A DNA stretch of 64,000 nt from Aureimonas sp. AU12 (GTDB lineage: Bacteria; Pseudomonadota; Alphaproteobacteria; Rhizobiales; Rhizobiaceae), in contig NZ_BBWH01000004.1 of NCBI RefSeq assembly GCF_001463705.1, positions 124,001 through 188,000 on the forward strand. Reading direction: 5' to 3'. The notes beneath the pieces are model-generated. The model did no database searches. It was not told where the DNA came from and saw only the letters and a program-made list of their open reading frames with translations. Positions 1-64,000 of this stretch are shown in pieces. Every line of letters starts with the position of its first letter. Within the stretch, counting starts at the first letter, position 1. The position numbers and the translations under genes were made by a program.

Positions 1-574
1 GCGGCAGGACACCGGTCAGGTTCTGCACGTGATGGCCGACCTCGTGCGCCACGACATAGGCCTGTGCGAAATCGCCGGGCGCGCCGAGCTGGTCGGAAAG
101 CTGACGGAAAAAAGAAGTGTCGAGATAGAGCTTGCGATCACCCGGGCAGTAGAACGGACCAGAGGCCGAACTGGCATTGCCGCAGGCCGATGCCACCTGC
201 CGGTCGAAGAGCACGAGCGTCGGTTCGCTGTATTGCTGGCCCATCTGCTGGAAGCGCGCGTTCCAGACGTCCTCGGTGTCGGCGAGCACGACCGCGATGA
301 AGTCGTCCGTCTCGTCCGCCGTGCCGTCGACGCCCGGGCCGATGTTCGAGGCCGTCTGCGTCGTGCCGCCACCGCCGCCGTCCATGCCGATCACCGACAG
401 CGGGTTGATGCCGAAGCCGATCCAGAGGACGGCGAGAATGATGATGAGGCCGATCCCGCCCCCGCCCCCAGCACGGATCGGGATGCGGAAACCACCCCCG
501 CCGGGCCCGGCTCCGCCGCCACTCCCGCGGCGGTCCTCGATATTGTTGCTTTCCCGCCGGCCGCGCCATTCCAT
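1..574 (-). CDS. Neutral zinc metallopeptidase, YpfJ family (3' end outside window)
   Basis: Only the first 191 residues lie in the window; the C-terminus runs off the left edge. The N-terminus is a Gly/Arg-rich cytoplasmic stretch, then one hydrophobic segment (about residues 41-60, GLIIILAVLWIGFG), then an extracytoplasmic domain. It carries YCPGDRKLYLDTSFF and the zinc-binding HEVGHHVQ motif at about residues 177-184, which identify the putative neutral zinc metallopeptidase family (PF04228, E. coli YpfJ). The ATG at 572-574 places the Gly-rich leader and the membrane anchor in the usual order. A membrane-anchored peptidase is expected; its substrate is unknown. It is divergent from the DUF4112 gene across 175 bp. 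Confidence 0.9.
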   Translation of the reverse strand, partial: MEWRGRRESNNIEDRRGSGGGAGPGGGGFRIPIRAGGGGGIGLIIILAVLWIGFGINPLSVIGMDGGGGGTTQTASNIGPGVDGTADETDDFIAVVLADTEDVWNARFQQMGQQYSEPTLVLFDRQVASACGNASSASGPFYCPGDRKLYLDTSFFRQLSDQLGAPGDFAQAYVVAHEVGHHVQNLTGVLP

Positions 575-749
575 GGTCGAGGTTCCCCTGTCGTTCGCAT
601 CCCTTCACATCAAGCTAGCGCCGTTCACGCTTTCGGGAATGGAACGAGAGCGGTTCACCAGGGGGGCACTCGCATCGCGCCCCGTACCTCACCATATCCT
701 GTAGCGTCGGCGACGGATCCACCGCTTCGCCGCAGGAGACCGTTCGACG

Positions 750-1196
750 ATGACTTCCACTGCCTACGCCTCGGACGTTTCAGGCGACTTCACGCGCGCC
801 GAGACCGTCCGCCGCCTGAACCGCCTTAACCGTCTGGCCCGGCTCATGGACACGGCGATCCGCATTCCCGGCACGGAGATCCGTTTCGGCGCCGACGCGA
901 TCCTGGGCCTGGTTCCGGGTATCGGCGACGCCAGCGGCGCGGCCATCGGGCTGTTCATCGTCAACGAGGCGCGCCGGATGGGTGTGCCCAAGCGCAAGCT
1001 GGCGCGGATGGTGGCCAATCTCGGCGTCGACGCAGCCGTTGGCGCGGTGCCGTTGGCGGGCGACCTGTTCGACGTCTACTTCAAGTCGCACAAGCGCAAC
1101 ATCGCTATCGTCGCCGACCATTTCGACATCGCCCACCGCGAATTTCGCGATGGGCCCGACGAACGGACGATGAAGGACGTGACGCCGAAGCGCTGA
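750..1196 (+). CDS. DUF4112 domain-containing small protein
   Basis: 148 residues. The body (about residues 25-125) has the DUF4112 pattern: RLNRLARLMDTAIRIPG, FGADAILGLVPGIGD, a Gly/Ala hydrophobic stretch, a second hydrophobic stretch with GAVPLAGDLFDVYFK, then KRNIAIV. Members are small, probably membrane-associated proteins of unknown function in Alphaproteobacteria. The two GxxPxxGD turns sit between short hydrophobic helices, which suggests a helical hairpin in the membrane. The start follows a GGAG-type site (caggag at 733-738). It stands alone and converges on the PLP decarboxylase, with only 28 bp between the stop codons. Confidence 0.85.
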   Translation: MTSTAYASDVSGDFTRAETVRRLNRLNRLARLMDTAIRIPGTEIRFGADAILGLVPGIGDASGAAIGLFIVNEARRMGVPKRKLARMVANLGVDAAVGAVPLAGDLFDVYFKSHKRNIAIVADHFDIAHREFRDGPDERTMKDVTPKR

Positions 1197-1224
1197 CGGG
1201 TGGGCCTCCTGGGGGATGGCGGCG

Positions 1225-2445
1225 TCAGTCCGCCATCGTCTCGAGGCTGGCGAAGCCCTCCGCCGCGTCGCCCTCGTCGAAGGGCGTCGTCACCTCGACG
1301 AACGTGTCGGGATAGAAGCCGTTGAAGCGCGTGCGCAGCGACAGCGAGTAGGCTCCGATATGGCCGATCTCGATCCAGTCGCCGGTGTCCACCGTTTCGG
1401 GAAGCCAGAACGGCCGCGACAGGATGTCGACGCTGTCGCACGTTGCGCCGCAGACGCGGAACGGCACGATCGAGCTCTTGTCGCCCTTGCGCGAGACGCG
1501 CGCAGGATCGGGAATGAAGCGGGCCGGCAGGGTGATCTTGCCCGTCCAGGAGTCGGACAGCGACGCCCAGATCCCGTCGTTGATGTAGAGCCGGCGCCCC
1601 TTGCGCAGCAGCACGCGCACGATCAGCGAGAAGCAGCGGGCCACCACGACACGTCCCGGTTCGGCCACCAGCGGAACGTCGCCGAAGCCCCATTCCTCGA
1701 TATCCGAGCGCAGCCGCGACATGATCTGGCCCATGCCCGGCATGTCCGGCTTCTTGCGGCGCGGGTCGTAGCCGTACTCGGCCGGAAAGCCGCCGCCGAC
1801 ATCGAGCCCAGCCAGCGGGACGTCGGCGCGGTTGCGCACCCAGTCGCAGGAGGCGAGCGCTCGCTCGTACGTCTCGGGATCCTCGATCTGCGACCCGACA
1901 TGGAAGCAGAGGCCGACCTTGAATCCGATCCGATGACAGCGCTGCAGGAGTTCGACGGCATGGGCAGGCGCCGCGCCGAACTTCTTCGAGAGCTCGTAGG
2001 CCGCATGGCCCTTCGTCTGCAGCCGGATGAAGACGGTGATCGTTCCGGGATCGAGATCGAGCGCGTGAACGATACGCAGGATCTTGGCGACCTCGTCCTC
2101 GTGGTCGAGCGACAGGGTGCGGATGCCGTAGGTCTCGAGCGCCAGCCGGATGTCGGACTGCGCCTTGATCGGATGCATGTAGAGCATCTCGGCATTCGGC
2201 GCGACGGCGCGCACCGCCGCGAACTCGCCGGGCGAGGCCACGTCGAAGACGTCGACACCGGCCTTGGCGAGGGTCTCCAGCACCATAGGCTCGCCGTTGG
2301 TCTTCACGGCGTAGGCGGTCTGGCCGGGAAACGAGTCCTTGAAGCGGCGGATGTCCTCGCGCAGCACGTCGGGTCGGAAGCAGTAGACGGGAACGTCCGG
2401 CCTCATCGAAAGCGCGGCGTCCTTTGCCGTCGGGAATCTCTGCAA
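1225..2445 (-). CDS. Type III PLP-dependent decarboxylase (ornithine/lysine/arginine decarboxylase family)
   Basis: An alanine racemase-fold decarboxylase of about 406 residues. The PLP lysine is in AYAVKTN (about K48). HVGSQ, the phosphate-binding GGGFP, EPGR and the C-terminal CGATCDSVDIL, which carries the catalytic Cys and Asp of ornithine decarboxylases, follow in the family order. The likely reaction is decarboxylation of ornithine or lysine to putrescine or cadaverine in the cytoplasm. I chose a TTG start at 2443-2445 because AGGAG lies just upstream and homologues begin close to this point. An in-frame ATG at 2526 would add 27 Pro/Arg-rich, unconserved-looking residues. It is divergent from an amidase across 157 bp. 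Substrate preference cannot be read from the sequence. Confidence 0.85.
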   Translation of the reverse strand: MQRFPTAKDAALSMRPDVPVYCFRPDVLREDIRRFKDSFPGQTAYAVKTNGEPMVLETLAKAGVDVFDVASPGEFAAVRAVAPNAEMLYMHPIKAQSDIRLALETYGIRTLSLDHEDEVAKILRIVHALDLDPGTITVFIRLQTKGHAAYELSKKFGAAPAHAVELLQRCHRIGFKVGLCFHVGSQIEDPETYERALASCDWVRNRADVPLAGLDVGGGFPAEYGYDPRRKKPDMPGMGQIMSRLRSDIEEWGFGDVPLVAEPGRVVVARCFSLIVRVLLRKGRRLYINDGIWASLSDSWTGKITLPARFIPDPARVSRKGDKSSIVPFRVCGATCDSVDILSRPFWLPETVDTGDWIEIGHIGAYSLSLRTRFNGFYPDTFVEVTTPFDEGDAAEGFASLETMAD

Positions 2446-2602
2446 TCTCGTCTCCTCGTCGGCTCGTCCGTCCCCGCCAATAGAGGACAGGGGACGGGAA
2501 GGAAAACCCTTCCGCGGCCTGTTCATCACAAACGGGTGGCAGGGACATGACGGTTCTGCCACTGAACGCGCGCGTTCCACCGCAAGGATCTCATCGCCTG
2601 CC

Positions 2603-3895
2603 ATGAGCCATCGCCCTTCGACGCCCCGCCCCGGTTTCCGAGCCGTCACACCCGTCTCGATCCTCGACATCCGCCGCCGCATCGAGGCCGGCACGCTGAC
2701 GCCGCAGGCTGCGATCGCGCAGTCGCGCGAGCGCATCGACGCTGCCGACGGCGAGCTGTTCGCCTTTGCGCGGAGGGCGGCTCCCGATGCGCCGGTGCTG
2801 GCGCAAGGTCCGCTGGCCGGCATAGCCCTCGGCATCAAGGACCTCTTCGACACCGCGGACCTTCCCACCGAATACGGCTCACCGATCTACGCCGGCCACC
2901 AGCCGCGCGCCGACGCAGCCCTCGTCGCCGTCGCGCGAGCGGCCGGCGCCTTCGTTGCCGGCAAGACGCACACGACCGAGTTCGCCTTCATGACGCCCGC
3001 GCCGACGCGCAACCCGCACGATCTCGCGCGCAGCCCCGGCGGATCATCCTCGGGCTCGGCCGCAGCGGTCGCCGCCGGCCTCGTCGCAGGCGCGTTCGGG
3101 TCGCAGACGGCGGGCTCGACCATCCGCCCGGCCTCGTTCTGCGGCATTGCCGGCTTCAAGCCGAGCTTCCGCCTGCTGCCGACCGTCGGCATGAAGACCT
3201 TTGCCTGGTCGCTCGATACGGCCGGACTGTTCGCTGGCGGCGTGCGCGACGTCGCGCACCTCGCCGCCATCCTGTCGGGTCGCGACCTCGGCATCGGTGA
3301 CGACACACCGTCCGCGTTGCGGGTCGGGCTCTACCGGTCGGGCATCGACGGGCAGCTCAGCCCGGCGATGGCGGACGCGTGGGCTCAGGGTGCGGCGGCC
3401 TGCGAGCGCCTGGGCTGGCGGGTCGTCGACATCGTGGAGGACAAGACGCTGCGCCAGGCGCGCGAGGTGCAGCCGCTGATTCAGGATTACGAGGGCGCGG
3501 TGTCCCTGACATATGAGCGGCTGCATCACGGCGCGAGCCTGAGCGAAGCCCTGCGACTCGCGCTCCAGCGGGGAGCGGCGATTCCGGCCGAGCGCTACGA
3601 CGACGCGCGGCGGACGGCGCGCAACGGTCGACGAGCGGTAAATGCGCTCTTCGGGAACTGCGACGTGATCCTGTCGCCCTCGGCGCCGGGCGAAGCGCCC
3701 CTCTTCATTGAGGGCACCGGCGATCCCGCCTTCAACCGGCTCTGGACGCTGGCGGGAACGCCCTGCGTCAACGTTCCCGGTCTTCGAAGCCCATCCGGCC
3801 TGCCGCTGGGGCTGACGATCTCGGCGAGGTTCGGGCGGGATAAGCTGGCGCTGGCGGCGGCAGCCGGGCTTGAGTCGATTTTGTGCAGTGCGTGA
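2603..3895 (+). CDS. Amidase signature family protein
   Basis: 430 residues with the complete amidase-signature catalytic set: Lys79 in GIKDLFD, the cis-Ser in GGSSSGS (about S148) and the nucleophile in TAGSTIRP (about S172). GIAGFKPSF, LDTAGLFA and the C-terminal GTPCVNVPG complete the fold. These enzymes hydrolyse C-N bonds of amides in the cytoplasm. It is not GatA, because the length and flanking motifs differ and no gatB or gatC is nearby. The divergent arrangement with a polyamine-type decarboxylase suggests a nitrogenous or amide substrate, but this is only context. The ATG at 2603 was used; the first 15 residues look unconserved, so a slightly later start is possible. Confidence 0.88.
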   Translation: MSHRPSTPRPGFRAVTPVSILDIRRRIEAGTLTPQAAIAQSRERIDAADGELFAFARRAAPDAPVLAQGPLAGIALGIKDLFDTADLPTEYGSPIYAGHQPRADAALVAVARAAGAFVAGKTHTTEFAFMTPAPTRNPHDLARSPGGSSSGSAAAVAAGLVAGAFGSQTAGSTIRPASFCGIAGFKPSFRLLPTVGMKTFAWSLDTAGLFAGGVRDVAHLAAILSGRDLGIGDDTPSALRVGLYRSGIDGQLSPAMADAWAQGAAACERLGWRVVDIVEDKTLRQAREVQPLIQDYEGAVSLTYERLHHGASLSEALRLALQRGAAIPAERYDDARRTARNGRRAVNALFGNCDVILSPSAPGEAPLFIEGTGDPAFNRLWTLAGTPCVNVPGLRSPSGLPLGLTISARFGRDKLALAAAAGLESILCSA

Positions 3896-4073
3896 ACGAC
3901 ATCTGGACAGATCGTTCAAATTTCTTTCACGCGAGCCGATCCCCGTAAGCCATCGCCCCCTCACCTGAAAACAAGGTTTCCACAATCTTTCGTCGACGAC
4001 CCGGAAACGAATTCGTCTTTACGAAGTTGAACGATTGATGAAGATTGAAACATCTCGTGAGCAGGAGGCTGCG

Positions 4074-4160
4074 ATGGAAATGATGCGTTCGCTGAACTTC
4101 ATGATGGCCGGCGCCGCGTTCGTGTTCGTCGGAGCCATGGTGGTCGGGCTGATCTCCTGA
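4074..4160 (+). CDS. Small hydrophobic peptide, 28 residues, single membrane helix
   Basis: A short frame preceded by a near-perfect ribosome binding site (AGGAGG, 6 bases before the ATG at 4074). It encodes MEMMRSLNFMMAGAAF followed by VFVGAMVVGLIS, that is, a short polar start and one transmembrane helix. A rho-independent terminator begins 43 bases after the stop. The 178-bp upstream region is visibly more AT-rich than the genome, as for a promoter. An in-frame ATG at 4038 would give 40 residues but lacks a good ribosome site. The function is unknown. Size, topology, ribosome site and terminator together make a real small membrane protein gene likely. It converges on metF. Confidence 0.6.
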   Translation: MEMMRSLNFMMAGAAFVFVGAMVVGLIS

Positions 4161-4202
4161 CGACCAGGGCGCCGCGCAGGCAAGGGACGGAGCTCGCAAT
4201 CG

Positions 4203-4232
4203 AAAGGCCGGGATCATCTCCCGGCCTTTTCC
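4203..4232 (+). terminator. Rho-independent terminator after the 28-residue peptide gene
   Basis: A perfect 11-bp stem (AAAGGCCGGGA, loop TCATC, TCCCGGCCTTT) is followed by TTCC. The A-run on the other arm means it can also work leftward, and it lies between the convergent small gene and metF (stop at 4252). Confidence 0.85.
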
Positions 4233-4251
4233 TTGTCGAGGTTTGGGGCCG

Positions 4252-5166
4252 TCAGGCCGCAGCCGCTTCCGGCGCCGATACGCCCTGCGACGCGCCCTCG
4301 CGCAGCCCCAGGATGTGGCAGATCGAATAGACGAGATCGGCCCGGTTCATCGTGTAGAAATGGAAGTCGCCGATGCCGCGCTCGGCGAGATCGAGCACCT
4401 GTTCGGCGCAGACAGCCGCCGCCACATGGCTATGGGTATGCGGGTCGTTCTCCAACCCGGCGAAACGATCGGCCAGCCAACCGGGGATCGAGGCGCCGGT
4501 CGCGGCCGAGAAGCGCGCGACCTTCGTGAAGTCGTGGATCGGCACGATGCCCGGCACGATCGGCACGTAGATCCCGGCCCGCCGGACGCGCTCGACGTAG
4601 CGCTCGAAAATGTCGTTGTCGAAGAAGAACTGGGTGATCGCCCGCGTCGCGCCGTTGTCCACCTTGCGCTTGAGGAGGTCGATGTCGGTGGCGAAATCCG
4701 AGCTTTCGGGGTGCTTCTCGGGATAGGCGGAAACAGAGACCTCGATGGCGGGATCGATGCGCTTGATGCCGGCCGTCAGATCCACCGCGTTGCGGTAGCC
4801 GTCGGGATGGGCCTCGTAGGCACCGCCTGCTCCACCCTGCCCGTCGCCGCGCAGCGCCACGAAATGGCGCACGCCCGTCTCATGATACTGGCGCACCACG
4901 CCGTCGACCTCCTCGCGCGTGGCATCGACGCAGGTGAGATGCGCAGCGGGCTTCAGGTCGGTCTCTGCCAGCAGGCGCTGCACCGTATGGTGGGTGCGCT
5001 CGCGGGTCGAGCCGCCGGCGCCGTAGGTCACCGAGACGAAGTCGGGCTGCAGCGGGGCCAGACGCTGGATCGAGCGCCACAGAGTCTCCTCCATCGCCGG
5101 GATCTTGGGCGGGAAGAACTCGAACGAAACGCGGATCGGCGACCGCGGAGACTTGCGTTGAGCCAT
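4252..5166 (-). CDS. metF: 5,10-methylenetetrahydrofolate reductase
   Basis: 304 residues, full length for bacterial MetF. FEFFPPK holds the catalytic Glu. FVSVTYGAGGS, HLTCVD, FVALRGD, KRKVDNGATRAITQFFFDN and PGIVPI are the FAD- and folate-binding TIM-barrel motifs. It reduces 5,10-methylene-THF to 5-methyl-THF for methionine synthesis in the cytoplasm. The gene starts 12 bp after the stop of the ArsR-methyltransferase regulator, so the two are probably one operon controlled from the palindrome at 6204-6225. The extreme C-terminus (about 20 Ala-rich residues) is unremarkable. Confidence 0.97.
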   Translation of the reverse strand: MAQRKSPRSPIRVSFEFFPPKIPAMEETLWRSIQRLAPLQPDFVSVTYGAGGSTRERTHHTVQRLLAETDLKPAAHLTCVDATREEVDGVVRQYHETGVRHFVALRGDGQGGAGGAYEAHPDGYRNAVDLTAGIKRIDPAIEVSVSAYPEKHPESSDFATDIDLLKRKVDNGATRAITQFFFDNDIFERYVERVRRAGIYVPIVPGIVPIHDFTKVARFSAATGASIPGWLADRFAGLENDPHTHSHVAAAVCAEQVLDLAERGIGDFHFYTMNRADLVYSICHILGLREGASQGVSAPEAAAA

Positions 5167-5178
5167 GACGGCGATCCT

Positions 5179-6180
5179 TCAGGCGGTTGATGCTTGGCGC
5201 CGGGCCCGGTCGGGCATCTCGGCGGACAGGGGGCGACGGGCGACCAGAACCGTCACCGTCAGTTGGTCCGGCCGGTCGTCGGCCGGAGGCAGCGAAAGCG
5301 TCGTCTCGACCACGAGGCCGGCCGCCACGACGAAGGCAGACAGCGTCGCCTTTGCGAAACCGAGGCGCAGATGCGCATGCTCGCTGCGCAAGAACTCCAG
5401 CTGATGCGGCGCGAAATCGACGATCGCCAGCCGACCGCCCGGCCGCAAGGCGGCTGCGGCTTCGCGCACCGCGGCGGCGGGATCGTCGAGATAGTGCAGA
5501 ACCTGATGCAGGGTCACGAGGTCGAAACTGCCGCGCGGCACCGGCAGGCGGTAGGCATCGCCCTGGCGCACGGTGGCGCGGGTCAGGCCTGCCGCGTCGA
5601 GCTTGGCGCGGGCAACGGCCAGCATCTCACGCGAGGCATCGACCCCGACGGCCCGCTCGCTCATCGGCGACAGGAGTTCGAGCAAACGCCCCGTTCCGGT
5701 GCCGACATCGAGGAATGCGCCGATGTCGTCGCTCCCCAGTGCGCCGAGCAGCGCGCGCTCAACCTCGGCATCCGGTACGTGGAGCGAGCGCAGGCGGTCC
5801 CACTGCTCGGCATTGCGAGTGAAATAGTCGGCGGCCCGCGTCGAGCGATCGCGGCGCACGTCGCCCAGCCGCTCGCGATCCCGGGCGAGAAGCCCTTCCT
5901 CGTCGAGAATGCCGCTCTCCAGCGACTGCGCCAGCGCCGTCACGAGCGGATCGTCGCCGAGCCGGAAATAGGCCCAGGCGCCCTCCTGATGGCGCAGCAC
6001 CGTGCCGGACTCGACGAGAAGCTTCAGATGGCGCGAAATGCGCGGCTGAGACTGGCCGAGGATCGTCGTGAGGTCGGACACCGTCAGGTCGTGGCCCGAC
6101 AGCAGCAGCACGAGCCGCAGCCGTGTCGGCTCAGCAATCGCCTTCAGGATGTCCACGGTACGGTCGAACGAGGCCGGCAT
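5179..6180 (-). CDS. ArsR-family regulator fused to a SAM-dependent methyltransferase domain (SahR-like)
   Basis: 333 residues. Residues 1-90 form a winged helix of the ArsR type (LKAIAEPTRLRLVLLL, LGQSQPRISRHLKLLVESGTV). No CxC metal site is visible. Residues about 140-290 form a class I methyltransferase fold with motif I FLDVGTGTGRLLELL, acidic VGVDAS, and LVTLHQVLHYLDDP. This architecture next to metF is known in Alphaproteobacteria. ArsR-type SahR regulators of the methionine cycle respond to S-adenosylhomocysteine, which the methyltransferase domain could bind. The ATG at 6180 was chosen because the operator palindrome ends 24 bp upstream; a longer in-frame reading would run through that site. 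Confidence 0.85.
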   Translation of the reverse strand: MPASFDRTVDILKAIAEPTRLRLVLLLSGHDLTVSDLTTILGQSQPRISRHLKLLVESGTVLRHQEGAWAYFRLGDDPLVTALAQSLESGILDEEGLLARDRERLGDVRRDRSTRAADYFTRNAEQWDRLRSLHVPDAEVERALLGALGSDDIGAFLDVGTGTGRLLELLSPMSERAVGVDASREMLAVARAKLDAAGLTRATVRQGDAYRLPVPRGSFDLVTLHQVLHYLDDPAAAVREAAAALRPGGRLAIVDFAPHQLEFLRSEHAHLRLGFAKATLSAFVVAAGLVVETTLSLPPADDRPDQLTVTVLVARRPLSAEMPDRARRQASTA

Positions 6181-6203
6181 CACGGCCCTCCCTCGGCCAA
6201 CAT

Positions 6204-6225
6204 CACATAAAGATATGTTTATGTG
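6204..6225 (-). promoter_or_regulatory. Perfect inverted repeat, candidate SahR-type operator of the arsR-metF operon
   Basis: CACATAAA-N6-TTTATGTG is a perfect 8-bp inverted repeat. Its centre AAAGATATGTTT is one base from a full palindrome. It is strikingly AT-rich against the surroundings and lies just upstream of the regulator start at 6180. Autoregulation by the ArsR protein is the simplest reading. Confidence 0.75.
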
Positions 6226-6299
6226 TTTCGCGTTGGTTTCACAAGCCGTGCGTGCCCGTGCCGGTTCCCCTCGCGCGGGTCCGGCTCTAGCTTGGGCCA

Positions 6300-6791
6300 A
6301 TGACCGATTGTGCGACCCCCGCCCGCCCCGGCGAAACCCTCCTGCCCTTCGATGGCCGACAGGCGGACGACGCCCGCCTCACCTTCATCGGCCGCGTCCG
6401 CACGCCGTGGACGCAGCGCTCGGACTGCCCGAAGAACCTGCGCGTCGCCCGAGAGCGGATGGAGGGCGCGAGTATCGAGATGGACGCGGCATTCCGGCCG
6501 GCCCTCGCCTCGCTGGAGACCGGACAGTGGGTGTTCCTGCTAACGTGGCTGCACGAGGCGCGGCGCGATCTGGCGACCCAGATGCCGCGACATGCAACGC
6601 AGGCGACCGGTACGTTCGCGTTGCGCTCACCCGTCCGGCCCAATCCGATCGGCCTGCATCTGGTAAGGCTCGTGGCGATCGACGCCGCGGCCGGCCTTCT
6701 GCGCATTGATGCGGCCGATGTCCTGGACGGCACGCCGCTCCTCGACATCAAGCCCTACTTCGCCTCCGTCGATCAGCCGCCGGAGGCCTGA
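6300..6791 (+). CDS. trmO: tRNA (N6-threonylcarbamoyladenosine-37-N6)-methyltransferase TrmO/TsaA
   Basis: 163 residues of the UPF0066/YaeB family. The diagnostic stretches are FIGRVRTPW near the N-terminus, TGTFALRSPVRPNPIGLHLV in the middle and DVLDGTPLLDIKPY near the end. The family methylates t6A37 of threonine tRNA using SAM in the cytoplasm. E. coli TrmO has an extra C-terminal domain; this short form is the common bacterial version. The stop lies one base before the start of the DUF2293 gene, so the two are co-transcribed. The ATG at 6300 is 75 bp from the candidate SahR operator on the divergent side. Confidence 0.93.
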   Translation: MTDCATPARPGETLLPFDGRQADDARLTFIGRVRTPWTQRSDCPKNLRVARERMEGASIEMDAAFRPALASLETGQWVFLLTWLHEARRDLATQMPRHATQATGTFALRSPVRPNPIGLHLVRLVAIDAAAGLLRIDAADVLDGTPLLDIKPYFASVDQPPEA

Positions 6792-6792
6792 C

Positions 6793-7167
6793 ATGGCCAC
6801 CGAGCGCCAGAAGGCCATCGCCCGTCACCTGACGCTGCTGATCCCGCGCGTACCCTTCCTCGACGCCGAGGCGATCCGCACCGATGCCGGCTCGAAGCAC
6901 ATGCGCGATCTGACGCCGGCTGCCGCCATCTGGCTCGCGACGGTGGCCCACATCCGGCACCAGCATACGGATTACGACGAGTTGCGCGACGAGGGCTACG
7001 AGCGGGACGAAGCCCGGTTCTTCGTGCTGGAGGCGGTCAACGAGGTGCTCGACCGCTGGGGCTCGACGCGCCCGCTCCTGTCGGAACCCGATGCCGACGA
7101 AGAGGTGTCGGAGGGCGACGACGAAGAACCGGCGTCGGCCATACGCCAGCGACCGGACGCGGACTGA
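6793..7167 (+). CDS. DUF2293 domain-containing protein
   Basis: 124 residues. The central stretch AAAIWLATVAHIRHQHTDYDELRDEGYERDEARFFV, with VNEVLDRWG, is typical of DUF2293, a short conserved family in Alphaproteobacteria with no assigned role. The last 30 residues are acidic and low in complexity. No membrane segment or signal peptide is seen. It is translationally linked to trmO with a one-base gap, and converges on the MOSC gene 9 bp away. Confidence 0.8.
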   Translation: MATERQKAIARHLTLLIPRVPFLDAEAIRTDAGSKHMRDLTPAAAIWLATVAHIRHQHTDYDELRDEGYERDEARFFVLEAVNEVLDRWGSTRPLLSEPDADEEVSEGDDEEPASAIRQRPDAD

Positions 7168-7176
7168 GGCGCCTGA

Positions 7177-7779
7177 TTATTCGTAGATCCACTGCTCCGG
7201 CAGGCGCGCCTCGACCGCCTCGCCGAGCGTGATGCGACCGGGCTTCTCCACCCAGGCAACGAGACCGCGGCGATACCTGCCGGCCTTGACGAAGCCGAGG
7301 TCGATGTCGGCTCGGCCCTCGTAATTCGAAGCGATCGAACGCCCCGACAGCCGGCATGGACCGTTGTCGCCATCGATCTTCAGCGTCACGCCGCCTTCGA
7401 AGAAGAGCAGCGTGCGCGGCGGCAGCCAGGTCAGACGCTCGATACCGTCGAGCACGAGATTACCGCCGATCCACTCCGGCTTCACCTCGGGAACGTCGAG
7501 AGTGGCGGCGATTTCCGCCAGTTCGGCAAAGGAGAGGATCGACAGCTGTCGCTCGTTGCGGATCTCGGTACCGCGCGGATACCAGGGCTCGCGTCCACCT
7601 GTGCGGCGGGTCGCGCCACCATGGAAATCCTCGACGATGCCGTCGAAGCCGAGTTCCAGTTCATCGGCCGGCGCTGTCACGAAATCGCCGCCCGCCGCCC
7701 TGTAGAGACCGCCGACGGTGGCCTGCAGCTTCCGGGCGCGGTGGCGCTTGGTCCCGGTGGTCATCGTCGCGTCAGTCAT
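7177..7779 (-). CDS. MOSC domain-containing protein
   Basis: 200 residues. The MOSC beta-barrel is recognisable from RNERQLSILSFAELAEIA, WIGGNLVLDGI, LPPRTLLFFEGGVTLKI and the conserved Cys in DNGPCRLSGR. MOSC domains occur in molybdenum cofactor sulfurases and in YiiM/YuaD-like proteins, where the Cys is thought to carry sulfur or bind the cofactor. This is a stand-alone MOSC protein, so its target is unknown. The start overlaps the end of the dedA-like gene by 8 bp, so both are read from one transcript. Confidence 0.85.
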   Translation of the reverse strand: MTDATMTTGTKRHRARKLQATVGGLYRAAGGDFVTAPADELELGFDGIVEDFHGGATRRTGGREPWYPRGTEIRNERQLSILSFAELAEIAATLDVPEVKPEWIGGNLVLDGIERLTWLPPRTLLFFEGGVTLKIDGDNGPCRLSGRSIASNYEGRADIDLGFVKAGRYRRGLVAWVEKPGRITLGEAVEARLPEQWIYE

Positions 7780-8422
7780 GGCGGTGCGGATGCTCGTCGG
7801 ACTTCAGGTCGATCGGCTGGGTGCGTGGCTTCGCCTTGAAGGTGACGACGCGGTAGACGTAGATCAGCACGACGATGGCGATCACGGCGTTCGAGACGGG
7901 GCCGACATATTCGTTCACGCGCTCGTATTGCTGCGCCAGAAGATAGCCGGCAAAGGCGAGGCCCGCCGTCCAGACCACCGTACCGATGGCCGAGAAGAAC
8001 AGGAACGTGCCGAGTGACATGCGCGACAGGCCGGCGGGGATCGAGATCAACGTGCGAACCGTCGGCACGAGACGCCCGAGCATCACCGCCCAGATGCCGT
8101 AACGCCGGAACCACGTGTCGGCGGCCTGGACGTCCTCGGCCGACATGGTGATCCAGCGGCCGAACCGGTCGGCCAGCTTGACGATGCGCTCCTCGCCGAC
8201 GAGCAGGCCGAGATAGTACCAAGGCAGGATTCCGAACAGCGAGCCGATCGAGCCCGCCAGGATGACCGCCCAGATCGAATGCTGCCCGGTCGCCGCCTGA
8301 TAGCCGGCGAGAGGCATGATGATCTCGGAGGGAATGGGCGGGAAGATGTTCTCAAGGAACATCAGCAGCGCGATGCCGAAGACACCAAGATTGTCCATCA
8401 GGCCTTGAACGAAGGTATCCAT
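7772..8422 (-). CDS. DedA family inner-membrane protein
   Basis: 216 residues. The DedA/VTT domain shows in FLENIFPPIPSEIIMPLAGY near the N-terminus, GSLFGILPWYYLGLLVGEERI, and the conserved FRRYGIWAVMLGRLVPTVRTLISIPAG. Several hydrophobic helices span the length. DedA proteins are multi-pass inner-membrane proteins linked to proton-motive force and to lipid carrier recycling; some members flip undecaprenyl phosphate. The ATG at 8422 precedes an N-terminal amphipathic stretch of the usual length. It overlaps the MOSC gene downstream. Confidence 0.93.
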   Translation of the reverse strand: MDTFVQGLMDNLGVFGIALLMFLENIFPPIPSEIIMPLAGYQAATGQHSIWAVILAGSIGSLFGILPWYYLGLLVGEERIVKLADRFGRWITMSAEDVQAADTWFRRYGIWAVMLGRLVPTVRTLISIPAGLSRMSLGTFLFFSAIGTVVWTAGLAFAGYLLAQQYERVNEYVGPVSNAVIAIVVLIYVYRVVTFKAKPRTQPIDLKSDEHPHRHD

Positions 8423-8540
8423 GCGGCGGTGGCTCTTTCACATCTCGGAGTCAGGGTCTCGCGGCCCAGTAGCATTCCGCTGCGCCGCCGTCACCGGCCG
8501 GCCGTCCGATGGATCGCGGTAGACCGGCCGTGCGAGAACG

Positions 8541-8954
8541 CTAGGCCGACGGTTCGGACCGCGATGCGGCGGCTGCGCGCCGGGCCGCATGGGCGTCCGC
8601 GATGGCCTCAGCCACCTGATCGCCGGTGTACGGCTTCTGCAGAATCGGGTTGTCGCGCCATTCTTCCATGATGCCGTTGCGGCCGTATCCGGTGGCGAAG
8701 ACGATGGGGATATCGCGACTGCGCAGATACTCGGCGACCGGATAGACCTTCTCGCCGGCAACATTCATGTCGAGCACCGCGACGTCCACCGCGCGCAACG
8801 CGCCAAGCATTTCGAGTGCCCGCCCGACGCGCATGGCCATGCCGACGATCTCGCAGCCCAGCTCTTCCAGGATGTCTTCGAGTTGCATCGCGACGAGGCT
8901 TTCGTCCTCCACCGCGAAGACGCGCAGGCCTGCGCAGGAGGAACCGTCAGTCAT
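8541..8954 (-). CDS. Single-domain response regulator (receiver only)
   Basis: 137 residues forming one receiver domain. VFAVEDESLVAMQLEDIL has the acidic pair, VAVLDMNVAGEKVY carries the phospho-acceptor Asp, FATGY has the switch Thr, and LQKPYTGDQV has the conserved Lys. There is no output domain, so it likely acts by protein contact or as a phosphate shuttle. Its start lies inside the end of the HWE kinase gene (8-bp overlap). That is a typical pair in rhizobia, where such regulators relay light, stress or general stress signals. A TTG at 8969 has a better ribosome site and would add five residues. Confidence 0.9.
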   Translation of the reverse strand: MTDGSSCAGLRVFAVEDESLVAMQLEDILEELGCEIVGMAMRVGRALEMLGALRAVDVAVLDMNVAGEKVYPVAEYLRSRDIPIVFATGYGRNGIMEEWRDNPILQKPYTGDQVAEAIADAHAARRAAAASRSEPSA

Positions 8955-10416
8955 AGGCGGTTTGTCCAAGATCCTCGATCTCTGTTCGCTTCAGCCTGAA
9001 CATCCACGTGAGGCTCCCGCTGCCGAAGTCAACCTGCAGGTTGCCCTCCAACTCGCCGGTGATGATCCGCTCCAGCATGCGCATGCCGAAGCCGGGCGTC
9101 GGCTGCGCGCCTTCGGGAAGCGGCGTTTCGTGCCAGCGGAAGACGAGCTCCTGGCCGTCATAGGCCCACCCGATGCGCAGCAATCCGCCGGCCTGGGACA
9201 GCGCGCCGTACTTCACCGCGTTCGACGAGAGTTCATGGAAGACAATCGCCAGCGCGATGGCCGCCTTCGGACTCAGCGTGACGCGCAAGCCGTGCAATTC
9301 GAACCGGTCGTCGCCGAAGGCGCCGAGTTCCAGCCGCAGGATCGTCTCAAGATCCGCCGACTGCCAGTGCTGCTCGCTCAGGAGATTGTGCGCGTTCGAC
9401 AGGGCAAGGATCCGGGCTTCGAAGACGCGGCGGGCGTCCTCCCGGTCGGCATTGGTCCGGAACGAGCGCCGGGCGAGCGACTGGACGGTGGAGAGCGTGT
9501 TCTTCACGCGGTGGTTCAGTTCGTCGATCAGCAGGCGCTGACGGTGGTGCGACCGCACGGCGTCGGTTCGGTCGTAGGCTTGAACGAAGATGCCGGAGAC
9601 GGCGCCCTGCCGGTCGCGAATCGGATGATAGGAAAGATCGATGAACGCCTCGCGCGGCATGGCGCTGGTGCCGTCGCTGATGAGGACGCGCGTGTCGGAG
9701 GCGATCTGAGCTTCGCCGGTCTGGTAGACTTGGTCGAGCATGTCGAAGAAGATCTGTCCCGCGATGTCGGGAAGTGCGTCGCGCACCGGCAGCCCCAGAA
9801 GGTCGCGCGGCCCGACGAAGGCGCGGTAGGCCGTGTTGGCGAAGGTAAAGATGTGGTCGGGGCCTTGCAGCAGGGCGACCATGCCCGGCGACAGTTCGAA
9901 CAGGCGCTGGAATGCCTCGGTCTGGTTGACCGTCTCCTTGTACGCTTCCTCGACCTCGCGCGCGCGCTGCACCAGCGCCACCTCGCCCGGCAACACCTGG
10001 AACGGCAGCGTCGCCGCTGCACGCAGGCGCACGATCTCCGTGATGTCGACGGTGTTCTGGAGGATGAACATCACCTCGCCGGCTTGATCGAAGAGCGGCG
10101 AGTGAACGGCGGTCCAGTAGCGCTTTTCGGTGCCGCCGCCGAGTTCCTCCGGTCGGGGAATGTCGTATTCGACATAGGCGAGCGTGTCGGGCTCGCCTGT
10201 CTGCAGCACCCGATCGAACGACGTCTGCAGTCTGCGTCCGGCCTCGCCGTCGTTGGGGAAGGCCTCGAAGACGTGGCGCCCGACGAGATCCGCCTCGCCC
10301 TGCATCGTCGCGATCTCGTAGGCGTGATTGACGGCCGCGAACTTCAGATCGCGGTCGAGAATCATGTGAGGGCTGGGAAGAGCCGAGAACAACTGGTGGA
10401 AGCTGATCCGATTCAT
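8947..10416 (-). CDS. PAS-PAS HWE-family sensor histidine kinase
   Basis: 489 residues without membrane segments, so cytoplasmic. Residues about 1-135 and 160-290 are two PAS domains (the second has FIDLSYHPIRDRQGAVSGIFVQ). The kinase core starts at LIDELNHRVKNTLSTVQSLA with phospho-acceptor His at about 302. The N-box HELSSNAVKYGAL, the WHE triplet (FRWHETPLP) and GFGMRMLERI mark the HWE/HisKA_2 class, which lacks a normal F box. No LOV-type GRNCRFLQ cysteine motif is present, so blue-light sensing is unlikely. It transmits to the receiver protein encoded directly downstream. The ATG at 10416 is preferred over a possible earlier start. Confidence 0.92.
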   Translation of the reverse strand: MNRISFHQLFSALPSPHMILDRDLKFAAVNHAYEIATMQGEADLVGRHVFEAFPNDGEAGRRLQTSFDRVLQTGEPDTLAYVEYDIPRPEELGGGTEKRYWTAVHSPLFDQAGEVMFILQNTVDITEIVRLRAAATLPFQVLPGEVALVQRAREVEEAYKETVNQTEAFQRLFELSPGMVALLQGPDHIFTFANTAYRAFVGPRDLLGLPVRDALPDIAGQIFFDMLDQVYQTGEAQIASDTRVLISDGTSAMPREAFIDLSYHPIRDRQGAVSGIFVQAYDRTDAVRSHHRQRLLIDELNHRVKNTLSTVQSLARRSFRTNADREDARRVFEARILALSNAHNLLSEQHWQSADLETILRLELGAFGDDRFELHGLRVTLSPKAAIALAIVFHELSSNAVKYGALSQAGGLLRIGWAYDGQELVFRWHETPLPEGAQPTPGFGMRMLERIITGELEGNLQVDFGSGSLTWMFRLKRTEIEDLGQTAYD

Positions 10417-10570
10417 CGAATGCGCCTGATGTGTTGTGTCTGGCAATCGGAACGGATCACCGCTGATCGGGCGAAGCGTCGCACTCCGCCCACCGGCCTC
10501 ATCGCCGGCTGCGCACTGATGATAGGCGGAGCGGAGCGATGGGACAGGGGACGGAGGTGCAAACTTTACG

Positions 10571-12220
<1,650 letters not shown>

Positions 12221-12284
12221 CGAGCGCGCGTCTCCGAAACTAAGGGTCGATAGGATTGCGGCACAGGTAAGCCATGAGGCTCCG

Positions 12285-12812
12285 ATGAGCAACAAATCGC
12301 CGGTCGAAATCGGCGCCCGCAGCTTCAGCGCCGAACAGCGCGGCGTCCTGACCGGCATCGCGCTCGCCGTCATTGCGCCGCCGTTGGCGATCGCCGGGCT
12401 CCTGCGGGTCTTGGCGGACATCGCGCCCGTGCCGGCCGTCGCCTTCGCGCTGGCCGCCCTGCCGCTGGCGGCCTGTATTGGGCGCATCGCTGCCTATCGG
12501 TTCACCGCGCCTGCGGCGATCGACGGATCCGTGCCGCCCGGTGACGCGGCGCTCGGGCGCCTGCGCGCCATTCTCGCCAACACGCTGGAGCAGACCGTGC
12601 TCTTCGTTCTCGCGCTCCTGGCGTTGGCGCCCGTCCTGCCGCCGAGCCTTGCCGCATTACCAATCGCGATGGCGATCTGGTTCGTCATCGCACGCGCGAT
12701 CTTCGCCGCGACCTATGCTAAGGGAGCCGCCGCGCGGGCCTTCGGCTTCGCGGCGACCTTCTACCCGAGCCTTCTCGGCCTCGTGGCGGCGCTCGTTCTG
12801 GCACTTCGCTGA
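12285..12812 (+). CDS. MAPEG-family membrane protein
   Basis: 175 residues, with about four hydrophobic helices. The signature is in the middle: GRLRAILANTLEQTVLFVLALLAL, where NTLEQT matches the glutathione-site helix of MAPEG (membrane-associated proteins in eicosanoid and glutathione metabolism). RAIFAATYAKGAAARAFGFAATFYPS closes the domain. Bacterial members may conjugate glutathione to hydrophobic compounds; the function here is undefined. The ATG at 12285 gives a short polar N-terminus before helix 1. It is divergent from ettA and precedes the Dabb gene by 38 bp on the same strand. Confidence 0.85.
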   Translation: MSNKSPVEIGARSFSAEQRGVLTGIALAVIAPPLAIAGLLRVLADIAPVPAVAFALAALPLAACIGRIAAYRFTAPAAIDGSVPPGDAALGRLRAILANTLEQTVLFVLALLALAPVLPPSLAALPIAMAIWFVIARAIFAATYAKGAAARAFGFAATFYPSLLGLVAALVLALR

Positions 12813-12850
12813 CGCGCGCCGCCCCGCCGATCCCTGATGGAACCTCCCGC

Positions 12851-13147
12851 ATGATTCGACACATCGTCTTCTTCAGCGCCCGCAACCGCGAGGACCTGCC
12901 GCGCATCAAGGCCGGGCTGGAGACGCTGGGGGCGATCCGCCACCACGACCATTTCGAAGTCGTCGAAAACGCCCGCGTCGATCCGATGGGCAATGCGGTG
13001 GATCTCGTGGTCTATGCCGAGTTCCGCGACCGCACGGCGCTCGACGCCTACAAGGCCGATCCGATCTACGACGCGTCGACGCAGGCCGTGCGCCCGTTGC
13101 GCGAGATTCGCTACTCCGCCGACTACGAGATTCCCGACCGGACCTGA
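12851..13147 (+). CDS. Dabb-family (dimeric alpha/beta barrel) protein
   Basis: 98 residues. MIRHIVFFSAR, LETLGAIRHHDHFEVVEN, DLVVYAEFRDRTALDAYKADPIYD and VRPLREIRYSADYE match the stress-responsive alpha/beta barrel (Dabb) domain, which forms ferredoxin-like dimers. The N-terminal RHIVFF and the HxxF region are typical. The role is unknown; some relatives cyclise or isomerise small molecules. It is likely co-transcribed with the upstream MAPEG gene and converges on the RNase T2 gene. Confidence 0.88.
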   Translation: MIRHIVFFSARNREDLPRIKAGLETLGAIRHHDHFEVVENARVDPMGNAVDLVVYAEFRDRTALDAYKADPIYDASTQAVRPLREIRYSADYEIPDRT

Positions 13148-13155
13148 GCGCGGCC

Positions 13156-14277
13156 TCAGCCGAAGCCGGGCGCGTCCACGATGCCGCTTCGGCAGCCGCG
13201 CGGCTGGGTGGCGCCGGCGAGGATCAGCGGTCCGAGGTCGGCATCTTCGCGCAGCGGACCGCGGAGCGAGATGCGGATTTCCTGCAGGAGCCGGCGGCCG
13301 TCGTCGCCCGAAGCGCAGTCGATCAGCACCCGGGCGCCCGCGCCGCGACCGAAGGCGCGGTCGAACGCCGCGCGCACGGCATCGGCCTGCAGGTCCTCGC
13401 CCACGGCCGCCTCGAACACGCGCCGCACGTCGGATCGGTTGAGCGCGTCGAGAAGGCGGATCGAATCGCGGAAGTAGCGCTCCTCGCCGCCGCCGTGGCA
13501 GGTGCCGTGCGACCACCACTCGTGCCGGTCGAGCCCGGAGGCGACGCCCGGCATCGCCAGATCCAGCGCCCGGCGCGTCGCGACCGTCAGCTCGATCGCC
13601 GGCAGGCGCATCCAGTCGCCCCGCTCATCGGTCTCGCGGATGCGGGCGGCGACGCCGCAATACTCGCGTCCGCGCGGCTGTGGCCAGAGCCCGTGCAGCG
13701 AGAAGCCGCCGCTGGCCACGCCGCCCGACCGGCAATCGCGCGAGCGGGGTCGAATTTCGCAGAAGGCGGGATGCCAACTGGCCGCGAGGATGAAGTCGCC
13801 GGAGGCTGCCTCGTCCTCGGCGCCGGCGGATGATGCGACACGATCCGTGGTTCTCGCAGGCGCTTCCGCCGGCAACTGAGGCTGAACCGAGGCCGACGAC
13901 GATCCGTCGCCGACGCGCCCGCATCCGTAGGGGACCCAGCGGCGGTCCGGCTCGGCACCGGGCACGCGGATCAGGTAGTGGCTGCCGGGAACGGCGTTGC
14001 GGCCGAGAAGATCGTAGGAGCGCCCGGGCTCCGTGACGATGCGGCCGGAATTGTCCTCGGACCGGATCGAGGGCGTCGCGAAGCAACTCGCCTCCGCCGT
14101 GAAGCTGCCGCTCATCGGCACCTGCGCGGCGGCGGCGCCCGGCATCAGCGCCGCGAGCATCGCGGCCATTGCCGCGAGCGCACTTCGCCGCGGCGGCGTC
14201 CCCGCACCGCCGGCACCCGCCACTTCGGCACGTCCGCCGATTGCGATTGCGCGACAGCGCCCCATTTGATGCGTCAT
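13156..14277 (-). CDS. Secreted ribonuclease, T2 family
   Basis: 373 residues. A long N-terminus ends in a signal peptide (RRSALAAMAAMLAALMPGAAAA, cleavage near residue 51). Next is a Cys-containing module of about 70 residues (EASCFATPSIRSEDNSGRI ... WVPYGCG), then the RNase T2 domain. Both catalytic segments are intact: CAS1 FSLHGLWPQ (His about 195) and CAS2 HEWWSHGTCHG (His 252, Glu 253, His 257). It is expected to degrade RNA in the periplasm or outside the cell. The ATG at 14277 has GGAGAG directly upstream; a GTG at 14223 would give a more normal 33-residue signal peptide. It is divergent from the hydrolase gene, with only 26 bp between the starts. Confidence 0.93.
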   Translation of the reverse strand: MTHQMGRCRAIAIGGRAEVAGAGGAGTPPRRSALAAMAAMLAALMPGAAAAQVPMSGSFTAEASCFATPSIRSEDNSGRIVTEPGRSYDLLGRNAVPGSHYLIRVPGAEPDRRWVPYGCGRVGDGSSSASVQPQLPAEAPARTTDRVASSAGAEDEAASGDFILAASWHPAFCEIRPRSRDCRSGGVASGGFSLHGLWPQPRGREYCGVAARIRETDERGDWMRLPAIELTVATRRALDLAMPGVASGLDRHEWWSHGTCHGGGEERYFRDSIRLLDALNRSDVRRVFEAAVGEDLQADAVRAAFDRAFGRGAGARVLIDCASGDDGRRLLQEIRISLRGPLREDADLGPLILAGATQPRGCRSGIVDAPGFG

Positions 14278-14303
14278 CCACTCTCCAGAGCGCCGAAACG
14301 ACA

Positions 14304-15263
14304 TTGCCCGAGCGTCCTTTTCTTCTCGACAGCCCGACCGGCGCCGCCATCAATCTGTATCGCACACGCCCGCTCGGCGAGGTGCGCGGCGTTCTTCTCG
14401 TGCTGCACGGACTGGCCGAGCATGCCGGCCGCTACGGCCGCCTCGCCCTCGAGATGGCGGCGCGCGGCTTTGCCGTCTACGCCCCCGACCATCGCGGGCA
14501 CGGCTCCACCACCGCCATCGACGCCCCGATGCGACGTTTCGCATCGAAGGCCGGACCGGCCAAGCTTCTGCGCGACATCCATGCCGTGCGTGCACGCGCC
14601 GAGGCCGATCATCCCGGCAAGCCGGTCTTCGTGCTCGGCCACTCGATGGGCGGCCATCTCGCCATGAACTACGGGCGAAAGCACGGCGAAGGGCTGGCCG
14701 GGCTTCTCGTCTGGAACGCCAGCTTCGAGGCCGGCTGGCAGGAGCGGCTCGGCCGCGTGGCGCTTCGCGCGGAAAAGGCGCTGAAGGGATCCGACGTCGC
14801 AAGCGCGCTCTTTGCCCGCGCGACGTTCGAGGCCTGGGGCCGGGCGATCGAGCCACGGCGCACGATGGCGGACTGGCTCAGCCATGACGAGCGCGCCGTG
14901 GACCGCTACAATGCCGATCCGCTCTGCGGCTGGACGCCGACGATCTCGATGGTGGAAGACCTCTTCGCCCTGATCGAGGATGCCCGCTTGCATTCCGGCC
15001 TCGCCGACCTGCCCCGGCGCCTACCCATTCACTGCCTCGGCGGCACGCAGGATCCGGCGACGCAAGGCGGTCAGGCGGTGCGCCGGCTGGCTGCCCGACT
15101 GGAGGAGGCCGGCTCGCTCGATGTTCGATGTCGCATCGTCGAGGGCGCCCGTCACGAGACGCTGAACGAAGTGGAGCCGATGCGCCAGGAGGCGGTGGAC
15201 GAACTCCTCGACTTCCTGGAACATCACTCCGTCGTGGCACCCAAGCCGATCGGCGCGCCGTAA
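14304..15263 (+). CDS. Alpha/beta hydrolase, monoacylglycerol lipase/lysophospholipase type
   Basis: About 319 residues of the serine aminopeptidase S33/Hydrolase_4 type. It has LVLHGLAEHAGRYGRLALEM (oxyanion region), APDHRGHGST, the nucleophile elbow VLGHSMGGHLA (Ser about 114), an acid in GGTQDPAT and the catalytic His in GARHETLNE. It likely cleaves lysophospholipids or monoglycerides. No ATG is available near the conserved N-terminus, so a TTG at 14304 is the best start. The alternative TTG at 14169 would overlap the divergent RNase gene and encode Arg/His-rich sequence unlike the family. Confidence 0.85.
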   Translation: MPERPFLLDSPTGAAINLYRTRPLGEVRGVLLVLHGLAEHAGRYGRLALEMAARGFAVYAPDHRGHGSTTAIDAPMRRFASKAGPAKLLRDIHAVRARAEADHPGKPVFVLGHSMGGHLAMNYGRKHGEGLAGLLVWNASFEAGWQERLGRVALRAEKALKGSDVASALFARATFEAWGRAIEPRRTMADWLSHDERAVDRYNADPLCGWTPTISMVEDLFALIEDARLHSGLADLPRRLPIHCLGGTQDPATQGGQAVRRLAARLEEAGSLDVRCRIVEGARHETLNEVEPMRQEAVDELLDFLEHHSVVAPKPIGAP

Positions 15264-15284
15264 ACCTCGGGGTCGCGTCAGACG

Positions 15285-16136
15285 TCAACCCTGCTTTGCA
15301 TTGGGCGCGGCGGCGACCAGCCGGAAGGTTTCCAACTCGTCGCGCGTCAGCACATAGAGCTCGTCGGCGGGCGTCTGCATCGCCTTGATCCAGACCTGCG
15401 GATCGACGCCCATGTCGACGAGCAGCTGCTGGCACTCAGCCGTGGTCGCCTGGATGTCGGCGATCGAGCGCCCGAGGTCGCGGAGTGGACCACCCGTCCC
15501 CGCGTCGACCGCATAGACCTGATGTACGCCGACCCAGGCATCCTCTCCGGCCGACCGTGCGACCCCGCCGGAGAAAAGAAGCGGGCAGGCCGAGGCGCAG
15601 TAGCCGTCGGCCGGCACCGCCGTCTCGATCCCGCGTTCGCGCACGAGCCGCGCCATCGCCAGCGCATCCCGCACCGAGCCGCCGGGCGAATGCAGCACGA
15701 GAACGCCTGCACCCTTGCCCTCGCCGTCGAGAAAACGGGTGAGATCGTCGGCGCTGCCGGGATCGATCCGCCCCACCGCCGAAACGGTGCGCTCATCCGC
15801 CCGCACGAAGCGCATGGGCCGTGCCAATGCATCGTCCGGGAGCGGGCTCTCGAAGCCGGGAATGGCCGGCTCGCCCCGGTTCGGCGCGACGGGAACGGCA
15901 CGCGGCAGGTAGGGCCGCACCTGATCGCCGGGCACCGGCCGCGACAGCGGCATCGGCTCGGTCCGGCGCATGCGCGAGCGATCGCCCTCGCCCTGCGTGG
16001 CGCGCTGGATGTCGGTGGCGAGGATCGTGCCCGCCAGACCGACGACGCCGAGGAAGACCGCGCGCAGCATCGCGCCGTCGGGAATGGCCAGCAGCCGCCG
16101 CTCGAACCAGCCGGGCGTCGCATGGACGTCGCTCAC
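15285..16136 (-). CDS. Membrane-anchored ClpP/crotonase-fold protease-like protein
   Basis: About 283 residues. One hydrophobic helix (about residues 23-41, LRAVFLGVVGLAGTILAT) is followed by a Pro/Arg-rich linker and a ClpP-like domain. That domain shows SPGGSVRDALAMARLVRERGIETAVPADGYCASACPLLFSGG, with the putative nucleophile Ser (about 182) in YCASACPL and the catalytic His in WVGVHQVY (about 205). This matches periplasmic ClpP-fold proteins of the COG3904 type rather than cytosolic ClpP. The start is a GTG at 16136, 4 bp after the stop of the membrane protein gene upstream. That implies coupled translation and a shared function. Confidence 0.75.
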   Translation of the reverse strand: MSDVHATPGWFERRLLAIPDGAMLRAVFLGVVGLAGTILATDIQRATQGEGDRSRMRRTEPMPLSRPVPGDQVRPYLPRAVPVAPNRGEPAIPGFESPLPDDALARPMRFVRADERTVSAVGRIDPGSADDLTRFLDGEGKGAGVLVLHSPGGSVRDALAMARLVRERGIETAVPADGYCASACPLLFSGGVARSAGEDAWVGVHQVYAVDAGTGGPLRDLGRSIADIQATTAECQQLLVDMGVDPQVWIKAMQTPADELYVLTRDELETFRLVAAAPNAKQG

Positions 16137-16140
16137 CGCG

Positions 16141-17433
16141 TCAGGACCGCACGGTCTTGGGATAGGCGGCCGGGCCGGGATCGTTCTGCTGAACGATCCC
16201 GTCGTCCTCGACCACCAACCGCGTCGGCGCCGCGCCGATCTCGCTCTCGGTGACGAGGCGGCGCTGGAGGCGGATCGCACGCATCATGTCGAGCGCGCTC
16301 ATGTCGCCGATCTCGCTGTCCTCGTCGCTCTCTTCGCGCCGGATCTGGTCCTGCACGATGCAGAGGATGAAGACGAGCACGGCCGGCATCAGGTCGATCG
16401 AGATCGCCCCGGCCCAGGACGGCAGGAAGTCTCGGGCATACATGACCACGGCTTCCGGCGCCGAGAGCGGCGTGAAGCGCACGGTCTCGACGCGCGGGCG
16501 ATCGAGGATCGAGTCGGCCGCAGCCGCCAGTGCGAGGCTCTGCTGGCGCACGGCGGTCTCGACCTGGCCCACCACGGCCGACTGCCGGCCCTGAAGCGCC
16601 GCGTCGGCGCCATCGGCGGCCGGCGCGATGAAGGTGCGGCCGAGGTCTTCGGCGGCGCGTTTGACGGCCGGCGCGACGGACGTCTGCTGCAGCGAGCCGA
16701 TGATGCCCGCCAGTTCCGTCGCCTGCGTGGCATAATCGGTGGAGCGCGGCTTGACGCTGCCGTCGGCGGCGACCAGTCGGCGCATCTCGCCGAGCCGTTC
16801 GCCGCCGTCCTTGAACAGGGCGCTGACATCGTCGCGCGAGGTCTCGATCTCGGTCTGCAGGCCGGACAGCTGCGTCGACATCTGCGACAGGAGCTGCACC
16901 ACGGTGCCCGAGCCCGACGTGCCGGTCAGCGCGCCCGACGAGCGCTCCTCGTCCGCCAGCCGGGCGAAGCGCTGCGAGGCCAGCTGGATGTCGGGCAGCA
17001 GGCTTTGGGCGGCCAGCGCGTTCTCGTGCGCCTCGTTCAGCTTGCCCTGATAGGCCTCGGTGGTCACCGACATATGCTGCTCGAGCGCCGCCGCGCCGGC
17101 CAGCGCCGCGGCGTTCAGCCAAGCCGACATCGCCATGATCATCGCTGCGCCGAGCGCCATGGCGACGTAGAGCATCCGCCGCCCGGCGGGCCGGCGCACA
17201 TGCGGCATGATCCGCATCAGGTAGGTCCAGAAGGCGTAGATGCCGACCGAGACCGAGACGGAGTAGATCACCGCGCCGAAGAAAACGGTGGAGGCATCGC
17301 CATCGAGAAGCTCGCGGACCCCGAGATAGGTGAAGACGCCGCTGGCCGTCGCGAGGATCGCGAGGGTCATTCGGGTCATCAGTTCGAGCCGCGCGATCTG
17401 GCCGCGCAGCGTGTAGGAATGCGATGCGGCCAT
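16141..17433 (-). CDS. Conserved four-helix membrane protein with a large helical loop, unknown function
   Basis: About 430 residues. Three membrane helices lie near the N-terminus (about residues 22-40, 50-78, 88-118) and one near the C-terminus (WAGAISIDLMPAVLVFILCIVQ). Between helices 3 and 4 is a domain of about 230 residues, rich in Ala, Gln, Glu and Ser, that looks helical or coiled-coil (LSQMSTQLSGLQTEIETSRDDVSALF). A charged cytoplasmic tail follows. I recognise no enzyme motif. The tight linkage to the ClpP-fold gene suggests that this protein recruits or controls the protease at the membrane. The ATG at 17433 gives MAASHSYTLRGQIARLELMTRM before helix 1. Confidence 0.75.
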   Translation of the reverse strand: MAASHSYTLRGQIARLELMTRMTLAILATASGVFTYLGVRELLDGDASTVFFGAVIYSVSVSVGIYAFWTYLMRIMPHVRRPAGRRMLYVAMALGAAMIMAMSAWLNAAALAGAAALEQHMSVTTEAYQGKLNEAHENALAAQSLLPDIQLASQRFARLADEERSSGALTGTSGSGTVVQLLSQMSTQLSGLQTEIETSRDDVSALFKDGGERLGEMRRLVAADGSVKPRSTDYATQATELAGIIGSLQQTSVAPAVKRAAEDLGRTFIAPAADGADAALQGRQSAVVGQVETAVRQQSLALAAAADSILDRPRVETVRFTPLSAPEAVVMYARDFLPSWAGAISIDLMPAVLVFILCIVQDQIRREESDEDSEIGDMSALDMMRAIRLQRRLVTESEIGAAPTRLVVEDDGIVQQNDPGPAAYPKTVRS

Positions 17434-17790
17434 GCGGTTCCCCGAAACACACAACAAGAGCCGACGGGAAGCCGGCCTGAATGAGGCTTAAGAGAGGATT
17501 AAGGCCAAGCCGCGCCGCAGGCTAGGCGGCGTGCCGCCCTCCCGCCGATGTGATGAGCGGGGCGGGATAGAGAGGTGCCGCGACACCGTTATCCATCCGC
17601 CATCGTACACGAGATTGCATGCGCGAGGGACCTTCGTGCATCGAGCACCCCGTCACGGTGATGCAGCGATGAGACGCGTAGTCCCTGCCTCGATCGGCCC
17701 GGTCACGAGGAGGCGTCGCTCAGTCATGCCGACTCCCGCCGAGCGCTTCGGTAATCCCGTTCACCCGAGAGCCACGAACCGGCGAACGCC
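17434..17790. other. Intergenic region (357 bp) without a supported gene
   Basis: It separates the end of the GntR gene from the start of the membrane protein gene, both on the minus strand, and so should hold the promoter of the latter. A small symmetric element CTTAA-N7-TTAAG is at 17487-17503. Plus-strand frames here encode Arg/Pro-rich sequence without a family pattern and were not called. Confidence 0.5.
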
Positions 17791-18507
17791 CTACTCCGTC
17801 GCGTAGATCAGATCCGAGCCGAGATGGCAGCGGGCGCGGCGCAGTTCGAGCGGGCGATTCTGGTAGGAGCAGATGATGCGCGACAGCTTGAGCACCACAG
17901 CATCGCCCTTCAACCGGAAGGTGCGCTTGTCGTCGGCCGTGGCAACCTCTACCGCGACCTTCTCGAACTTCTGCGTGGCGAGATCCTGGCCCGTCCACCG
18001 GGCGGAGGCGACGCTTTCGAGATCGACCTGCGACATCTGACGCACGCTCGCATCGACCCGCAGATACACGTCTTCGATCATGAACAGGCGCCCGAGATGG
18101 GTCCGGCGGCGTTCGAAACGGAGAACCGGGGTCCGTGCGTTGACTTGCAGTTCCGCCGTGACGTCGGGATCGGCGACGCCGAGCGTGACGTTGGCGATCT
18201 CGACCTCGCCGGAGATCCGGTTGCCGGCCTGATCCCGAATGTTGGAGAAACGGCTCCGCATCTTCGAGCCCTCGAAATCGGCGACGAGGGTTCCCTTTCC
18301 CTGGTGACGCTCGAGCAGCTTGTGCTCGGTCAGGATGTCGAAGGCCTTGCGCACCGTGCCGAGACTGATGCCGAGCGAACGCGCGATCTCGGCCTCGTTC
18401 TCGATCGGCTGGCCGGGCGCCCAGGTCCGCTGCACGATGCGGGCGATGAACTCGTCCGCGACCTGCTGATACAGGGGTCGGGTGTTGAACGGCTTGGCAA
18501 GCGACAT
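17791..18507 (-). CDS. GntR-family transcriptional regulator, HutC subfamily (UTRA domain)
   Basis: 238 residues. Residues about 8-75 form the GntR winged helix (QQVADEFIARIVQRTWAPGQPIENEAEIARSL, then LGTVRKAFDILTEHKLLERHQGKGTLV). Residues about 95-235 are the UTRA ligand domain (LRFERRRTHLGRLFMIEDVYLR, RIICSYQNRPLELRRARCHLGSDLIYATE). HutC-type regulators sense small molecules such as urocanate, amino sugars or phosphonates. No transporter or catabolic operon adjoins it, since both neighbours belong to other units, so the ligand cannot be guessed. A strong inverted repeat upstream (18551-18584) suggests autoregulation. Confidence 0.9.
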   Translation of the reverse strand: MSLAKPFNTRPLYQQVADEFIARIVQRTWAPGQPIENEAEIARSLGISLGTVRKAFDILTEHKLLERHQGKGTLVADFEGSKMRSRFSNIRDQAGNRISGEVEIANVTLGVADPDVTAELQVNARTPVLRFERRRTHLGRLFMIEDVYLRVDASVRQMSQVDLESVASARWTGQDLATQKFEKVAVEVATADDKRTFRLKGDAVVLKLSRIICSYQNRPLELRRARCHLGSDLIYATE

Positions 18508-18550
18508 CGATCGTTCCCTGTCTCACATCCTTCGGAAGATGCGAAACCTT

Positions 18551-18584
18551 ACCTTGAGTTGCAGAGTGAATGCAACCTAAGGGT
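18551..18584 (-). promoter_or_regulatory. Inverted repeat upstream of the GntR regulator gene
   Basis: GTTGCA (18558-18563), N7, TGCAAC (18571-18576) form a perfect core. The outer arms ACCTT and AAGGGT extend the symmetry imperfectly over 34 bp. It lies 44 bp before the GntR start, where an autoregulatory operator would sit. The core spacing (centre to centre 13 bp) is close to GntR sites. Confidence 0.6.
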
Positions 18585-18627
18585 GAAACTATCGACAACC
18601 TTCGCACATCATCGTAACGAGATCGCC

Positions 18628-19281
18628 TCAGTGAGGCGGTCGGCTCTCGCGCCAGGGGCGAGTGACATCCAGCCATGCCTGAACGCGGGCTTCCGGATCG
18701 GCGTGGAGTGTCACGTCCGTCACCGCCGCCGCGCAATCGGCGCCTTCGGCAAAGACGAGAGGCGCGCGTTCCACCGTGATCCCTCCGATGGCGACGAGCG
18801 GCATGGCGCCGGCCCGTTCGCGCCAGAGCCGAAGTCGCGCGGGAGTCTGCGGCGCCCACGGCATCTGCTTGAGGACCGTCGGCCAGATCGGCCCGAGTGC
18901 GACGTAGTCCGGCCGTGCGGCCAGCGCGACCTCCAGTTCCGCCTCGTCGTGGGTCGAGAAGCCGAGGCGAAGGCCGGCGGCGTGGATCGCCGGAAGATCG
19001 GCCTCGGCAAGATCCTCCTGACCGAGATGCAGGAAGTCGGCGCCCTCCTCGATGGCCAGCCGCCAGTGGTCGTTGACCACGAGCTGACAATCATGGGCGC
19101 GGCACACCGCGAGCGAGCGACGGATCTCGCTGCGCAGGACCGCCGGATCGTCGCCCTTGGCCCGCAGCTGGACGAGCCGCAGTCCGACCGGCACCAGCCG
19201 CTCGATCCAGTCGGCATCGGGCAGCACGAGATAGAACGGATCGAGGCGAACGCGCGCCCGCTCCTCCGCCATCCCACTCAT
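18628..19281 (-). CDS. thiE: Thiamine phosphate synthase
   Basis: 217 residues. The TIM-barrel synthase is recognised by [78 protein letters not shown] and [28 protein letters not shown]. It joins HMP-pyrophosphate and thiazole phosphate to thiamine phosphate in the cytoplasm. In the usual LGQxD element it has GQED, and STH replaces the more common S(T/C)H, which is normal for alphaproteobacterial ThiE. It is the last gene of the thiOSGE operon; its ATG overlaps the thiG stop (ATGA). Confidence 0.93.
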
Positions 19282-20051
19282 GCCAGCACCGCCTTGCCGA
19301 AGACCGGCGTCGAGGGCGCGGCCATGTCGCGGGGCTCCATCGCCCCGGCCTCGAAGCCGAGCCGGCCGGCCTCGACCGCTAGCCGGAAGGCGGTCGCCAT
19401 CGCCACGGGATCGCCAGCGCTGGCGACCGCCGTGTTCAAGAGCACGCCGTCATAGCCGAGTTCCATCGCCTCGGCCGCGTGGCTCGGGCGCCCGAGGCCT
19501 GCATCGACGATGAGCGTGACACCCGGAAACTGCGCGCGCAGCGAGCGCAGTCCATAGCGGTTGTTGAGACCGAGCCCCGAGCCGATGGGCGAGGCCCACG
19601 GCATGAGCACGCGGCAGCCCGCTTCGAGCAGGCGTTCGGCGACGACGAGATCTTCGGTCGTGTAGGGCAGCACCTCGAAGCCCTCGTCCGTCAGGATGCG
19701 CGCGGCTTCGACGAGGCCGTAGACGTCGGGCTGCAAGGTGTCGGCATGGCCGATGACCTCCAGCTTCACGAGGCTGGTGCCCAGCAGCTCGCGCCCCATT
19801 CGCGCCGTCGTCACCGCCTCCTTGACGCTGTGGCAGCCCGCCGTATTCGGTAGGAAGTCGGCGCCGAGATCGCGGATCTCGTTCCAGAAACCGGGCGCCG
19901 TTCCGCCGCCGAGCGATTGCTCGCGGCGCAGCGACACCGTGATCAGCCCCGCGCCCGAGGCGCGGATCGCCTCGCGCATCACCGCAGGCGAAGGATAGAG
20001 CGCGGTGCCGAGCATCATACGCGAAGAGTAGATGCGTCCGTAGATGTCCAT
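19278..20051 (-). CDS. thiG: Thiazole synthase
   Basis: 257 residues, normal for ThiG. The Schiff-base Lys lies in [97 protein letters not shown]-like motifs follow in order. It forms the thiazole ring of thiamine from deoxyxylulose phosphate, glycine imine (from ThiO) and ThiS-thiocarboxylate. The ATG at 20051 is 5 bp after the thiS stop. The frame extends upstream through thiS without similarity. Confidence 0.96.
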
Positions 20052-20056
20052 GGGTC

Positions 20057-20254
20057 TCAGCCTCCCTGCATCGGCGACAGGATCTCGACCGCGTCGCCCG
20101 CCATGATCGTCGTTTCCGCTCGTTCGCCGCGTGGCACGAATTCCTGATTCACGGCGGTCGCCACCGCCTCGCCGGGCAGGTCGAGTTCGATGACGAGCGC
20201 GTCCAGCGTGCGGGCCGCGATCTCGCGTGCCTCGCCGTTCAGCCGAATGATCAT
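20057..20254 (-). CDS. thiS: Sulfur carrier protein ThiS
   Basis: 65 residues with a ubiquitin-like pattern: [55 protein letters not shown]. The required C-terminal Gly-Gly, which is adenylated and thiocarboxylated to donate sulfur for thiazole formation, is intact. Its ATG overlaps the thiO stop (ATGA at 20251-20254), and thiG follows after 5 bp. It is too short to stand out by length but is fully supported by sequence and position. Confidence 0.95.
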
Positions 20255-21213
20255 GCGGTCTCCAGTGCGTCTTGGGCCATCGCCGCCGCCTTTGCCGAAC
20301 AGGACGGCGACAGGAGGAAACCATGGCGGAACAGGCCGGTGAAGGTGACGACGCGGCCCTCGCGCGTCACGCGCGGCAGATTGTCGGGAAAGGCGGGCCG
20401 GCAGGCGGCGCCGGTCTCGATCACCTCGGCCTCGGCGAAGGCGGGATGCAAGGCGAAGGCTGCCGACAGCAATTCGACCGCAGAGCGGAGCGAGATGGCG
20501 CCGGCGCGGTCCGACTCGATCATCGTCGCACCCACCATGAAGACGCCCTCCTCGCGCGGCACGACGTAGATCGGCCAGCGCGGGTGCAGCAGGCGAACGG
20601 GCCGCGACAGGCGCACCTCGCGGCTGCGCAGCAACACCATCTCGCCGCGCACGCCGCGCAGCTCGGGCGACGTCGCCGCGAGCCCCCGGCAATCGACGAC
20701 GACCTCGCCGGCGAAATCGCCGGAGTCGGCAGCTTCGCCGAACCGGATGGTGCCGCCGGACTGCGTCAGATGGGAGGCCATCGCCGCCAGCGCCCGGCGC
20801 GGATCGAGATGGGCCTCGCCGCGATAGAACAGTCCCTGCCGGAAACGTCCAGCCAGATCGGGCTCCAACGCCTCGATCGTACCGGCATCCACCGTCTCGT
20901 GGCCCTGCGTCCGCGCCGCGAACTGGCGCAGATCCCCGCTGTCGCGCGCGGCGGCGAGAACCAGCGTACCGGCACGCTTGACCGACGTGACCCCGGCCCA
21001 GAATTCGATCCCGGCCAAGCCCGGCTCGACGATGGACGGATCCGCCGTCGCCGCTTCGCAGTAGGGCGCCAGCATGCCGCCGGCGAGCCATGAGGCGGCG
21101 GTTTGTCCGAGCGTCGGGGCGGCTTCGTGTACGACGACCTCCCGCCCCGCCTCGACGAGGCGCAACGCCGTGGTGAGCCCGGCGACCCCGGCGCCGAGAA
21201 CATGGATCGTCAC
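20251..21213 (-). CDS. thiO: Glycine oxidase ThiO
   Basis: About 320 residues, a DAO-family flavoprotein. The FAD motif [23 protein letters not shown] is at the N-terminus. [89 protein letters not shown] and [11 protein letters not shown] complete the family pattern. It oxidises glycine to the imine used by ThiG. The GTG at 21213 places the FAD motif at the start as in homologues; it has no clear Shine-Dalgarno. In-frame ATGs at 21342 and 21396 would add unconserved sequence, and the latter lies inside the riboswitch. No thiC precedes it, unlike the classic rhizobial thiCOSGE order. Confidence 0.9.
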
Positions 21214-21391
21214 AGGGGGGCCAAAGGATGGATGGACGGGTCGGTTTGCATCGAACGGGCTCCACGGCTCTCGATCCGGCGCATCGGGGCGACAGACGGG
21301 GGTCCACGCATCGAGCGGCTTCGGCTCGAAACCGGACGCCATTCTCCGCACCCGGTCGGGTCTCGGTGGATGCCGTCGCGGAGCGTTCAAC

Positions 21392-21484
21392 TCCATCCCT
21401 ACGCCAGTGCGAACTGGATCAGGTTCTTGGGGTCGCCGCGCATCTCGTCGGCCTCTCAGTTCCCCTCGCGGAACTCCCCCTGGA
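21392..21484 (-). promoter_or_regulatory. Thiamine pyrophosphate (TPP, THI-box) riboswitch
   Basis: Read on the minus strand, the P1 arms are TCCA (21481-21484) and TGGA. The conserved CTGAGAGG follows a GC hairpin arm (GAGTTCC ... GGGAACT), then GACCC, then AAGAACCTGATC and the 3' block CTGGCGTAGGGA. These are the invariant thiamine- and pyrophosphate-binding segments of the TPP aptamer in the right order and spacing. It lies about 180 bases before the thiO start and should repress thiOSGE when TPP is abundant. Confidence 0.95.
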
Positions 21485-21494
21485 CATAGACGTG

Positions 21495-21522
21495 AACGTA
21501 GACATTCGACTTACCCTGTCAA
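21495..21522 (-). promoter_or_regulatory. Candidate promoter of the thiOSGE operon
   Basis: On the minus strand TTGACA (21517-21522) and TACGTT (21495-21500) are separated by 16 bases. The predicted start point falls just before the riboswitch 5' end at 21484. The -35 is perfect; the -10 is weak. Confidence 0.5.
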
Positions 21523-21649
21523 CCATGGGCGCGAGGAACCAGGGCGGACCGTCCCATGCGTCAGGTCGTGTCCATTCGTTCGGATCCCCGCAGAGATATC
21601 GCAAGACTTTTCCTGTCCAATGGCCGGCGAACCATGAGGAAAGCCCACG

Positions 21650-23080
21650 ATGGGGTTCGCCAAACCCGTCACCATCGCCTTCGGTCGCACGACGACCTTC
21701 GTCCTTCTCGCCTCCGTCCTGACGGTCGCCGCCGTGTCGGCCGCCCTCGTTGTCCAGGCCGCACGGACGCAGGACGACCACGCCGCCGAGCAGACGCGGC
21801 ATTTCGCGCGCGTGCTTCTGACGAACAAGGCCGATCAGCTGGCGGACGTCGTCGTCGATTATGCCGACTGGGGCGATGCCTATGCGCATCTCCATCAGAC
21901 GATCGACATCGGCTGGGCCTGGAACGAAAACAATCTGGGTCGGACACTCTCGACCGATCTCGGCATCGAGACCTTTGCCGTCTTCGATGGCGCTGACCGG
22001 CAGGTCTACGCCGTTCGCGAAGGTGAACTGGCGTCGACCCCGGTCTTCGAGGACCCGGCCGAAGCGGCCGCCGTACGGCGCCTGCTGGCCAAGATGCGGG
22101 CTCTACCGATCTCCTACGGTCGGGCGGTCAATGCCGTGGCGGCGGTGCCGGGCGAACCCGTCTTCCTGTCGGCCACCGCGATCGGCGCGGGCGACGATCC
22201 AACCGTGACGATCGATCAGAGACCGCCCTCGATCCTGGTCTTCGCCGACCGCCTGTCGCCGGCCGAGGTCGAACGCATGGGCCGCGAGATCGGCCTCGTC
22301 GACCTTGCCATCTCGCAGTTCGATGGGACGGATGGGTCCTCCGCCACCATTCTCGACACGAGCGACGGGCATACGTCCTTCGGTCTCGATGCCGCCCTGC
22401 CGAAACCGGGAAGCGACATGCTGGCCGCGCTCGCGCCCTGGGCCGCCGCGCTGTTCGTCTTTGCGTCCGGCATCGGCATCGCCCTGTCGTGGCAGGGACG
22501 GCGCATAGCCCGGCAGGGTCGCGAACTCGCCAAGGCGCTGCGCGCCGCCAACGCGGAATCCGAACACCGCGCCTCGCACGACATGCTGACCGGCCTTTCC
22601 AATCGCGCCTCGTTTTACCGCGCCCTGACGGCATCGCTGACGCCGAAGGTCGCCCTACCGACTCTGCTCTACATGGACCTCGACCGCTTCAAGGCGGTCA
22701 ACGACGGCTGCGGCCACGATGCCGGAGACGCCGTGCTGCGCGAGGTCAGCGACCGCATCCGCGGACTGATCGGCCCGCAGGATCGCTGCGCGCGCATCGG
22801 CGGCGACGAGTTCGTGATCCTCGCAGGCGAGACGGATCTCAGGGCGCTGCAGTCGCTCTGCCGCAAGCTGATCACCGAGATGTCGCGCGACATCGAGTTC
22901 GGGGATGCGCGCTTCTGCGTCGGCGCCTCGATCGGCGTGGCCGTCGCGGTGCGGGGCGACGATGCCGAGCAGTTGATCCAACGGGCGGACCGCGCCCTCT
23001 ACGCGGCGAAGGCAGCGGGGCGCTCGTGCTTCCACTTCGCCCCCATCCCCGAAGATCGGAAGGTCGCGGACGTCGGCTGA
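21650..23080 (+). CDS. Membrane-bound diguanylate cyclase with CHASE4-type sensor domain
   Basis: 476 residues. Membrane helix 1 (about residues 16-37) and helix 2 (about 262-282, LAPWAAALFVFASGIGIAL) enclose a periplasmic domain. That domain has DYADWGDAYAHLHQT and NNLGRTLSTDLGIETFAVFD, the hallmarks of CHASE4. The cytoplasmic GGDEF domain (about 305-465) begins HDMLTGLSNRASFYRAL and has DLDRFKAVND and an intact catalytic IGGDEFVIL. It should therefore make cyclic di-GMP. No RxxD inhibitory site is seen five residues before GGDEF. There is no EAL domain. ATG 21650 follows GAGGAAAG. It stands alone, divergent from the thi operon. Confidence 0.93.
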   Translation: MGFAKPVTIAFGRTTTFVLLASVLTVAAVSAALVVQAARTQDDHAAEQTRHFARVLLTNKADQLADVVVDYADWGDAYAHLHQTIDIGWAWNENNLGRTLSTDLGIETFAVFDGADRQVYAVREGELASTPVFEDPAEAAAVRRLLAKMRALPISYGRAVNAVAAVPGEPVFLSATAIGAGDDPTVTIDQRPPSILVFADRLSPAEVERMGREIGLVDLAISQFDGTDGSSATILDTSDGHTSFGLDAALPKPGSDMLAALAPWAAALFVFASGIGIALSWQGRRIARQGRELAKALRAANAESEHRASHDMLTGLSNRASFYRALTASLTPKVALPTLLYMDLDRFKAVNDGCGHDAGDAVLREVSDRIRGLIGPQDRCARIGGDEFVILAGETDLRALQSLCRKLITEMSRDIEFGDARFCVGASIGVAVAVRGDDAEQLIQRADRALYAAKAAGRSCFHFAPIPEDRKVADVG

Positions 23081-23104
23081 CGAGGCCGGAGCCGTCCCGA
23101 CCCG

Positions 23105-23130
23105 ATGTCGCAATTCTTCGCGGATGTCGG
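23105..23130 (+). promoter_or_regulatory. Candidate regulator site upstream of soxB
   Basis: ATGTCGCAAT at 23105-23114 is followed by a second ATGTCG at 23124, 19 bp downstream. The same ATGTCGCAAT decamer occurs before gbcA at 28524. Direct repeats about two helical turns apart suit an AraC-type activator such as the GbdR-like protein of this locus. Confidence 0.45.
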
Positions 23131-23223
23131 CTTTGTACAAGCCCCCTGCCGCTTTCATCATCGCGACAGCCGTGTCGCCAATGCGAAGGTCCGGACCAGA
23201 CGCGCTCGGCAGGACGGACCGCC

Positions 23224-24480
23224 ATGCAGAACTTCTCCGGCTTCTCGATCATCGCCAAGGCGCTGGGGTCCAACAAGGGCTGGCAGGCGCAGTGGCGCGA
23301 CGCCCAGCCGAAGAGCCGCTACGACGTCGTCATCATCGGTGGCGGCGGGCACGGACTGGCGACGGCCTATTACCTCGCCAAGGAGCATGGGCTGCGCAAC
23401 GTCGCGGTGCTGGAGAAGGGCTGGATCGGCGGTGGCAACACCGGGCGCAACACGACGATCATCCGCTCGAATTACCTTTTCGAGGAGTCGGCGGCGCTCT
23501 ACGACCATGCCGTGAAGCTCTGGGAGGGCCTGTCGCAGGACCTCAACTACAACGTCATGTACTCGCCGCGCGGCGTCCTGATGCTGGCCCATAACATCCA
23601 CGACATCCAGGTCTTCAAGCGCCATGTCCACGCCAACCGGCTGGCTGGCGTCGACAACGAATGGCTGAGCGCCGAAGAGTGCAAGGCCTACTGCCCGCCC
23701 CTCAACATCGACGCATCGACCATGCGCTATCCCGTGCTCGGCGGCGCCCTGCAGCGGCGAGGCGGCACGGCGCGGCACGACGCGGTGGCCTGGGGCTATG
23801 CGCGCGCCGCCTCGGCGCTCGGCGTCGACATCATCCAGAACTGCGAGGTCACCGCCATCCGGCGCGGGCTAGGCGGCGAGGTCATCGGCGTCGAGACCAC
23901 CCGCGGCGCCATCGACACGGCCAAGGTCGGCGTCGTCGCGGCCGGCAACACCTCGGTGGTCATGTCGATGGCAGACGTGCGCATGCCGCTCGAAAGCTAT
24001 CCGCTGCAGGCGCTGGTGTCCGAGCCGATCAAGCCGGTCTTTCCCTGCGTCGTCATGTCGAACACGATCCACGCCTACATCTCGCAGTCCGACAAGGGCG
24101 AACTGGTGATCGGCGCCGGCACGGACGCCTACACGTCCTACACCCAGCGCGGCGGGCTCCACATCGCCAACCACACGCTCGACGCCATCTGCGAGCTGTT
24201 CCCGCAATATCGGCGCATGCGGATGCTGCGCTCGTGGGGCGGCATCGTCGACGTGACGCCCGACCGCTCGCCGATCCTCGCCAAGACGCCGGTGAAGGGG
24301 CTCTACGTCAATTGCGGCTGGGGCACCGGCGGCTTCAAGGCGACGCCGGGCTCGGGCAACGTCTTCGCCCATACGATCGCCCGCGACGAGCCGCACCCCA
24401 TCAATGCGCCCTTCACGATCGAGCGGTTCCGCGACGGCGTGCTCATCGACGAGGCGGCGGCGGCGGCCGTGGCGCACTGA
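23224..24480 (+). CDS. soxB: Sarcosine oxidase subunit beta
   Basis: 418 residues, typical for heterotetrameric sarcosine oxidase. The FAD motif is YDVVIIGGGGHGLATAYYLA (about residues 33-52). GGGNTGRNTTIIRSNYL follows. The His that carries covalent FMN is in GGTARHDAVAWG (about His185). The C-terminus has RMLRSWGGIVDVTPDRSPI and NCGWGTGGFKATPGSG. The enzyme oxidises sarcosine to glycine, passing the methyl group to tetrahydrofolate and making peroxide. ATG 23224 starts the conserved MQNFSGFSI... N-terminus. It is the first gene of soxBDAG; 82 bp separate it from soxD. Confidence 0.97.
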   Translation: MQNFSGFSIIAKALGSNKGWQAQWRDAQPKSRYDVVIIGGGGHGLATAYYLAKEHGLRNVAVLEKGWIGGGNTGRNTTIIRSNYLFEESAALYDHAVKLWEGLSQDLNYNVMYSPRGVLMLAHNIHDIQVFKRHVHANRLAGVDNEWLSAEECKAYCPPLNIDASTMRYPVLGGALQRRGGTARHDAVAWGYARAASALGVDIIQNCEVTAIRRGLGGEVIGVETTRGAIDTAKVGVVAAGNTSVVMSMADVRMPLESYPLQALVSEPIKPVFPCVVMSNTIHAYISQSDKGELVIGAGTDAYTSYTQRGGLHIANHTLDAICELFPQYRRMRMLRSWGGIVDVTPDRSPILAKTPVKGLYVNCGWGTGGFKATPGSGNVFAHTIARDEPHPINAPFTIERFRDGVLIDEAAAAAVAH

Positions 24481-24562
24481 CGATGGCGACGCGATCGCCC
24501 TCGATCCCCGCGCCCGCCTCGACCCTTTCGACGCCTCATCCGTCCTGCAAAGGCCGACCCCC

Positions 24563-24913
24563 ATGCTGCTGATCCACTGCCCCTATTGCGGACCCCGGCC
24601 GGAACTCGAGTTCCGCTATGCCGGCGAGGCCCATGTCGTGCGCGCCGAGACCCCGTCGGAGGTCGGCGCCAACGAGTGGGGCGACTTCCTCTACCAGCGC
24701 TCCAACACGCGGGGCCTCCACGCCGAGCGCTGGCGCCACATCCACGGCTGCGCCCACTTCTTCAACGCGCTGCGCGACACGCGCACCGACTTCTTCGCCG
24801 CGACCTACAAGGTCGGCGAGCCGAGGCCGGACACGGGCGGCACGCCGGAGGCCAACGCGCCGGCGCTGAGCGGCGACAATGTCGGCACCTGGTCGTCGGA
24901 GGCGGCGCGATGA
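24563..24913 (+). CDS. soxD: Sarcosine oxidase subunit delta
   Basis: 116 residues. MLLIHCPYCGPRPELEFRYAGEAH has the CPxCG zinc-binding pair (Cys6, Cys9). WGDFLYQRSNTRGLHAERWRHIHGCAHFFNALRDT supplies the remaining Cys and His ligands. This small zinc subunit completes the SoxBDAG complex. The last 20 residues are variable. The stop overlaps the soxA start (ATGA at 24910-24913). Confidence 0.96.
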   Translation: MLLIHCPYCGPRPELEFRYAGEAHVVRAETPSEVGANEWGDFLYQRSNTRGLHAERWRHIHGCAHFFNALRDTRTDFFAATYKVGEPRPDTGGTPEANAPALSGDNVGTWSSEAAR

Positions 24914-27888
24914 GCGCGTTCCGCACGGCCTCGGGCGGCCGAATCGACCGCGCCTCGCCCCTCACCTTCTCCTTCGACGGCGTCACCTATCGCGGCTACG
25001 AGGGCGACACGCTGGCCTCGGCGTTGCTGGCCAACGGCGTCCATCTCGTCGGGCGCTCCTTCAAGTATCACCGGCCGCGCGGCATCCTCACCGCCGGGTC
25101 GGAAGAGCCGAACGCGCTCGTCGGCGTCGGCGCCGACGAGGCGCATTACACGCCGAACCTGCGGGCGACGCAGGTCGAGCTCTACCAGGGGCTCGTCGCC
25201 ACCAGCCAGAACCGCTGGCCCTCGCTCCGCCACGATGTCGGTGCGGTGAACGACGTGCTGGGCAAGTTCTTCTCGGCCGGCTTCTACTACAAGACCTTCA
25301 TGTGGCCGCGCTCGGCCTGGGAGAAGCTTTACGAGCCGATCATCCGCCATGCCGCCGGGCTCGGGCGCGCGCCGGAAACGGCGGATGCCGACCGCTACAC
25401 CCAGCGCTTCGCCCATTGCGAGGTGCTGGTCGTCGGCGCCGGTCCCGCAGGGCTCGCGGCGGCGCTGGCGGCGTCGGAAGACCCGGACGCGCGCGTCATC
25501 CTCTGCGACGAGCAGTCGGAAATGGGCGGCGCGCTGCTGCACGAGAGCGACGCGGTGATCGACGGCCTGTCGGGACCGGCCTTCGTGCGCGACTGCCTGC
25601 ACAAGCTGCGGGCGCGGCCGAACGTGACGCTGCTGCCGCGCACCACCGGCTTCGGCTTCTACCCGCACAATTTCATGGGCCTGTGCGAGCGCGTCACCGA
25701 GCATCTCGCCCATGCGGATCCCCGCCTGCCGCGCGAGCGCCTGTGGCAGGTCCGCGCCGCGCGCATCGTCTTCGCCACCGGCTCGATCGAGCGGCCGATG
25801 GTGTTCCCGGACAACGACCGGCCGGGCATCCTCATGGCCGAAGCGGCGCGCCACTACGCCAACCGCTACGGCGTGCTGCCGGGCCGCCGCGCGCTCGTGT
25901 TCACCGCCGGCGACAGCGCCTATCGCGCGGCGCTCGATCTGAGGGCCGCCGGCGTCGAGATCGCGGGGATCGCGGATCTTCGCGACAATCCGTCGGGCCT
26001 CTACGTCGAGAAGGCCCGCGCCGCGGGTATTCCGATCTATCCGGCGACCTCGGTGTCCAAGACCTCCGGGCGGCTGCGCATTTCGTCCGCGACCCTGATG
26101 CGCAAGGGCTGGACGAGCGGCGAGGAGATCGCCTGCGACTGTCTCCTGATGTCGGCCGGCTTCACGCCGACGATCTCGCTTTTCTCGCAGTCGCGCGGCA
26201 AGATGCGCTGGGACGAGGCACTCGACGCCTACATTCCCGCCGAATCCGTCGAGGACGAACGCTCGGCCGGTGCCTGCCGCGGCGTCTACGATCTCGCCGA
26301 AGTTCTGGCGGACGGCGACGCAGCCGGACGCAATGGTGGATCGGGCAGCCCGCACGCGGTCGAGGCCATCGCGACCGGGCACGATGGCTTCCGAGGCGCG
26401 GCGTTCCACGGCGGCGACCCGCGCAAGGTGAAGGCCTTCGTCGACTTCCAGAACGACGTGACCGCCAAGGATGTGCGCCTTGCCACGCAGGAGGGCTTCC
26501 GCTCGATCGAGCACGTGAAGCGCTACACGACCTCCGGCATGGCGACCGACCAGGGACGCCTCTCCAACATCAACGCGCTCGCCATCGTCTCGCAGGAGAT
26601 CGGCAAGCCGGAGACGGCAATCGGCCTCACCACCTTCCGCCCGCCCTATACACCGACGACCTTCGGCAATTTCGCGGGCGCCGCGCGCGGCAAGCTCTTT
26701 GATCCCGTGCGCACCACGCCGATCCACGACTGGGCCGCTGAACGCGGCGCCGCGTTCGAGGATGTCGGCATCTGGAAGCGTGCGCACTACTTTCCGCAGG
26801 GTGGCGAGGACCTGCACGCCGCCGTGGCGCGCGAGTGCCGCGCCGTGCGACAGTTGGTCGGTATCTTCGACGCCTCGACCCTGGGCAAGATCGAGGTGGT
26901 CGGCCCCGACGCTGCCGAGTTCGTCGAGCGGATCTACACCAACCCGTTCAAGAAGCTGGCCATCGGGGGCTTGCGCTACGGCGTAACGCTGCGCGAAGAC
27001 GGGTTCGTGATGGACGACGGCGTCGTCGGACGCGTCGCGGAGGATCGCTTCCACCTGACCACCACGACCGGCGGCGCGCCGCGCGTGCTCCATCACATGG
27101 AGGATTATCTCCAGACCGAATGGCCCCATCTCGACGTCTGGCTGACCTCGATCACCGAGGAATGGGCTGTTATCGCGGTGCAGGGGCCGAAGGCGCGCAA
27201 GGTGATCGAAGGGCTGGTGGACGGGCTCGACATCTCCCGCGAGGCGATGGCCCACATGCAGATGCGCGAAGGCACGATCCTCGGCGTACCGATGCGGCTC
27301 TGGCGCGTGTCCTTCACCGGAGAACTCGGCTTCGAGATCAACGTGCCGGCGGGCCATGGCCGCCGCATCTGGGAGGCCGTCTTCGCGGCGGGCGAGCCCT
27401 ACGGCATCACCCCCTACGGCACAGAGACCATGCACGTGCTGCGCGCCGAGAAGGGCTACATCATCGTCGGCCAGGAGACGGACGGAACGGCGGTGCCGGA
27501 CGATGTCGGCCTCGCCTGGGCGGTGGCCAAGAAGAAGCACGATTTCGTCGGCATGCGCTCGCTGGGCCGTCCCGCGCTCTCGGCGCCCGGCCGCAAGCAG
27601 ATGGTCGGTCTTCTGACGAAGGACCCCGCCATCGTGCTGGAGGAAGGCGCGCAGATCGTCGAGCACCATGAGCGGGCGGACGCCATCGCCAGCGGATCGG
27701 CGCTCGGGCACGTCACCTCGTCCTACCGCTCGGAAACCCTGTCGCGCTCGATCGCGCTGGCGCTGGTGAAGAACGGCCGTGCACGGATCGGCGAGACCAT
27801 CGACATTCCCATGCCGAACGGGCGGATCGCGGCCGAAATCGTCGATCCCGTCTTCTACGACAAAGCGAACGAGCGCCTCGATGTCTGA
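24910..27888 (+). CDS. soxA: Sarcosine oxidase subunit alpha
   Basis: 992 residues, full length. The N-terminal ferredoxin-like fold (LTFSFDGVTYRGYEGDTLASALLANG, with no iron-sulfur cysteines) is followed by the NAD-binding domain EVLVVGAGPAGLAAALAA at about residue 171. A second Rossmann segment (RRALVFTAGDSAYRAAL) comes next. From about residue 590 there is a GcvT/aminomethyltransferase-type folate domain (VGIFDASTLGKIEVVGPDAAEFVERIYTN, WRVSFTGELGFEINVPAG, GTETMHVLRAEKGYIIVGQETDGT). This subunit holds NAD+ and tetrahydrofolate and releases 5,10-methylene-THF. Its last 8 bp overlap soxG. Confidence 0.97.
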   Translation: MSAFRTASGGRIDRASPLTFSFDGVTYRGYEGDTLASALLANGVHLVGRSFKYHRPRGILTAGSEEPNALVGVGADEAHYTPNLRATQVELYQGLVATSQNRWPSLRHDVGAVNDVLGKFFSAGFYYKTFMWPRSAWEKLYEPIIRHAAGLGRAPETADADRYTQRFAHCEVLVVGAGPAGLAAALAASEDPDARVILCDEQSEMGGALLHESDAVIDGLSGPAFVRDCLHKLRARPNVTLLPRTTGFGFYPHNFMGLCERVTEHLAHADPRLPRERLWQVRAARIVFATGSIERPMVFPDNDRPGILMAEAARHYANRYGVLPGRRALVFTAGDSAYRAALDLRAAGVEIAGIADLRDNPSGLYVEKARAAGIPIYPATSVSKTSGRLRISSATLMRKGWTSGEEIACDCLLMSAGFTPTISLFSQSRGKMRWDEALDAYIPAESVEDERSAGACRGVYDLAEVLADGDAAGRNGGSGSPHAVEAIATGHDGFRGAAFHGGDPRKVKAFVDFQNDVTAKDVRLATQEGFRSIEHVKRYTTSGMATDQGRLSNINALAIVSQEIGKPETAIGLTTFRPPYTPTTFGNFAGAARGKLFDPVRTTPIHDWAAERGAAFEDVGIWKRAHYFPQGGEDLHAAVARECRAVRQLVGIFDASTLGKIEVVGPDAAEFVERIYTNPFKKLAIGGLRYGVTLREDGFVMDDGVVGRVAEDRFHLTTTTGGAPRVLHHMEDYLQTEWPHLDVWLTSITEEWAVIAVQGPKARKVIEGLVDGLDISREAMAHMQMREGTILGVPMRLWRVSFTGELGFEINVPAGHGRRIWEAVFAAGEPYGITPYGTETMHVLRAEKGYIIVGQETDGTAVPDDVGLAWAVAKKKHDFVGMRSLGRPALSAPGRKQMVGLLTKDPAIVLEEGAQIVEHHERADAIASGSALGHVTSSYRSETLSRSIALALVKNGRARIGETIDIPMPNGRIAAEIVDPVFYDKANERLDV

Positions 27889-28447
27889 CGTCACCGCCAT
27901 CCCCGCTTCGCCGCTGGCCTCGCGTCCCGGCTTTGGCTCGGCCTCGCATGTGCGCGTCGAGCCGCTCGGGCCTCGCGTCCGCCTCAACTTGCGGCTCCGC
28001 GACGAGGCGGGGTTCGGCGGCGTCGAGCAGGCGTTCGGCGTCGCGCTGCCGCGCGAGGCCTGCCGCTTCACGGACCGCGATGGCCGGCGCGCGCTCTGGC
28101 TCGGGCCCGACGAATGGCTGCTCGGCGCCTCAGGCGAAAGCGGGGCTCTCGTCGCGTCGCTCGGCGGCGCGCTCGCCGTCATCCCGCATTCGCTCACCGA
28201 TGTCAGCCACCGCTCGACCGCGATTTCGCTCAGCGGACTGGAGGCAGCAAACCTCCTGAACGCGGGCTGCCCGCTCGACCTGTCGCTGCGCAGCTTTCCG
28301 GTGGGCATGGGCACGCGGACCGTGCTGGCCAAGGCCGAACTCGTGCTCATGCGGGTGGGCGAGGAGGCGTTCGAGATCGATGTCTGGCGTTCGTTCGCGG
28401 CTTACGTCTTCGACTTCCTCGCGGAAGCCGCGCGCGAATACGCCTGA
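27881..28447 (+). CDS. soxG: Sarcosine oxidase subunit gamma
   Basis: 188 residues. RVRLNLRLRDEAGFGGVEQAFGVALPREACRF, RRALWLGPDEWLLGA, SLTDVSHRSTAISLSGLEAANLLNAGCPLDL and MGTRTVLAKAELVLMRVGEEAFEIDVWRSFAAYVFDFL match SoxG, a folate-barrel-like structural subunit. It starts 8 bp inside the end of soxA, which couples their translation. It is the last gene of soxBDAG; 169 bp separate it from gbcA. Confidence 0.94.
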   Translation: MSDVTAIPASPLASRPGFGSASHVRVEPLGPRVRLNLRLRDEAGFGGVEQAFGVALPREACRFTDRDGRRALWLGPDEWLLGASGESGALVASLGGALAVIPHSLTDVSHRSTAISLSGLEAANLLNAGCPLDLSLRSFPVGMGTRTVLAKAELVLMRVGEEAFEIDVWRSFAAYVFDFLAEAAREYA

Positions 28448-28523
28448 CGAGGCTCGGCTACCGCCGGAGACCATTCCAGGGCCTGTATCGCCCGCCCCGT
28501 GAGCATCCTGACTATATTCGAGC

Positions 28524-28551
28524 ATGTCGCAATCGCGACAACTTGCGTCGC
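28524..28551 (+). promoter_or_regulatory. Candidate regulator site upstream of gbcA
   Basis: TGTCGC-AATC-GCGACA (28525-28540) is a perfect 6-bp palindrome. A further GCGTCGC lies about 21 bp after the first TCGC. The decamer ATGTCGCAAT is shared with the soxB leader. The site is about 75 bp upstream of the gbcA start, in an activator position. Confidence 0.5.
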
Positions 28552-28616
28552 TCGCACATAAGTACGAAGCTCGTAATCATTCCAGACTGCGGACGGTTTG
28601 TCTCGGGAGCCACCTC

Positions 28617-29894
28617 ATGCTCGACCGCACTTCGACGTCCCTCAACGCCCTCCTGCGCCGGCGCCAGCCCGGCCACTCGCTGGAGGCGCCGTTCTACACG
28701 AGCCCGGAGATCTTCGCGGCCGACATCGAGGCGATCTTCGAGCGCCACTGGATCTTCGTCGGCACCGAACCGGACGTCGCCGAGCCCGGCGACGCGATGA
28801 CGGTGGACATCGGAGCCAACGCCATTCTCCTCGTGCGCGACGACGACATGGCGGTGCGCGCCTTCCACAATGTCTGTCGCCACCGCGGCGCGCGGCTGGT
28901 GCACGACGAGAAGACCACCGTCGGCAACCTGGTCTGCCGCTACCATTCCTGGACCTACAATCTCGACGGCGACCTGATCCATGCCGAGCACATGGGCGGC
29001 GACTTCAACCCCAAGTGCCACGGGCTGAAGCCCGTCCACGTGCGTTCGCTCGAAGGGCTGATCTTCATCTGCCTCGCCGACGAGCCGCCGGAAGACTTCG
29101 CCGAGATGGCCGCGGCCATGGGCCCCTACATCGCCCCTCACAACGTGCGCGATACGAAAATCGCCTTCCAGAGCGACATCATCGAGGAGGGCAACTGGAA
29201 GCTCGTGATGGAGAACAATCGCGAGTGCTACCATTGCGGCGCGAACCATCCCGAACTCACCGTGCCGCTCTTTGCCCACGGCTTCGGCTTCGCGCCGGAG
29301 GAACTCGACGAGGCCGAGCGCGCCGAGGCCGACCGCTACGCCGCGCTCGTGCGCGCCAGCCATGCCGAATGGGAGGCAGGCGGCATTCCCTCGCGCATGC
29401 TGGAGCATCTCGACGACATGGTGTCGGGCTATCGCACCGAGCGCCTGCCGCTCGACGGCGACGGCGAGAGCCACACGATGGACACGAAGGCCGCCTGCCG
29501 CCTGCCGCTCGGGCGCTTCGCCTCGGCGAAGATGGGCGGCCTGCACTACTGGACCCAGCCGAACTCCTGGCACCACTTCATGGGCGACCACATCGTCACC
29601 TTCTCGGCGATCCCGCTTTCCGCCGGCCAGACGCGGGTGCGCACCACCTGGCTCGTCCACAAGGACGCGGTGGAAGGTGTCGACTACGATCTCGCCAATC
29701 TCGTCGAGGTCTGGACCGCGACGAACGCGCAGGATGCCGAACTCGTCGGCTTCTGCCAGAAGGGCGCGCAGAGCCGCGCCTACGAGCCCGGCCCCTACTC
29801 GCCGCACACCGAGATGCTCGTCGAGAAATTCTGCCGCTGGTACATCGACCGGATGAGCGAGCATTTCGACGTCGCGCGCGCAGCGGCCGCCTGA
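28617..29894 (+). CDS. gbcA: Rieske-type oxygenase, glycine betaine monooxygenase large subunit (GbcA-like)
   Basis: 425 residues. The Rieske [2Fe-2S] ligands are NVCRHRGARL and CRYHSWTY. The mononuclear iron site is in MENNRECYHCGANHPEL (His-x4-His with upstream acids). The C-terminal domain has SWHHFMGDHIVTFSAIPLSAGQTRVRTTWLVHKDAVEG. It should demethylate glycine betaine to dimethylglycine with electrons from GbcB. The closest alternative is the stachydrine demethylase Stc2, but the sox, bet, cho and GbdR-like neighbours favour betaine. ATG 28617 has GGGAG 8 bases upstream. It is followed 8 bp later by gbcB. Confidence 0.88.
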   Translation: MLDRTSTSLNALLRRRQPGHSLEAPFYTSPEIFAADIEAIFERHWIFVGTEPDVAEPGDAMTVDIGANAILLVRDDDMAVRAFHNVCRHRGARLVHDEKTTVGNLVCRYHSWTYNLDGDLIHAEHMGGDFNPKCHGLKPVHVRSLEGLIFICLADEPPEDFAEMAAAMGPYIAPHNVRDTKIAFQSDIIEEGNWKLVMENNRECYHCGANHPELTVPLFAHGFGFAPEELDEAERAEADRYAALVRASHAEWEAGGIPSRMLEHLDDMVSGYRTERLPLDGDGESHTMDTKAACRLPLGRFASAKMGGLHYWTQPNSWHHFMGDHIVTFSAIPLSAGQTRVRTTWLVHKDAVEGVDYDLANLVEVWTATNAQDAELVGFCQKGAQSRAYEPGPYSPHTEMLVEKFCRWYIDRMSEHFDVARAAAA

Positions 29895-29902
29895 TCCCCT
29901 TG

Positions 29903-31006
29903 ATGGACAACGCCCCGTCCCCCGCGCCAACCGGCTATCTCCTCTTCGATCCCGAGGAAGACGACGTCCTGATCTGCCGCGCGGTGCGCGAGGAGACCCA
30001 TGACGTGAAGACCTTCGTCTTCGCGCCGCGCTCGCAGCGCCGCTTCGGCTTCCAGCCGGGCCAGTTCATGACGTTCGAGTTCGAGATCGCCGGCGAGACG
30101 ATCTATCGCTGCTATACGCTGTCGGGCGCGCCGACCCGGCCCGACACCTGCTCGATCACGGTCAAACGCGTACCGGGCGGTCCCGTCTCGAACTGGCTGC
30201 ACGACACGTTCCGGCCGGGCATGGCGCTGAAGGCGACGGGGCCGATGGGCGACTTCTCCTGGTCGCGCCACCCGTCGACGGATGCCAAGTACCTGCTGAT
30301 CTCCGGCGGCAGCGGCGTCACGCCGATGATGTCGATGACGCGCGCCGCCTACGATCTCGCCGAGATCCGCGACACCGTCTTCGTCCATGCCGCGCGCACG
30401 CCGGCCGACATCGTCTTCCGCGACGAGCTCGACATGATGGCGCGACGCAACCGCTCGATCCGTGTCGCCCATATCTGCGAGGCCGACGCGCCGCAGGAGA
30501 GTTGGGCCGGCCTTCGCGGTCGCCTGACGCTCAGCGGCCTCGAAGCGCTGGCGCCGGATTTTCGAACGCGCGAGATCTTCGTCTGCGGCCCCTCGCCCTT
30601 CATGGCGGCGGTGCGCAACCTCCTGAAGGAGGCCGGCTTCGACATGAGCCGGCACCACGAGGAAAGCTTCAACTTCGAGGAGCTGTCGGGCGCCGAGCAG
30701 GCCGAGGTGGTGGAGGCGACCGAGGACATGGCGCCGGCCGTGCGCACCTTCCGCATCGAGTTCGCCAAGACCCGCCGCGTCGTCGAATGCCCGGAGGACC
30801 TGTCGATCCTCGAAGCGGCCAAGCGCGCCGGCATGCGCCTGCCCTCGTCCTGCACGAAGGGGCTCTGCGGCACCTGCAAATCCAAGAAGGTCTCGGGCGA
30901 AGTGGCGATGACGCATCAGGGCGGCATCCGGCAGCGCGAGATCGACGCGGGGCAGATCCTCATCTGCTGTTCCAAGCCGCTGTCCGACGTGGTGATCGAG
31001 CGCTGA
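29903..31006 (+). CDS. gbcB: Glycine betaine monooxygenase reductase subunit (GbcB-like)
   Basis: 367 residues in three parts: an FMN/FAD-binding barrel (about 20-130, FQPGQFMTFEFEIAGETIYRCYTLSGAP), an NAD-binding domain (about 135-255, LLISGGSGVTPMMSMTRAAYD, IFVCGPSPFMAAVRNLL), and a C-terminal plant-type ferredoxin domain (about 285-367). The ferredoxin cluster cysteines are in SSCTKGLCGTCKSKKVSG and ILICCSKPLSD. It passes electrons from NADH to the Rieske oxygenase encoded just before it. Its stop overlaps the start of the AraC-type regulator (TGATG at 31004-31008). Confidence 0.9.
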   Translation: MDNAPSPAPTGYLLFDPEEDDVLICRAVREETHDVKTFVFAPRSQRRFGFQPGQFMTFEFEIAGETIYRCYTLSGAPTRPDTCSITVKRVPGGPVSNWLHDTFRPGMALKATGPMGDFSWSRHPSTDAKYLLISGGSGVTPMMSMTRAAYDLAEIRDTVFVHAARTPADIVFRDELDMMARRNRSIRVAHICEADAPQESWAGLRGRLTLSGLEALAPDFRTREIFVCGPSPFMAAVRNLLKEAGFDMSRHHEESFNFEELSGAEQAEVVEATEDMAPAVRTFRIEFAKTRRVVECPEDLSILEAAKRAGMRLPSSCTKGLCGTCKSKKVSGEVAMTHQGGIRQREIDAGQILICCSKPLSDVVIER

Positions 31007-32073
31007 TGGCGACGCGCGACGGCGGCCCTCTCCACGCCTCAACCTCCCCCCTGGCCTCGCCGCTGGCCGCGCTGACGCGCTTCGCCTTCCTGACCCTGCC
31101 GAACTACTCGCTTATCGCCGTCTCGGCGGCGGTCGAGGCCCTGCGCATGGCCAATTACGTCGCCGGCGAGGAGATCTATGCCTGGCAGGTGACGACGCCC
31201 GGCGGCGAACCGGCGCGGGCCTCCGGCGGCCTGCAGCTCGGGCCGACCGTCTCGCTCGCCGATACCGCGCCCTTCGACGTGCTCTTCGTCTGCGGCGGCG
31301 TCGACGTGCGCCACGCCGTGGACCGGCGCACCGTGGACGAGCTCCGCCGCCTCGCCCGGCGCGGCATCCCGCTCGGCGCCCTTTGCACCGGCACCTTCGC
31401 CCTCGCCGAGGCCGGCCTTCTCGACGGCTATCGCTGTGCCATCCATTGGGAAAACCTCGGCGCGATCCGCGAGGAATTCGGCGAGGTCGAATTCACCGAA
31501 GACCTCTTCGTCATCGACCGCGACCGCTTCACCTGCACCGGCGGTTCCGCGCCGCTCGACCTCATCGCCGCCTTCATCGAGGCGCGGCTGGGGCGCGCGG
31601 CGGCCGAGCGCATGTCCGAGCAGTTCATTCTCGAACGCCTGCGCGGCGGCGCCGAGCCGCAGCATCCGCCGCTGCGCCACCGCGGCCACAGCCACCCGGC
31701 GCTCGAACAGGCGGCGGCGCTGATGGCCAAGACGATCGGTGCGCCGCTGGCGATCGCCGTGATCGCGGCGCGAGTCGGCCTCTCGGCCCGCCAGCTGGAG
31801 CGCCTGTTCAGCCTGCATATCGGTATGGGGCCGGCGGAGTTCTCGATGGCGCTGCGGCTCGACCATGCGCGCGAGCTGCTGCGCCAGTCCGATCTCGCCG
31901 TCACGGCCGTCGGCGTCGCCTCGGGCTTCGTCTCCTCGGCGCATTTCTCCTCGGCCTATCGCCGACGCTTCGGCCACGCGCCCCGCGCCGAGCGTGCCGC
32001 GCCCCTCGCTCGCCCCATGGCTAGGGTGCGCACGCCCCTGTCGGGACAGCCGGACCCGCTTCCCTCGTCCTGA
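31006..32073 (+). CDS. GlxA/GbdR-type AraC-family transcriptional regulator
   Basis: 355 residues. Residues about 25-200 are a class I glutamine amidotransferase-like (DJ-1/PfpI) domain with FLTLPNYSLIAVSAAVEALRMANYVAG, DVLFVCGGVDVRHAVDR and GALCTGTFALAEAGLLDGYRCAIHWENL. Residues about 235-335 are an AraC double helix-turn-helix (IAARVGLSARQLERLFSLHIGMGPAEFSMALRL, VGVASGFVSSAHFSSAYRRRFG). This is the GbdR architecture: GbdR activates betaine and sarcosine catabolic genes when betaine or dimethylglycine is present. TGATG overlap with gbcB couples its synthesis to the enzyme. It converges on betA, 28 bp away. Confidence 0.88.
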   Translation: MATRDGGPLHASTSPLASPLAALTRFAFLTLPNYSLIAVSAAVEALRMANYVAGEEIYAWQVTTPGGEPARASGGLQLGPTVSLADTAPFDVLFVCGGVDVRHAVDRRTVDELRRLARRGIPLGALCTGTFALAEAGLLDGYRCAIHWENLGAIREEFGEVEFTEDLFVIDRDRFTCTGGSAPLDLIAAFIEARLGRAAAERMSEQFILERLRGGAEPQHPPLRHRGHSHPALEQAAALMAKTIGAPLAIAVIAARVGLSARQLERLFSLHIGMGPAEFSMALRLDHARELLRQSDLAVTAVGVASGFVSSAHFSSAYRRRFGHAPRAERAAPLARPMARVRTPLSGQPDPLPSS

Positions 32074-32101
32074 TCTTCGGCCGCGATCGTTCCGGCTGCC
32101 G

Positions 32102-33772
32102 TCAGAGAGCGGCCTGCGCCGGCAGCGGCAGGAAGGCGACGCGCTCATAGGGCACGTCGGCCGCCGCCAGCGGCGCCCGGCCACGGATGATGTCGGCCGC
32201 CTTTTCCGCGATCATGATCGTCGGCGCGTTGAGATTGCCGGTCGTGATCGAGGGCATGATCGAGGAATCGACGATCCGCAGTCGCTCCAAGCCGATCACC
32301 CGCGTCTCGGGATCGACCACCGCCAGCGGGTCGGACGCGCCGCCCATGCGGCAGGTGCAGGACGGATGATAGGCGCTCTCGACGTGATCGCGCACGAAGG
32401 CGTCGATCTCGTCGTCGGTCTGCACGTCCGCGCCCGGCTGCATCTCGCGCCCGCGATACCGGTCGAAGGAAGCCTGCGCGAAGATCTCGCGGGTCAGGCG
32501 CACGCACGCCCGCATCTCCCGCCAGTCGTCGGCATGGCTCATGTAGTTGAAGAGGATGCGCGGCGGCGCCGCCGGGTCGGGCGAGGCCAGCCGCACCGTG
32601 CCGCGCGACTTCGAACGCATCGGCCCGACATGGGCCTGGAACCCGTGCTCGGAGGCCAGTCCCTTGCCGTCGTAGGTCACGGCCAGCGGCAGGAAATGGT
32701 ACTGGATGTCGGCATGGTCGATCTCGGGCGAGGAGCGAATGAAGCCGCAGCTCTCGAAATGGTTGGTGGCGCCGAGCCCCTTCTTCGTCAGCAGCCAGCG
32801 GGCGCCGATCGAGCCCTTGGCGAACGGGCTCATCGAGGAAAACAGGGTGATCGGCTCGCGGCACGCCACCTGGAAGTAGAATTCCAGATGGTCCTGCAGG
32901 TTGGCGCCGACGCCCGGCCGGTCGGCGACGACCGCGATGCCCTGCGCCGCAAGGTCGGCACCCGGACCGACGCCGCTCAGCATCAGGAGCTTGGGTGAAT
33001 TGATCGACCCCGCCGACAGGATCACCTCGCGCCGGGCCGTGGCGGTCACCTTGCGGTTGCCGACCGTGTAGGCGACCCCGGTCGCGGTGCGGCCCTCGAA
33101 GGTGACGCGCTCGACGAAGGCGCCGGTCTGGACCTTCAGGTTGGCGCGCCCGAGCGCCGGCTTGAGATAGGCATTGGCGGTGGACCAGCGGCGGCCGTTG
33201 TGGACGGTCATGTCCATCCGGCCGAAGCCCTCCTGCGTGGCGCCGTTGATGTCGTCGTTGTGGAGGTGGCCCGCCTCCTCGGCGGCCGCCATGAACGCCT
33301 GATGCAGGGGGTTGTCGAGCGTGCCGTAAGTCGTGTGCAGCGCGCCTTCGCCGCCGCGATAGGGATCACCGCCGGCGCGCCGGTGCTCGGCCCGGCGAAA
33401 ATAGGGCAGCACGTCCGGGTAGCTCCAGCCGCGGGCGCCCTCGTGCTCCCAGCGGTCGAAATCGGCGGGCGCGCCGCGCACGTAGACCATGCCGTTGATC
33501 GAGGACGAACCGCCCAGCACCTTGCCGCGCGGCACGTTCATCCGCCGGCCGCCGAGATGCGGCTCGGGCTCGGAATGATAGCCCCAGTTGTACTTCTTCA
33601 TGTTCATCGGGATCGACAGCGCGCTCGGCATCTGAATCAGCACCGAGCGGTCGGACCCGCCGAACTCCAGCAGCAGCACCGAGGCGCGGCCGTCCTCGGT
33701 CAGCCGGTTGGCGAGGACGCAACCGGCCGATCCGGCGCCGACGATCACGTAGTCGAAGCTCTCGACATCCAT
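32102..33772 (-). CDS. betA: Choline dehydrogenase, GMC oxidoreductase
   Basis: 556 residues. The FAD motif is [22 protein letters not shown] signatures are [29 protein letters not shown] and [24 protein letters not shown]. The catalytic His is in [14 protein letters not shown], with the C-terminal [26 protein letters not shown]. It oxidises choline to betaine aldehyde and can continue to betaine, as an inner-membrane-associated flavoenzyme. AGGAGA lies 9 bases before the ATG at 33772. It starts 29 bp after the betI-betB fusion on the same strand, so both are one operon. Confidence 0.96.
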
Positions 33773-33801
33773 CGAAATGGTCTCCTGGGTCGACGGACGG
33801 A

Positions 33802-35916
<2,115 letters not shown>

Positions 35917-35940
35917 GGCGGTCTCCTGCGGGACACCCCG

Positions 35941-35974
35941 TTCATAGCCGGCGTTGATCGATCATTCAATCAAC
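35941..35974 (-). promoter_or_regulatory. Promoter of betIB-betA with overlapping BetI-like operator
   Basis: On the minus strand TTGAAT (35964-35969) and TATGAA (35941-35946) are 17 bp apart, a good sigma-70 promoter. The palindrome GTTGAT-N10-ATCAAC (35953-35974) covers the -35 and part of the spacer. Its half-sites resemble known BetI boxes (TTGAT...TTCAATCAA). Binding here would block transcription of the fusion and betA. Confidence 0.75.
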
Positions 35975-36117
35975 CGGCAGACGACGGCAACCCCGATGAT
36001 CGGCGCGAAGCTTAAGGCTGCGCGATGATGGCGTTAAGACCGTCTTCGATGAAAGCGTCCATTATTTTTTACTCACGACGCCGAAGCTCTGCGCCGGGAG
36101 CCGAGTTCAGCACAAGT

Positions 36118-36148
36118 ATTGAACGAGCATTCAATCTTCGTCTTGACA
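36118..36148 (+). promoter_or_regulatory. Second BetI-like box and candidate choX promoter
   Basis: ATTGAACGAGCATTCAAT (36118-36135) is a perfect ATTGAA-N6-TTCAAT palindrome, related in sequence to the site at 35953. A perfect -35 TTGACA lies at 36143-36148, 7 bp downstream, leading rightward to choX (start 36271). The -10 is not clear (TCACAT at 17 bp). The whole gap 35917-36270 (354 bp) between the divergent bet and cho operons holds these two sites and no supported gene. Confidence 0.65.
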
Positions 36149-36270
36149 ACTGCACACGGACGTTTTCACATCGTGAGGATGTCGTCGATTGTCGATGCGA
36201 TCAACGCATCCTGTCGTGTATTTTCGCAACTCCGGCGCGCGCGCGCCATCGGATGCAGGGAACAAGACGC

Positions 36271-37224
36271 ATGATGCTTTCGCGACGCTCCATCGGCCCC
36301 GGACTTCTCGCCGTGGCCCTCCTCGCCGCCTCGGTGCCCGCCCATGCCGCCGAGCCCGCGTCCTGCCGGACGGTCCGGTTCGCCGATGTCGGCTGGACCG
36401 ACATCACCGCCACCACCGCCGCCGCCTCGACCCTCCTGACGGCGCTCGGCTACGAGCCCAAGACCGACGTTCTGGCGCTCCCGGTCACCTTCGCCTCGCT
36501 GAAGAACAATGACATCGACATCTTCCTCGGCAACTGGATGCCGACGATGGAGGCCGATCTCGCACCCTACAAGGCCGAGGGATCGATCGAGGTGGTGCGC
36601 GCCAATCTCGAAGGCGCCAAGTACACGCTCGCCGTGCCGACCGCACTCTACGACGCCGGTCTCAAGACCTTCGCCGACATCGGCAAATTCCACGATCAAC
36701 TCGACGGCAAGCTCTACGGCATCGAGCCGGGCAACGACGGCAATCGCCTCATCCTCGGCATGATCGAGAAGGACCAGTTCGGGCTCGGCAAGTTCGAACT
36801 CGTCGAGTCGTCCGAACAAGGCATGCTGGCGCAGGTGGCGCGCCAGACCCGATCCGACAAGCCGATCGTCTTCCTCGGCTGGGAGCCCCATCCGATGAAC
36901 GCCAACTTCATGCTTTCCTACCTTGCCGGCGGCGACGAGGTGTTCGGACCGAACTACGGCGGCGCTACGATCTACACGTTGACCCGAAAGGGCTTCGCGG
37001 CGGAATGCCCGAACCTCGGCAAGCTCTTCGCCAACATGGTGTTCTCGCTGCCGATGGAGAACGAGATCATGGGCGCCATCCTCAACGACTCCAAGGAAGC
37101 CGGTGCCGCGGCGAAGGAATGGCTGGCAGCCCACCCCGAAGCCTATGCCGCCTGGCTCGACGGCGTCACGACCTTCGACGGCAAGCCTGCGGCGGAGGCC
37201 GTGAAGACCGCTCTGGCCGACTGA
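36271..37224 (+). CDS. choX: Choline ABC transporter substrate-binding protein
   Basis: 317 residues. It has a signal peptide (about 1-26, MMLSRRSIGPGLLAVALLAASVPAHA), then a periplasmic OpuAC-type domain: TVRFADVGWTDITATTAAASTLLTALGY, IDIFLGNWMPTMEADLAPY, YGIEPGNDGNRLILGMI and VFLGWEPHPMNANF. The aromatic residues in GNW, YGIEPG and GWEPHPMN are those that cage the quaternary ammonium group in ChoX. It delivers choline to ChoW/ChoV. The ATG at 36271 gives the best signal peptide. It is the first gene of choXWV, divergent from betIB-betA. Confidence 0.95.
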   Translation: MMLSRRSIGPGLLAVALLAASVPAHAAEPASCRTVRFADVGWTDITATTAAASTLLTALGYEPKTDVLALPVTFASLKNNDIDIFLGNWMPTMEADLAPYKAEGSIEVVRANLEGAKYTLAVPTALYDAGLKTFADIGKFHDQLDGKLYGIEPGNDGNRLILGMIEKDQFGLGKFELVESSEQGMLAQVARQTRSDKPIVFLGWEPHPMNANFMLSYLAGGDEVFGPNYGGATIYTLTRKGFAAECPNLGKLFANMVFSLPMENEIMGAILNDSKEAGAAAKEWLAAHPEAYAAWLDGVTTFDGKPAAEAVKTALAD

Positions 37225-37242
37225 CCGCAGAGCGCGGCTTGA

Positions 37243-37270
37243 GGCGGCTGGCGCTGAGCGCCCGGCCGCC
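37243..37270 (+). other. Stem-loop between choX and choW
   Basis: GGCGG-C-T-GGCGC pairs with GCGCC-C-G-GCCGCC around the loop TGA: 11 pairs with one mismatch and one bulge. It lies 19 bases after the choX stop and has no T-run. Such intercistronic hairpins often stabilise the upstream binding-protein message. Confidence 0.5.
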
Positions 37271-37323
37271 CCGGCCATGCGGACCCGCCGCTCCCTTCCT
37301 CCCCGACACGACGGATTGCCGCC

Positions 37324-38181
37324 ATGTATGACTGGCTGACCGACCACAAGATCCCCCTGGGGGTCTGGCTGCGCAGCCTGGTCGACGGGCTGACCACGAA
37401 CGCCCAAGGCCTGTTCGACGCGATCTCGCTGACGCTGGGAACGCTGATCGACGGCCTGACGGCCGGGCTGGAGTTCATCCCGCCCTTCGTCTTCATCGCG
37501 CTCGTCGCGGCGGGGGCGTGGTTCCTGCACCGCTCAATCGGGCTGGTGGTGTTCGCGGTGCTGTCGCTGCTTCTGATCGTCAATCTCGGCTACTGGACCG
37601 AGACGATCCAGACGCTGTCGCTCGTCTTCTGCGCGACCTTCGTCTGCGTCATCATCGGCGTGCCGCTCGGCATCGCCGCCGCGCATCGCCCGTGGGTCTA
37701 CACGGCGCTGCGACCGTTCCTCGACCTGATGCAGACCATCCCGACCTTCGTCTATCTCATCCCGACGCTCGTCCTGTTCGGCCTCGGCGCCGTGCCGGGC
37801 CTGATCTCGACGGTGATCTTCTCGATCCCCGCCCCCATCCGTCTCACCTATCTCGGGCTCTCTTCGGTTCCGCTGAACCTACGCGAAGCCGCCTCGGCCT
37901 TCGGGGCCACCGACCGGCAGCTCCTGTTCAAGGTCGAGCTGCCGCATGCCCTGCCGACGATCATGGCGGGCATCACCCAGTGCATCATGCTCAGCCTCTC
38001 GATGGTGGTGATCGCTGCGCTCGTCGGCGCCGACGGGCTCGGCAAGCCGGTGGTGCGGGCGCTCAACACGGTGAACATCGGCATGGGCTTCGAGGCGGGT
38101 CTCGCCATCGTCATCCTTGCCATTCTGCTCGACCGGATCTGCAAGAAACCCGAACCGCGCCGTGTGGCGAAGCGGAGCTGA
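37324..38181 (+). CDS. choW: Choline ABC transporter permease
   Basis: 285 residues with about six or seven membrane helices. It is a ProW/OpuAB-type permease: MYDWLTDHKIPLGVWLRSLVDGLTTNAQGLFDAI at the N-terminus, IIGVPLGIAAAHRPWVYTALRPFLDLMQTIPTFVYLIPTLVLFGLG, and the EAA loop REAASAFGATDRQLLFKVELPHALPTIMAG that docks the ATPase. It forms the inner-membrane channel for choline with ChoV. It starts 99 bp after choX and ends 4 bp before choV. Confidence 0.96.
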   Translation: MYDWLTDHKIPLGVWLRSLVDGLTTNAQGLFDAISLTLGTLIDGLTAGLEFIPPFVFIALVAAGAWFLHRSIGLVVFAVLSLLLIVNLGYWTETIQTLSLVFCATFVCVIIGVPLGIAAAHRPWVYTALRPFLDLMQTIPTFVYLIPTLVLFGLGAVPGLISTVIFSIPAPIRLTYLGLSSVPLNLREAASAFGATDRQLLFKVELPHALPTIMAGITQCIMLSLSMVVIAALVGADGLGKPVVRALNTVNIGMGFEAGLAIVILAILLDRICKKPEPRRVAKRS

Positions 38182-38185
38182 CCTC

Positions 38186-39388
38186 ATGGCCGACGCAACC
38201 GCCGTTCCCGCCATCGAATTTCGAAACGTCGACATCGTCTTCGGCGAGAAGCGCAAGATCGCGATCCAGATGATCGACGCCGGCAAGACGCGCGACGAGA
38301 TCCTCGCCGCGACCGACGCCGTGCTGGGCGCCGCCGGCGTCAACCTCACCGTCGAGCGCGGCGAGATCTGCGTGCTCATGGGCCTGTCGGGCTCCGGCAA
38401 GTCGACGATCCTGCGCGCCGTGAATCGCCTCAACGAGGTGGCGCGCGGCGAGGTCATCGTGAAGCATCGGGACAAGGGCGTCGATGTCGCGAAATGCGAC
38501 GACACCACGCTGCGCGACGTGCGCACGCACACGGTCTCGATGGTCTTCCAGCAGTTCGCGCTCCTGCCCTGGCGCACCGTGCGGCAGAATGCCGGGCTTG
38601 GTCTGGAATTGCAGGGCATCCCGGTGGCCGAGCGCAACCGGATCGTCGACGAGAAGCTGGCCATGGTCGGCCTGACGAAATGGGCCGACAAATACGCCCA
38701 TGAACTGTCGGGCGGCATGCAGCAACGCGTCGGCCTCGCACGCGCCTTCGCAACGGATGCCGATATCCTCTTGATGGACGAGCCCTTTTCCGCGCTCGAC
38801 CCGCTCATCCGCACCAAGCTGCAGGATGAGCTGCTCGAACTCCAGCAGAGTATCAAGAAGACCATTCTCTTCGTCAGCCATGATCTCGACGAGGCGCTGA
38901 AGCTCGGCAACAAGATCGCCATCATGCAGGACGGGCGGATCGTGCAGGTCGGACAGGCCGAGGACATTCTGTTGACGCCGGCCACCCCTTACGTCGCCGA
39001 GTTCGTCAAGCACATGAACCCGCTGAACGTGCTGCGGGGCTCGGCCGTGATGCGCCCCGTGCGCTCGCTGAAGCGCGACGGCGCGGCGCTGTTGCTCGAC
39101 GACGCCGGCGAAATCCGCCTCAAGCTCGACGACGGCGACCGTCCGATCTCGGTCGACATCAAGGGCGGCGCCGGCACTATCGGTCATGCCGATGCCGAGG
39201 AAGGCCATGTCGATCGCGACTGCGACGTCATCGTCGCCCCTGCCGATCTTCGCCTCCGGGCAGCCATCGCGCTGAAGCGCCAGACCAACCACCCGATTCT
39301 CCTCGTCGACGAGCTCGGCCGCCTCGCCGGCCTTTGCGACAACGAGGAGATCTATCGCGGCCTGATGCAGCGCGCCGAACCGCGATAA
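38186..39388 (+). CDS. choV: Choline ABC transporter ATP-binding protein
   Basis: 400 residues of the ProV/OpuAA type. Walker A is GLSGSGKST, the Q-loop is FQQFALLPWRTV, the signature is ELSGGMQQRVGLARA, Walker B is ILLMDEPFSALD, and the H-loop is FVSHDLDEA. The N-terminal extension (VFGEKRKIAIQMIDAGKTRDEILAATDAVLGA) is characteristic of ChoV. The C-terminus (about 280-400) is a CBS-like regulatory region. It energises choline import. ATG 38186 lies 4 bp after the choW stop. It is the last gene of the operon, converging on the catalase gene. Confidence 0.96.
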   Translation: MADATAVPAIEFRNVDIVFGEKRKIAIQMIDAGKTRDEILAATDAVLGAAGVNLTVERGEICVLMGLSGSGKSTILRAVNRLNEVARGEVIVKHRDKGVDVAKCDDTTLRDVRTHTVSMVFQQFALLPWRTVRQNAGLGLELQGIPVAERNRIVDEKLAMVGLTKWADKYAHELSGGMQQRVGLARAFATDADILLMDEPFSALDPLIRTKLQDELLELQQSIKKTILFVSHDLDEALKLGNKIAIMQDGRIVQVGQAEDILLTPATPYVAEFVKHMNPLNVLRGSAVMRPVRSLKRDGAALLLDDAGEIRLKLDDGDRPISVDIKGGAGTIGHADAEEGHVDRDCDVIVAPADLRLRAAIALKRQTNHPILLVDELGRLAGLCDNEEIYRGLMQRAEPR

Positions 39389-39410
39389 CCGTTCAGGCTC
39401 CACGAAGACA

Positions 39411-39439
39411 GAAAAACCCGGCCTCCTACGAGACCGGGT
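39411..39439 (-). terminator. Rho-independent terminator of the manganese catalase gene
   Basis: A 10-bp stem with one mismatch (ACCCGGCCTC / GAGACCGGGT, loop CTAC) is followed on the minus strand by TTTTT. It sits between convergent choV and the catalase gene; rightward it lacks a T-run. Confidence 0.8.
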
Positions 39440-39463
39440 CCTTCGATCAGATCTGAATGAGGA

Positions 39464-40390
39464 TCAGCGCGACGCCTTATAGAGCTTCTGCGCGATCTCG
39501 AACATTTCCTCCGGCGCATAGTCTGGAGTGAAAGCCGAGGGAACGCCAGTCAGCTGGTGGATCTTGCCGCCCTCGGGCATGCCGTCGACCACCTCCAGCT
39601 CGCCCTGCGGATCGTCGGGCAGTGCCACTTCGCCATTGCCCCAGATGCCCGACATTTCCCTGTAGTCGTTCGGGCTGAACGTATAGAGGCGGCGATGGGA
39701 ACCCTCGTCCAGATACTTCTGGCACTCCGGGATCTTCGACAGCGGAATGTTCGGCGTCGGCAGGAAGTCCTTGATCTTGACGCCCGTGATCTTCTCCAGC
39801 GCCAGCGCATAAGCGTGGGCGTGGACGGATCCGCGCACGAGGAGATAGCCGCAGACCTCGCGGCCGGTCGGGTCGGTCAGCGTCTCGTAGACCCGCAGCT
39901 TGTGCAGCCGCGCACCGCACTCGAGGTGGAAGTTGTGGAGGAGATCGACCACGACATTGCCGGTCGTGGTGATGAAGTCGTTGTTCCAGGAGACGCCGTT
40001 CGAGTTGACCGGCATCGCGCCGCCACCACCGGAGAGGAAGGCGGCCGCAAGGCGAATGTCCTTCATGTCTTCGAACGGGGCTCCGGAGATGTCGCCGCCG
40101 TCGCCGAGGTCGCCCTTCGGCTTGTCCGGACCGTTGTTCAGCATCGCCACGCCGTTCGAGACGAGTTCGACGTGGCCGAGTTCCTCGGCCGTGATCGAGG
40201 CGACAAGGCTGTAGAAGGGCTTCAGCTTGTCCTTCGAGCGGAAATTGAAGCTCTGGAACATGTAGTTCCCGAGCGTGGACATCTCTCCGTACTTGCCGCC
40301 GAGGAGTTCCTGCAGCGCCGCGGCGGCGTTGGGATCGGCTCGCTTGGGGGCTGGCAGCTCGGCCTGCAACTTGTCGACGCGCATGAACAT
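39464..40390 (-). CDS. Manganese (non-haem) catalase
   Basis: 308 residues. The dinuclear Mn ligands fall at the family spacing: Glu36 (GEMSTLGNYMFQ), Glu70 and His73 (AEELGHVE), Glu157 (NFHLECGARLHKLRVYE) and His190 (RGSVHAHAYALALEK). The SPNDYREMSGIWG and C-terminal PEEMFEIAQKLYK stretches are also typical. It dismutates hydrogen peroxide in the cytoplasm. Peroxide from sarcosine oxidase would be one local source, though the promoter suggests general-stress control. It is monocistronic, with its own terminator and a candidate EcfG promoter 30 bp upstream. Confidence 0.96.
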   Translation of the reverse strand: MFMRVDKLQAELPAPKRADPNAAAALQELLGGKYGEMSTLGNYMFQSFNFRSKDKLKPFYSLVASITAEELGHVELVSNGVAMLNNGPDKPKGDLGDGGDISGAPFEDMKDIRLAAAFLSGGGGAMPVNSNGVSWNNDFITTTGNVVVDLLHNFHLECGARLHKLRVYETLTDPTGREVCGYLLVRGSVHAHAYALALEKITGVKIKDFLPTPNIPLSKIPECQKYLDEGSHRRLYTFSPNDYREMSGIWGNGEVALPDDPQGELEVVDGMPEGGKIHQLTGVPSAFTPDYAPEEMFEIAQKLYKASR

Positions 40391-40421
40391 GGGGGGACCT
40401 CTCCTGTCGGTTCAGGAAAGC

Positions 40422-40446
40422 AACCGGTCGTTGAAGGCATCGTTCC
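40422..40446 (-). promoter_or_regulatory. Candidate EcfG (general stress sigma factor) promoter of the manganese catalase gene
   Basis: On the minus strand GGAAC (40442-40446), 16 bases, GGTT (40422-40425). The alphaproteobacterial EcfG/RpoE2 consensus is GGAAC-N16-17-(C/G)GTT. It lies 32-56 bp before the ATG, and manganese catalases are known members of this regulon in rhizobia. Confidence 0.65.
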
Positions 40447-40741
40447 GCACCATCAACGGTCGCCCCTAACCGTAGTCGGGCGCCGGACGGCGGCGCTGCA
40501 TCGTCGACCGTCGACTCATTATCGCATTTCGGCAAGCATTTCCGCGACAGCGAAGCGGTTAGGATCACCGGCCGAGGACGCTGCAGAAAGCCCAGCGTCC
40601 TAACGCCCTTAGCGTCATCGCGCATCATAACCAACGGGTCGCACCTCTTGGGAACGCTCGGTCCGTGAGCGGGCTGGTGGCGCTCCGATTCAGCGCAGTC
40701 GTGGCAGCGCGTTCGTTTGCTAAGCGTGCGGACTGCGCGCA
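40447..40741. other. Intergenic region between catalase promoter and gguB terminator
   Basis: With the flanking promoter and terminator, the gene-free stretch is 413 bp (40391-40803). I see no conserved frame, RNA gene or repeat in this middle part. Short plus-strand frames are Arg-rich and unsupported. Confidence 0.4.
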
Positions 40742-40781
40742 ACAAAAAAGAAAGGGCGCCCGCGGTTGCCCGGGGCGCCCT
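40742..40781 (-). terminator. Rho-independent terminator of the chvE-gguAB operon
   Basis: The stem AGGGCGCCC (40753-40761) pairs with GGGCGCCCT (40773-40781). On the minus strand it is followed by TTTCTTTTTTGTT. It lies 22 bp after the gguB stop. Confidence 0.9.
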
Positions 40782-40803
40782 ATCAGTCCGAGGCGGAGAC
40801 GCC

Positions 40804-42009
40804 TCAGGCCTTGTTGCGATTGTAGACGTCGAAGCAGACGGCCGCTAGGAGCACGATGCCCTTGATGACCTGCTGGTCATCGATGCCGATGCCCATGATC
40901 GACATGCCGTTGTTCATCACGCCGATGATGAAGGCGCCGACCACCGCGCCGATCACCTTGCCGACGCCGCCATAGGCCGAGGCGCCGCCGATGAAGCAGG
41001 CCGCGATGACGTCGAGCTCGAAGCCGACGCCGGCCTTCGGGGTCGCCGAGTTCAGGCGAGCCGCGAAGATGAGGCCGGCCAAAGCGGCGAGGACGCCCAT
41101 GTTGACGAAGGTGAAGAAGGTTAGGCGCTCGGTGCGGATGCCCGAGAGCTTGGCGGCCTTTTCGTTGCCGCCCACCGCATAGATGCGGCGACCCATCGTC
41201 GTGCGCGTCGTCACGAACCCGTAGACGGCGATGAGAAGCGCCATCACGATGAGGACGTTCGGAAAGCCGTTATAGGTCGCCATCAGGTAGCTGATGAGCA
41301 TGATCGCCGCGGCGATGAAGAGGTTGCGGCCGACGAACAGGCCGAACGGCTCGTCCGCATGGCCGACGCGCGCCTGCTTCGAGCGCTTGCGGGCGCTCAG
41401 GAAGACGATGAGGGCCGAGGCGAAGGCGCCGATGGCGACCGTCGTCAGGTGCAGACCGTTGCCGGCGAAGAAGTCGGGAATGAAGCCTTTGGAGAGCTTC
41501 TGGAACCCTTCGGGGAACGGGCCGACCGAGGCCGATCCGAGCACTTTCAGCGTCAGGCCGCGGAAGACGAGCATGCCCGCCAGCGTCACGATGAACGATG
41601 GCACCTTGAAGTAGGCAACGAGATAGCCCTGTACGGCGCCGATGACGCCGCCGACGGCAAGGCCGATCGCGGCTGCGGTGAAGCCGTCGAGCCCGTATTT
41701 GACCATCAGCACGGCGCCGAGACCGCCGATGAAGCCGGCGACCGAGCCGATCGACAGGTCGATATGGCCGGTGATGATGATCAGCAGCATGCCGATCGCC
41801 ATGATGACGACGTAGCTGTTCTGGAGAACGAGGTTCGTCAGATTCAGCGGCCGCATCAGCACGCCGTTGGTCATGTACTGGAAGAAGGCCATGATCACGA
41901 TCAGAGCGATCAGCATGCCGTATTCGCGGACATGCGCCTTCAGAAAGTCGAGGTTGAAGCCTCCACCCGAGCCGCCACCGGCGGACTCGTCGGCCGTCTT
42001 AATGCTCAT
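40804..42009 (-). CDS. gguB: Multiple-sugar ABC transporter permease (GguB/MmsB type)
   Basis: 401 residues with about ten membrane helices. The BPD_transp_2 (ribose/xylose-type permease) signatures are [49 protein letters not shown] and [24 protein letters not shown], with [37 protein letters not shown] near the end. It forms the channel for the ChvE-delivered sugar. The frame begins 11 bp inside the end of gguA. A Shine-Dalgarno GGGAGGGG precedes the ATG at 42009. Confidence 0.95.
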
Positions 42010-43540
42010 GGTTCACCCCTCCCGAGCGGATGATCGCACGCATGATGTTCTCCTGAGAGGCGTCGGCCGCGGTCATCTCGGCCACGATTCGGCCTTCGTT
42101 CATGACGTAGATCCGATCGCACATGCCGAGGAGTTCGGGCATTTCCGACGAGATCATCAGAACCGCCTTCCCCTCTTCCGCGAGCTTGTTGATGATGGAA
42201 TAGATTTCGAACTTGGCGCCGACGTCGATGCCGCGTGTCGGCTCGTCGAGGATCAGGAGATCCGGGTTCGAGAAGAGCCACTTCGACAGAACGACCTTCT
42301 GCTGGTTGCCCCCCGAGAGATTGAGGGTCTTCTGCAGGATCGAGGAGCAGCGGATCTTAAGCTTCTCGCGGAAGCCGTCTGCGACCTCCTGCTCCCGGTG
42401 ATTGTCGACGATGCCGCCCTTCGAGATGCCCGAGAGATTGGCCAGCGAGATGTTCTGCTTGATGTCGTCGTCGAGGATCAGGCCGAGATGCTTGCGGTCC
42501 TCGGTGACGTAGGCGATGCCCGCATCGATCGCCTTGTTGATCGACGACACGTCCACCGGCTTGCCGTGCATGCGCACTTCGCCGGTCACGTTGCGGCCGT
42601 AGGAGCGACCGAAGACGCTCATCGCGAACTCGGTGCGGCCCGCGCCCATCAGGCCGGCAATGCCGACAACCTCGCCGCGTCGCACGTTCACCGCGACGTT
42701 CTTCAGCACCTGCCGCGACGAGTTGAGATGGTGGAAGCAGCTCCAGTTCTTCGCCTCGAACAGGATCTCGCCGATCTTGGCCTCGCGAGAGGGATAGCGG
42801 TCGGCCAGACTGCGGCCCACCATGTCGCGGATGATGCGGTCTTCCGAGATCGGCTCGGAGCGGCAGTCGATGGTCGAGACCGTCGAGCCGTCGCGGATCA
42901 CGGTGATCGAGTCGGCGACGCGCGCGATCTCGTTCAGCTTGTGCGAGATGATGATCGAGGAAATGCCCTTGCGCTTGAACTCCAGAAGGAGGTCGAGCAG
43001 CGCCTGGCTGTCGCTTTCGTTCAGGCTCGCGGTCGGCTCGTCGAGGATCAGCAGGCGGACCTTCTTGGCCAGCGCCTTGGCGATCTCGACAAGCTGCTGC
43101 TTGCCGATGCCGAGATCCTTGATGAGCGTCGTCGGCGCTTCCTTGAGGCCGACCTGCGCCAGGAGATCGCGGCAGCGATCGTGCGCCGTGTCCCAGTCGA
43201 TGATGCCGTAGGAGGCGACCTCGTTGCCGAGGAACATGTTCTCGGCGATCGACAGGAGCGGCACGAGAGCCAGTTCCTGGTGAATGATGATGATGCCGAG
43301 CTTCTCGGAGTCGGAGATGTCGCGGAACGCCCGCGTCTCGTTCTCGTAGCGGATCTCGCCCTCATAGGTGCCATGCGGATAGACGCCCGACAAAACCTTC
43401 ATGAGCGTGGACTTGCCCGCGCCGTTCTCGCCGCAGATCGCATGGATCTCGCCGGCCACGACGGACAGGTTGACGTTGTCGAGTGCCTTCACGCCCGGAA
43501 AGGTCTTGGTGATGCCGCGCATCTCCAGAATGGGGCTCAT
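41999..43540 (-). CDS. gguA: Multiple-sugar ABC transporter ATP-binding protein (GguA/MmsA type)
   Basis: 513 residues with two ATP-binding cassettes. The first is complete ([48 protein letters not shown]). In the second, Walker A is altered ([17 protein letters not shown]), while [15 protein letters not shown] and [15 protein letters not shown] are intact. This asymmetry is standard for RbsA/XylG-type ATPases. It powers sugar import with GguB and ChvE. A strong GGGAGG site precedes ATG 43540. A stem-loop separates it from chvE. Confidence 0.96.
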
Positions 43541-43569
43541 CCTATCCTCCCGCCGCCGGATACCAAAGA

Positions 43570-43601
43570 GGTTCGGGAGACCGATCGCGGCCTCCCGAAC
43601 C
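43570..43601 (-). other. Stem-loop between chvE and gguA
   Basis: GGTTCGGGAG (43570-43579) and CTCCCGAACC (43592-43601) form a perfect 10-bp stem with a 12-base loop. On the minus strand only TCTTT follows, so it is a partial terminator or message-stabilising structure. It should raise chvE message over gguAB. Confidence 0.65.
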
Positions 43602-43618
43602 CGTTCTGTCAGACCCGA

Positions 43619-44683
43619 TTACTTGATCTGGTCGGCCGTGTAGTAACCGCCGCCGACGAGAACCTCTTCGGCATTGGCCTTGGTCACGAGAACCGGCTTC
43701 AGGAGGTAGGACGGGACGACCTTGACGCCGTTGTTGTAGGTCGTCGAGTCGTTGACCGTCACTTCGGTGCCGGCGGCCATGGCGTCCACCATGTCGACGG
43801 TGACCTTGGCGAGTTCGCGGGTGTCCTTGTAGATCGTCGCGTACTGTTCGCCCGCGAGGATCGACTTGACCGAAGGCACTTCGGCGTCCTGGCCCGAGAC
43901 GATGGGCATCTTGAGGTCGCCCGAACCGTAGCCGACGCCCTTCAGCGAGGAGATGATGCCGATCGACAGGCCATCGTAGGGCGAGAGGACCGCATCGACC
44001 TTCTTGTCGGTGTAGTAGGCCGAGAGGAGGTTATCCATGCGGGCCTGCGCGACCGCCGGATCCCAGCGCAGCGTGCCGACCGTCTCCATGCCCATCTGGC
44101 CCGACGGCACGACGACCTTGCCGCTGTCGATCAGCGGCTGAAGGACGCTCATCGCACCGTTGTAGAAGAAGAAGGCGTTGTTGTCGTCCGGCGAACCACC
44201 GAACAGCTCGACGTTGAACGGGCCGGGCTTGTTGGCCGCGTCGAGACCCTCGACGAGCGACTGGGCCTGAAGCACGCCGACCTGGAAGTTGTCGAAGGTC
44301 GCGTAGTAGTCGACATCCGGCGTCTCGCGGATGAGGCGATCGTAGGCGATGACCTTCACGCCGGCGTCGTGCGCCTGCTTGAGAATGTCGGAGAGCGTGG
44401 TGCCGTCGATCGAGGCGACCACGAGAACCTTGACGCCCTTGGTGACCATGTTCTCGATCTGCGAGAGCTGGGTCGGGATATCGTCTTCGGCGTACTGGAG
44501 ATCGGCCGTGTAGCCCTTCTCCTGCAGCGCCTTCACCATGTTGTCGCCGTCGGCGATCCAGCGGGCCGAGGACTTCGTCGGCATCGAAACGCCGACCGTG
44601 CCCTTGTCCTGCGCCATGGCGCTACCGGCAAACGTCATCGCGCCGATGGCCACGGCCGCCAGCAGGGACTTCATCGAAATCAT
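43619..44683 (-). CDS. chvE: Multiple-sugar-binding periplasmic receptor ChvE
   Basis: About 354 residues. Signal peptide [25 protein letters not shown], then the mature [27 protein letters not shown]. Periplasmic-binding fold motifs include [81 protein letters not shown] and [30 protein letters not shown]. In Agrobacterium ChvE binds galactose, arabinose, glucose, fucose and sugar acids and also signals to VirA. ATG 44683 lies 6 bases after GGGAGG; a second ATG at 44689 directly abuts the site. No vir genes are present here. Confidence 0.95.
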
Positions 44684-44856
44684 GCTCATCCTCCCGAAAC
44701 GGCAACGCGCGTCATTCGCCGTCGCCGAACTACGCCGCGATCCCTCGCGCCGCCGATCCGCTCCATGTGGCGACCGGCTCCCCGCCTGCCGCCACGATCC
44801 GTCCAGAACCGTCGCCCATCCCCGCCATCATGGCGTCCCTTCGGCAACTGCACTCT

Positions 44857-44926
44857 ATTGTCTGATGAATTATCCTATCGCCCGAAAGCCCACAAACGGA
44901 TTCTTGCGGCGAACTGATTTATCCTA
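44857..44926 (-). promoter_or_regulatory. Control region of chvE-gguAB
   Basis: On the minus strand GATAAT (44869-44874) could be a -10 element, followed 4 bases later by CAGACAAT (44857-44864). TAGGATAA occurs twice in direct orientation, at 44870-44877 and 44919-44926, 49 bp apart; the second copy overlaps the dgoA stop. CAGACAAT also occurs at the start of the araD1 transcript (52502-52509). The half-site fits GntR/FadR-type repressors (TTGTC...GACAA). Confidence 0.45.
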
Positions 44927-45563
44927 AACCGAAAACGCGGTCGTAGAGCAAGACCGCCGCATCGGCGCGCGAGCGAATTTCCGTGACCGTCATTCCCGGC
45001 TTGTAGAGCGACGACCCCAGGCCGAAGGTGCGCACCCCGACTTTCGAGAAGGCCTCGAAGTCGTGCTCCGACACGCCGCCGACGACACCGACCTCCCGAT
45101 CCCTCGGCAGGACGGCGCGGATCGCCGCGACACCGGCGGGCCCGAGCACGCTGGCGGGAAAGAACTTCAGCGCCGACGCCCCTGCGGCCAAGGCCTGGAA
45201 GGCCTCCGTCGGCGTGAAGACGCCGGGCATCGTGACCATGCCATGCTCGCCGGCCCGGCGGAGCACGCTCGCATCGACATTGGGGGAGACGAGCAGGCGC
45301 CCGCCCGCCTCCGCCAGCCGATCGACGCTCGCGACATCGAGGACGGTGCCCGCTCCGATGTAATGCGCGGGCGTACCGAGCTTGGCGGCCAGCGCGATCG
45401 AACGAAAAGCGTCCGGCGAGTTCAGCGGGATCTCGATCGCCTCGAAACCGGCCTCGATCAGCGTCGAGACGGCGGCCTCGGCTTCGTCGGGACCGATGCC
45501 GCGCAGGATCGCCACGAGCGAACGCTTGAGGGTCGGCCAGGGAACGGTGGCGGTGAAGCTCAT
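44919..45563 (-). CDS. dgoA: 2-dehydro-3-deoxy-6-phosphogalactonate aldolase
   Basis: 214 residues of the KDPG/KDPGal aldolase family. VAILRGIGPDEA, LIEAGFEAIEIPLNSP (catalytic Glu), IGAGTVLD, LLVSPNVDASVLRRA, MPGVFTPTEAFQALAAGASALKFFPAS (Schiff-base Lys in LKFFPAS) and VVGGVSEHDFEAF. SPN at the third strand and the dgoK partner favour KDPGal over KDPG. It splits KDPGal into pyruvate and glyceraldehyde 3-phosphate. Its start overlaps the dgoK stop (ATGA). Confidence 0.92.
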   Translation of the reverse strand: MSFTATVPWPTLKRSLVAILRGIGPDEAEAAVSTLIEAGFEAIEIPLNSPDAFRSIALAAKLGTPAHYIGAGTVLDVASVDRLAEAGGRLLVSPNVDASVLRRAGEHGMVTMPGVFTPTEAFQALAAGASALKFFPASVLGPAGVAAIRAVLPRDREVGVVGGVSEHDFEAFSKVGVRTFGLGSSLYKPGMTVTEIRSRADAAVLLYDRVFGLG

Positions 45564-46501
45564 GAGGGCGATCCCGTCGGGTTGAGGTCGAAGAGCGAGG
45601 CCGCAGCCGTGTGCAGCCCGTGGCGCACGCAGCGGTCGGCATCGAGCGGATGGAACGCGCCGAACCCGGCGAGGGCGAACGCCGTCTCATAGAGCTGGGC
45701 GATGGGTCCGGAGGCAAGAAGCGCGGCCCCTGTCAGATCGCCGTAGCGGGCCTTCGCGCCAGCGATCTCCATGCCGATCAGCGTGCCCGACAGCCGCGCG
45801 AGCTGCTCGTCGGACGAGCGGCCCGCCAGCAGCCAGCCCGCCCGGATCTGGAACAGCCGACTGGTGAGGAGCGCCGGCTCGGCCAGCACGTCGCGCACGG
45901 CTTCCGCGAAGGCCGGCAACGCGGGGTCCACCCCCTCGGCGCCCTCGACGGCCTGGCGCAGGATCGACGCGGTGCGTAGATGCTGGAACAGTTCGCCCGT
46001 CATGAAGGACGAGAACGCATCGATCGACCCGTCCTCCAGCCGCACCCATTTGGAATGCGTGCCGGGCATGCAGACGAAGCCGGTGCGGTAGCCGTCGGCG
46101 ACGACACCGAGAAGCTGCGTCTCCTCGCCGCGCATCACGTCGGGTTCGGTGGCGCTGCGCTGGGCGAGGCCTGGCAGGATGAAGACCGGCCGCCGGGTTC
46201 CCGGCACGCGGGTCGCCTGCGCGGCCAGCCCGTCCAGGCCGATCGGCGTATCGAGATAGGCGGCTTCGATCCAGCCGGTGCGCGAGCCCACCATGCCGCA
46301 CATCATCGCGGGCGCACCATCGGGCAGGCCGAGCGCCGCCAGATGCCCCTCCAGCACCGTCTCGAAGCCGCGCTCGGTGGCGCTCGTCAGCCCGTCGGGG
46401 CCGCGACGCTCGCCGAGAACCGTCCCGTCGGCCGAGCAGGCCCATGCGCGAAACGACGTGGTGCCCCAATCGGCGGCGGCATAGGCGGGGATCGCACTCA
46501 T
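45560..46501 (-). CDS. dgoK: 2-dehydro-3-deoxygalactonokinase
   Basis: 313 residues. The DgoK pattern is YAAADWGTTSFRAWACSADGTVLGERRGPDGL at the N-terminus (phosphate loop DWGTTSFR), MMCGMVGSRTGWIEAAYLDTPIGL, VMRGEETQLLGV and FVCMPGTHSKWVRLEDGSIDAFSSFMTGELFQHLR. It phosphorylates 2-keto-3-deoxygalactonate, the step before DgoA in the De Ley-Doudoroff pathway. It overlaps by 4 bp both the lactonase upstream and dgoA downstream, so all three are strictly co-translated. Confidence 0.95.
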   Translation of the reverse strand: MSAIPAYAAADWGTTSFRAWACSADGTVLGERRGPDGLTSATERGFETVLEGHLAALGLPDGAPAMMCGMVGSRTGWIEAAYLDTPIGLDGLAAQATRVPGTRRPVFILPGLAQRSATEPDVMRGEETQLLGVVADGYRTGFVCMPGTHSKWVRLEDGSIDAFSSFMTGELFQHLRTASILRQAVEGAEGVDPALPAFAEAVRDVLAEPALLTSRLFQIRAGWLLAGRSSDEQLARLSGTLIGMEIAGAKARYGDLTGAALLASGPIAQLYETAFALAGFGAFHPLDADRCVRHGLHTAAASLFDLNPTGSPS

Positions 46502-47385
46502 TCGGCGGACACCTTGACGCGGGCCTCGGGCAGCCCGCGGGCTCCCGGCGAGAACAGGAACGTCATGCCGCCCTTCGGATCGGCCCCGCGCTCGGCTTCG
46601 TCCATGCCCTCCGTGGCGGAGGTGACGAGCAGCCGGTCGAAGGCGGAACCGACGAAGATCGGGCAGGTCGGGCGCGTCGCCGGAAGCGCGATCGTGCGAA
46701 GGCGCTTGCCCTCGGGCGAATAGACGTCGAGGCAGGAGGCGCCCCAGCGTGCGTTCCAGATCAGACCTTCGGCATCCACCACCGCGCCGTCGAGACCACC
46801 CTCCCCGCCGCGATGGTCATAGAGCGCCGAGGGCTCGCCGGTCGGAAAGCCCGTGGCGGGATCGAGCGGCACGCGATGCAGGATGCCCTCGTGCGTGTCG
46901 GTAAAGTAGCCGACGGTGCCGTCCGGCGAGAAGGAGATGGCGTTCGGAATGGTGATGCTGGCATAGAGCCGGCGCAGCTCGCCACGGAAGAACCAGTAGA
47001 TGGACCCCGCGCCGGTCTCGGCCTTGCGCCCCATCGTGCCGATCCACAGCGCCCCGCAGGGGTGCACCCGGCCGTCGTTCGAACGGGTCCGGCCGTTGTC
47101 GTCCTCGAGCCGCGTGTGCAGCTCCAGCCGACCGGTCGCGACGTCGCGCACGTACAGGCCATCCGCGGTGGCGACGAGCTGGCGATGATCGTCGATGACG
47201 GCGAGTTCGCTCGCCATCATCGGCAGGTCGTGGATCCGCGTCTCGCCTGTGGCAATCTTCGCCTCGAACAGCTTCTTTTCGAGGATGTCGAACCACCAGG
47301 CCGTGTCTGTGCGGTGATCGTAGGCCGGCCCCTCGCCGAGATGGCAGCGGTGGTCCGACAGGACGCCGATCGCGACGTCGTCCAT
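46498..47385 (-). CDS. SMP-30/gluconolactonase-family sugar lactonase
   Basis: 295 residues, six-bladed beta-propeller. HRCHLGEGPAYDHRTDTAWWFDIL holds the metal-binding Glu. NDGRVHPCGALWIGTMG carries the metal Asn/Asp region, SITIPNAISFSPDGTVGYFTDT the Asn, and LDGAVVDAEGLIWNARWGASCLDVYSPEG the Asp. It should hydrolyse the D-galactono- or L-arabinono-lactone made by the dehydrogenase encoded at 50478. ATG 47385 lies 8 bases after GGGAG and fits homologues. It is the first gene after the terminator-like hairpin at 47468-47501. Confidence 0.88.
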   Translation of the reverse strand: MDDVAIGVLSDHRCHLGEGPAYDHRTDTAWWFDILEKKLFEAKIATGETRIHDLPMMASELAVIDDHRQLVATADGLYVRDVATGRLELHTRLEDDNGRTRSNDGRVHPCGALWIGTMGRKAETGAGSIYWFFRGELRRLYASITIPNAISFSPDGTVGYFTDTHEGILHRVPLDPATGFPTGEPSALYDHRGGEGGLDGAVVDAEGLIWNARWGASCLDVYSPEGKRLRTIALPATRPTCPIFVGSAFDRLLVTSATEGMDEAERGADPKGGMTFLFSPGARGLPEARVKVSAE

Positions 47386-47467
47386 GGGCAGTGCTCCCTC
47401 AACCGGCACGACTCGCTCGCGCACCGCGTAGCTTCTTCGGCATCGGGGTGCCGGATCGCGGATGTGG

Positions 47468-47501
47468 TGAAAAGGGCCGGCAGCACGCGAAGCCGGCCCT
47501 T
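47468..47501 (-). terminator. Terminator-like hairpin between the sugar-acid dehydratase and lactonase genes
   Basis: AAGGGCCGGC (47472-47481) and GCCGGCCCTT (47492-47501) form a perfect 10-bp stem, followed on the minus strand by TTTTCACC. It lies 10 bp after the dehydratase stop, in a 125-bp gap, and probably splits the galactose cluster into separately transcribed parts. Confidence 0.75.
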
Positions 47502-47510
47502 CGAACGCTC

Positions 47511-49364
47511 TCAGTGGTTGTCGCGCGGCACGCCCTTGGTCTGCGCGAGGCGCTGGTACTGCACGGCGTTTTCCAGAACCGCGCCGGTCTCCATCTGGCC
47601 GACCAGCGTGCGCTGGATTTCCTGCCAGGGGGTCTGGTGCTCGGGATACTTGTAGCCGCCCTCGCTTTTCAGCGCGGCGCGCCGCGCGTTCAGCTCCTCG
47701 TCGGAGATGAGGATGTCGGCCGTACCGCGCCCGAGATCGATGCGCACCCTATCGCCGGTCTTCAGCACCGCGAGATTGCCGCCGGCCGCCGCTTCCGGCG
47801 AGGCGTTGAGGATGGAAGGGCTGCCCGACGTGCCGGACTGGCGACCGTCGCCGATGCAGGCGAGCGAAGTGACGCCGCGCTTGATCAGGTAGTCGGGCGC
47901 CCGCATGTTCACGACCTCGGCCGCGCCGGGATAGCCGATCGGACCGGCGCCACGCATGAAGAGGATCGTGTGCTCGTCAATGGCCAGCGCCGGGTCGTCG
48001 ATGCGGTGGTGGTAGTCCTCGGGCCCGTCGAAGACCACGGCGTTGCCCTCGAAGGCGTTGAGGTCGTTCGGGTTCACGAGATAGCGCTCGCGGAACTCGG
48101 GCGAGATCACCGAGGTCTTCATGATCGCAGACGAGAACAGGTTGCCGCGCAGGACGAGGAAGCCGGCCTTGTCCTTCAGCGGGTTGTCGTAGGTGCGGAT
48201 GACCTTGTCATCCTCGATCTTTGCGCCGCGGCAGTTGTCGCCGATGGTGCGACCGTTGACGGTCATCGCGCTCTCGTTGATCAGACCCTGCTCCATCAGC
48301 TGGTTGACCACCGCGGGCACGCCGCCGGCATGGTAGTAGTCCTCGCCGAGATATTCGCCGGCGGGCTGCAGGTTCACCAGCAGCGGGATCTCCTCGCCGT
48401 ATGTCTGCCAGTCGTCAACCGTCAGCTCGACGCCGATGTGGCGGGCGAGCGCGTTGAGGTGGATCGGCGCGTTCGTCGAGCCGCCGATCGCCGAGTTGAC
48501 GCGGATGGCGTTGATGAACGCGTCCTTCGTCAGGATGTCGGAGGGCTTGAGGTCCTCGTTGACCATGTCGACGATGCGAAGGCCCGTGCGATACGAGACC
48601 TCCTGCCGGTCGCGGTAGGGCGCGGGGATCGCCGCCGAGCCGGGCAGCTGCATGCCCAGAGCCTCGGCGAGCGAGTTCATCGTCGTCGCCGTGCCCATCG
48701 TGTTGCAATAGCCGGTGGAGGGCGCCGAGGAGGCGACCAGCTTGACGAAGCCGGCATAGTCGATCTCGCCCTTGGCCATCAGTTCGCGGGCCTTCCAGAC
48801 GATCGTGCCCGATCCCGTGCGCTCGCCCCGGAACCAGCCGTTCAGCATCGGGCCGACCGAGAGCGCGATCGCCGGGATGTTGACGGTCGCCGCCGCCATC
48901 AGGCAGGCGGGCGTGGTCTTGTCGCAGCCGATCGTCAGCACCACGCCGTCGAGCGGATAGCCGTAGAGAATCTCGACGAGGCCGAGATAGGCGAGGTTCC
49001 GGTCGAGGCCCGCGGTCGGGCGCTTGCCGGTCTCCTGGATCGGATGGACCGGAAACTCGATGGCGATGCCGCCGGCCTCGCGGATGCCCTCGCGCACGCG
49101 GGTCGCGAGTTCCATGTGGTGGCGGTTGCAGGGCGAGAGGTCCGAGCCGGTCTGCGCGATGCCGATGATCGGGCGGCCGGACTGCAGCTCTTCCTGGCTC
49201 AGGCCGAAGTTCATGTAGCGCTCGAGATAGAGCGCGGTCATGTCGGCATTGTCGGGATTGTCGAACCAGGCGCGCGAGCGCAGCGTCGTGGCGGCACGTC
49301 CGTGGCCGCGGCTGCCCTTCGGGCTGGTCAGTCCGCCGGTCGCGGTCGTCAGGTCGTTGCCCAT
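47511..49364 (-). CDS. IlvD/Edd-family sugar-acid dehydratase (L-arabinonate/D-galactonate type)
   Basis: 617 residues. The iron-sulfur cysteines lie in [29 protein letters not shown] and [67 protein letters not shown] and the C-terminal [20 protein letters not shown] separate sugar-acid dehydratases from true IlvD. L-arabinonate dehydratases of this group also act on D-galactonate and D-fuconate, which fits a mixed galactose/arabinose locus. It makes 2-keto-3-deoxy acids for DgoK-DgoA and AraD1. A strong GAGGAGAC precedes ATG 49364. Confidence 0.9.
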
Positions 49365-49413
49365 GGTCGTCTCCTCGTTCGGCCTCGAGCCCGATGGGCG
49401 AGGCGGTGGATGG

Positions 49414-50475
49414 CTAGATCGCGGAAAAGCGGAAGATCGAGCGGTGGCGATAGACGCCGCCGGGGTCGAGCCGGGCGGACGGGAAATCCGGCCGGTTCGG
49501 CGTGTCGGGATAGAGCTGCGGCTCCAGGCAGAAGGCGTCGCCCATCCGGTAGGACTGGCCGTTCTTGCCGGACCGCGTCCCGTCGAGGAAGTTGCCGGAA
49601 TAGAACTGGACGCCCGGCTGGTCGGTCAGGAGTTCCAGCAGGCGGCCGCTCGACGGATCCTCGACCCGCGCGGCGAGGCGCGGCTCGCCGCCAGACGCAC
49701 CGTCGATGCAGTAATTGTGGTCGTAGCCCCGGCCACGCCGGATCTGCTCGTGCCCCTCGCGGATCCGCGCCCCGATCGGCTGCAACACCCGGAAATCGAA
49801 GGGCGTGCCGGCGATGGGCGCCGGCCCGCCTTCGGGGATCGAAACCGCGTCGATCGGCAGATAGGTCTCGGCGTGAATCGCGATCCGGTGCGCGAGAACG
49901 TCCGTGACCGACGCCGCGCCGCCGAGGTTGAAGAAGGAATGATTGGTGAGGTTGACCACCGTCGGCTTCGTCGTGCGCGCCTCGAAGGCGATCTCCAGCG
50001 CGGCCTCGCCGACGAGGCGGTAGGTCAGCGCAACATCGAGCGCGCCGGGAAAGCCGCCCTCGCCGTCCGCGCTCTGGTAGTGCAGCCTAACCGAGGCGTC
50101 GTCGGATCCCGCGATCGTCCAGAGCTGCCGGTCGAAGCCCTCCGCGCCGCCATGCAGGGCGTTCGGCCCATCGTTGGCGGCGATTTCGAAGGTCTCGCCG
50201 CCCAGCGAGAAGCGCCCGCCGGCGATACGGTTGGCATAGCGGCCGATCGTGGCGCCGAAGAAGTCGCGCGAGGCGACGTAGCCCGTAAGGTCGTCATGGC
50301 CGAGCACGACGTCGGCGAGCCCCCCGTCGCGGTCGCGAACGAAAAGCGCCTGCAGCACCGCGCCATAGGTCATCACCCGCGCCTCGAAGCCGGAGGCCGA
50401 GCGCAGCGTGACGAGTTCGACCTCGCGTCCGTCGGGAAGCCGGCTGAAGGGCTGGCGGGTGACGCCGGCGCCCAT
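49414..50475 (-). CDS. galM: Aldose 1-epimerase (galactose mutarotase)
   Basis: 353 residues. [59 protein letters not shown] (catalytic His), [16 protein letters not shown] (second catalytic His), [10 protein letters not shown] and [19 protein letters not shown] with [19 protein letters not shown] (catalytic Glu). It interconverts the anomers of galactose so that the dehydrogenase gets its preferred form. ATG 50475 starts 2 bp after the dehydrogenase stop. A longer in-frame reading would run through that gene and was rejected. Confidence 0.95.
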
Positions 50476-50477
50476 GC

Positions 50478-51404
50478 TCAATCCTCCACGAAGGCTTCGA
50501 CGACATGACGCCGGCCCAGCAGGAACGCGTCCGCGACATGCTGGAGCGGAGACAGATCGACGTCGATCGCACCCGTCGCGGCGAGTTCGACGAAGCGGCG
50601 ATAGATCGCGGCATATTCGGCGTCGGGCTCGTCCACCATCGACCGGCCGTCGAGGGAAAGCTTCTTGCCGCCCTCGGCCAGCGTCAGCTTGCCCCGGGCG
50701 GTCTCGACATGGATGTTCCACGTCTCGCCACCGGTCTCGCGCCAGTCGAACTCGGCGCGGATGGGCAGGCCGGAGGCATCCGTGAACTCGAGGTCGGCGG
50801 CGATCGGCGCCGCGCGGTTCTCGGGGAACTGCAGGTCGGAGCGGCGCAGGAACATCGGCGACGGGAGGATCGCGGTTACGATCGACAGGGCGTTGATCCC
50901 GGGGTCGAAGACGCCGAGGCCGCCGGGCTCCCAGATCCAGGCCTGCCCCGGATGCCATTTGCGCACGTCCTCCTTCCACTCTATGTGGACGGAGCGGATC
51001 TCGGTCTCGGCCAGGAAGGCGCGTGCGGGCTCGACGGCGGGCGCGTAACGCGAATGCCAGGTGGCGAAGAGTGACACGCCCTTCTCGCGCGCCAGCGTCA
51101 CCAGCGGCTCGATTTCGCTCACCGAAGCACCCGGCGGCTTCTCGAGCAGCAGATGCTTGCCGGCCTGAAGCGCGGCGACGGCCTGCGCATGGCGCCCCTG
51201 CGGCGGCGTGCAGAGCGCGATCGCATCCACCGCTTCGCCCGAGGCGAGCAGCGCATCGATGTCGGGAAAATGCGGCAGGCCGTCGATCGAGGCGTTGCGG
51301 CTGGCGACGGCCGCGAGCTCGACGCCCTCGGTCTTGGCGATGGAGGGCACGTGCTGGTCGCGGGCGATCTTGCCGAGGCCGACGATGGCGAGACGAAGGG
51401 TCAT
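50478..51404 (-). CDS. gal: D-galactose 1-dehydrogenase, Gfo/Idh/MocA family
   Basis: 308 residues. The NAD(P)-binding Rossmann fold begins LRLAIVGLGKIARDQHVPSIAKT. VDAIALCTPPQGRHAQAVAALQAGKHLLLEKPPGAS holds the family EKP motif. KWHPGQAWIWEPGGLGVFDPGINALSI is close to Pseudomonas fluorescens Gal and to L-arabinose/D-galactose dehydrogenases. It oxidises D-galactose (and probably L-arabinose) to the lactone. Position, between galM (2 bp) and araD1 (11 bp), supports the assignment. Confidence 0.9.
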   Translation of the reverse strand: MTLRLAIVGLGKIARDQHVPSIAKTEGVELAAVASRNASIDGLPHFPDIDALLASGEAVDAIALCTPPQGRHAQAVAALQAGKHLLLEKPPGASVSEIEPLVTLAREKGVSLFATWHSRYAPAVEPARAFLAETEIRSVHIEWKEDVRKWHPGQAWIWEPGGLGVFDPGINALSIVTAILPSPMFLRRSDLQFPENRAAPIAADLEFTDASGLPIRAEFDWRETGGETWNIHVETARGKLTLAEGGKKLSLDGRSMVDEPDAEYAAIYRRFVELAATGAIDVDLSPLQHVADAFLLGRRHVVEAFVED

Positions 51405-51415
51405 GCGAATGGCCC

Positions 51416-52408
51416 TCAGAGCGCGCGAACGGAGACGGGCGCGGCCTCGGCGGTCGCCAGCGTGTTGACGAGCGGCAGCCGGAAGGGACGCGCCTCGATC
51501 TCGAACCGGTCGCCGTCCTGGGTCTTCACGCCGTGCGACACCGACAGGGTGGCGGTGCCGAAGAAGTGGACGTGCAGATCGCCGGGGCGGCGGAACAGGT
51601 CGTACTTGAAATGGTGATGTTCGAGATTGGCGATCGAATGGCTCATGTTCGCCTCGCCCGACAGGAACGGCTTGTCGAAGATGGTCTCGTCGCCGCGCGT
51701 GATCTTCGAGGTGCCCTCGACGCTATCGGGCAATTCGCCGACGATCAGCTCCGGTCCGAGCGAGGCCTGCCGCAGCTTCGAATGGGCGAGCCAGAGATAG
51801 TTGCCACGCTCCGTCACATGGTCTGAGAACTCGTTCGACAGGCAGAAGCCGAGCCGGAACGGCGTGCCGTCCGGGCCGATCAGATAGATGCCGGCGAGCT
51901 CGGGCTCTTCGCCGCCGTCGAGCGCGAAGGCGGGCGAGGTCAACGCCTCGCCGGGGCCGACGAGGCAGGAGCCGTCGCCCTTGTAGAACCATTCGGGCTG
52001 CACGCCGGCCTCACCGTCCTTCGGCTTGCCGCCCTCGACGCCCATCTGGAACATCTTCATCGAGTCCGTGACGTGCTCGCCGGCCTGCGCCTTGTGCATC
52101 TTGTCGCGCCCGTCGGCCGAGCCGAGATGCGTCAGACCCGTGCCCGCCACGACGAAATGTGCGGGATCGGCATGATGGATCGGCAGCGCGATGCGCCCCT
52201 GCGCCAGCGCCGCGTCGAGATCCACCGCCTCGCCCTTGCCGGCCGCCTCGGCGGCTTGCGCCAGCGACTGGCCCGCGGCGATCGCCGACATCGCGAGATC
52301 GTAGGTCGAGGCGACGCCCGGCAGCACGTGGGCCGCACCGTGATCGTCGCTCGCGACGACCTGCAGCGTGCCGTTGCGGTCTTTCACCTGAAGAAGCCGA
52401 AGTGCCAT
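51416..52408 (-). CDS. gguC: GguC/AraD1-family protein, L-2-keto-3-deoxyarabonate dehydratase-like
   Basis: 330 residues, related to the fumarylacetoacetase fold. LAQGRIALPIHHADPAHFVVAGTGLTHLGSADGRDKMH, PEWFYKGDGSCLVGPGEAL, GEEPELAGIYLIGPDGTPFRLGFCLSNEFSDHVTE and HFFGTATLSVSHGVKTQDGDRFEIEA are the AraD1/GguC pattern. GguC sits beside gguAB in Agrobacterium. The AraD1 reaction turns L-2-keto-3-deoxyarabonate into alpha-ketoglutarate semialdehyde. The semialdehyde dehydrogenase for the next step is not in the window. It is the first gene of this minus-strand operon. Confidence 0.88.
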   Translation of the reverse strand: MALRLLQVKDRNGTLQVVASDDHGAAHVLPGVASTYDLAMSAIAAGQSLAQAAEAAGKGEAVDLDAALAQGRIALPIHHADPAHFVVAGTGLTHLGSADGRDKMHKAQAGEHVTDSMKMFQMGVEGGKPKDGEAGVQPEWFYKGDGSCLVGPGEALTSPAFALDGGEEPELAGIYLIGPDGTPFRLGFCLSNEFSDHVTERGNYLWLAHSKLRQASLGPELIVGELPDSVEGTSKITRGDETIFDKPFLSGEANMSHSIANLEHHHFKYDLFRRPGDLHVHFFGTATLSVSHGVKTQDGDRFEIEARPFRLPLVNTLATAEAAPVSVRAL

Positions 52409-52714
52409 GGGATGTCCGAACTCGTACCTGACGGGAGGGCGGAACCGCGTCGCGCGGCGGGAGCATCGCCCCCTTCTCGAACGACTCCAAGGTGCCGGTC
52501 AATTGTCTGCTTTATTTCGAACGGCTCCGATCTTGTCAATCGGATGGGCCGCCCGCGGCCCTGCTTCTCGACACCGCAGCGCAGCATGGCTTCCGTCGCC
52601 AGCGCTCCACTCAGCCGCCGGTCGCAAGCCGTCATCGGCTGGACAAGTCGGCATGCTCTCACTACCCGTCACGCCATTCGACCAACCCGAACCATCATCG
52701 CCGGAGGAGGCGAC
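52409..52714. promoter_or_regulatory. Divergent control region between gguC operon and MATE gene (306 bp)
   Basis: Minus-strand CAGACAAT at 52502-52509 follows an AT-rich -10-like stretch (AATAAA), matching the arrangement at chvE. GGAGGAGG at the right end is the ribosome site of the MATE gene. No gene or repeat was seen. Confidence 0.4.
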
Positions 52715-54112
52715 ATGACCACGCTCGCCGTCCCGCACGCCCGCTCGATCCCCCTCTCCTGGACCGGCCATGCCAAGGCGATGATCCTCCTCGGCCTGCC
52801 GCTCGTCGGCGCGCAGCTCGCGCAGGTCTCGATCAACGTCACGAATACGGTGATCGTCGGGCAGCTCGGCACGGTCGAACTCGCGGCGGCGGTGCTGGCG
52901 ACGCAGACCTTCTATCTGTTCTGGATGTTCGGCTCGGGCTTTGCCTATGCGGTGATGCCGATGGCGGCCAGCGCCAACGGGCGGGCTGATATCCGCGGCG
53001 TGCGCCGCTCGGTACGCATGGGGCTCTGGGTCGTCTGCGCCTATGCCGCCATCACGATGATCCCGCTCTGGTTCACCGAGGCGATCCTCGTGGCGCTTCG
53101 CCAGGACCCCGGCGTCTCCGCCATGGCCGGCGATTACGCGCGCATCCTGCAATGGTCGATGCTGCCCTATCTCGCGACATTCGTACTGCGATCCTACTTG
53201 AGCGCGCTCGAGCGCCCACGCGCCGTGCTCGTCATCACGGTGCTCGGGGCGCTGGCCAATGCCGGCCTCAACTACGTGCTGGTGTTCGGCCATTTCGGCG
53301 CGCCGGCGCTGGGCCTTGCGGGCTCGGGCATCGCCTCGGTCTCGACGGCGATCCTCACGGTGGCGCTGCTCGTCGCCTTCACGCTGCGCGATGCCGCACT
53401 CCAGCGCTACGATCTCTACGTCCGGTTCTGGCGTCCGGACTGGGGCGCCTTTCTCGAAGTGGTCCGCCTCGGCTGGCCGATCGGGGCGACGATCCTCGCC
53501 GAAGTGGGCCTGTTCACCGCGGCCTCCGTGATGATGGGCTGGATCGGCACGGTCGAACTCGCCGCCCACGGCATCGCTCTGCAGATCGCCTCGGTGTCCT
53601 TCATGGTGCCGCTCGGCCTTGCCAGCGCCGCGACGGTGCGCGTCGGCACCGCGTACGGGCGCGACGACAGGTTGGGCGTCGGCCGCGCCGCCCGCACCGC
53701 GCTCGTCGTCGCCACCGCGATCTCGACCGGGGCGGCCCTCCTGTTCTGGACGATCCCGGCTCCGCTGATCTCGCTCTATCTCGACCTGCGCACGCCCGAC
53801 GCCGAGCGCGTCCTCCAGGCGGCGGTGCCGCTTCTGGCCATCGCCGCCGCCTTCCAGATCGTCGATTCCATCCAGGTCACGTCGAGCGGTATCCTGCGCG
53901 GATTGAAGGACACGCGCACGCCGATGATCTTCGCCGTCCTGTCCTACTGGGCGGTCGGCATGCCCGTCGCCTACACCCTCGCCTTCGTTTTCGAATGGGG
54001 CGGGGCCGGCGTCTGGTGGGGCCTTGCCATCGGCCTCGGCGTCGCCGCCGTTCTGATGACCGGCCGCTTCTTCGTCAAGGAGCGCCACGGGCGGGTGATC
54101 ATCGACGCCTGA
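52715..54112 (+). CDS. MATE-family multidrug/toxin efflux transporter
   Basis: 465 residues with about twelve membrane helices in two similar halves. ILLGLPLVGAQLAQVSINVTNTVIVGQLGTVELAAAVLATQTFYLFWMFGSGFAYAV opens the first, and LGWPIGATILAEVGLFTAASVMMGWIGTVELAAHGIALQIASVSFMVPLGLASAATVRVG opens the second; VDSIQVTSSGILRGLKDTRTPMI is the usual loop. It is a NorM-like cation-driven exporter in the inner membrane. An ideal GGAGGAGG site lies before ATG 52715. It stands alone, divergent from the galactose operon; nothing here indicates its substrate. Confidence 0.94.
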   Translation: MTTLAVPHARSIPLSWTGHAKAMILLGLPLVGAQLAQVSINVTNTVIVGQLGTVELAAAVLATQTFYLFWMFGSGFAYAVMPMAASANGRADIRGVRRSVRMGLWVVCAYAAITMIPLWFTEAILVALRQDPGVSAMAGDYARILQWSMLPYLATFVLRSYLSALERPRAVLVITVLGALANAGLNYVLVFGHFGAPALGLAGSGIASVSTAILTVALLVAFTLRDAALQRYDLYVRFWRPDWGAFLEVVRLGWPIGATILAEVGLFTAASVMMGWIGTVELAAHGIALQIASVSFMVPLGLASAATVRVGTAYGRDDRLGVGRAARTALVVATAISTGAALLFWTIPAPLISLYLDLRTPDAERVLQAAVPLLAIAAAFQIVDSIQVTSSGILRGLKDTRTPMIFAVLSYWAVGMPVAYTLAFVFEWGGAGVWWGLAIGLGVAAVLMTGRFFVKERHGRVIIDA

Positions 54113-54264
54113 TGGATTTTTGACGTGGAAGCATCGGCTTGTCGGGTTTGCCGGTCGTAAGGCGGCTTCTGCCGCATGCTCCGGGCGCGGCGTTGGCGGC
54201 CTTCCGGCGGCGCATCAGCGGCGCTCCGATCCAGCCTTCCAACCAGCCCACCAACCCTTCCAAC

Positions 54265-54400
54265 TCGTCATCCCGGGCTTGACCCGGGATCCATGCCGAA
54301 GCGCCTTCGGATTGCGAAGTGATTAAGAACGGCGTCCGTCAGTCGGTTCTGGTGAAATCGGGTCTGCGGCTGGGATCCCGGGTCGAGCCCAGGATGACGA
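54265..54400. repeat. Palindromic interspersed repeat in the 54113-54468 intergenic region
   Basis: The left arm (54265-54293) begins TCGTCATCCCGGGCTTGACC and contains CCCGGGATCCA. The right arm (54371-54400) is its near-exact reverse complement, ending CCAGGATGACGA. Each arm is itself partly palindromic. This CGTCATCCCGGGCTTG...CCCGGGATCC element is a family of extragenic repeats known from many Alphaproteobacteria. The rest of the 356-bp gap between the MATE and fuconate dehydratase genes holds no supported gene. Confidence 0.8.
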
Positions 54401-54468
54401 GGGTGAGATGTCGAGCCTCGTCCGATGTCACCCGCAACCCAGCCGCGACGGACGCACGGCCCTCCCCC

Positions 54469-55749
54469 TCAACCGCGAAACGTATGCGCCTCCAGCGACT
54501 CCGGCTTCATCGCGATCGAGAAGCCCGGCGCGTGCGGCGGCATGTAGCGCCCGCCGCGGACGTCGCAGGGATCGACGAAATGCTCGTGCAGGTGGTCGAC
54601 ATACTCGGCCACCCGCCCCTCCATCGAGCCCGAGATCACCAGATAGTCGATCATCGAGAGATGCTGGACGTACTCGCAGAGCCCGACGCCGCCGGCATGC
54701 GGACAGACCGGTTTTCCGAACTTCGCGGCCATCAGCATGATCGCGAGGTTCTCGTTGAGGCCGCCGACGCGGGCGCTGTCGATCTGCACCACGTCGATCG
54801 CGTCGGCCTGCAGGAACTGCTTGAACAGGATGCGGTTCTGGCACATCTCGCCGGTCGCGACCTTCACGGGGTGGACGCCTTCGCGGATCGCCTTGTGGCC
54901 GAGAATGTCGTCCGGCGAGGTCGGCTCCTCGATGAACCAGGGCTTGAACTCGGCCAAACGGTTGACCCACGGGATAGCCTCGCCCACCTCCCAGACCTGG
55001 TTGGCGTCGATCATCAGCGTGCGATCCGGACCGATCTCCTCACGCACGATGCGGCAGCGGCGGATGTCGTCCTCGAGATCGCGCCCGACCTTCAGCTTGA
55101 AATGGGTCCAGCCTTCCGCGATCCCATCCTGGCAGAGGCGGCGCACCTTGTCGTCGTCGTAGCCGAGCCAGCCCGCCGAGGTCGTGTAGGTCGGATAGCC
55201 CTTCGCCTCGAGGATCTGCCGCCGCTCCGCCTTGCCCTCGGCGGCGCGCACGAGGATCTCGCGCGCCTCGTCCTTCGTCAGCACGTTCGTCAGGTAGCGG
55301 AAGTCGAGCAGCGCCAGGATCTCGTCGGGGCTCATGTCGGCGACGAGTTGCCAGACGGGCTTGCCCGCGGTCTTGGCCCAGAGGTCCCAGACCGCGTTGA
55401 CCACGGCGCCGATCGCCATGTGCATCACGCCCTTGTCCGGCCCCAGCCATCGCAGCTGCGAGTCCCCGGTCATCTCGCGCCAGAAGCCGCCCATGTCGGC
55501 GGCGATGTCCTCGATCCGGCGCCCGACCACGCGCTCGGCCGCGGTGGCGATCGCCTGTACCACGAGGTCGTTGCCGCGCCCGATGGTGAAGGCCAGCCCA
55601 TGTCCGTCGAGGCCGGGCTCGCCGGTTTCCAGCACGACATAGGCGGCGGAATAGTCCGGGTCTGGGTTCATCGCGTCCGATCCGTCGAGCTTCTGCGAGG
55701 TCTGGAAGCGGATGTCGTAGGTCCGGAAGGAGCGGATGGCGCTGGACAT
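54469..55749 (-). CDS. L-fuconate dehydratase, enolase superfamily
   Basis: 426 residues. Catalytic residues match Xanthomonas FucD in identity and number: Lys218 and Lys220 (HFKLKVG), Asp248 (LMIDANQ), Glu274 (FIEEPTSPDD), Glu301 (ATGEMCQNR) and His351 (CPHAGGVGLCEYVQH). FAFTIGRGND-like LAFTIGRGNDLVVQAI and LLDFRYLTNVLT are also diagnostic. It dehydrates L-fuconate to 2-keto-3-deoxy-L-fuconate. ATG 55749 follows AGGAACG; an upstream ATG at 55767 is less likely. It is divergent from the IclR regulator gene across a 12-bp palindrome. Confidence 0.95.
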   Translation of the reverse strand: MSSAIRSFRTYDIRFQTSQKLDGSDAMNPDPDYSAAYVVLETGEPGLDGHGLAFTIGRGNDLVVQAIATAAERVVGRRIEDIAADMGGFWREMTGDSQLRWLGPDKGVMHMAIGAVVNAVWDLWAKTAGKPVWQLVADMSPDEILALLDFRYLTNVLTKDEAREILVRAAEGKAERRQILEAKGYPTYTTSAGWLGYDDDKVRRLCQDGIAEGWTHFKLKVGRDLEDDIRRCRIVREEIGPDRTLMIDANQVWEVGEAIPWVNRLAEFKPWFIEEPTSPDDILGHKAIREGVHPVKVATGEMCQNRILFKQFLQADAIDVVQIDSARVGGLNENLAIMLMAAKFGKPVCPHAGGVGLCEYVQHLSMIDYLVISGSMEGRVAEYVDHLHEHFVDPCDVRGGRYMPPHAPGFSIAMKPESLEAHTFRG

Positions 55750-55762
55750 GGGATCGTTCCTG

Positions 55763-55774
55763 TTCATATATGAA
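55763..55774. promoter_or_regulatory. Perfect 12-bp palindrome between fuconate dehydratase and IclR genes
   Basis: TTCATATATGAA lies in the 55-bp gap between the divergent starts, so a regulator bound here could affect both genes. IclR-family operators are short AT-rich palindromes, which fits. Confidence 0.5.
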
Positions 55775-55804
55775 ATGAGAAATCATGGACGCCACATCCT
55801 GTCA

Positions 55805-56587
55805 ATGAGCGAACGCGACCCACCCGATCCCGACGTCGGCTCGCGCTATTCGGCGCCGGCGCTGGAAAAGGGCCTCGACATCCTCGAGCACCTGTCCGAC
55901 GGGCGCCGGCCGATGACGCTTGGCGAACTGGCGGAGGCTCTTGGGCGCACGCGCAGCGAAATCTTCCGCATGGTCTCGGTGCTGGAGGCGCGCGGCTATA
56001 TCGAGCGTGAGGACGCCGATCGCTTCGTCATCGCCGACAAGCTGTTTCGTCTCGGCCTCAACCGACCGCTGCACCGCAGCTTGGTGGAAGCCGCTCTACC
56101 GGTAATGCGAGGCTATGCCGAGAGCACCGGCTACTCCTGCCACCTCGCCGTCGCCAGCGAGACGCAAATGGTGGTGATCGCTCGCGTCGAGAGCGTTTCG
56201 CATATCGGCTTCTCCGTGCGGATCGGCTATCGTCAGCCGCTGGCGCTGACCGGCTCCGGCCATTGCCTCCTGGCCTTCATGAACCCGCGCCGCCGCTCGC
56301 GAACGCTTGTCGCCATCGCCCACGAAGAGCCCTTCCGCGATATCGAGAGCCTGACCGCCGATCTCGACGGGTTCCGCGCCGCCGGGCGCGTCGTGCGCCC
56401 GTCCGGCATTGCCGAAGGGGTCACCGACATTTCCGTGCCGATCCTCGACCCGCAGGAAAACGGCGCCGTTGCCGCACTGACCTCGCCGCATATCCGCATG
56501 CGCCACCAGCCGATCGACCCGGAGACGCTCGCCGAAAACGTCGCGGCGGCCGCACGGCAGATCGCCGAGTCCCTTGAGTTCGGCTGA
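55805..56587 (+). CDS. IclR-family transcriptional regulator
   Basis: 260 residues. The winged helix (about 18-75) is SAPALEKGLDILEHLSDGRRPMTLGELAEALGRTRSEIFRMVSVLEARGYIERE. The IclR effector domain follows (about 95-255: STGYSCHLAVASETQMVVIARVES, VRIGYRQPLALTGSGHCLLAFM, AEGVTDISVPILDPQENGAVAALTSPHI). It probably controls the divergent fuconate dehydratase gene and its own operon with the SDR and hydrolase. No good ribosome site precedes ATG 55805; an in-frame ATG at 55775 is possible. Confidence 0.9.
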   Translation: MSERDPPDPDVGSRYSAPALEKGLDILEHLSDGRRPMTLGELAEALGRTRSEIFRMVSVLEARGYIEREDADRFVIADKLFRLGLNRPLHRSLVEAALPVMRGYAESTGYSCHLAVASETQMVVIARVESVSHIGFSVRIGYRQPLALTGSGHCLLAFMNPRRRSRTLVAIAHEEPFRDIESLTADLDGFRAAGRVVRPSGIAEGVTDISVPILDPQENGAVAALTSPHIRMRHQPIDPETLAENVAAAARQIAESLEFG

Positions 56588-56647
56588 ACGTCCTTTTATG
56601 AAACGTCAATTCGCCGATGAAATCCGGCGGGCATGGGAGATGGAACG

Positions 56648-57391
56648 ATGGCAGGACGTCTAAACGGGCAGCGCGCGGTGGTCACCGCTGCGGCGCAGGG
56701 CATCGGCCGCGCCACCGCCCTCGCCTTCGCCCATGAGGGCGCCAGTGTCATCGCCTGCGACATCAACGGCGCCAAGCTCGCCGAGCTCGATGGCACGGCG
56801 GGGATCTCCACCCGCATCCTCGACGTGCGCGACGGCGCCGCCATCGCGGCCTTCGCCGCGGAGGCAGGCCGCACCGACATCCTCTTCAACTGCGCCGGCT
56901 TCGTCCATGCCGGCACGATCCTCGAATGCGACGAAGAGGCGTTCGACTTCTCCTTCGACCTCAACGTCAAGTCGATGTACCGGATGGTCCGCGCCTTCCT
57001 GCCCGGCATGATCGAGGCCGGCGGCGCGTCGATCGTCAACATCGCCTCGGTCGCCTCCTCGCTCATCGCCGCGCCCAACCGCTTCGTCTACGGCGCCTCG
57101 AAGGCCGCCGTGATCGGCCTCACCAAGTCTGTGGCGGCCGATTTCGTGGGCAAAGGGATCCGCGCCAACGCCATCTGCCCCGGCACGGTGGAAAGCCCAT
57201 CGCTGGAGGACCGGATGCGCGCCACCGGCGACCTCGACGCTGCCCGCCTCGCCTTCGCCGCCCGCCAGCCGATGGGTCGCCTCGGCAACGCCGAGGAAAT
57301 CGCCGCGCTCGCCGTCTATCTCGCCTCGCGCGAGTCGGGCTTCGTCACCGGCCAAGCCATCGCCATCGACGGCGGCTGGACCAACATCTGA
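56648..57391 (+). CDS. Short-chain dehydrogenase, probable 2-keto-3-deoxy-L-fuconate dehydrogenase
   Basis: 247 residues, classical SDR. The cofactor motif is TAAAQGIGRATALAFA (TxxxxGIG), with Asp in ACDINGAKL pointing to NAD+, then NCAGFVHAG, catalytic Ser in IVNIASVASS and YxxxK in YGASKAAVIGLTKSVAADF. FVTGQAIAIDGGWTNI closes the fold. Next to the fuconate dehydratase and a fumarylacetoacetase-type hydrolase, the expected substrate is 2-keto-3-deoxy-L-fuconate, giving 2,4-diketo-3-deoxy-L-fuconate. It is 60 bp after iclR and 36 bp before the hydrolase. Confidence 0.88.
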   Translation: MAGRLNGQRAVVTAAAQGIGRATALAFAHEGASVIACDINGAKLAELDGTAGISTRILDVRDGAAIAAFAAEAGRTDILFNCAGFVHAGTILECDEEAFDFSFDLNVKSMYRMVRAFLPGMIEAGGASIVNIASVASSLIAAPNRFVYGASKAAVIGLTKSVAADFVGKGIRANAICPGTVESPSLEDRMRATGDLDAARLAFAARQPMGRLGNAEEIAALAVYLASRESGFVTGQAIAIDGGWTNI

Positions 57392-57427
57392 ACCCCGACC
57401 TTCCGAACCTTTGAGGGATTTCGCATC

Positions 57428-58276
57428 ATGAAGCTTCTGCGCTGGGGCGAGAAGAACCACGAAAAGCCGGGCATCCTGGTAATGGACGGCACGATCCGCG
57501 ACCTATCCGGCCATGTCGACGATCTCGCCGGCGACTGGCTGACGGATGCCGGGCTGGCCAGGATCGCCGCCATCGACATCGACGGTCTGCCGAGCGTTCC
57601 CGCCGCCACCCGCATCGGCCAGTGCGTCGGGCGCGTCGGCAAGTTCATCTGCATTGGTCTCAACTATGCCGACCACGCGGCCGAGACGGGCGCCGCGATC
57701 CCGGCCGAGCCGATCATCTTCATGAAGGCGACGAGCGCCCTCACCGGCCCGAACGACGGCATCGTCATTCCCCGCAACTCGCAGAAGACCGATTGGGAGG
57801 TCGAACTCGGCGTCGTCATCGGCACCGAGGCGCGCTACGTCGACGAGGCCGACGCGCTGAACCACGTCGCGGGCTACTGCGTCATCAACGACCTGTCGGA
57901 GCGCGCCTTCCAGACGGAGCGTGGCGGCCAGTGGACGAAGGGCAAGTCGGCCGACAGCTTCGGTCCGATCGGCCCGTGGTTGGTGACGCGCGACGAGGTT
58001 CCCGATCCGCAGAACCTGAAGATGTGGCTGTCCGTCGACGGCGTGATGCGCCAGGATGGCTCGTCGAAGACGATGATCTTTGGCGTGGCGCACGTCGTCT
58101 CGTATCTCTCGCAGTTCATGAGCCTGCAGCCCGGCGACGTGATCTCCACGGGCACGCCGCCCGGCGTCGGCATGGGCATGAAGCCCGAGGCGATCTACCT
58201 CAAGCCCGGCCAGAACGTGCAGCTCGGCATCGAGGGTCTCGGCGAACAGACGCAGAGCGTCACCGCCGCCGCCTGA
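57428..58276 (+). CDS. Fumarylacetoacetase-family hydrolase, probable 2,4-diketo-3-deoxy-L-fuconate hydrolase
   Basis: 282 residues. MKLLRWGEKNHEKPGILV and RVGKFICIGLNYADHAAETGAAIPAEPIIFMKATSALTGPNDGIVIPRNSQKTDWEVELGVVIG contain the metal-binding Glu residues. YCVINDLSERAFQTERGGQWTKGKSADSFGPIGPWLVTRDE and GDVISTGTPPGVGMGMKP complete the FAH pattern. In the L-fucose route it splits the diketo acid into pyruvate and L-lactate. It is the last gene of the iclR-SDR-FAH unit and converges on the GntR gene 4 bp away. Confidence 0.9.
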   Translation: MKLLRWGEKNHEKPGILVMDGTIRDLSGHVDDLAGDWLTDAGLARIAAIDIDGLPSVPAATRIGQCVGRVGKFICIGLNYADHAAETGAAIPAEPIIFMKATSALTGPNDGIVIPRNSQKTDWEVELGVVIGTEARYVDEADALNHVAGYCVINDLSERAFQTERGGQWTKGKSADSFGPIGPWLVTRDEVPDPQNLKMWLSVDGVMRQDGSSKTMIFGVAHVVSYLSQFMSLQPGDVISTGTPPGVGMGMKPEAIYLKPGQNVQLGIEGLGEQTQSVTAAA

Positions 58277-58280
58277 CCGG

Positions 58281-59207
58281 TCAAATATCTGCGGCTGGTC
58301 CGGGCAACGGATCGGCCGCAGCCTCGCCGCCCGCGATCGACTGCAGCAGCGTCTGGCGCGCCGAGCGCAGATGCCGGCGGCAGAAGAACTCGACATCCAA
58401 AGGATCGCGCGCCTGCAGCGCCGCGATGTAATCGAGATGCTCCTCGAGCGCGGCCTCGTTGCGCTCCTTCTCGCCCGCCTTGTTCCACTGGTAATGGTAG
58501 TGGAAGATCATCGAGATCACGTCGTAGAAGTCGATCACGAAGCGGTTGGCAGAGGACTCGTGGATGAGGCGATGGAAGCGCTCGTCCAGTTCGGAAAAGG
58601 CGACGTAGCGCGTCTCGACGTCGGCGAGCATGGCACGATGCTCCGCCTCGATCGACGCCAACGAGCCCCAAGCCGGATGCTCCGGCGTGAGTTCGACGAA
58701 GCGTTGGGCCGAGCGCAATTCGAACATGTCGCGGACGTCGGTGAGTTCGAGCGCGAACTCGCGCGTGAAGCCCTTCAGCACCCACTGGCTGTTGCGGCGC
58801 TTCTCGATGAGGCCGAAGCGCGAGAAGCGGATCAGGAACTCGCGCACGGCCGAGACGCCGACGCCGAGATCGCGCGCCAGATCCGCCTCGCCGATCATGT
58901 CGCCGGGCTGGGCGCCCCCGGCAAGGATGCGATGCATGAACCCGCGCTCGATGATGGCACCGAGCGAATCGGTCTCACTGGTCGGGAAAGCGTCGGCCGG
59001 GCGCGGTGCCCGCAGCAGCACCTTCTCGCGCTTGTCCCAGCGAATCAGCCCGGTCTCGTCCATGCGCGACAACACGGCGCGCACCGTGGTGCGGCTCACC
59101 GCCAGCCGTGCGCCCAGCTCGCTTTCCGACGGCAGCACACCGCCGGCCGCCAGGATTTCGAGGGCCTGGTTGTAAGTGTCCTTGAACAGAGTGTTCGGCT
59201 TCGCCAT
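58281..59207 (-). CDS. GntR-family regulator with two winged-helix domains and an FCD domain
   Basis: 308 residues, longer than the usual 220-250 of FadR-type proteins. Residues about 10-65 form one GntR-type winged helix (NQALEILAAGGVLPSESELGARLAVSRTTVRAVLSRMDETGLIRW). Residues about 82-150 form a second (IIERGFMHRILAGGAQPGDMIGEADLARDLGVGVSAVREFLIRFSRFGLIEKR). The FCD effector domain follows (about 160-295: DVRDMFELRSAQRFVEL, DERFHRLIHESSANRFVIDFYDVISMIFHYHY, HLDYIAALQARD). GGAGGT precedes ATG 59207. It is divergent from the aldo/keto reductase operon, its likely target. Confidence 0.88.
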   Translation of the reverse strand: MAKPNTLFKDTYNQALEILAAGGVLPSESELGARLAVSRTTVRAVLSRMDETGLIRWDKREKVLLRAPRPADAFPTSETDSLGAIIERGFMHRILAGGAQPGDMIGEADLARDLGVGVSAVREFLIRFSRFGLIEKRRNSQWVLKGFTREFALELTDVRDMFELRSAQRFVELTPEHPAWGSLASIEAEHRAMLADVETRYVAFSELDERFHRLIHESSANRFVIDFYDVISMIFHYHYQWNKAGEKERNEAALEEHLDYIAALQARDPLDVEFFCRRHLRSARQTLLQSIAGGEAAADPLPGPAADI

Positions 59208-59272
59208 GCGACCTCCGGCCCCTCGTCGACCCAAGGAACCCGACTCCCTTCTAGCGCTTCGTTCCGTTTCTT

Positions 59273-59308
59273 GTCGATGAGATACGGATAGGCTAGAACT
59301 TCATCGAC
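59273..59308. promoter_or_regulatory. Inverted repeat between the GntR and aldo/keto reductase genes
   Basis: GTCGATGA (59273-59280) and TCATCGAC (59301-59308) form a perfect 8-bp inverted repeat, 20 bp apart. TCTTGTCGA (from 59269) recurs as TCTTGTCAA at 60840 before the sugar-binding protein gene. The wide spacing would suit a regulator with more than one DNA-binding head. Confidence 0.45.
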
Positions 59309-59390
59309 GCTGCAAAGCGCGCGGTGGTTGCCTCGAACGCAGGGCACCCGCCTCGACACTTCCTTCCCATCACGACGAACGAGACCGCCC

Positions 59391-60380
59391 ATGGATCGCC
59401 GCCGCATCGGTCGCACCGCCCTCGAAGTCACCGCGATCAGCCTCGGCGGCGCCGCCCTCGGCGGGCTCTACCGCGCCGTCGAGCGGGAGGCCGCGATGGC
59501 GGTCATGGAAACCGGTTGGGATGCCGGTATCCGCTACTTCGACACCGCGCCCTTCTACGGCTTCGGCCTGTCGGAGCGGCGGATGGGAGATTTCCTACGC
59601 TCGCAGCGCCGCGCCGACTACGTGCTGTCGACGAAGGTCGGGCGGATCCTCTCGGCCGTGCCGGAAGACCAGATCCCCGACCACGGCTATGTCGACCCGC
59701 TGCCGTTCCGCGTCGATTACGATTACAGCTATGACGGCATCATGCGGTCCTTCGAGTTCAGCTTGGCGCGGCTCGGCCTCAACCGCATCGACATTCTCTA
59801 TGTTCACGACATCGGCGCCTACACGCACGGCGACGAGGTCAATGCCGGGCACATGAAGGATCTTCTCGGCTCTGGCCTGCGGGCCCTGGAAGAACTGAAA
59901 CGATCGGGCGCGATCTCCGCCTACGGGCTCGGCGTCAACGAAGTGCCGGTCTGCCTCGACGTCATGCGCGAGGCCGAGATCGACTGCATTCTCCTGGCCG
60001 GCCGCTACACGCTGCTCGACCGCGCCGCCGAGCGCGACCTGCTGCCGCTCTGCCGCCAGACCGGCACGACGCTCGTCGTCGGCGGCGTCTTCAACTCCGG
60101 CATCCTCGCCACAGGAGCGGTGCCGGGCGCCAATTTCGACTACGGGCCGGCCTCGCCGGACATTCTGGACCGCGTCGCTCGCATGGGCGAAATCGCCGCC
60201 GAGGCTAAGATCGATCTCGCCGCCGCCGCCCTGCAGTTCCCGCTGCATGAGCCCGCCGTCTCGACCGTCCTCATCGGCACCGCGAAGCGCTCCAGCCTCG
60301 AGCGCAACCTCGCCCTCTTCGAGCCGCGACTGCCGGCAGACGCCTTCGCCGCGTTCGATTCCGTCGCGATCAACCGATAG
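59391..60380 (+). CDS. Aldo/keto reductase, probable L-fucose 1-dehydrogenase
   Basis: 329 residues. RRIGRTALEVTAISLGGAALGGLYRAV, catalytic Asp/Tyr in IRYFDTAPFYGFGLSERRMGDFL, Lys in YVLSTKVGRIL, and His in IDILYVHDIG form the AKR catalytic tetrad. The sequence type (RVDYDYSYDGIMRSFEFSLARLGLNRIDILYVHDIGAYTHG) is that of D-threo-aldose/L-fucose dehydrogenases. It oxidises L-fucose to the lactone. The lactonase needed next is not in the window and may lie downstream. It leads the operon akr-fucU-ABC transporter. Confidence 0.88.
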   Translation: MDRRRIGRTALEVTAISLGGAALGGLYRAVEREAAMAVMETGWDAGIRYFDTAPFYGFGLSERRMGDFLRSQRRADYVLSTKVGRILSAVPEDQIPDHGYVDPLPFRVDYDYSYDGIMRSFEFSLARLGLNRIDILYVHDIGAYTHGDEVNAGHMKDLLGSGLRALEELKRSGAISAYGLGVNEVPVCLDVMREAEIDCILLAGRYTLLDRAAERDLLPLCRQTGTTLVVGGVFNSGILATGAVPGANFDYGPASPDILDRVARMGEIAAEAKIDLAAAALQFPLHEPAVSTVLIGTAKRSSLERNLALFEPRLPADAFAAFDSVAINR

Positions 60381-60388
60381 GCCGCACC

Positions 60389-60814
60389 ATGCTCCGCCAC
60401 ATCCATCCGCTTCTCGGCCCCGACCTTCTCCACGCCTTGCGCAGCCTCGGCCATGGCGACGAACTGGTGATCGCCGACGCGAACTTTCCGGCCCATTCGC
60501 TGGGTCCGCGTGTCGTGCGGCTCGACGGGGTGGATGCCGTCGCCGTCGCCGATGCGATCCTGCGTCATCTTCCGCTCGATACGTTCGTCGACCATGCGGC
60601 ATTCCGCATGGCCGTGGTCGGCGATCCCGACGCGGTGCCACCTATCACGGATCTCTTCGCCGACGCGATTCGCCGCCACGCCGGCGATTTCGCGATCCAA
60701 CCGCTGGAGCGGCACGCCTTCTACGAGCGCGCACGCTCTGCTCAACTCATTGTCGCGACAGGCGAAACGCGCCTCTACGGCAATCTTGTTCTAACCGTTG
60801 GAATTATCGAATAG
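60389..60814 (+). CDS. fucU: L-fucose mutarotase, RbsD/FucU family
   Basis: 141 residues. MLRHIHPLLGPDLLHALRSLGHGDELVIADANFPAHSLG has the catalytic His near the N-terminus and the GHGDxxxxxDANFP signature. FYERARSAQLIVATGETRLYGNLVLTVGII has the C-terminal Tyr and ATGE motif. FucU and RbsD interconvert sugar anomers; fucose genes on both sides favour L-fucose. It lies 8 bp after the aldo/keto reductase gene and 124 bp before the transporter binding protein. Confidence 0.92.
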   Translation: MLRHIHPLLGPDLLHALRSLGHGDELVIADANFPAHSLGPRVVRLDGVDAVAVADAILRHLPLDTFVDHAAFRMAVVGDPDAVPPITDLFADAIRRHAGDFAIQPLERHAFYERARSAQLIVATGETRLYGNLVLTVGIIE

Positions 60815-60938
60815 ACATTCCAGCAGACTTGCGCTTCACTCTTGTCAACGTGCGGGCGAACGAGTAGCGTCCCCGTTGTACCAAATCCATAAAGAACCGG
60901 GAAAACCGGTCGAGCGCTATCCGAGGTGGAGGAACCCG

Positions 60939-61925
60939 ATGCAGAGCCTAACCCTGACCCGTCGCCTGCTTCTTGCAGGCATCGCCATTGCCGCCGGCTC
61001 GTTCGCGATCGGCCCGGCCCCTGCCTCCGCGCAGACGCCGACCATTCCCATCATCGTCAAGGACACCACGTCCTTCTACTGGCAGATCGTGCTCGCCGGC
61101 GCCCGCCAGGCCGGCAAGGATCTCGGCGTCAACGTGCCCGAGCTCGGCGCGCAGGCCGAAACCGACATCAACGGCCAGATCTCGATCCTCGAGAACGCCG
61201 TAGCCGGCGCCCCCGCTGCCATCGTCATCGCGCCGACCGAGCGAACCGCGCTCGGCGCCCCGATCACCGAGGCTGCCAAGTCCGTTCCGATCATCGGCAT
61301 CGACTCGGCCGCCGACTCCGAGGCCTTCACCTCGTTCCTCACCACCGACAACGTCCAGGGCGGCCGCATCGCCGCCGATGGCTTGGCGGAGGCCGTGAAG
61401 GCCAAGACCGGCAAGGTCGCTGGCGACGTGGCGCTGATCACGAACGCGCCGAACGCGGGCTCCCTGGAGCAGCGCAAGCAGGGCTTCACCGAGCAGCTGG
61501 CCTCGAAGTATCCGGATCTGAAGCTCGTCGCCGACCGCTACGCCGACGGTCAGGCCGCCACCGGTCTGAACCTCACCACCGACATCCTCACTGCCAACCC
61601 GAACCTCGTCGGCATCTTCGCCTCGAACCTGATCATGGCGCAGGGTGCGGGCCAGGCGATCGCCGAGAACGGCGCGAAGGACAAGGTCGCGCTCATCGGC
61701 TTCGACAGCGACGACCGGCTCGTCGGGTTCCTGAAGGACGGCGTCATCTCGGCGCTCGTGGTGCAGGACCCCTACCGGATGGGCTACGACGGCATCAAGA
61801 CGGCACTCGCGGCCTCCAAGAAGGAGAGCGTCGAGAAGAACGTCGACACCGGCGCGAACCTGATCACGACGGCGAACATGATGGAGCCCCGCTCGCAGGA
61901 GCTCCTCAACCCGAAGGTCAAGTAG
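60939..61925 (+). CDS. Sugar ABC transporter substrate-binding protein
   Basis: 328 residues. Signal peptide about 1-31 (LTRRLLLAGIAIAAGSFAIGPAPASAQ), then a type I periplasmic binding fold: TIPIIVKDTTSFYWQIVLAGARQAGKDLGVNV, AIVIAPTERTALGAPITEAAKSVPIIGIDSAA, FTSFLTTDNVQGGRIAADGLAEAV and LVGIFASNLIMAQGAGQAIAENG. It is RbsB-like. With fucU and fucose oxidation genes in the same operon, L-fucose is the likely ligand, but specificity is inferred only from context. GGAGGAA precedes ATG 60939. Confidence 0.9.
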   Translation: MQSLTLTRRLLLAGIAIAAGSFAIGPAPASAQTPTIPIIVKDTTSFYWQIVLAGARQAGKDLGVNVPELGAQAETDINGQISILENAVAGAPAAIVIAPTERTALGAPITEAAKSVPIIGIDSAADSEAFTSFLTTDNVQGGRIAADGLAEAVKAKTGKVAGDVALITNAPNAGSLEQRKQGFTEQLASKYPDLKLVADRYADGQAATGLNLTTDILTANPNLVGIFASNLIMAQGAGQAIAENGAKDKVALIGFDSDDRLVGFLKDGVISALVVQDPYRMGYDGIKTALAASKKESVEKNVDTGANLITTANMMEPRSQELLNPKVK

Positions 61926-61937
61926 GACCCTCGCCTC

Positions 61938-61962
61938 GCGCGGCGGCGTTCGTCCGCCGCGC
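61938..61962 (+). other. Stem-loop between binding-protein and ATPase genes of the sugar transporter
   Basis: GCGCGGCGG (61938-61946) and CCGCCGCGC (61954-61962) form a perfect 9-bp stem with a 7-base loop, 13 bases after the binding-protein stop. There is no T-run. It is the third such structure after a binding-protein gene in this window. Confidence 0.6.
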
Positions 61963-62040
61963 CCGTCGCCCTCGCCTCCCCGTCCGTCCTGCGCCCACGG
62001 CGCCGACGGACGGCTGCGGCCATTCGCTGAGGACACCGCC

Positions 62041-63579
62041 GTGGCAGCTGAATCGCTCGACGCCGTCATCCATCCGACCGACGATCCTCTGCCGACGCGC
62101 GGCGCGCCGATCCTCGAACTACGGGGGCTGGAAAAGAGCTACGGCCCGGTGCGTGCGCTCAAGCCTTCCAGCTTCACCTTCGAGGCCGGCGAGATCCACG
62201 CCATCGTCGGGGAGAACGGCGCCGGCAAGTCGACGCTGATCAAGCTCCTGACGGGCGTCATCCGCCGGTCGGGCGGCGAGATCGTCTGGCAAGGCAAGCC
62301 CGTCGCGCTCGCGACGCCCCAGGAGGCGATCGACCACGGCATCAACGCGGTGCACCAGGAGGTCGTGCTCTGCCGGCACCTCAGCGTCGCCGCCAACATC
62401 TTCCTCGGTGACGAGACGGTTCGCTTCGGCATGCTGCAGAAGCGCGAGATGAACCGCGCGGCGCAGAAGATCCTCGACGACATGGGCTTCCATCTGCCCG
62501 CCGCCGCCGAACTCGGCAGCCTGACGATCGGCCAGCAGCAGCTCGTCGCCACCGCCCGCGCCTCGCTGCGCGGCACGCGTTTCATCATCTTCGACGAACC
62601 CACGGCCTACCTCACCCGGCAGGAAGCGGCGCAGCTTTTCGCGCTCATCCGCCGCCTGAAGTCCGAGGGCGTCACCATCGTCTACATCAGCCATCGCATG
62701 GAAGAGGTCTTCGAACTCGCCGACCGGGTGTCGGTGCTGCGCGACGGCACCCATGTCGGCACGCGCCTCATCGGCGAGACCAACGACGCCGAGCTCGTGT
62801 CGCTGATGATCAACCGCTCGCTCGACCAGATCTACCACAAGGAGACGATCCCGATCGGCAAGCCGCTGATCGAGACGCGCAACCTTTCGGGCAAGGGCTT
62901 CGAGGACGTCTCGATCACCGTTCGAGCCGGCGAAATCGTCGGGCTCTACGGGCTCATCGGCGCCGGGCGCTCCGAATTCGCGCTCAGCCTGTTCGGCCGC
63001 AACCCCAGGACCGCCGGCGAGATCCGCTGGAAGGGCGAGCCGGTCGACATTCGCACCGAGCGCCGCGCCATCGACCTCGGCATCGCGCTGGCGCCCGAAA
63101 GCCGCCGCGACCAGGGCCTGGCCCTCAACCTGCCGATCGGCCTGAATCTCAATCTGCCGATCTACGACCGGCTGACGCGCGGCATCACGATCAACACGCG
63201 CAAGGAATCCGAGCACGCTGACCGGCAGATCAAGGATCTGGCGATCAAGACGCCGAGCCGCCGGTCGCTCGCCTCCTCGATGTCGGGCGGCAACCAGCAG
63301 AAGATCGTCATCGGCAAGTGGCTGAACCACGGCGCCGAACTGTTCATCTTCGACGAGCCGACGGTCGGCGTCGATGTCGGCACCAAGGCCGAGATCTACC
63401 GGCTCTTCGCCAAGCTCCTGAAGAACGGCGCCGGCATTCTCCTGATCTCGTCCTACCTACCGGAGGTCTACGAGCTCTCCGACACGCTGCACGTGTTCCG
63501 CACCGGCCGTGTCGTCGGCTCCAGCGGGTTTCATACCGCGACCCACGAAGACATTCTCGCCCAGGCGATCGGCGTTTGA
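62041..63579 (+). CDS. Sugar ABC transporter ATP-binding protein, RbsA type
   Basis: 512 residues with two cassettes. The first has [33 protein letters not shown] and FIIFDEPTAYLTRQE. The second has YGLIGAGRSEFALSLFG (degenerate Walker A, usual for this family), MSGGNQQKIVIGKWL and LFIFDEPTVGVDVGTK. It energises import with the permease that follows 45 bp later. The start is a GTG at 62041 with GAGGAC about 8 bases upstream. Specificity is presumed to be that of the operon (L-fucose). Confidence 0.95.
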   Translation: MAAESLDAVIHPTDDPLPTRGAPILELRGLEKSYGPVRALKPSSFTFEAGEIHAIVGENGAGKSTLIKLLTGVIRRSGGEIVWQGKPVALATPQEAIDHGINAVHQEVVLCRHLSVAANIFLGDETVRFGMLQKREMNRAAQKILDDMGFHLPAAAELGSLTIGQQQLVATARASLRGTRFIIFDEPTAYLTRQEAAQLFALIRRLKSEGVTIVYISHRMEEVFELADRVSVLRDGTHVGTRLIGETNDAELVSLMINRSLDQIYHKETIPIGKPLIETRNLSGKGFEDVSITVRAGEIVGLYGLIGAGRSEFALSLFGRNPRTAGEIRWKGEPVDIRTERRAIDLGIALAPESRRDQGLALNLPIGLNLNLPIYDRLTRGITINTRKESEHADRQIKDLAIKTPSRRSLASSMSGGNQQKIVIGKWLNHGAELFIFDEPTVGVDVGTKAEIYRLFAKLLKNGAGILLISSYLPEVYELSDTLHVFRTGRVVGSSGFHTATHEDILAQAIGV

Positions 63580-63624
63580 GCCCCGGCCTGTTTCCATCGT
63601 CGTGCCAACGTTTCGAGGCGACCC

Positions 63625-64000
63625 ATGACCATTGAGAGCTCGAACGCCGATGCGGTCGCCGCGGCCATCCGGCCGAAGCGCAATTTCGGCTTCCTCTTCG
63701 CCCTGACCCTGCTCGGCCTCCTCGTGGCGCTCTGGGTCTTCCTGGCCTTCGCGACGCCGACCTTCGCCACCGGCAACAACATCGCCAACCTGCTGCGGCA
63801 GGGCTCGATGATCGCGATCCTCGCCATCGGTCAGACCTTCGTCATCATCACAGCCGGCATCGATCTGTCGGTCGGCGCCGTGGTCGGCTTCTCGACCACC
63901 GTCATCGCCTACCTGCTGCAGGCCGGCGTGCCCGTCTGGGCGGCGATCATCCTGACGCTGCTGATGGGCCTCTGCATCGGGCTCTTCCACGGCTTCGGCA
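63625..64000 (+). CDS. Sugar ABC transporter permease, 5' part (continues beyond window)
   Basis: The first 125 residues are present. After a polar N-terminus, at least three membrane helices follow (LFALTLLGLLVALWVFLAFA, GSMIAILAIGQTFVIITAGIDLSVGAVVGFSTTVIAYLL, VPVWAAIILTLLMGLCIGLFHG). The motif GQTFVIITAGIDLSVGAVVG is the hallmark of RbsC/XylH-type permeases. It partners the ATPase directly upstream. The 3' part is outside the window. Confidence 0.93.
   Translation, partial: MTIESSNADAVAAAIRPKRNFGFLFALTLLGLLVALWVFLAFATPTFATGNNIANLLRQGSMIAILAIGQTFVIITAGIDLSVGAVVGFSTTVIAYLLQAGVPVWAAIILTLLMGLCIGLFHGFG

Follow-up and report, generated by a model that had tools for sequence, protein, structure and literature searches.

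The nearest known arrangement to the locus described here is that of the NfeD1b-type protease STOPP and stomatin (PH1510 and PH1511), where a ClpP-type fold is likewise carried on a membrane protein and the gene for a membrane partner adjoins. According to the available part of PMC3795559, 1510-N, the ClpP-type membrane protease of this system, uses a Ser-Lys dyad and cleaves stomatin, that is, the product of its neighbour gene. On the minus strand of the window, by which we mean the whole 64,000-nucleotide stretch of Aureimonas sp. AU12 DNA that was analysed, two genes that look like a single unit encode a membrane protein of no named family (P2) and a candidate ClpP-fold membrane protease (P1). 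A sequence-only reading of this DNA had placed P1 4 bp after P2, and the open reading frame coordinates (Table 1) confirm both spacing and order.

The locus differs from STOPP in several respects. Whereas NfeD1b/STOPP has C-terminal membrane helices and an NfeD domain, P1 has one helix and ends with its ClpP domain, and the window P1 gave no NfeD match in Pfam at E<=10. 1510-N works with a Ser-Lys dyad; P1 has an invariant His205 at the ClpP position, and its chemistry would differ. The STOPP partner is a stomatin/SPFH protein, while the model of P2 is all-helical and P2 shows no SPFH match in Pfam at E<=10. A distant likeness is nevertheless visible: 6m4b (1510-N) is among the Foldseek matches of P1 (E 5.1e-06), and Pfam NfeD1b_N is matched by one of 37 P1 relatives (E 0.00078). 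P1 is not a member of the STOPP family. With canonical ClpP (S14) it has the fold and the Ser/His alignment in common, but it carries a membrane anchor and lacks both an Asp at the third position and an adjacent Clp ATPase. An SppA/SohB profile is absent among the Pfam matches of window proteins. The ClpP-related phage head maturation proteases provide the best NCBIfam match of P1 (NF045542, 31 versus a cut-off of 120 bits) and several matches in PHROGs. We considered and rejected P1 as a phage or defence-system gene: head-protease scores are far under the cut-off, the annotated regions inspected show no phage head genes next to the pair, and a PADLOC search with P1 returned nothing. What we describe belongs to an established type, a candidate ClpP-fold protease in the membrane with an operon partner; new are the partner family and the non-canonical site. 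As far as our searches show, P1 and P2 have not previously been described as a pair, and no paper among the matches listed concerns it by title.

Table 1. Features of the P2-P1 locus (positions refer to the window).
Feature	Position	Strand	Remarks
P2 gene	16141-17433	-	ATG start, 430 aa; four-helix membrane protein, no named family
P1 gene	15285-16136	-	GTG start, 283 aa; candidate membrane-anchored ClpP-fold serine protease
P1 transmembrane helix	16011-16079	-	residues ~20-42
P1 ClpP-fold domain	15285-15818	-	residues ~107-283
P1 Ser182 codon	15591-15593	-	aligned with ClpP nucleophile; 123/123 rows
P1 His205 codon	15522-15524	-	aligned with ClpP base; 123/123 rows
P1 C-A-S-x-C motif	15585-15599	-	Cys180 and Cys184 either side of Ser182; 123/123 rows
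P2 transmembrane helices 1-3	17098-17379	-	residues ~19-43, 50-71, 86-112
P2 helical domain	16414-17097	-	residues ~113-340; glycine-rich motif G167..G171..G174-x-G176
P2 transmembrane helix 4	16336-16413	-	residues ~341-366
Alpha/beta hydrolase gene	stop at 15263		convergent with the pair, from below
GntR-type regulator gene	17791-18507	-	upstream of the pair, same strand

Fold, active site and architecture

In the AlphaFold2 model of P1 (37 relatives), a single hydrophobic N-terminal helix spans residues 20-57; the domain is confident (mean pLDDT of the model 83.9) and the linker poorly predicted, with its lowest values at residues 58-83. Fold searches return ClpP (Foldseek E 5.7e-07; best VIA-align match Z 15.0, rmsd 3.0, 158 aligned). 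By sequence profile the window P1 misses the gathering score of Pfam PF00574 (18.9 versus 20.2 bits), and 23 of the 37 relatives match this family at E<=0.01. The sole PF00574 match of the genome at E<=0.001 is its canonical ClpP, a protein separate from P1.

When the profile of P1 is aligned with this canonical ClpP using hhalign, Ser182 and His205 fall on the ClpP Ser and His, a correspondence that phmmer reproduces. The ClpP catalytic Asp, which we take to be the residue before H-F-M in the genome's canonical ClpP (by E. coli ClpP), falls on Leu260 in the hhalign alignment, and this column holds L 104, I 15, M 3 and V 1 times in an alignment of 123 P1/P2 pair rows (122 distinct). P1 would therefore have to rely for catalysis on a dyad or on some other residue. 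The earlier description of a one-helix membrane protein with an intact-looking ClpP-type Ser/His site consequently fits both model and alignment, while the third triad residue is missing from its usual position, so that the site should not be called a "ClpP triad". Ten residues are invariant in 123/123 rows: Asp42, Ser150, Gly152, Gly153, Cys180, Ser182, Cys184, His205, Gln229 and Thr255. Cys180 and Cys184 might possibly form a disulfide, and assembly into a tetradecamer with a Clp ATPase is unlikely given the membrane anchor.

Lys and Arg residues around the helix sum to 125 before and 81 after it across 38 sequences (one incomplete), and the window P1, with two before and five after, runs opposite to this summed bias. 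Keeping in mind that the charge bias is weak, and contrary in the window P1, the P1 domain is probably periplasmic. The annotation of Phaeobacter calls the product of the P1 gene a Clp protease subunit. Weak P1-like stretches also occur on 130 Pseudomonas plasmid records, some of which have two such places; among the matches listed these stretches show 26-35% identity over 46-79% of the query.

For P2, the same reading had pointed to a helical insertion of ~230 residues, and such a segment is there: three hydrophobic stretches precede it and a fourth follows. The P2 model is all helical with a pLDDT of only 76.1, so that the fold is uncertain. Searches with P2 against Pfam, NCBIfam, PHROGs and PADLOC gave nothing significant (best Pfam E 0.021, PADLOC E 0.064), nor did the fold give any Foldseek row against the PDB at E<=0.001 (best E 3.6e-03). 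We set aside VIA-align rows of up to Z 14.1, which are unrelated helical proteins in a range that is uninformative for helical models, as well as matches of P2 relatives to coiled-coil families (ALIX in 6/34, best E 1.5e-4), which we attribute to composition. Conservation is 0.64-0.78 in the loop versus 0.78-0.84 in the helices, and low (0.41) in the net negative C-tail. The helical domain is most likely located in the periplasm, although the topology signal is weak and the net negative C-tail speaks against this side.

Pairing of the two genes across genomes

Among 101 genomes of the same family, where P1 was counted at E<1e-30, 38 have both genes, four P1 only, one P2 only and 58 neither (P1 matches 42, P2 matches 39). 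A further 21 genomes, including the one with P2 only (G039), have weaker P1-like matches, which we treated as paralogs. The two genes are adjacent on one contig in 37 of the 38 genomes that have both; in the remaining genome (G086) they are on two contigs, each gene beside a contig end. In 34/34 measured loci they lie on the same strand with a gap of -14 to +60 bp. Of 86 loci taken from named genomes and plasmids, some of them in genomes of the 101-genome set, 84 have P1 after P2, and the two exceptions (L120 and L138) are both ended by contig ends. Across 76 non-redundant loci, with gene starts guided by profile, gaps range from -32 to +152 bp and the strand is always the same. Wherever the P2 match is strong (E<1e-120), P1 is present (21/21 loci, seven of the genomes being already counted elsewhere). 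The two genes are conserved together within the family and also outside it. Of the two results that the sequence-only reading had named as refuting, a lack of joint conservation and Ser/His positions off the catalytic ones, neither came about, the latter by sequence alignment.

How far does the pair reach? At least 582 of 591 candidate stretches are P2 relatives. The best 80 of these 582 are mostly Hyphomicrobiales by title; since these loci are the best-scoring ones, the set leans to close relatives. Among the same best 80 of at least 582, the copy in Aureimonas pseudogalii shares 89% identity with the window P2, and six other Aureimonas records have copies at 84%. Plasmid records with P2 number 139, mainly from Sinorhizobium (69) and Phaeobacter (58). 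A broader P2 profile finds 21/398 genomes of a phylum sample, the window's own included and all of the same class, and 12/385 genomes within the class; a narrower one finds 8/289 genomes of the class and 2/17 in the family of one further genome (G115). The pair is widespread but patchy, and many of its bearers are soil and marine species.

P1 and P2 distances correlate (r 0.89), as shared ancestry alone would also have them do. The flanking genes change: in Aureimonas they are a hydrolase and GntR, in Sinorhizobium meliloti a cyclase and response regulators, and elsewhere aminotransferase, succinate dehydrogenase-type iron-sulphur protein, ABC1-type and flavoprotein genes. Because neighbours differ by lineage, we did not use them to read the pair's function. 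Near the window pair there is also a ribonuclease T2 family gene (13156-14304, minus strand, Pfam E 1.1e-12). A promoter scan at the window pair recognised none, and the single terminator-like site there is no better than shuffle expectation.

Genomes with one gene only argue against strict mutual dependence. Four have P1 but no P2 match, and no P2 lies within about 6 kb of it (G008, G015, G036 and G070; loci L161 to L164); in all four P1 proteins Ser182, His205 and both cysteines are retained. With active-site residues kept in the absence of P2 in 4/42 P1 genomes, P2 is not absolutely required. These four share similar surroundings: all have a gene of succinate dehydrogenase flavoprotein type and three have one of the aconitase family (identified by Pfam for two of each gene, the remainder by reading). 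P2 stands alone in G039 (L165:5513-6940), between a peroxiredoxin gene and rimM, with the S16 ribosomal protein gene beyond rimM. We had also considered Phe28 of P1 as a contact to P2, starting from Phe in 101/109 pairs and A, I, A and L in the P1-only proteins. This was downgraded to a hint, as 14/123 rows are not Phe (11 Leu, two Tyr, one Ile), and weakened further by the similar neighbourhood of the P1-only genomes, perhaps the outcome of one loss.

Distant P2 relatives and the Sinorhizobium meliloti ortholog

Nine distant P2 relatives were examined (L156-L160 and L204-L207, with L206 a 22-bit match only). Across 14 aligned sequences, the invariant columns of P2-type proteins include S31, G38, W69, E163, G167, G171, G174, G176, W340 and D347. 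No P1-like gene stands beside P2 in L156-L160, nor within a flank of about 1.5 kb at L192-L196 and L199-L202. At L159:1191-3381 the next gene overlaps the stop of the P2-like gene by eight bases. Its product combines a single strong hydrophobic stretch with a proline-rich linker and the sequence HEIGH...ELEAD, which we take to be a zinc-peptidase signature (HExxH, ExxxD); against Pfam M48 it scores 17.8 bits, under the cut-off of 20.3. This partner occurs in 1/36 genomes of its family, the source genome itself, and has partial matches in five plasmid records, so that it amounts to a single locus.

In three further loci (L160:3243-7157, L204:2562-6334 and L205:2696-6135) a small protein without a Pfam match is encoded next to the P2-like gene. 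It has one hydrophobic stretch in L160 and L204 and only a weak one in L205; those of L160 and L205 are related (E 5e-08). These three loci and L156 also have a gene for a conjugation coupling protein near the P2-like gene. Of the other neighbours, that of L158 is many-helix by reading and that of L207 secreted-looking, and L156 and L157 show nothing clear. In a search with a distant P2, all 40 matches listed are from Phaeobacter, and the one compared (NZ_CP010589) is the Phaeobacter P2 gene; a second distant query gave no match in plasmids. With small or one-helix envelope proteins next to it in 4/9 loci, there is a hint that P2-type proteins generally pair with proteins of this sort. It may be that P2 serves more generally as a platform, since distant relatives do without P1 and one overlaps a gene with a zinc-peptidase motif. 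A bolder version, to which we would give little more than tentative credence, makes P2 the family that founds a platform in the inner membrane, on which effectors of the envelope would be interchangeable: a ClpP-fold serine protease with a non-canonical site in Hyphomicrobiales and Rhodobacterales, a one-helix protein with the zinc-peptidase motif in one relative, and a small protein in three, near conjugation coupling genes. If true, this platform would be an ATP-independent way to build regulated envelope proteases.

On pSymB of S. meliloti strain R28 the pair is followed by potassium channel, inositol phosphatase and iron transporter genes. DUF3365, response regulator and adenylate cyclase genes stand directly before it on the same strand (L144:2414-10068). 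The available part of PMC12542648 gives SMb20362 as a phosphatase and SMb20363 as an iron-import ATPase; from these identities and the gene order, P1 should be SMb20360 and P2 SMb20359. The excerpted text of PMC3462710 describes SMb20360 as a 243-aa protein of the Clp-protease superfamily, whose GUS fusion is active in nodules and inactive in free-living cells and whose mutant has normal symbiosis, the gene being dispensable there; second-hand via the same text, a tagged mutant was "highly competitive" under salt and detergent stress. That paper, in the part available, handles SMb20360 as a single ORF, whereas here it would pair with SMb20359; the latter, our presumed P2, has no occurrence in the main text of PMC3462710 or in the literature searched. 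Searches for SMb20361 and for COG3904 together with "periplasmic" found no literature. The sequence-only reading, which named no described function for such a pair, is nearly right inasmuch as none is assigned, but overlooks the mutant and expression data for this P1 ortholog, identified by gene order only (PMC3462710, in part).

Candidate mechanism and its meaning

We favour a reading, at a probability of about one half, in which P1 and P2 form a two-protein inner-membrane complex, with P1 a predicted ATP-independent, probably periplasmic serine protease that P2 holds or regulates. P1 would be tethered by its one helix, with the ClpP-fold domain on the same side as the helical domain of P2, and would cut envelope proteins with Ser182 and His205, needing neither ATP nor an unfoldase. 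P2 might localise P1, present substrates, or sense a signal that switches P1 on. The earlier proposal of a dedicated protease/adaptor pair draws support from the joint conservation of the two genes; a strict need of P2 finds none in the four of 42 genomes that lack it, the usual Asp is missing, and we infer the adaptor role rather than observe it.

Imagine instead that P2 were the substrate: P1 would cut it in the loop or near a helix and so toggle a function of P2's own, as sensor, scaffold or channel. Cleavage of stomatin by STOPP 1510-N is a precedent (PMC3795559, in part). Such a role would suit the higher conservation of P2 (mean column identity 59%, versus 41% for P1) and its survival alone in one genome. 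However, no cleavage site in P2 is known, P1 is kept alone in four genomes, and the other neighbours of distant P2 relatives show that a P2-type protein need not go with a ClpP-type enzyme; we consider this rather improbable. A binding protein, or some other hydrolase on a ClpP/crotonase-type fold that forms a structural or sensing complex with P2, would explain why the ClpP catalytic Asp is not conserved in P1 and why the window P1 scores under the Pfam cut-off, and ClpP/crotonase folds do host non-proteolytic enzymes. Yet none of the 123 rows departs from Ser182, His205 and the S-x-G-G loop, which 4/4 P1-only proteins keep as well; this is more than binding by itself would call for, and we regard a non-proteolytic P1 as unlikely. 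Plain co-transcription, where two envelope genes have a common promoter and are inherited together without any physical link, would suit the genomes that have only one of the two genes (5/43 genomes having either). Given that pairing persists with changed flanks in Hyphomicrobiales, Rhodobacterales and plasmids, and that both proteins are membrane-bound, it strikes us as very improbable.

The steady pairing of P1 and P2 suggests a putative protein-cutting device of the bacterial envelope. Because most sampled genomes are without the pair, its role is probably conditional, in envelope stress or host adaptation. Envelope proteolysis in Alphaproteobacteria bears on symbiosis and stress responses, and the pair is common to rhizobia, Aureimonas and roseobacters. 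Should the two proteins act jointly, the nodule-expressed S. meliloti ORF would acquire a partner gene, and with it a mechanism open to testing; the ClpP fold would come to include a form anchored in the membrane, whose active site differs and whose partner family is new.
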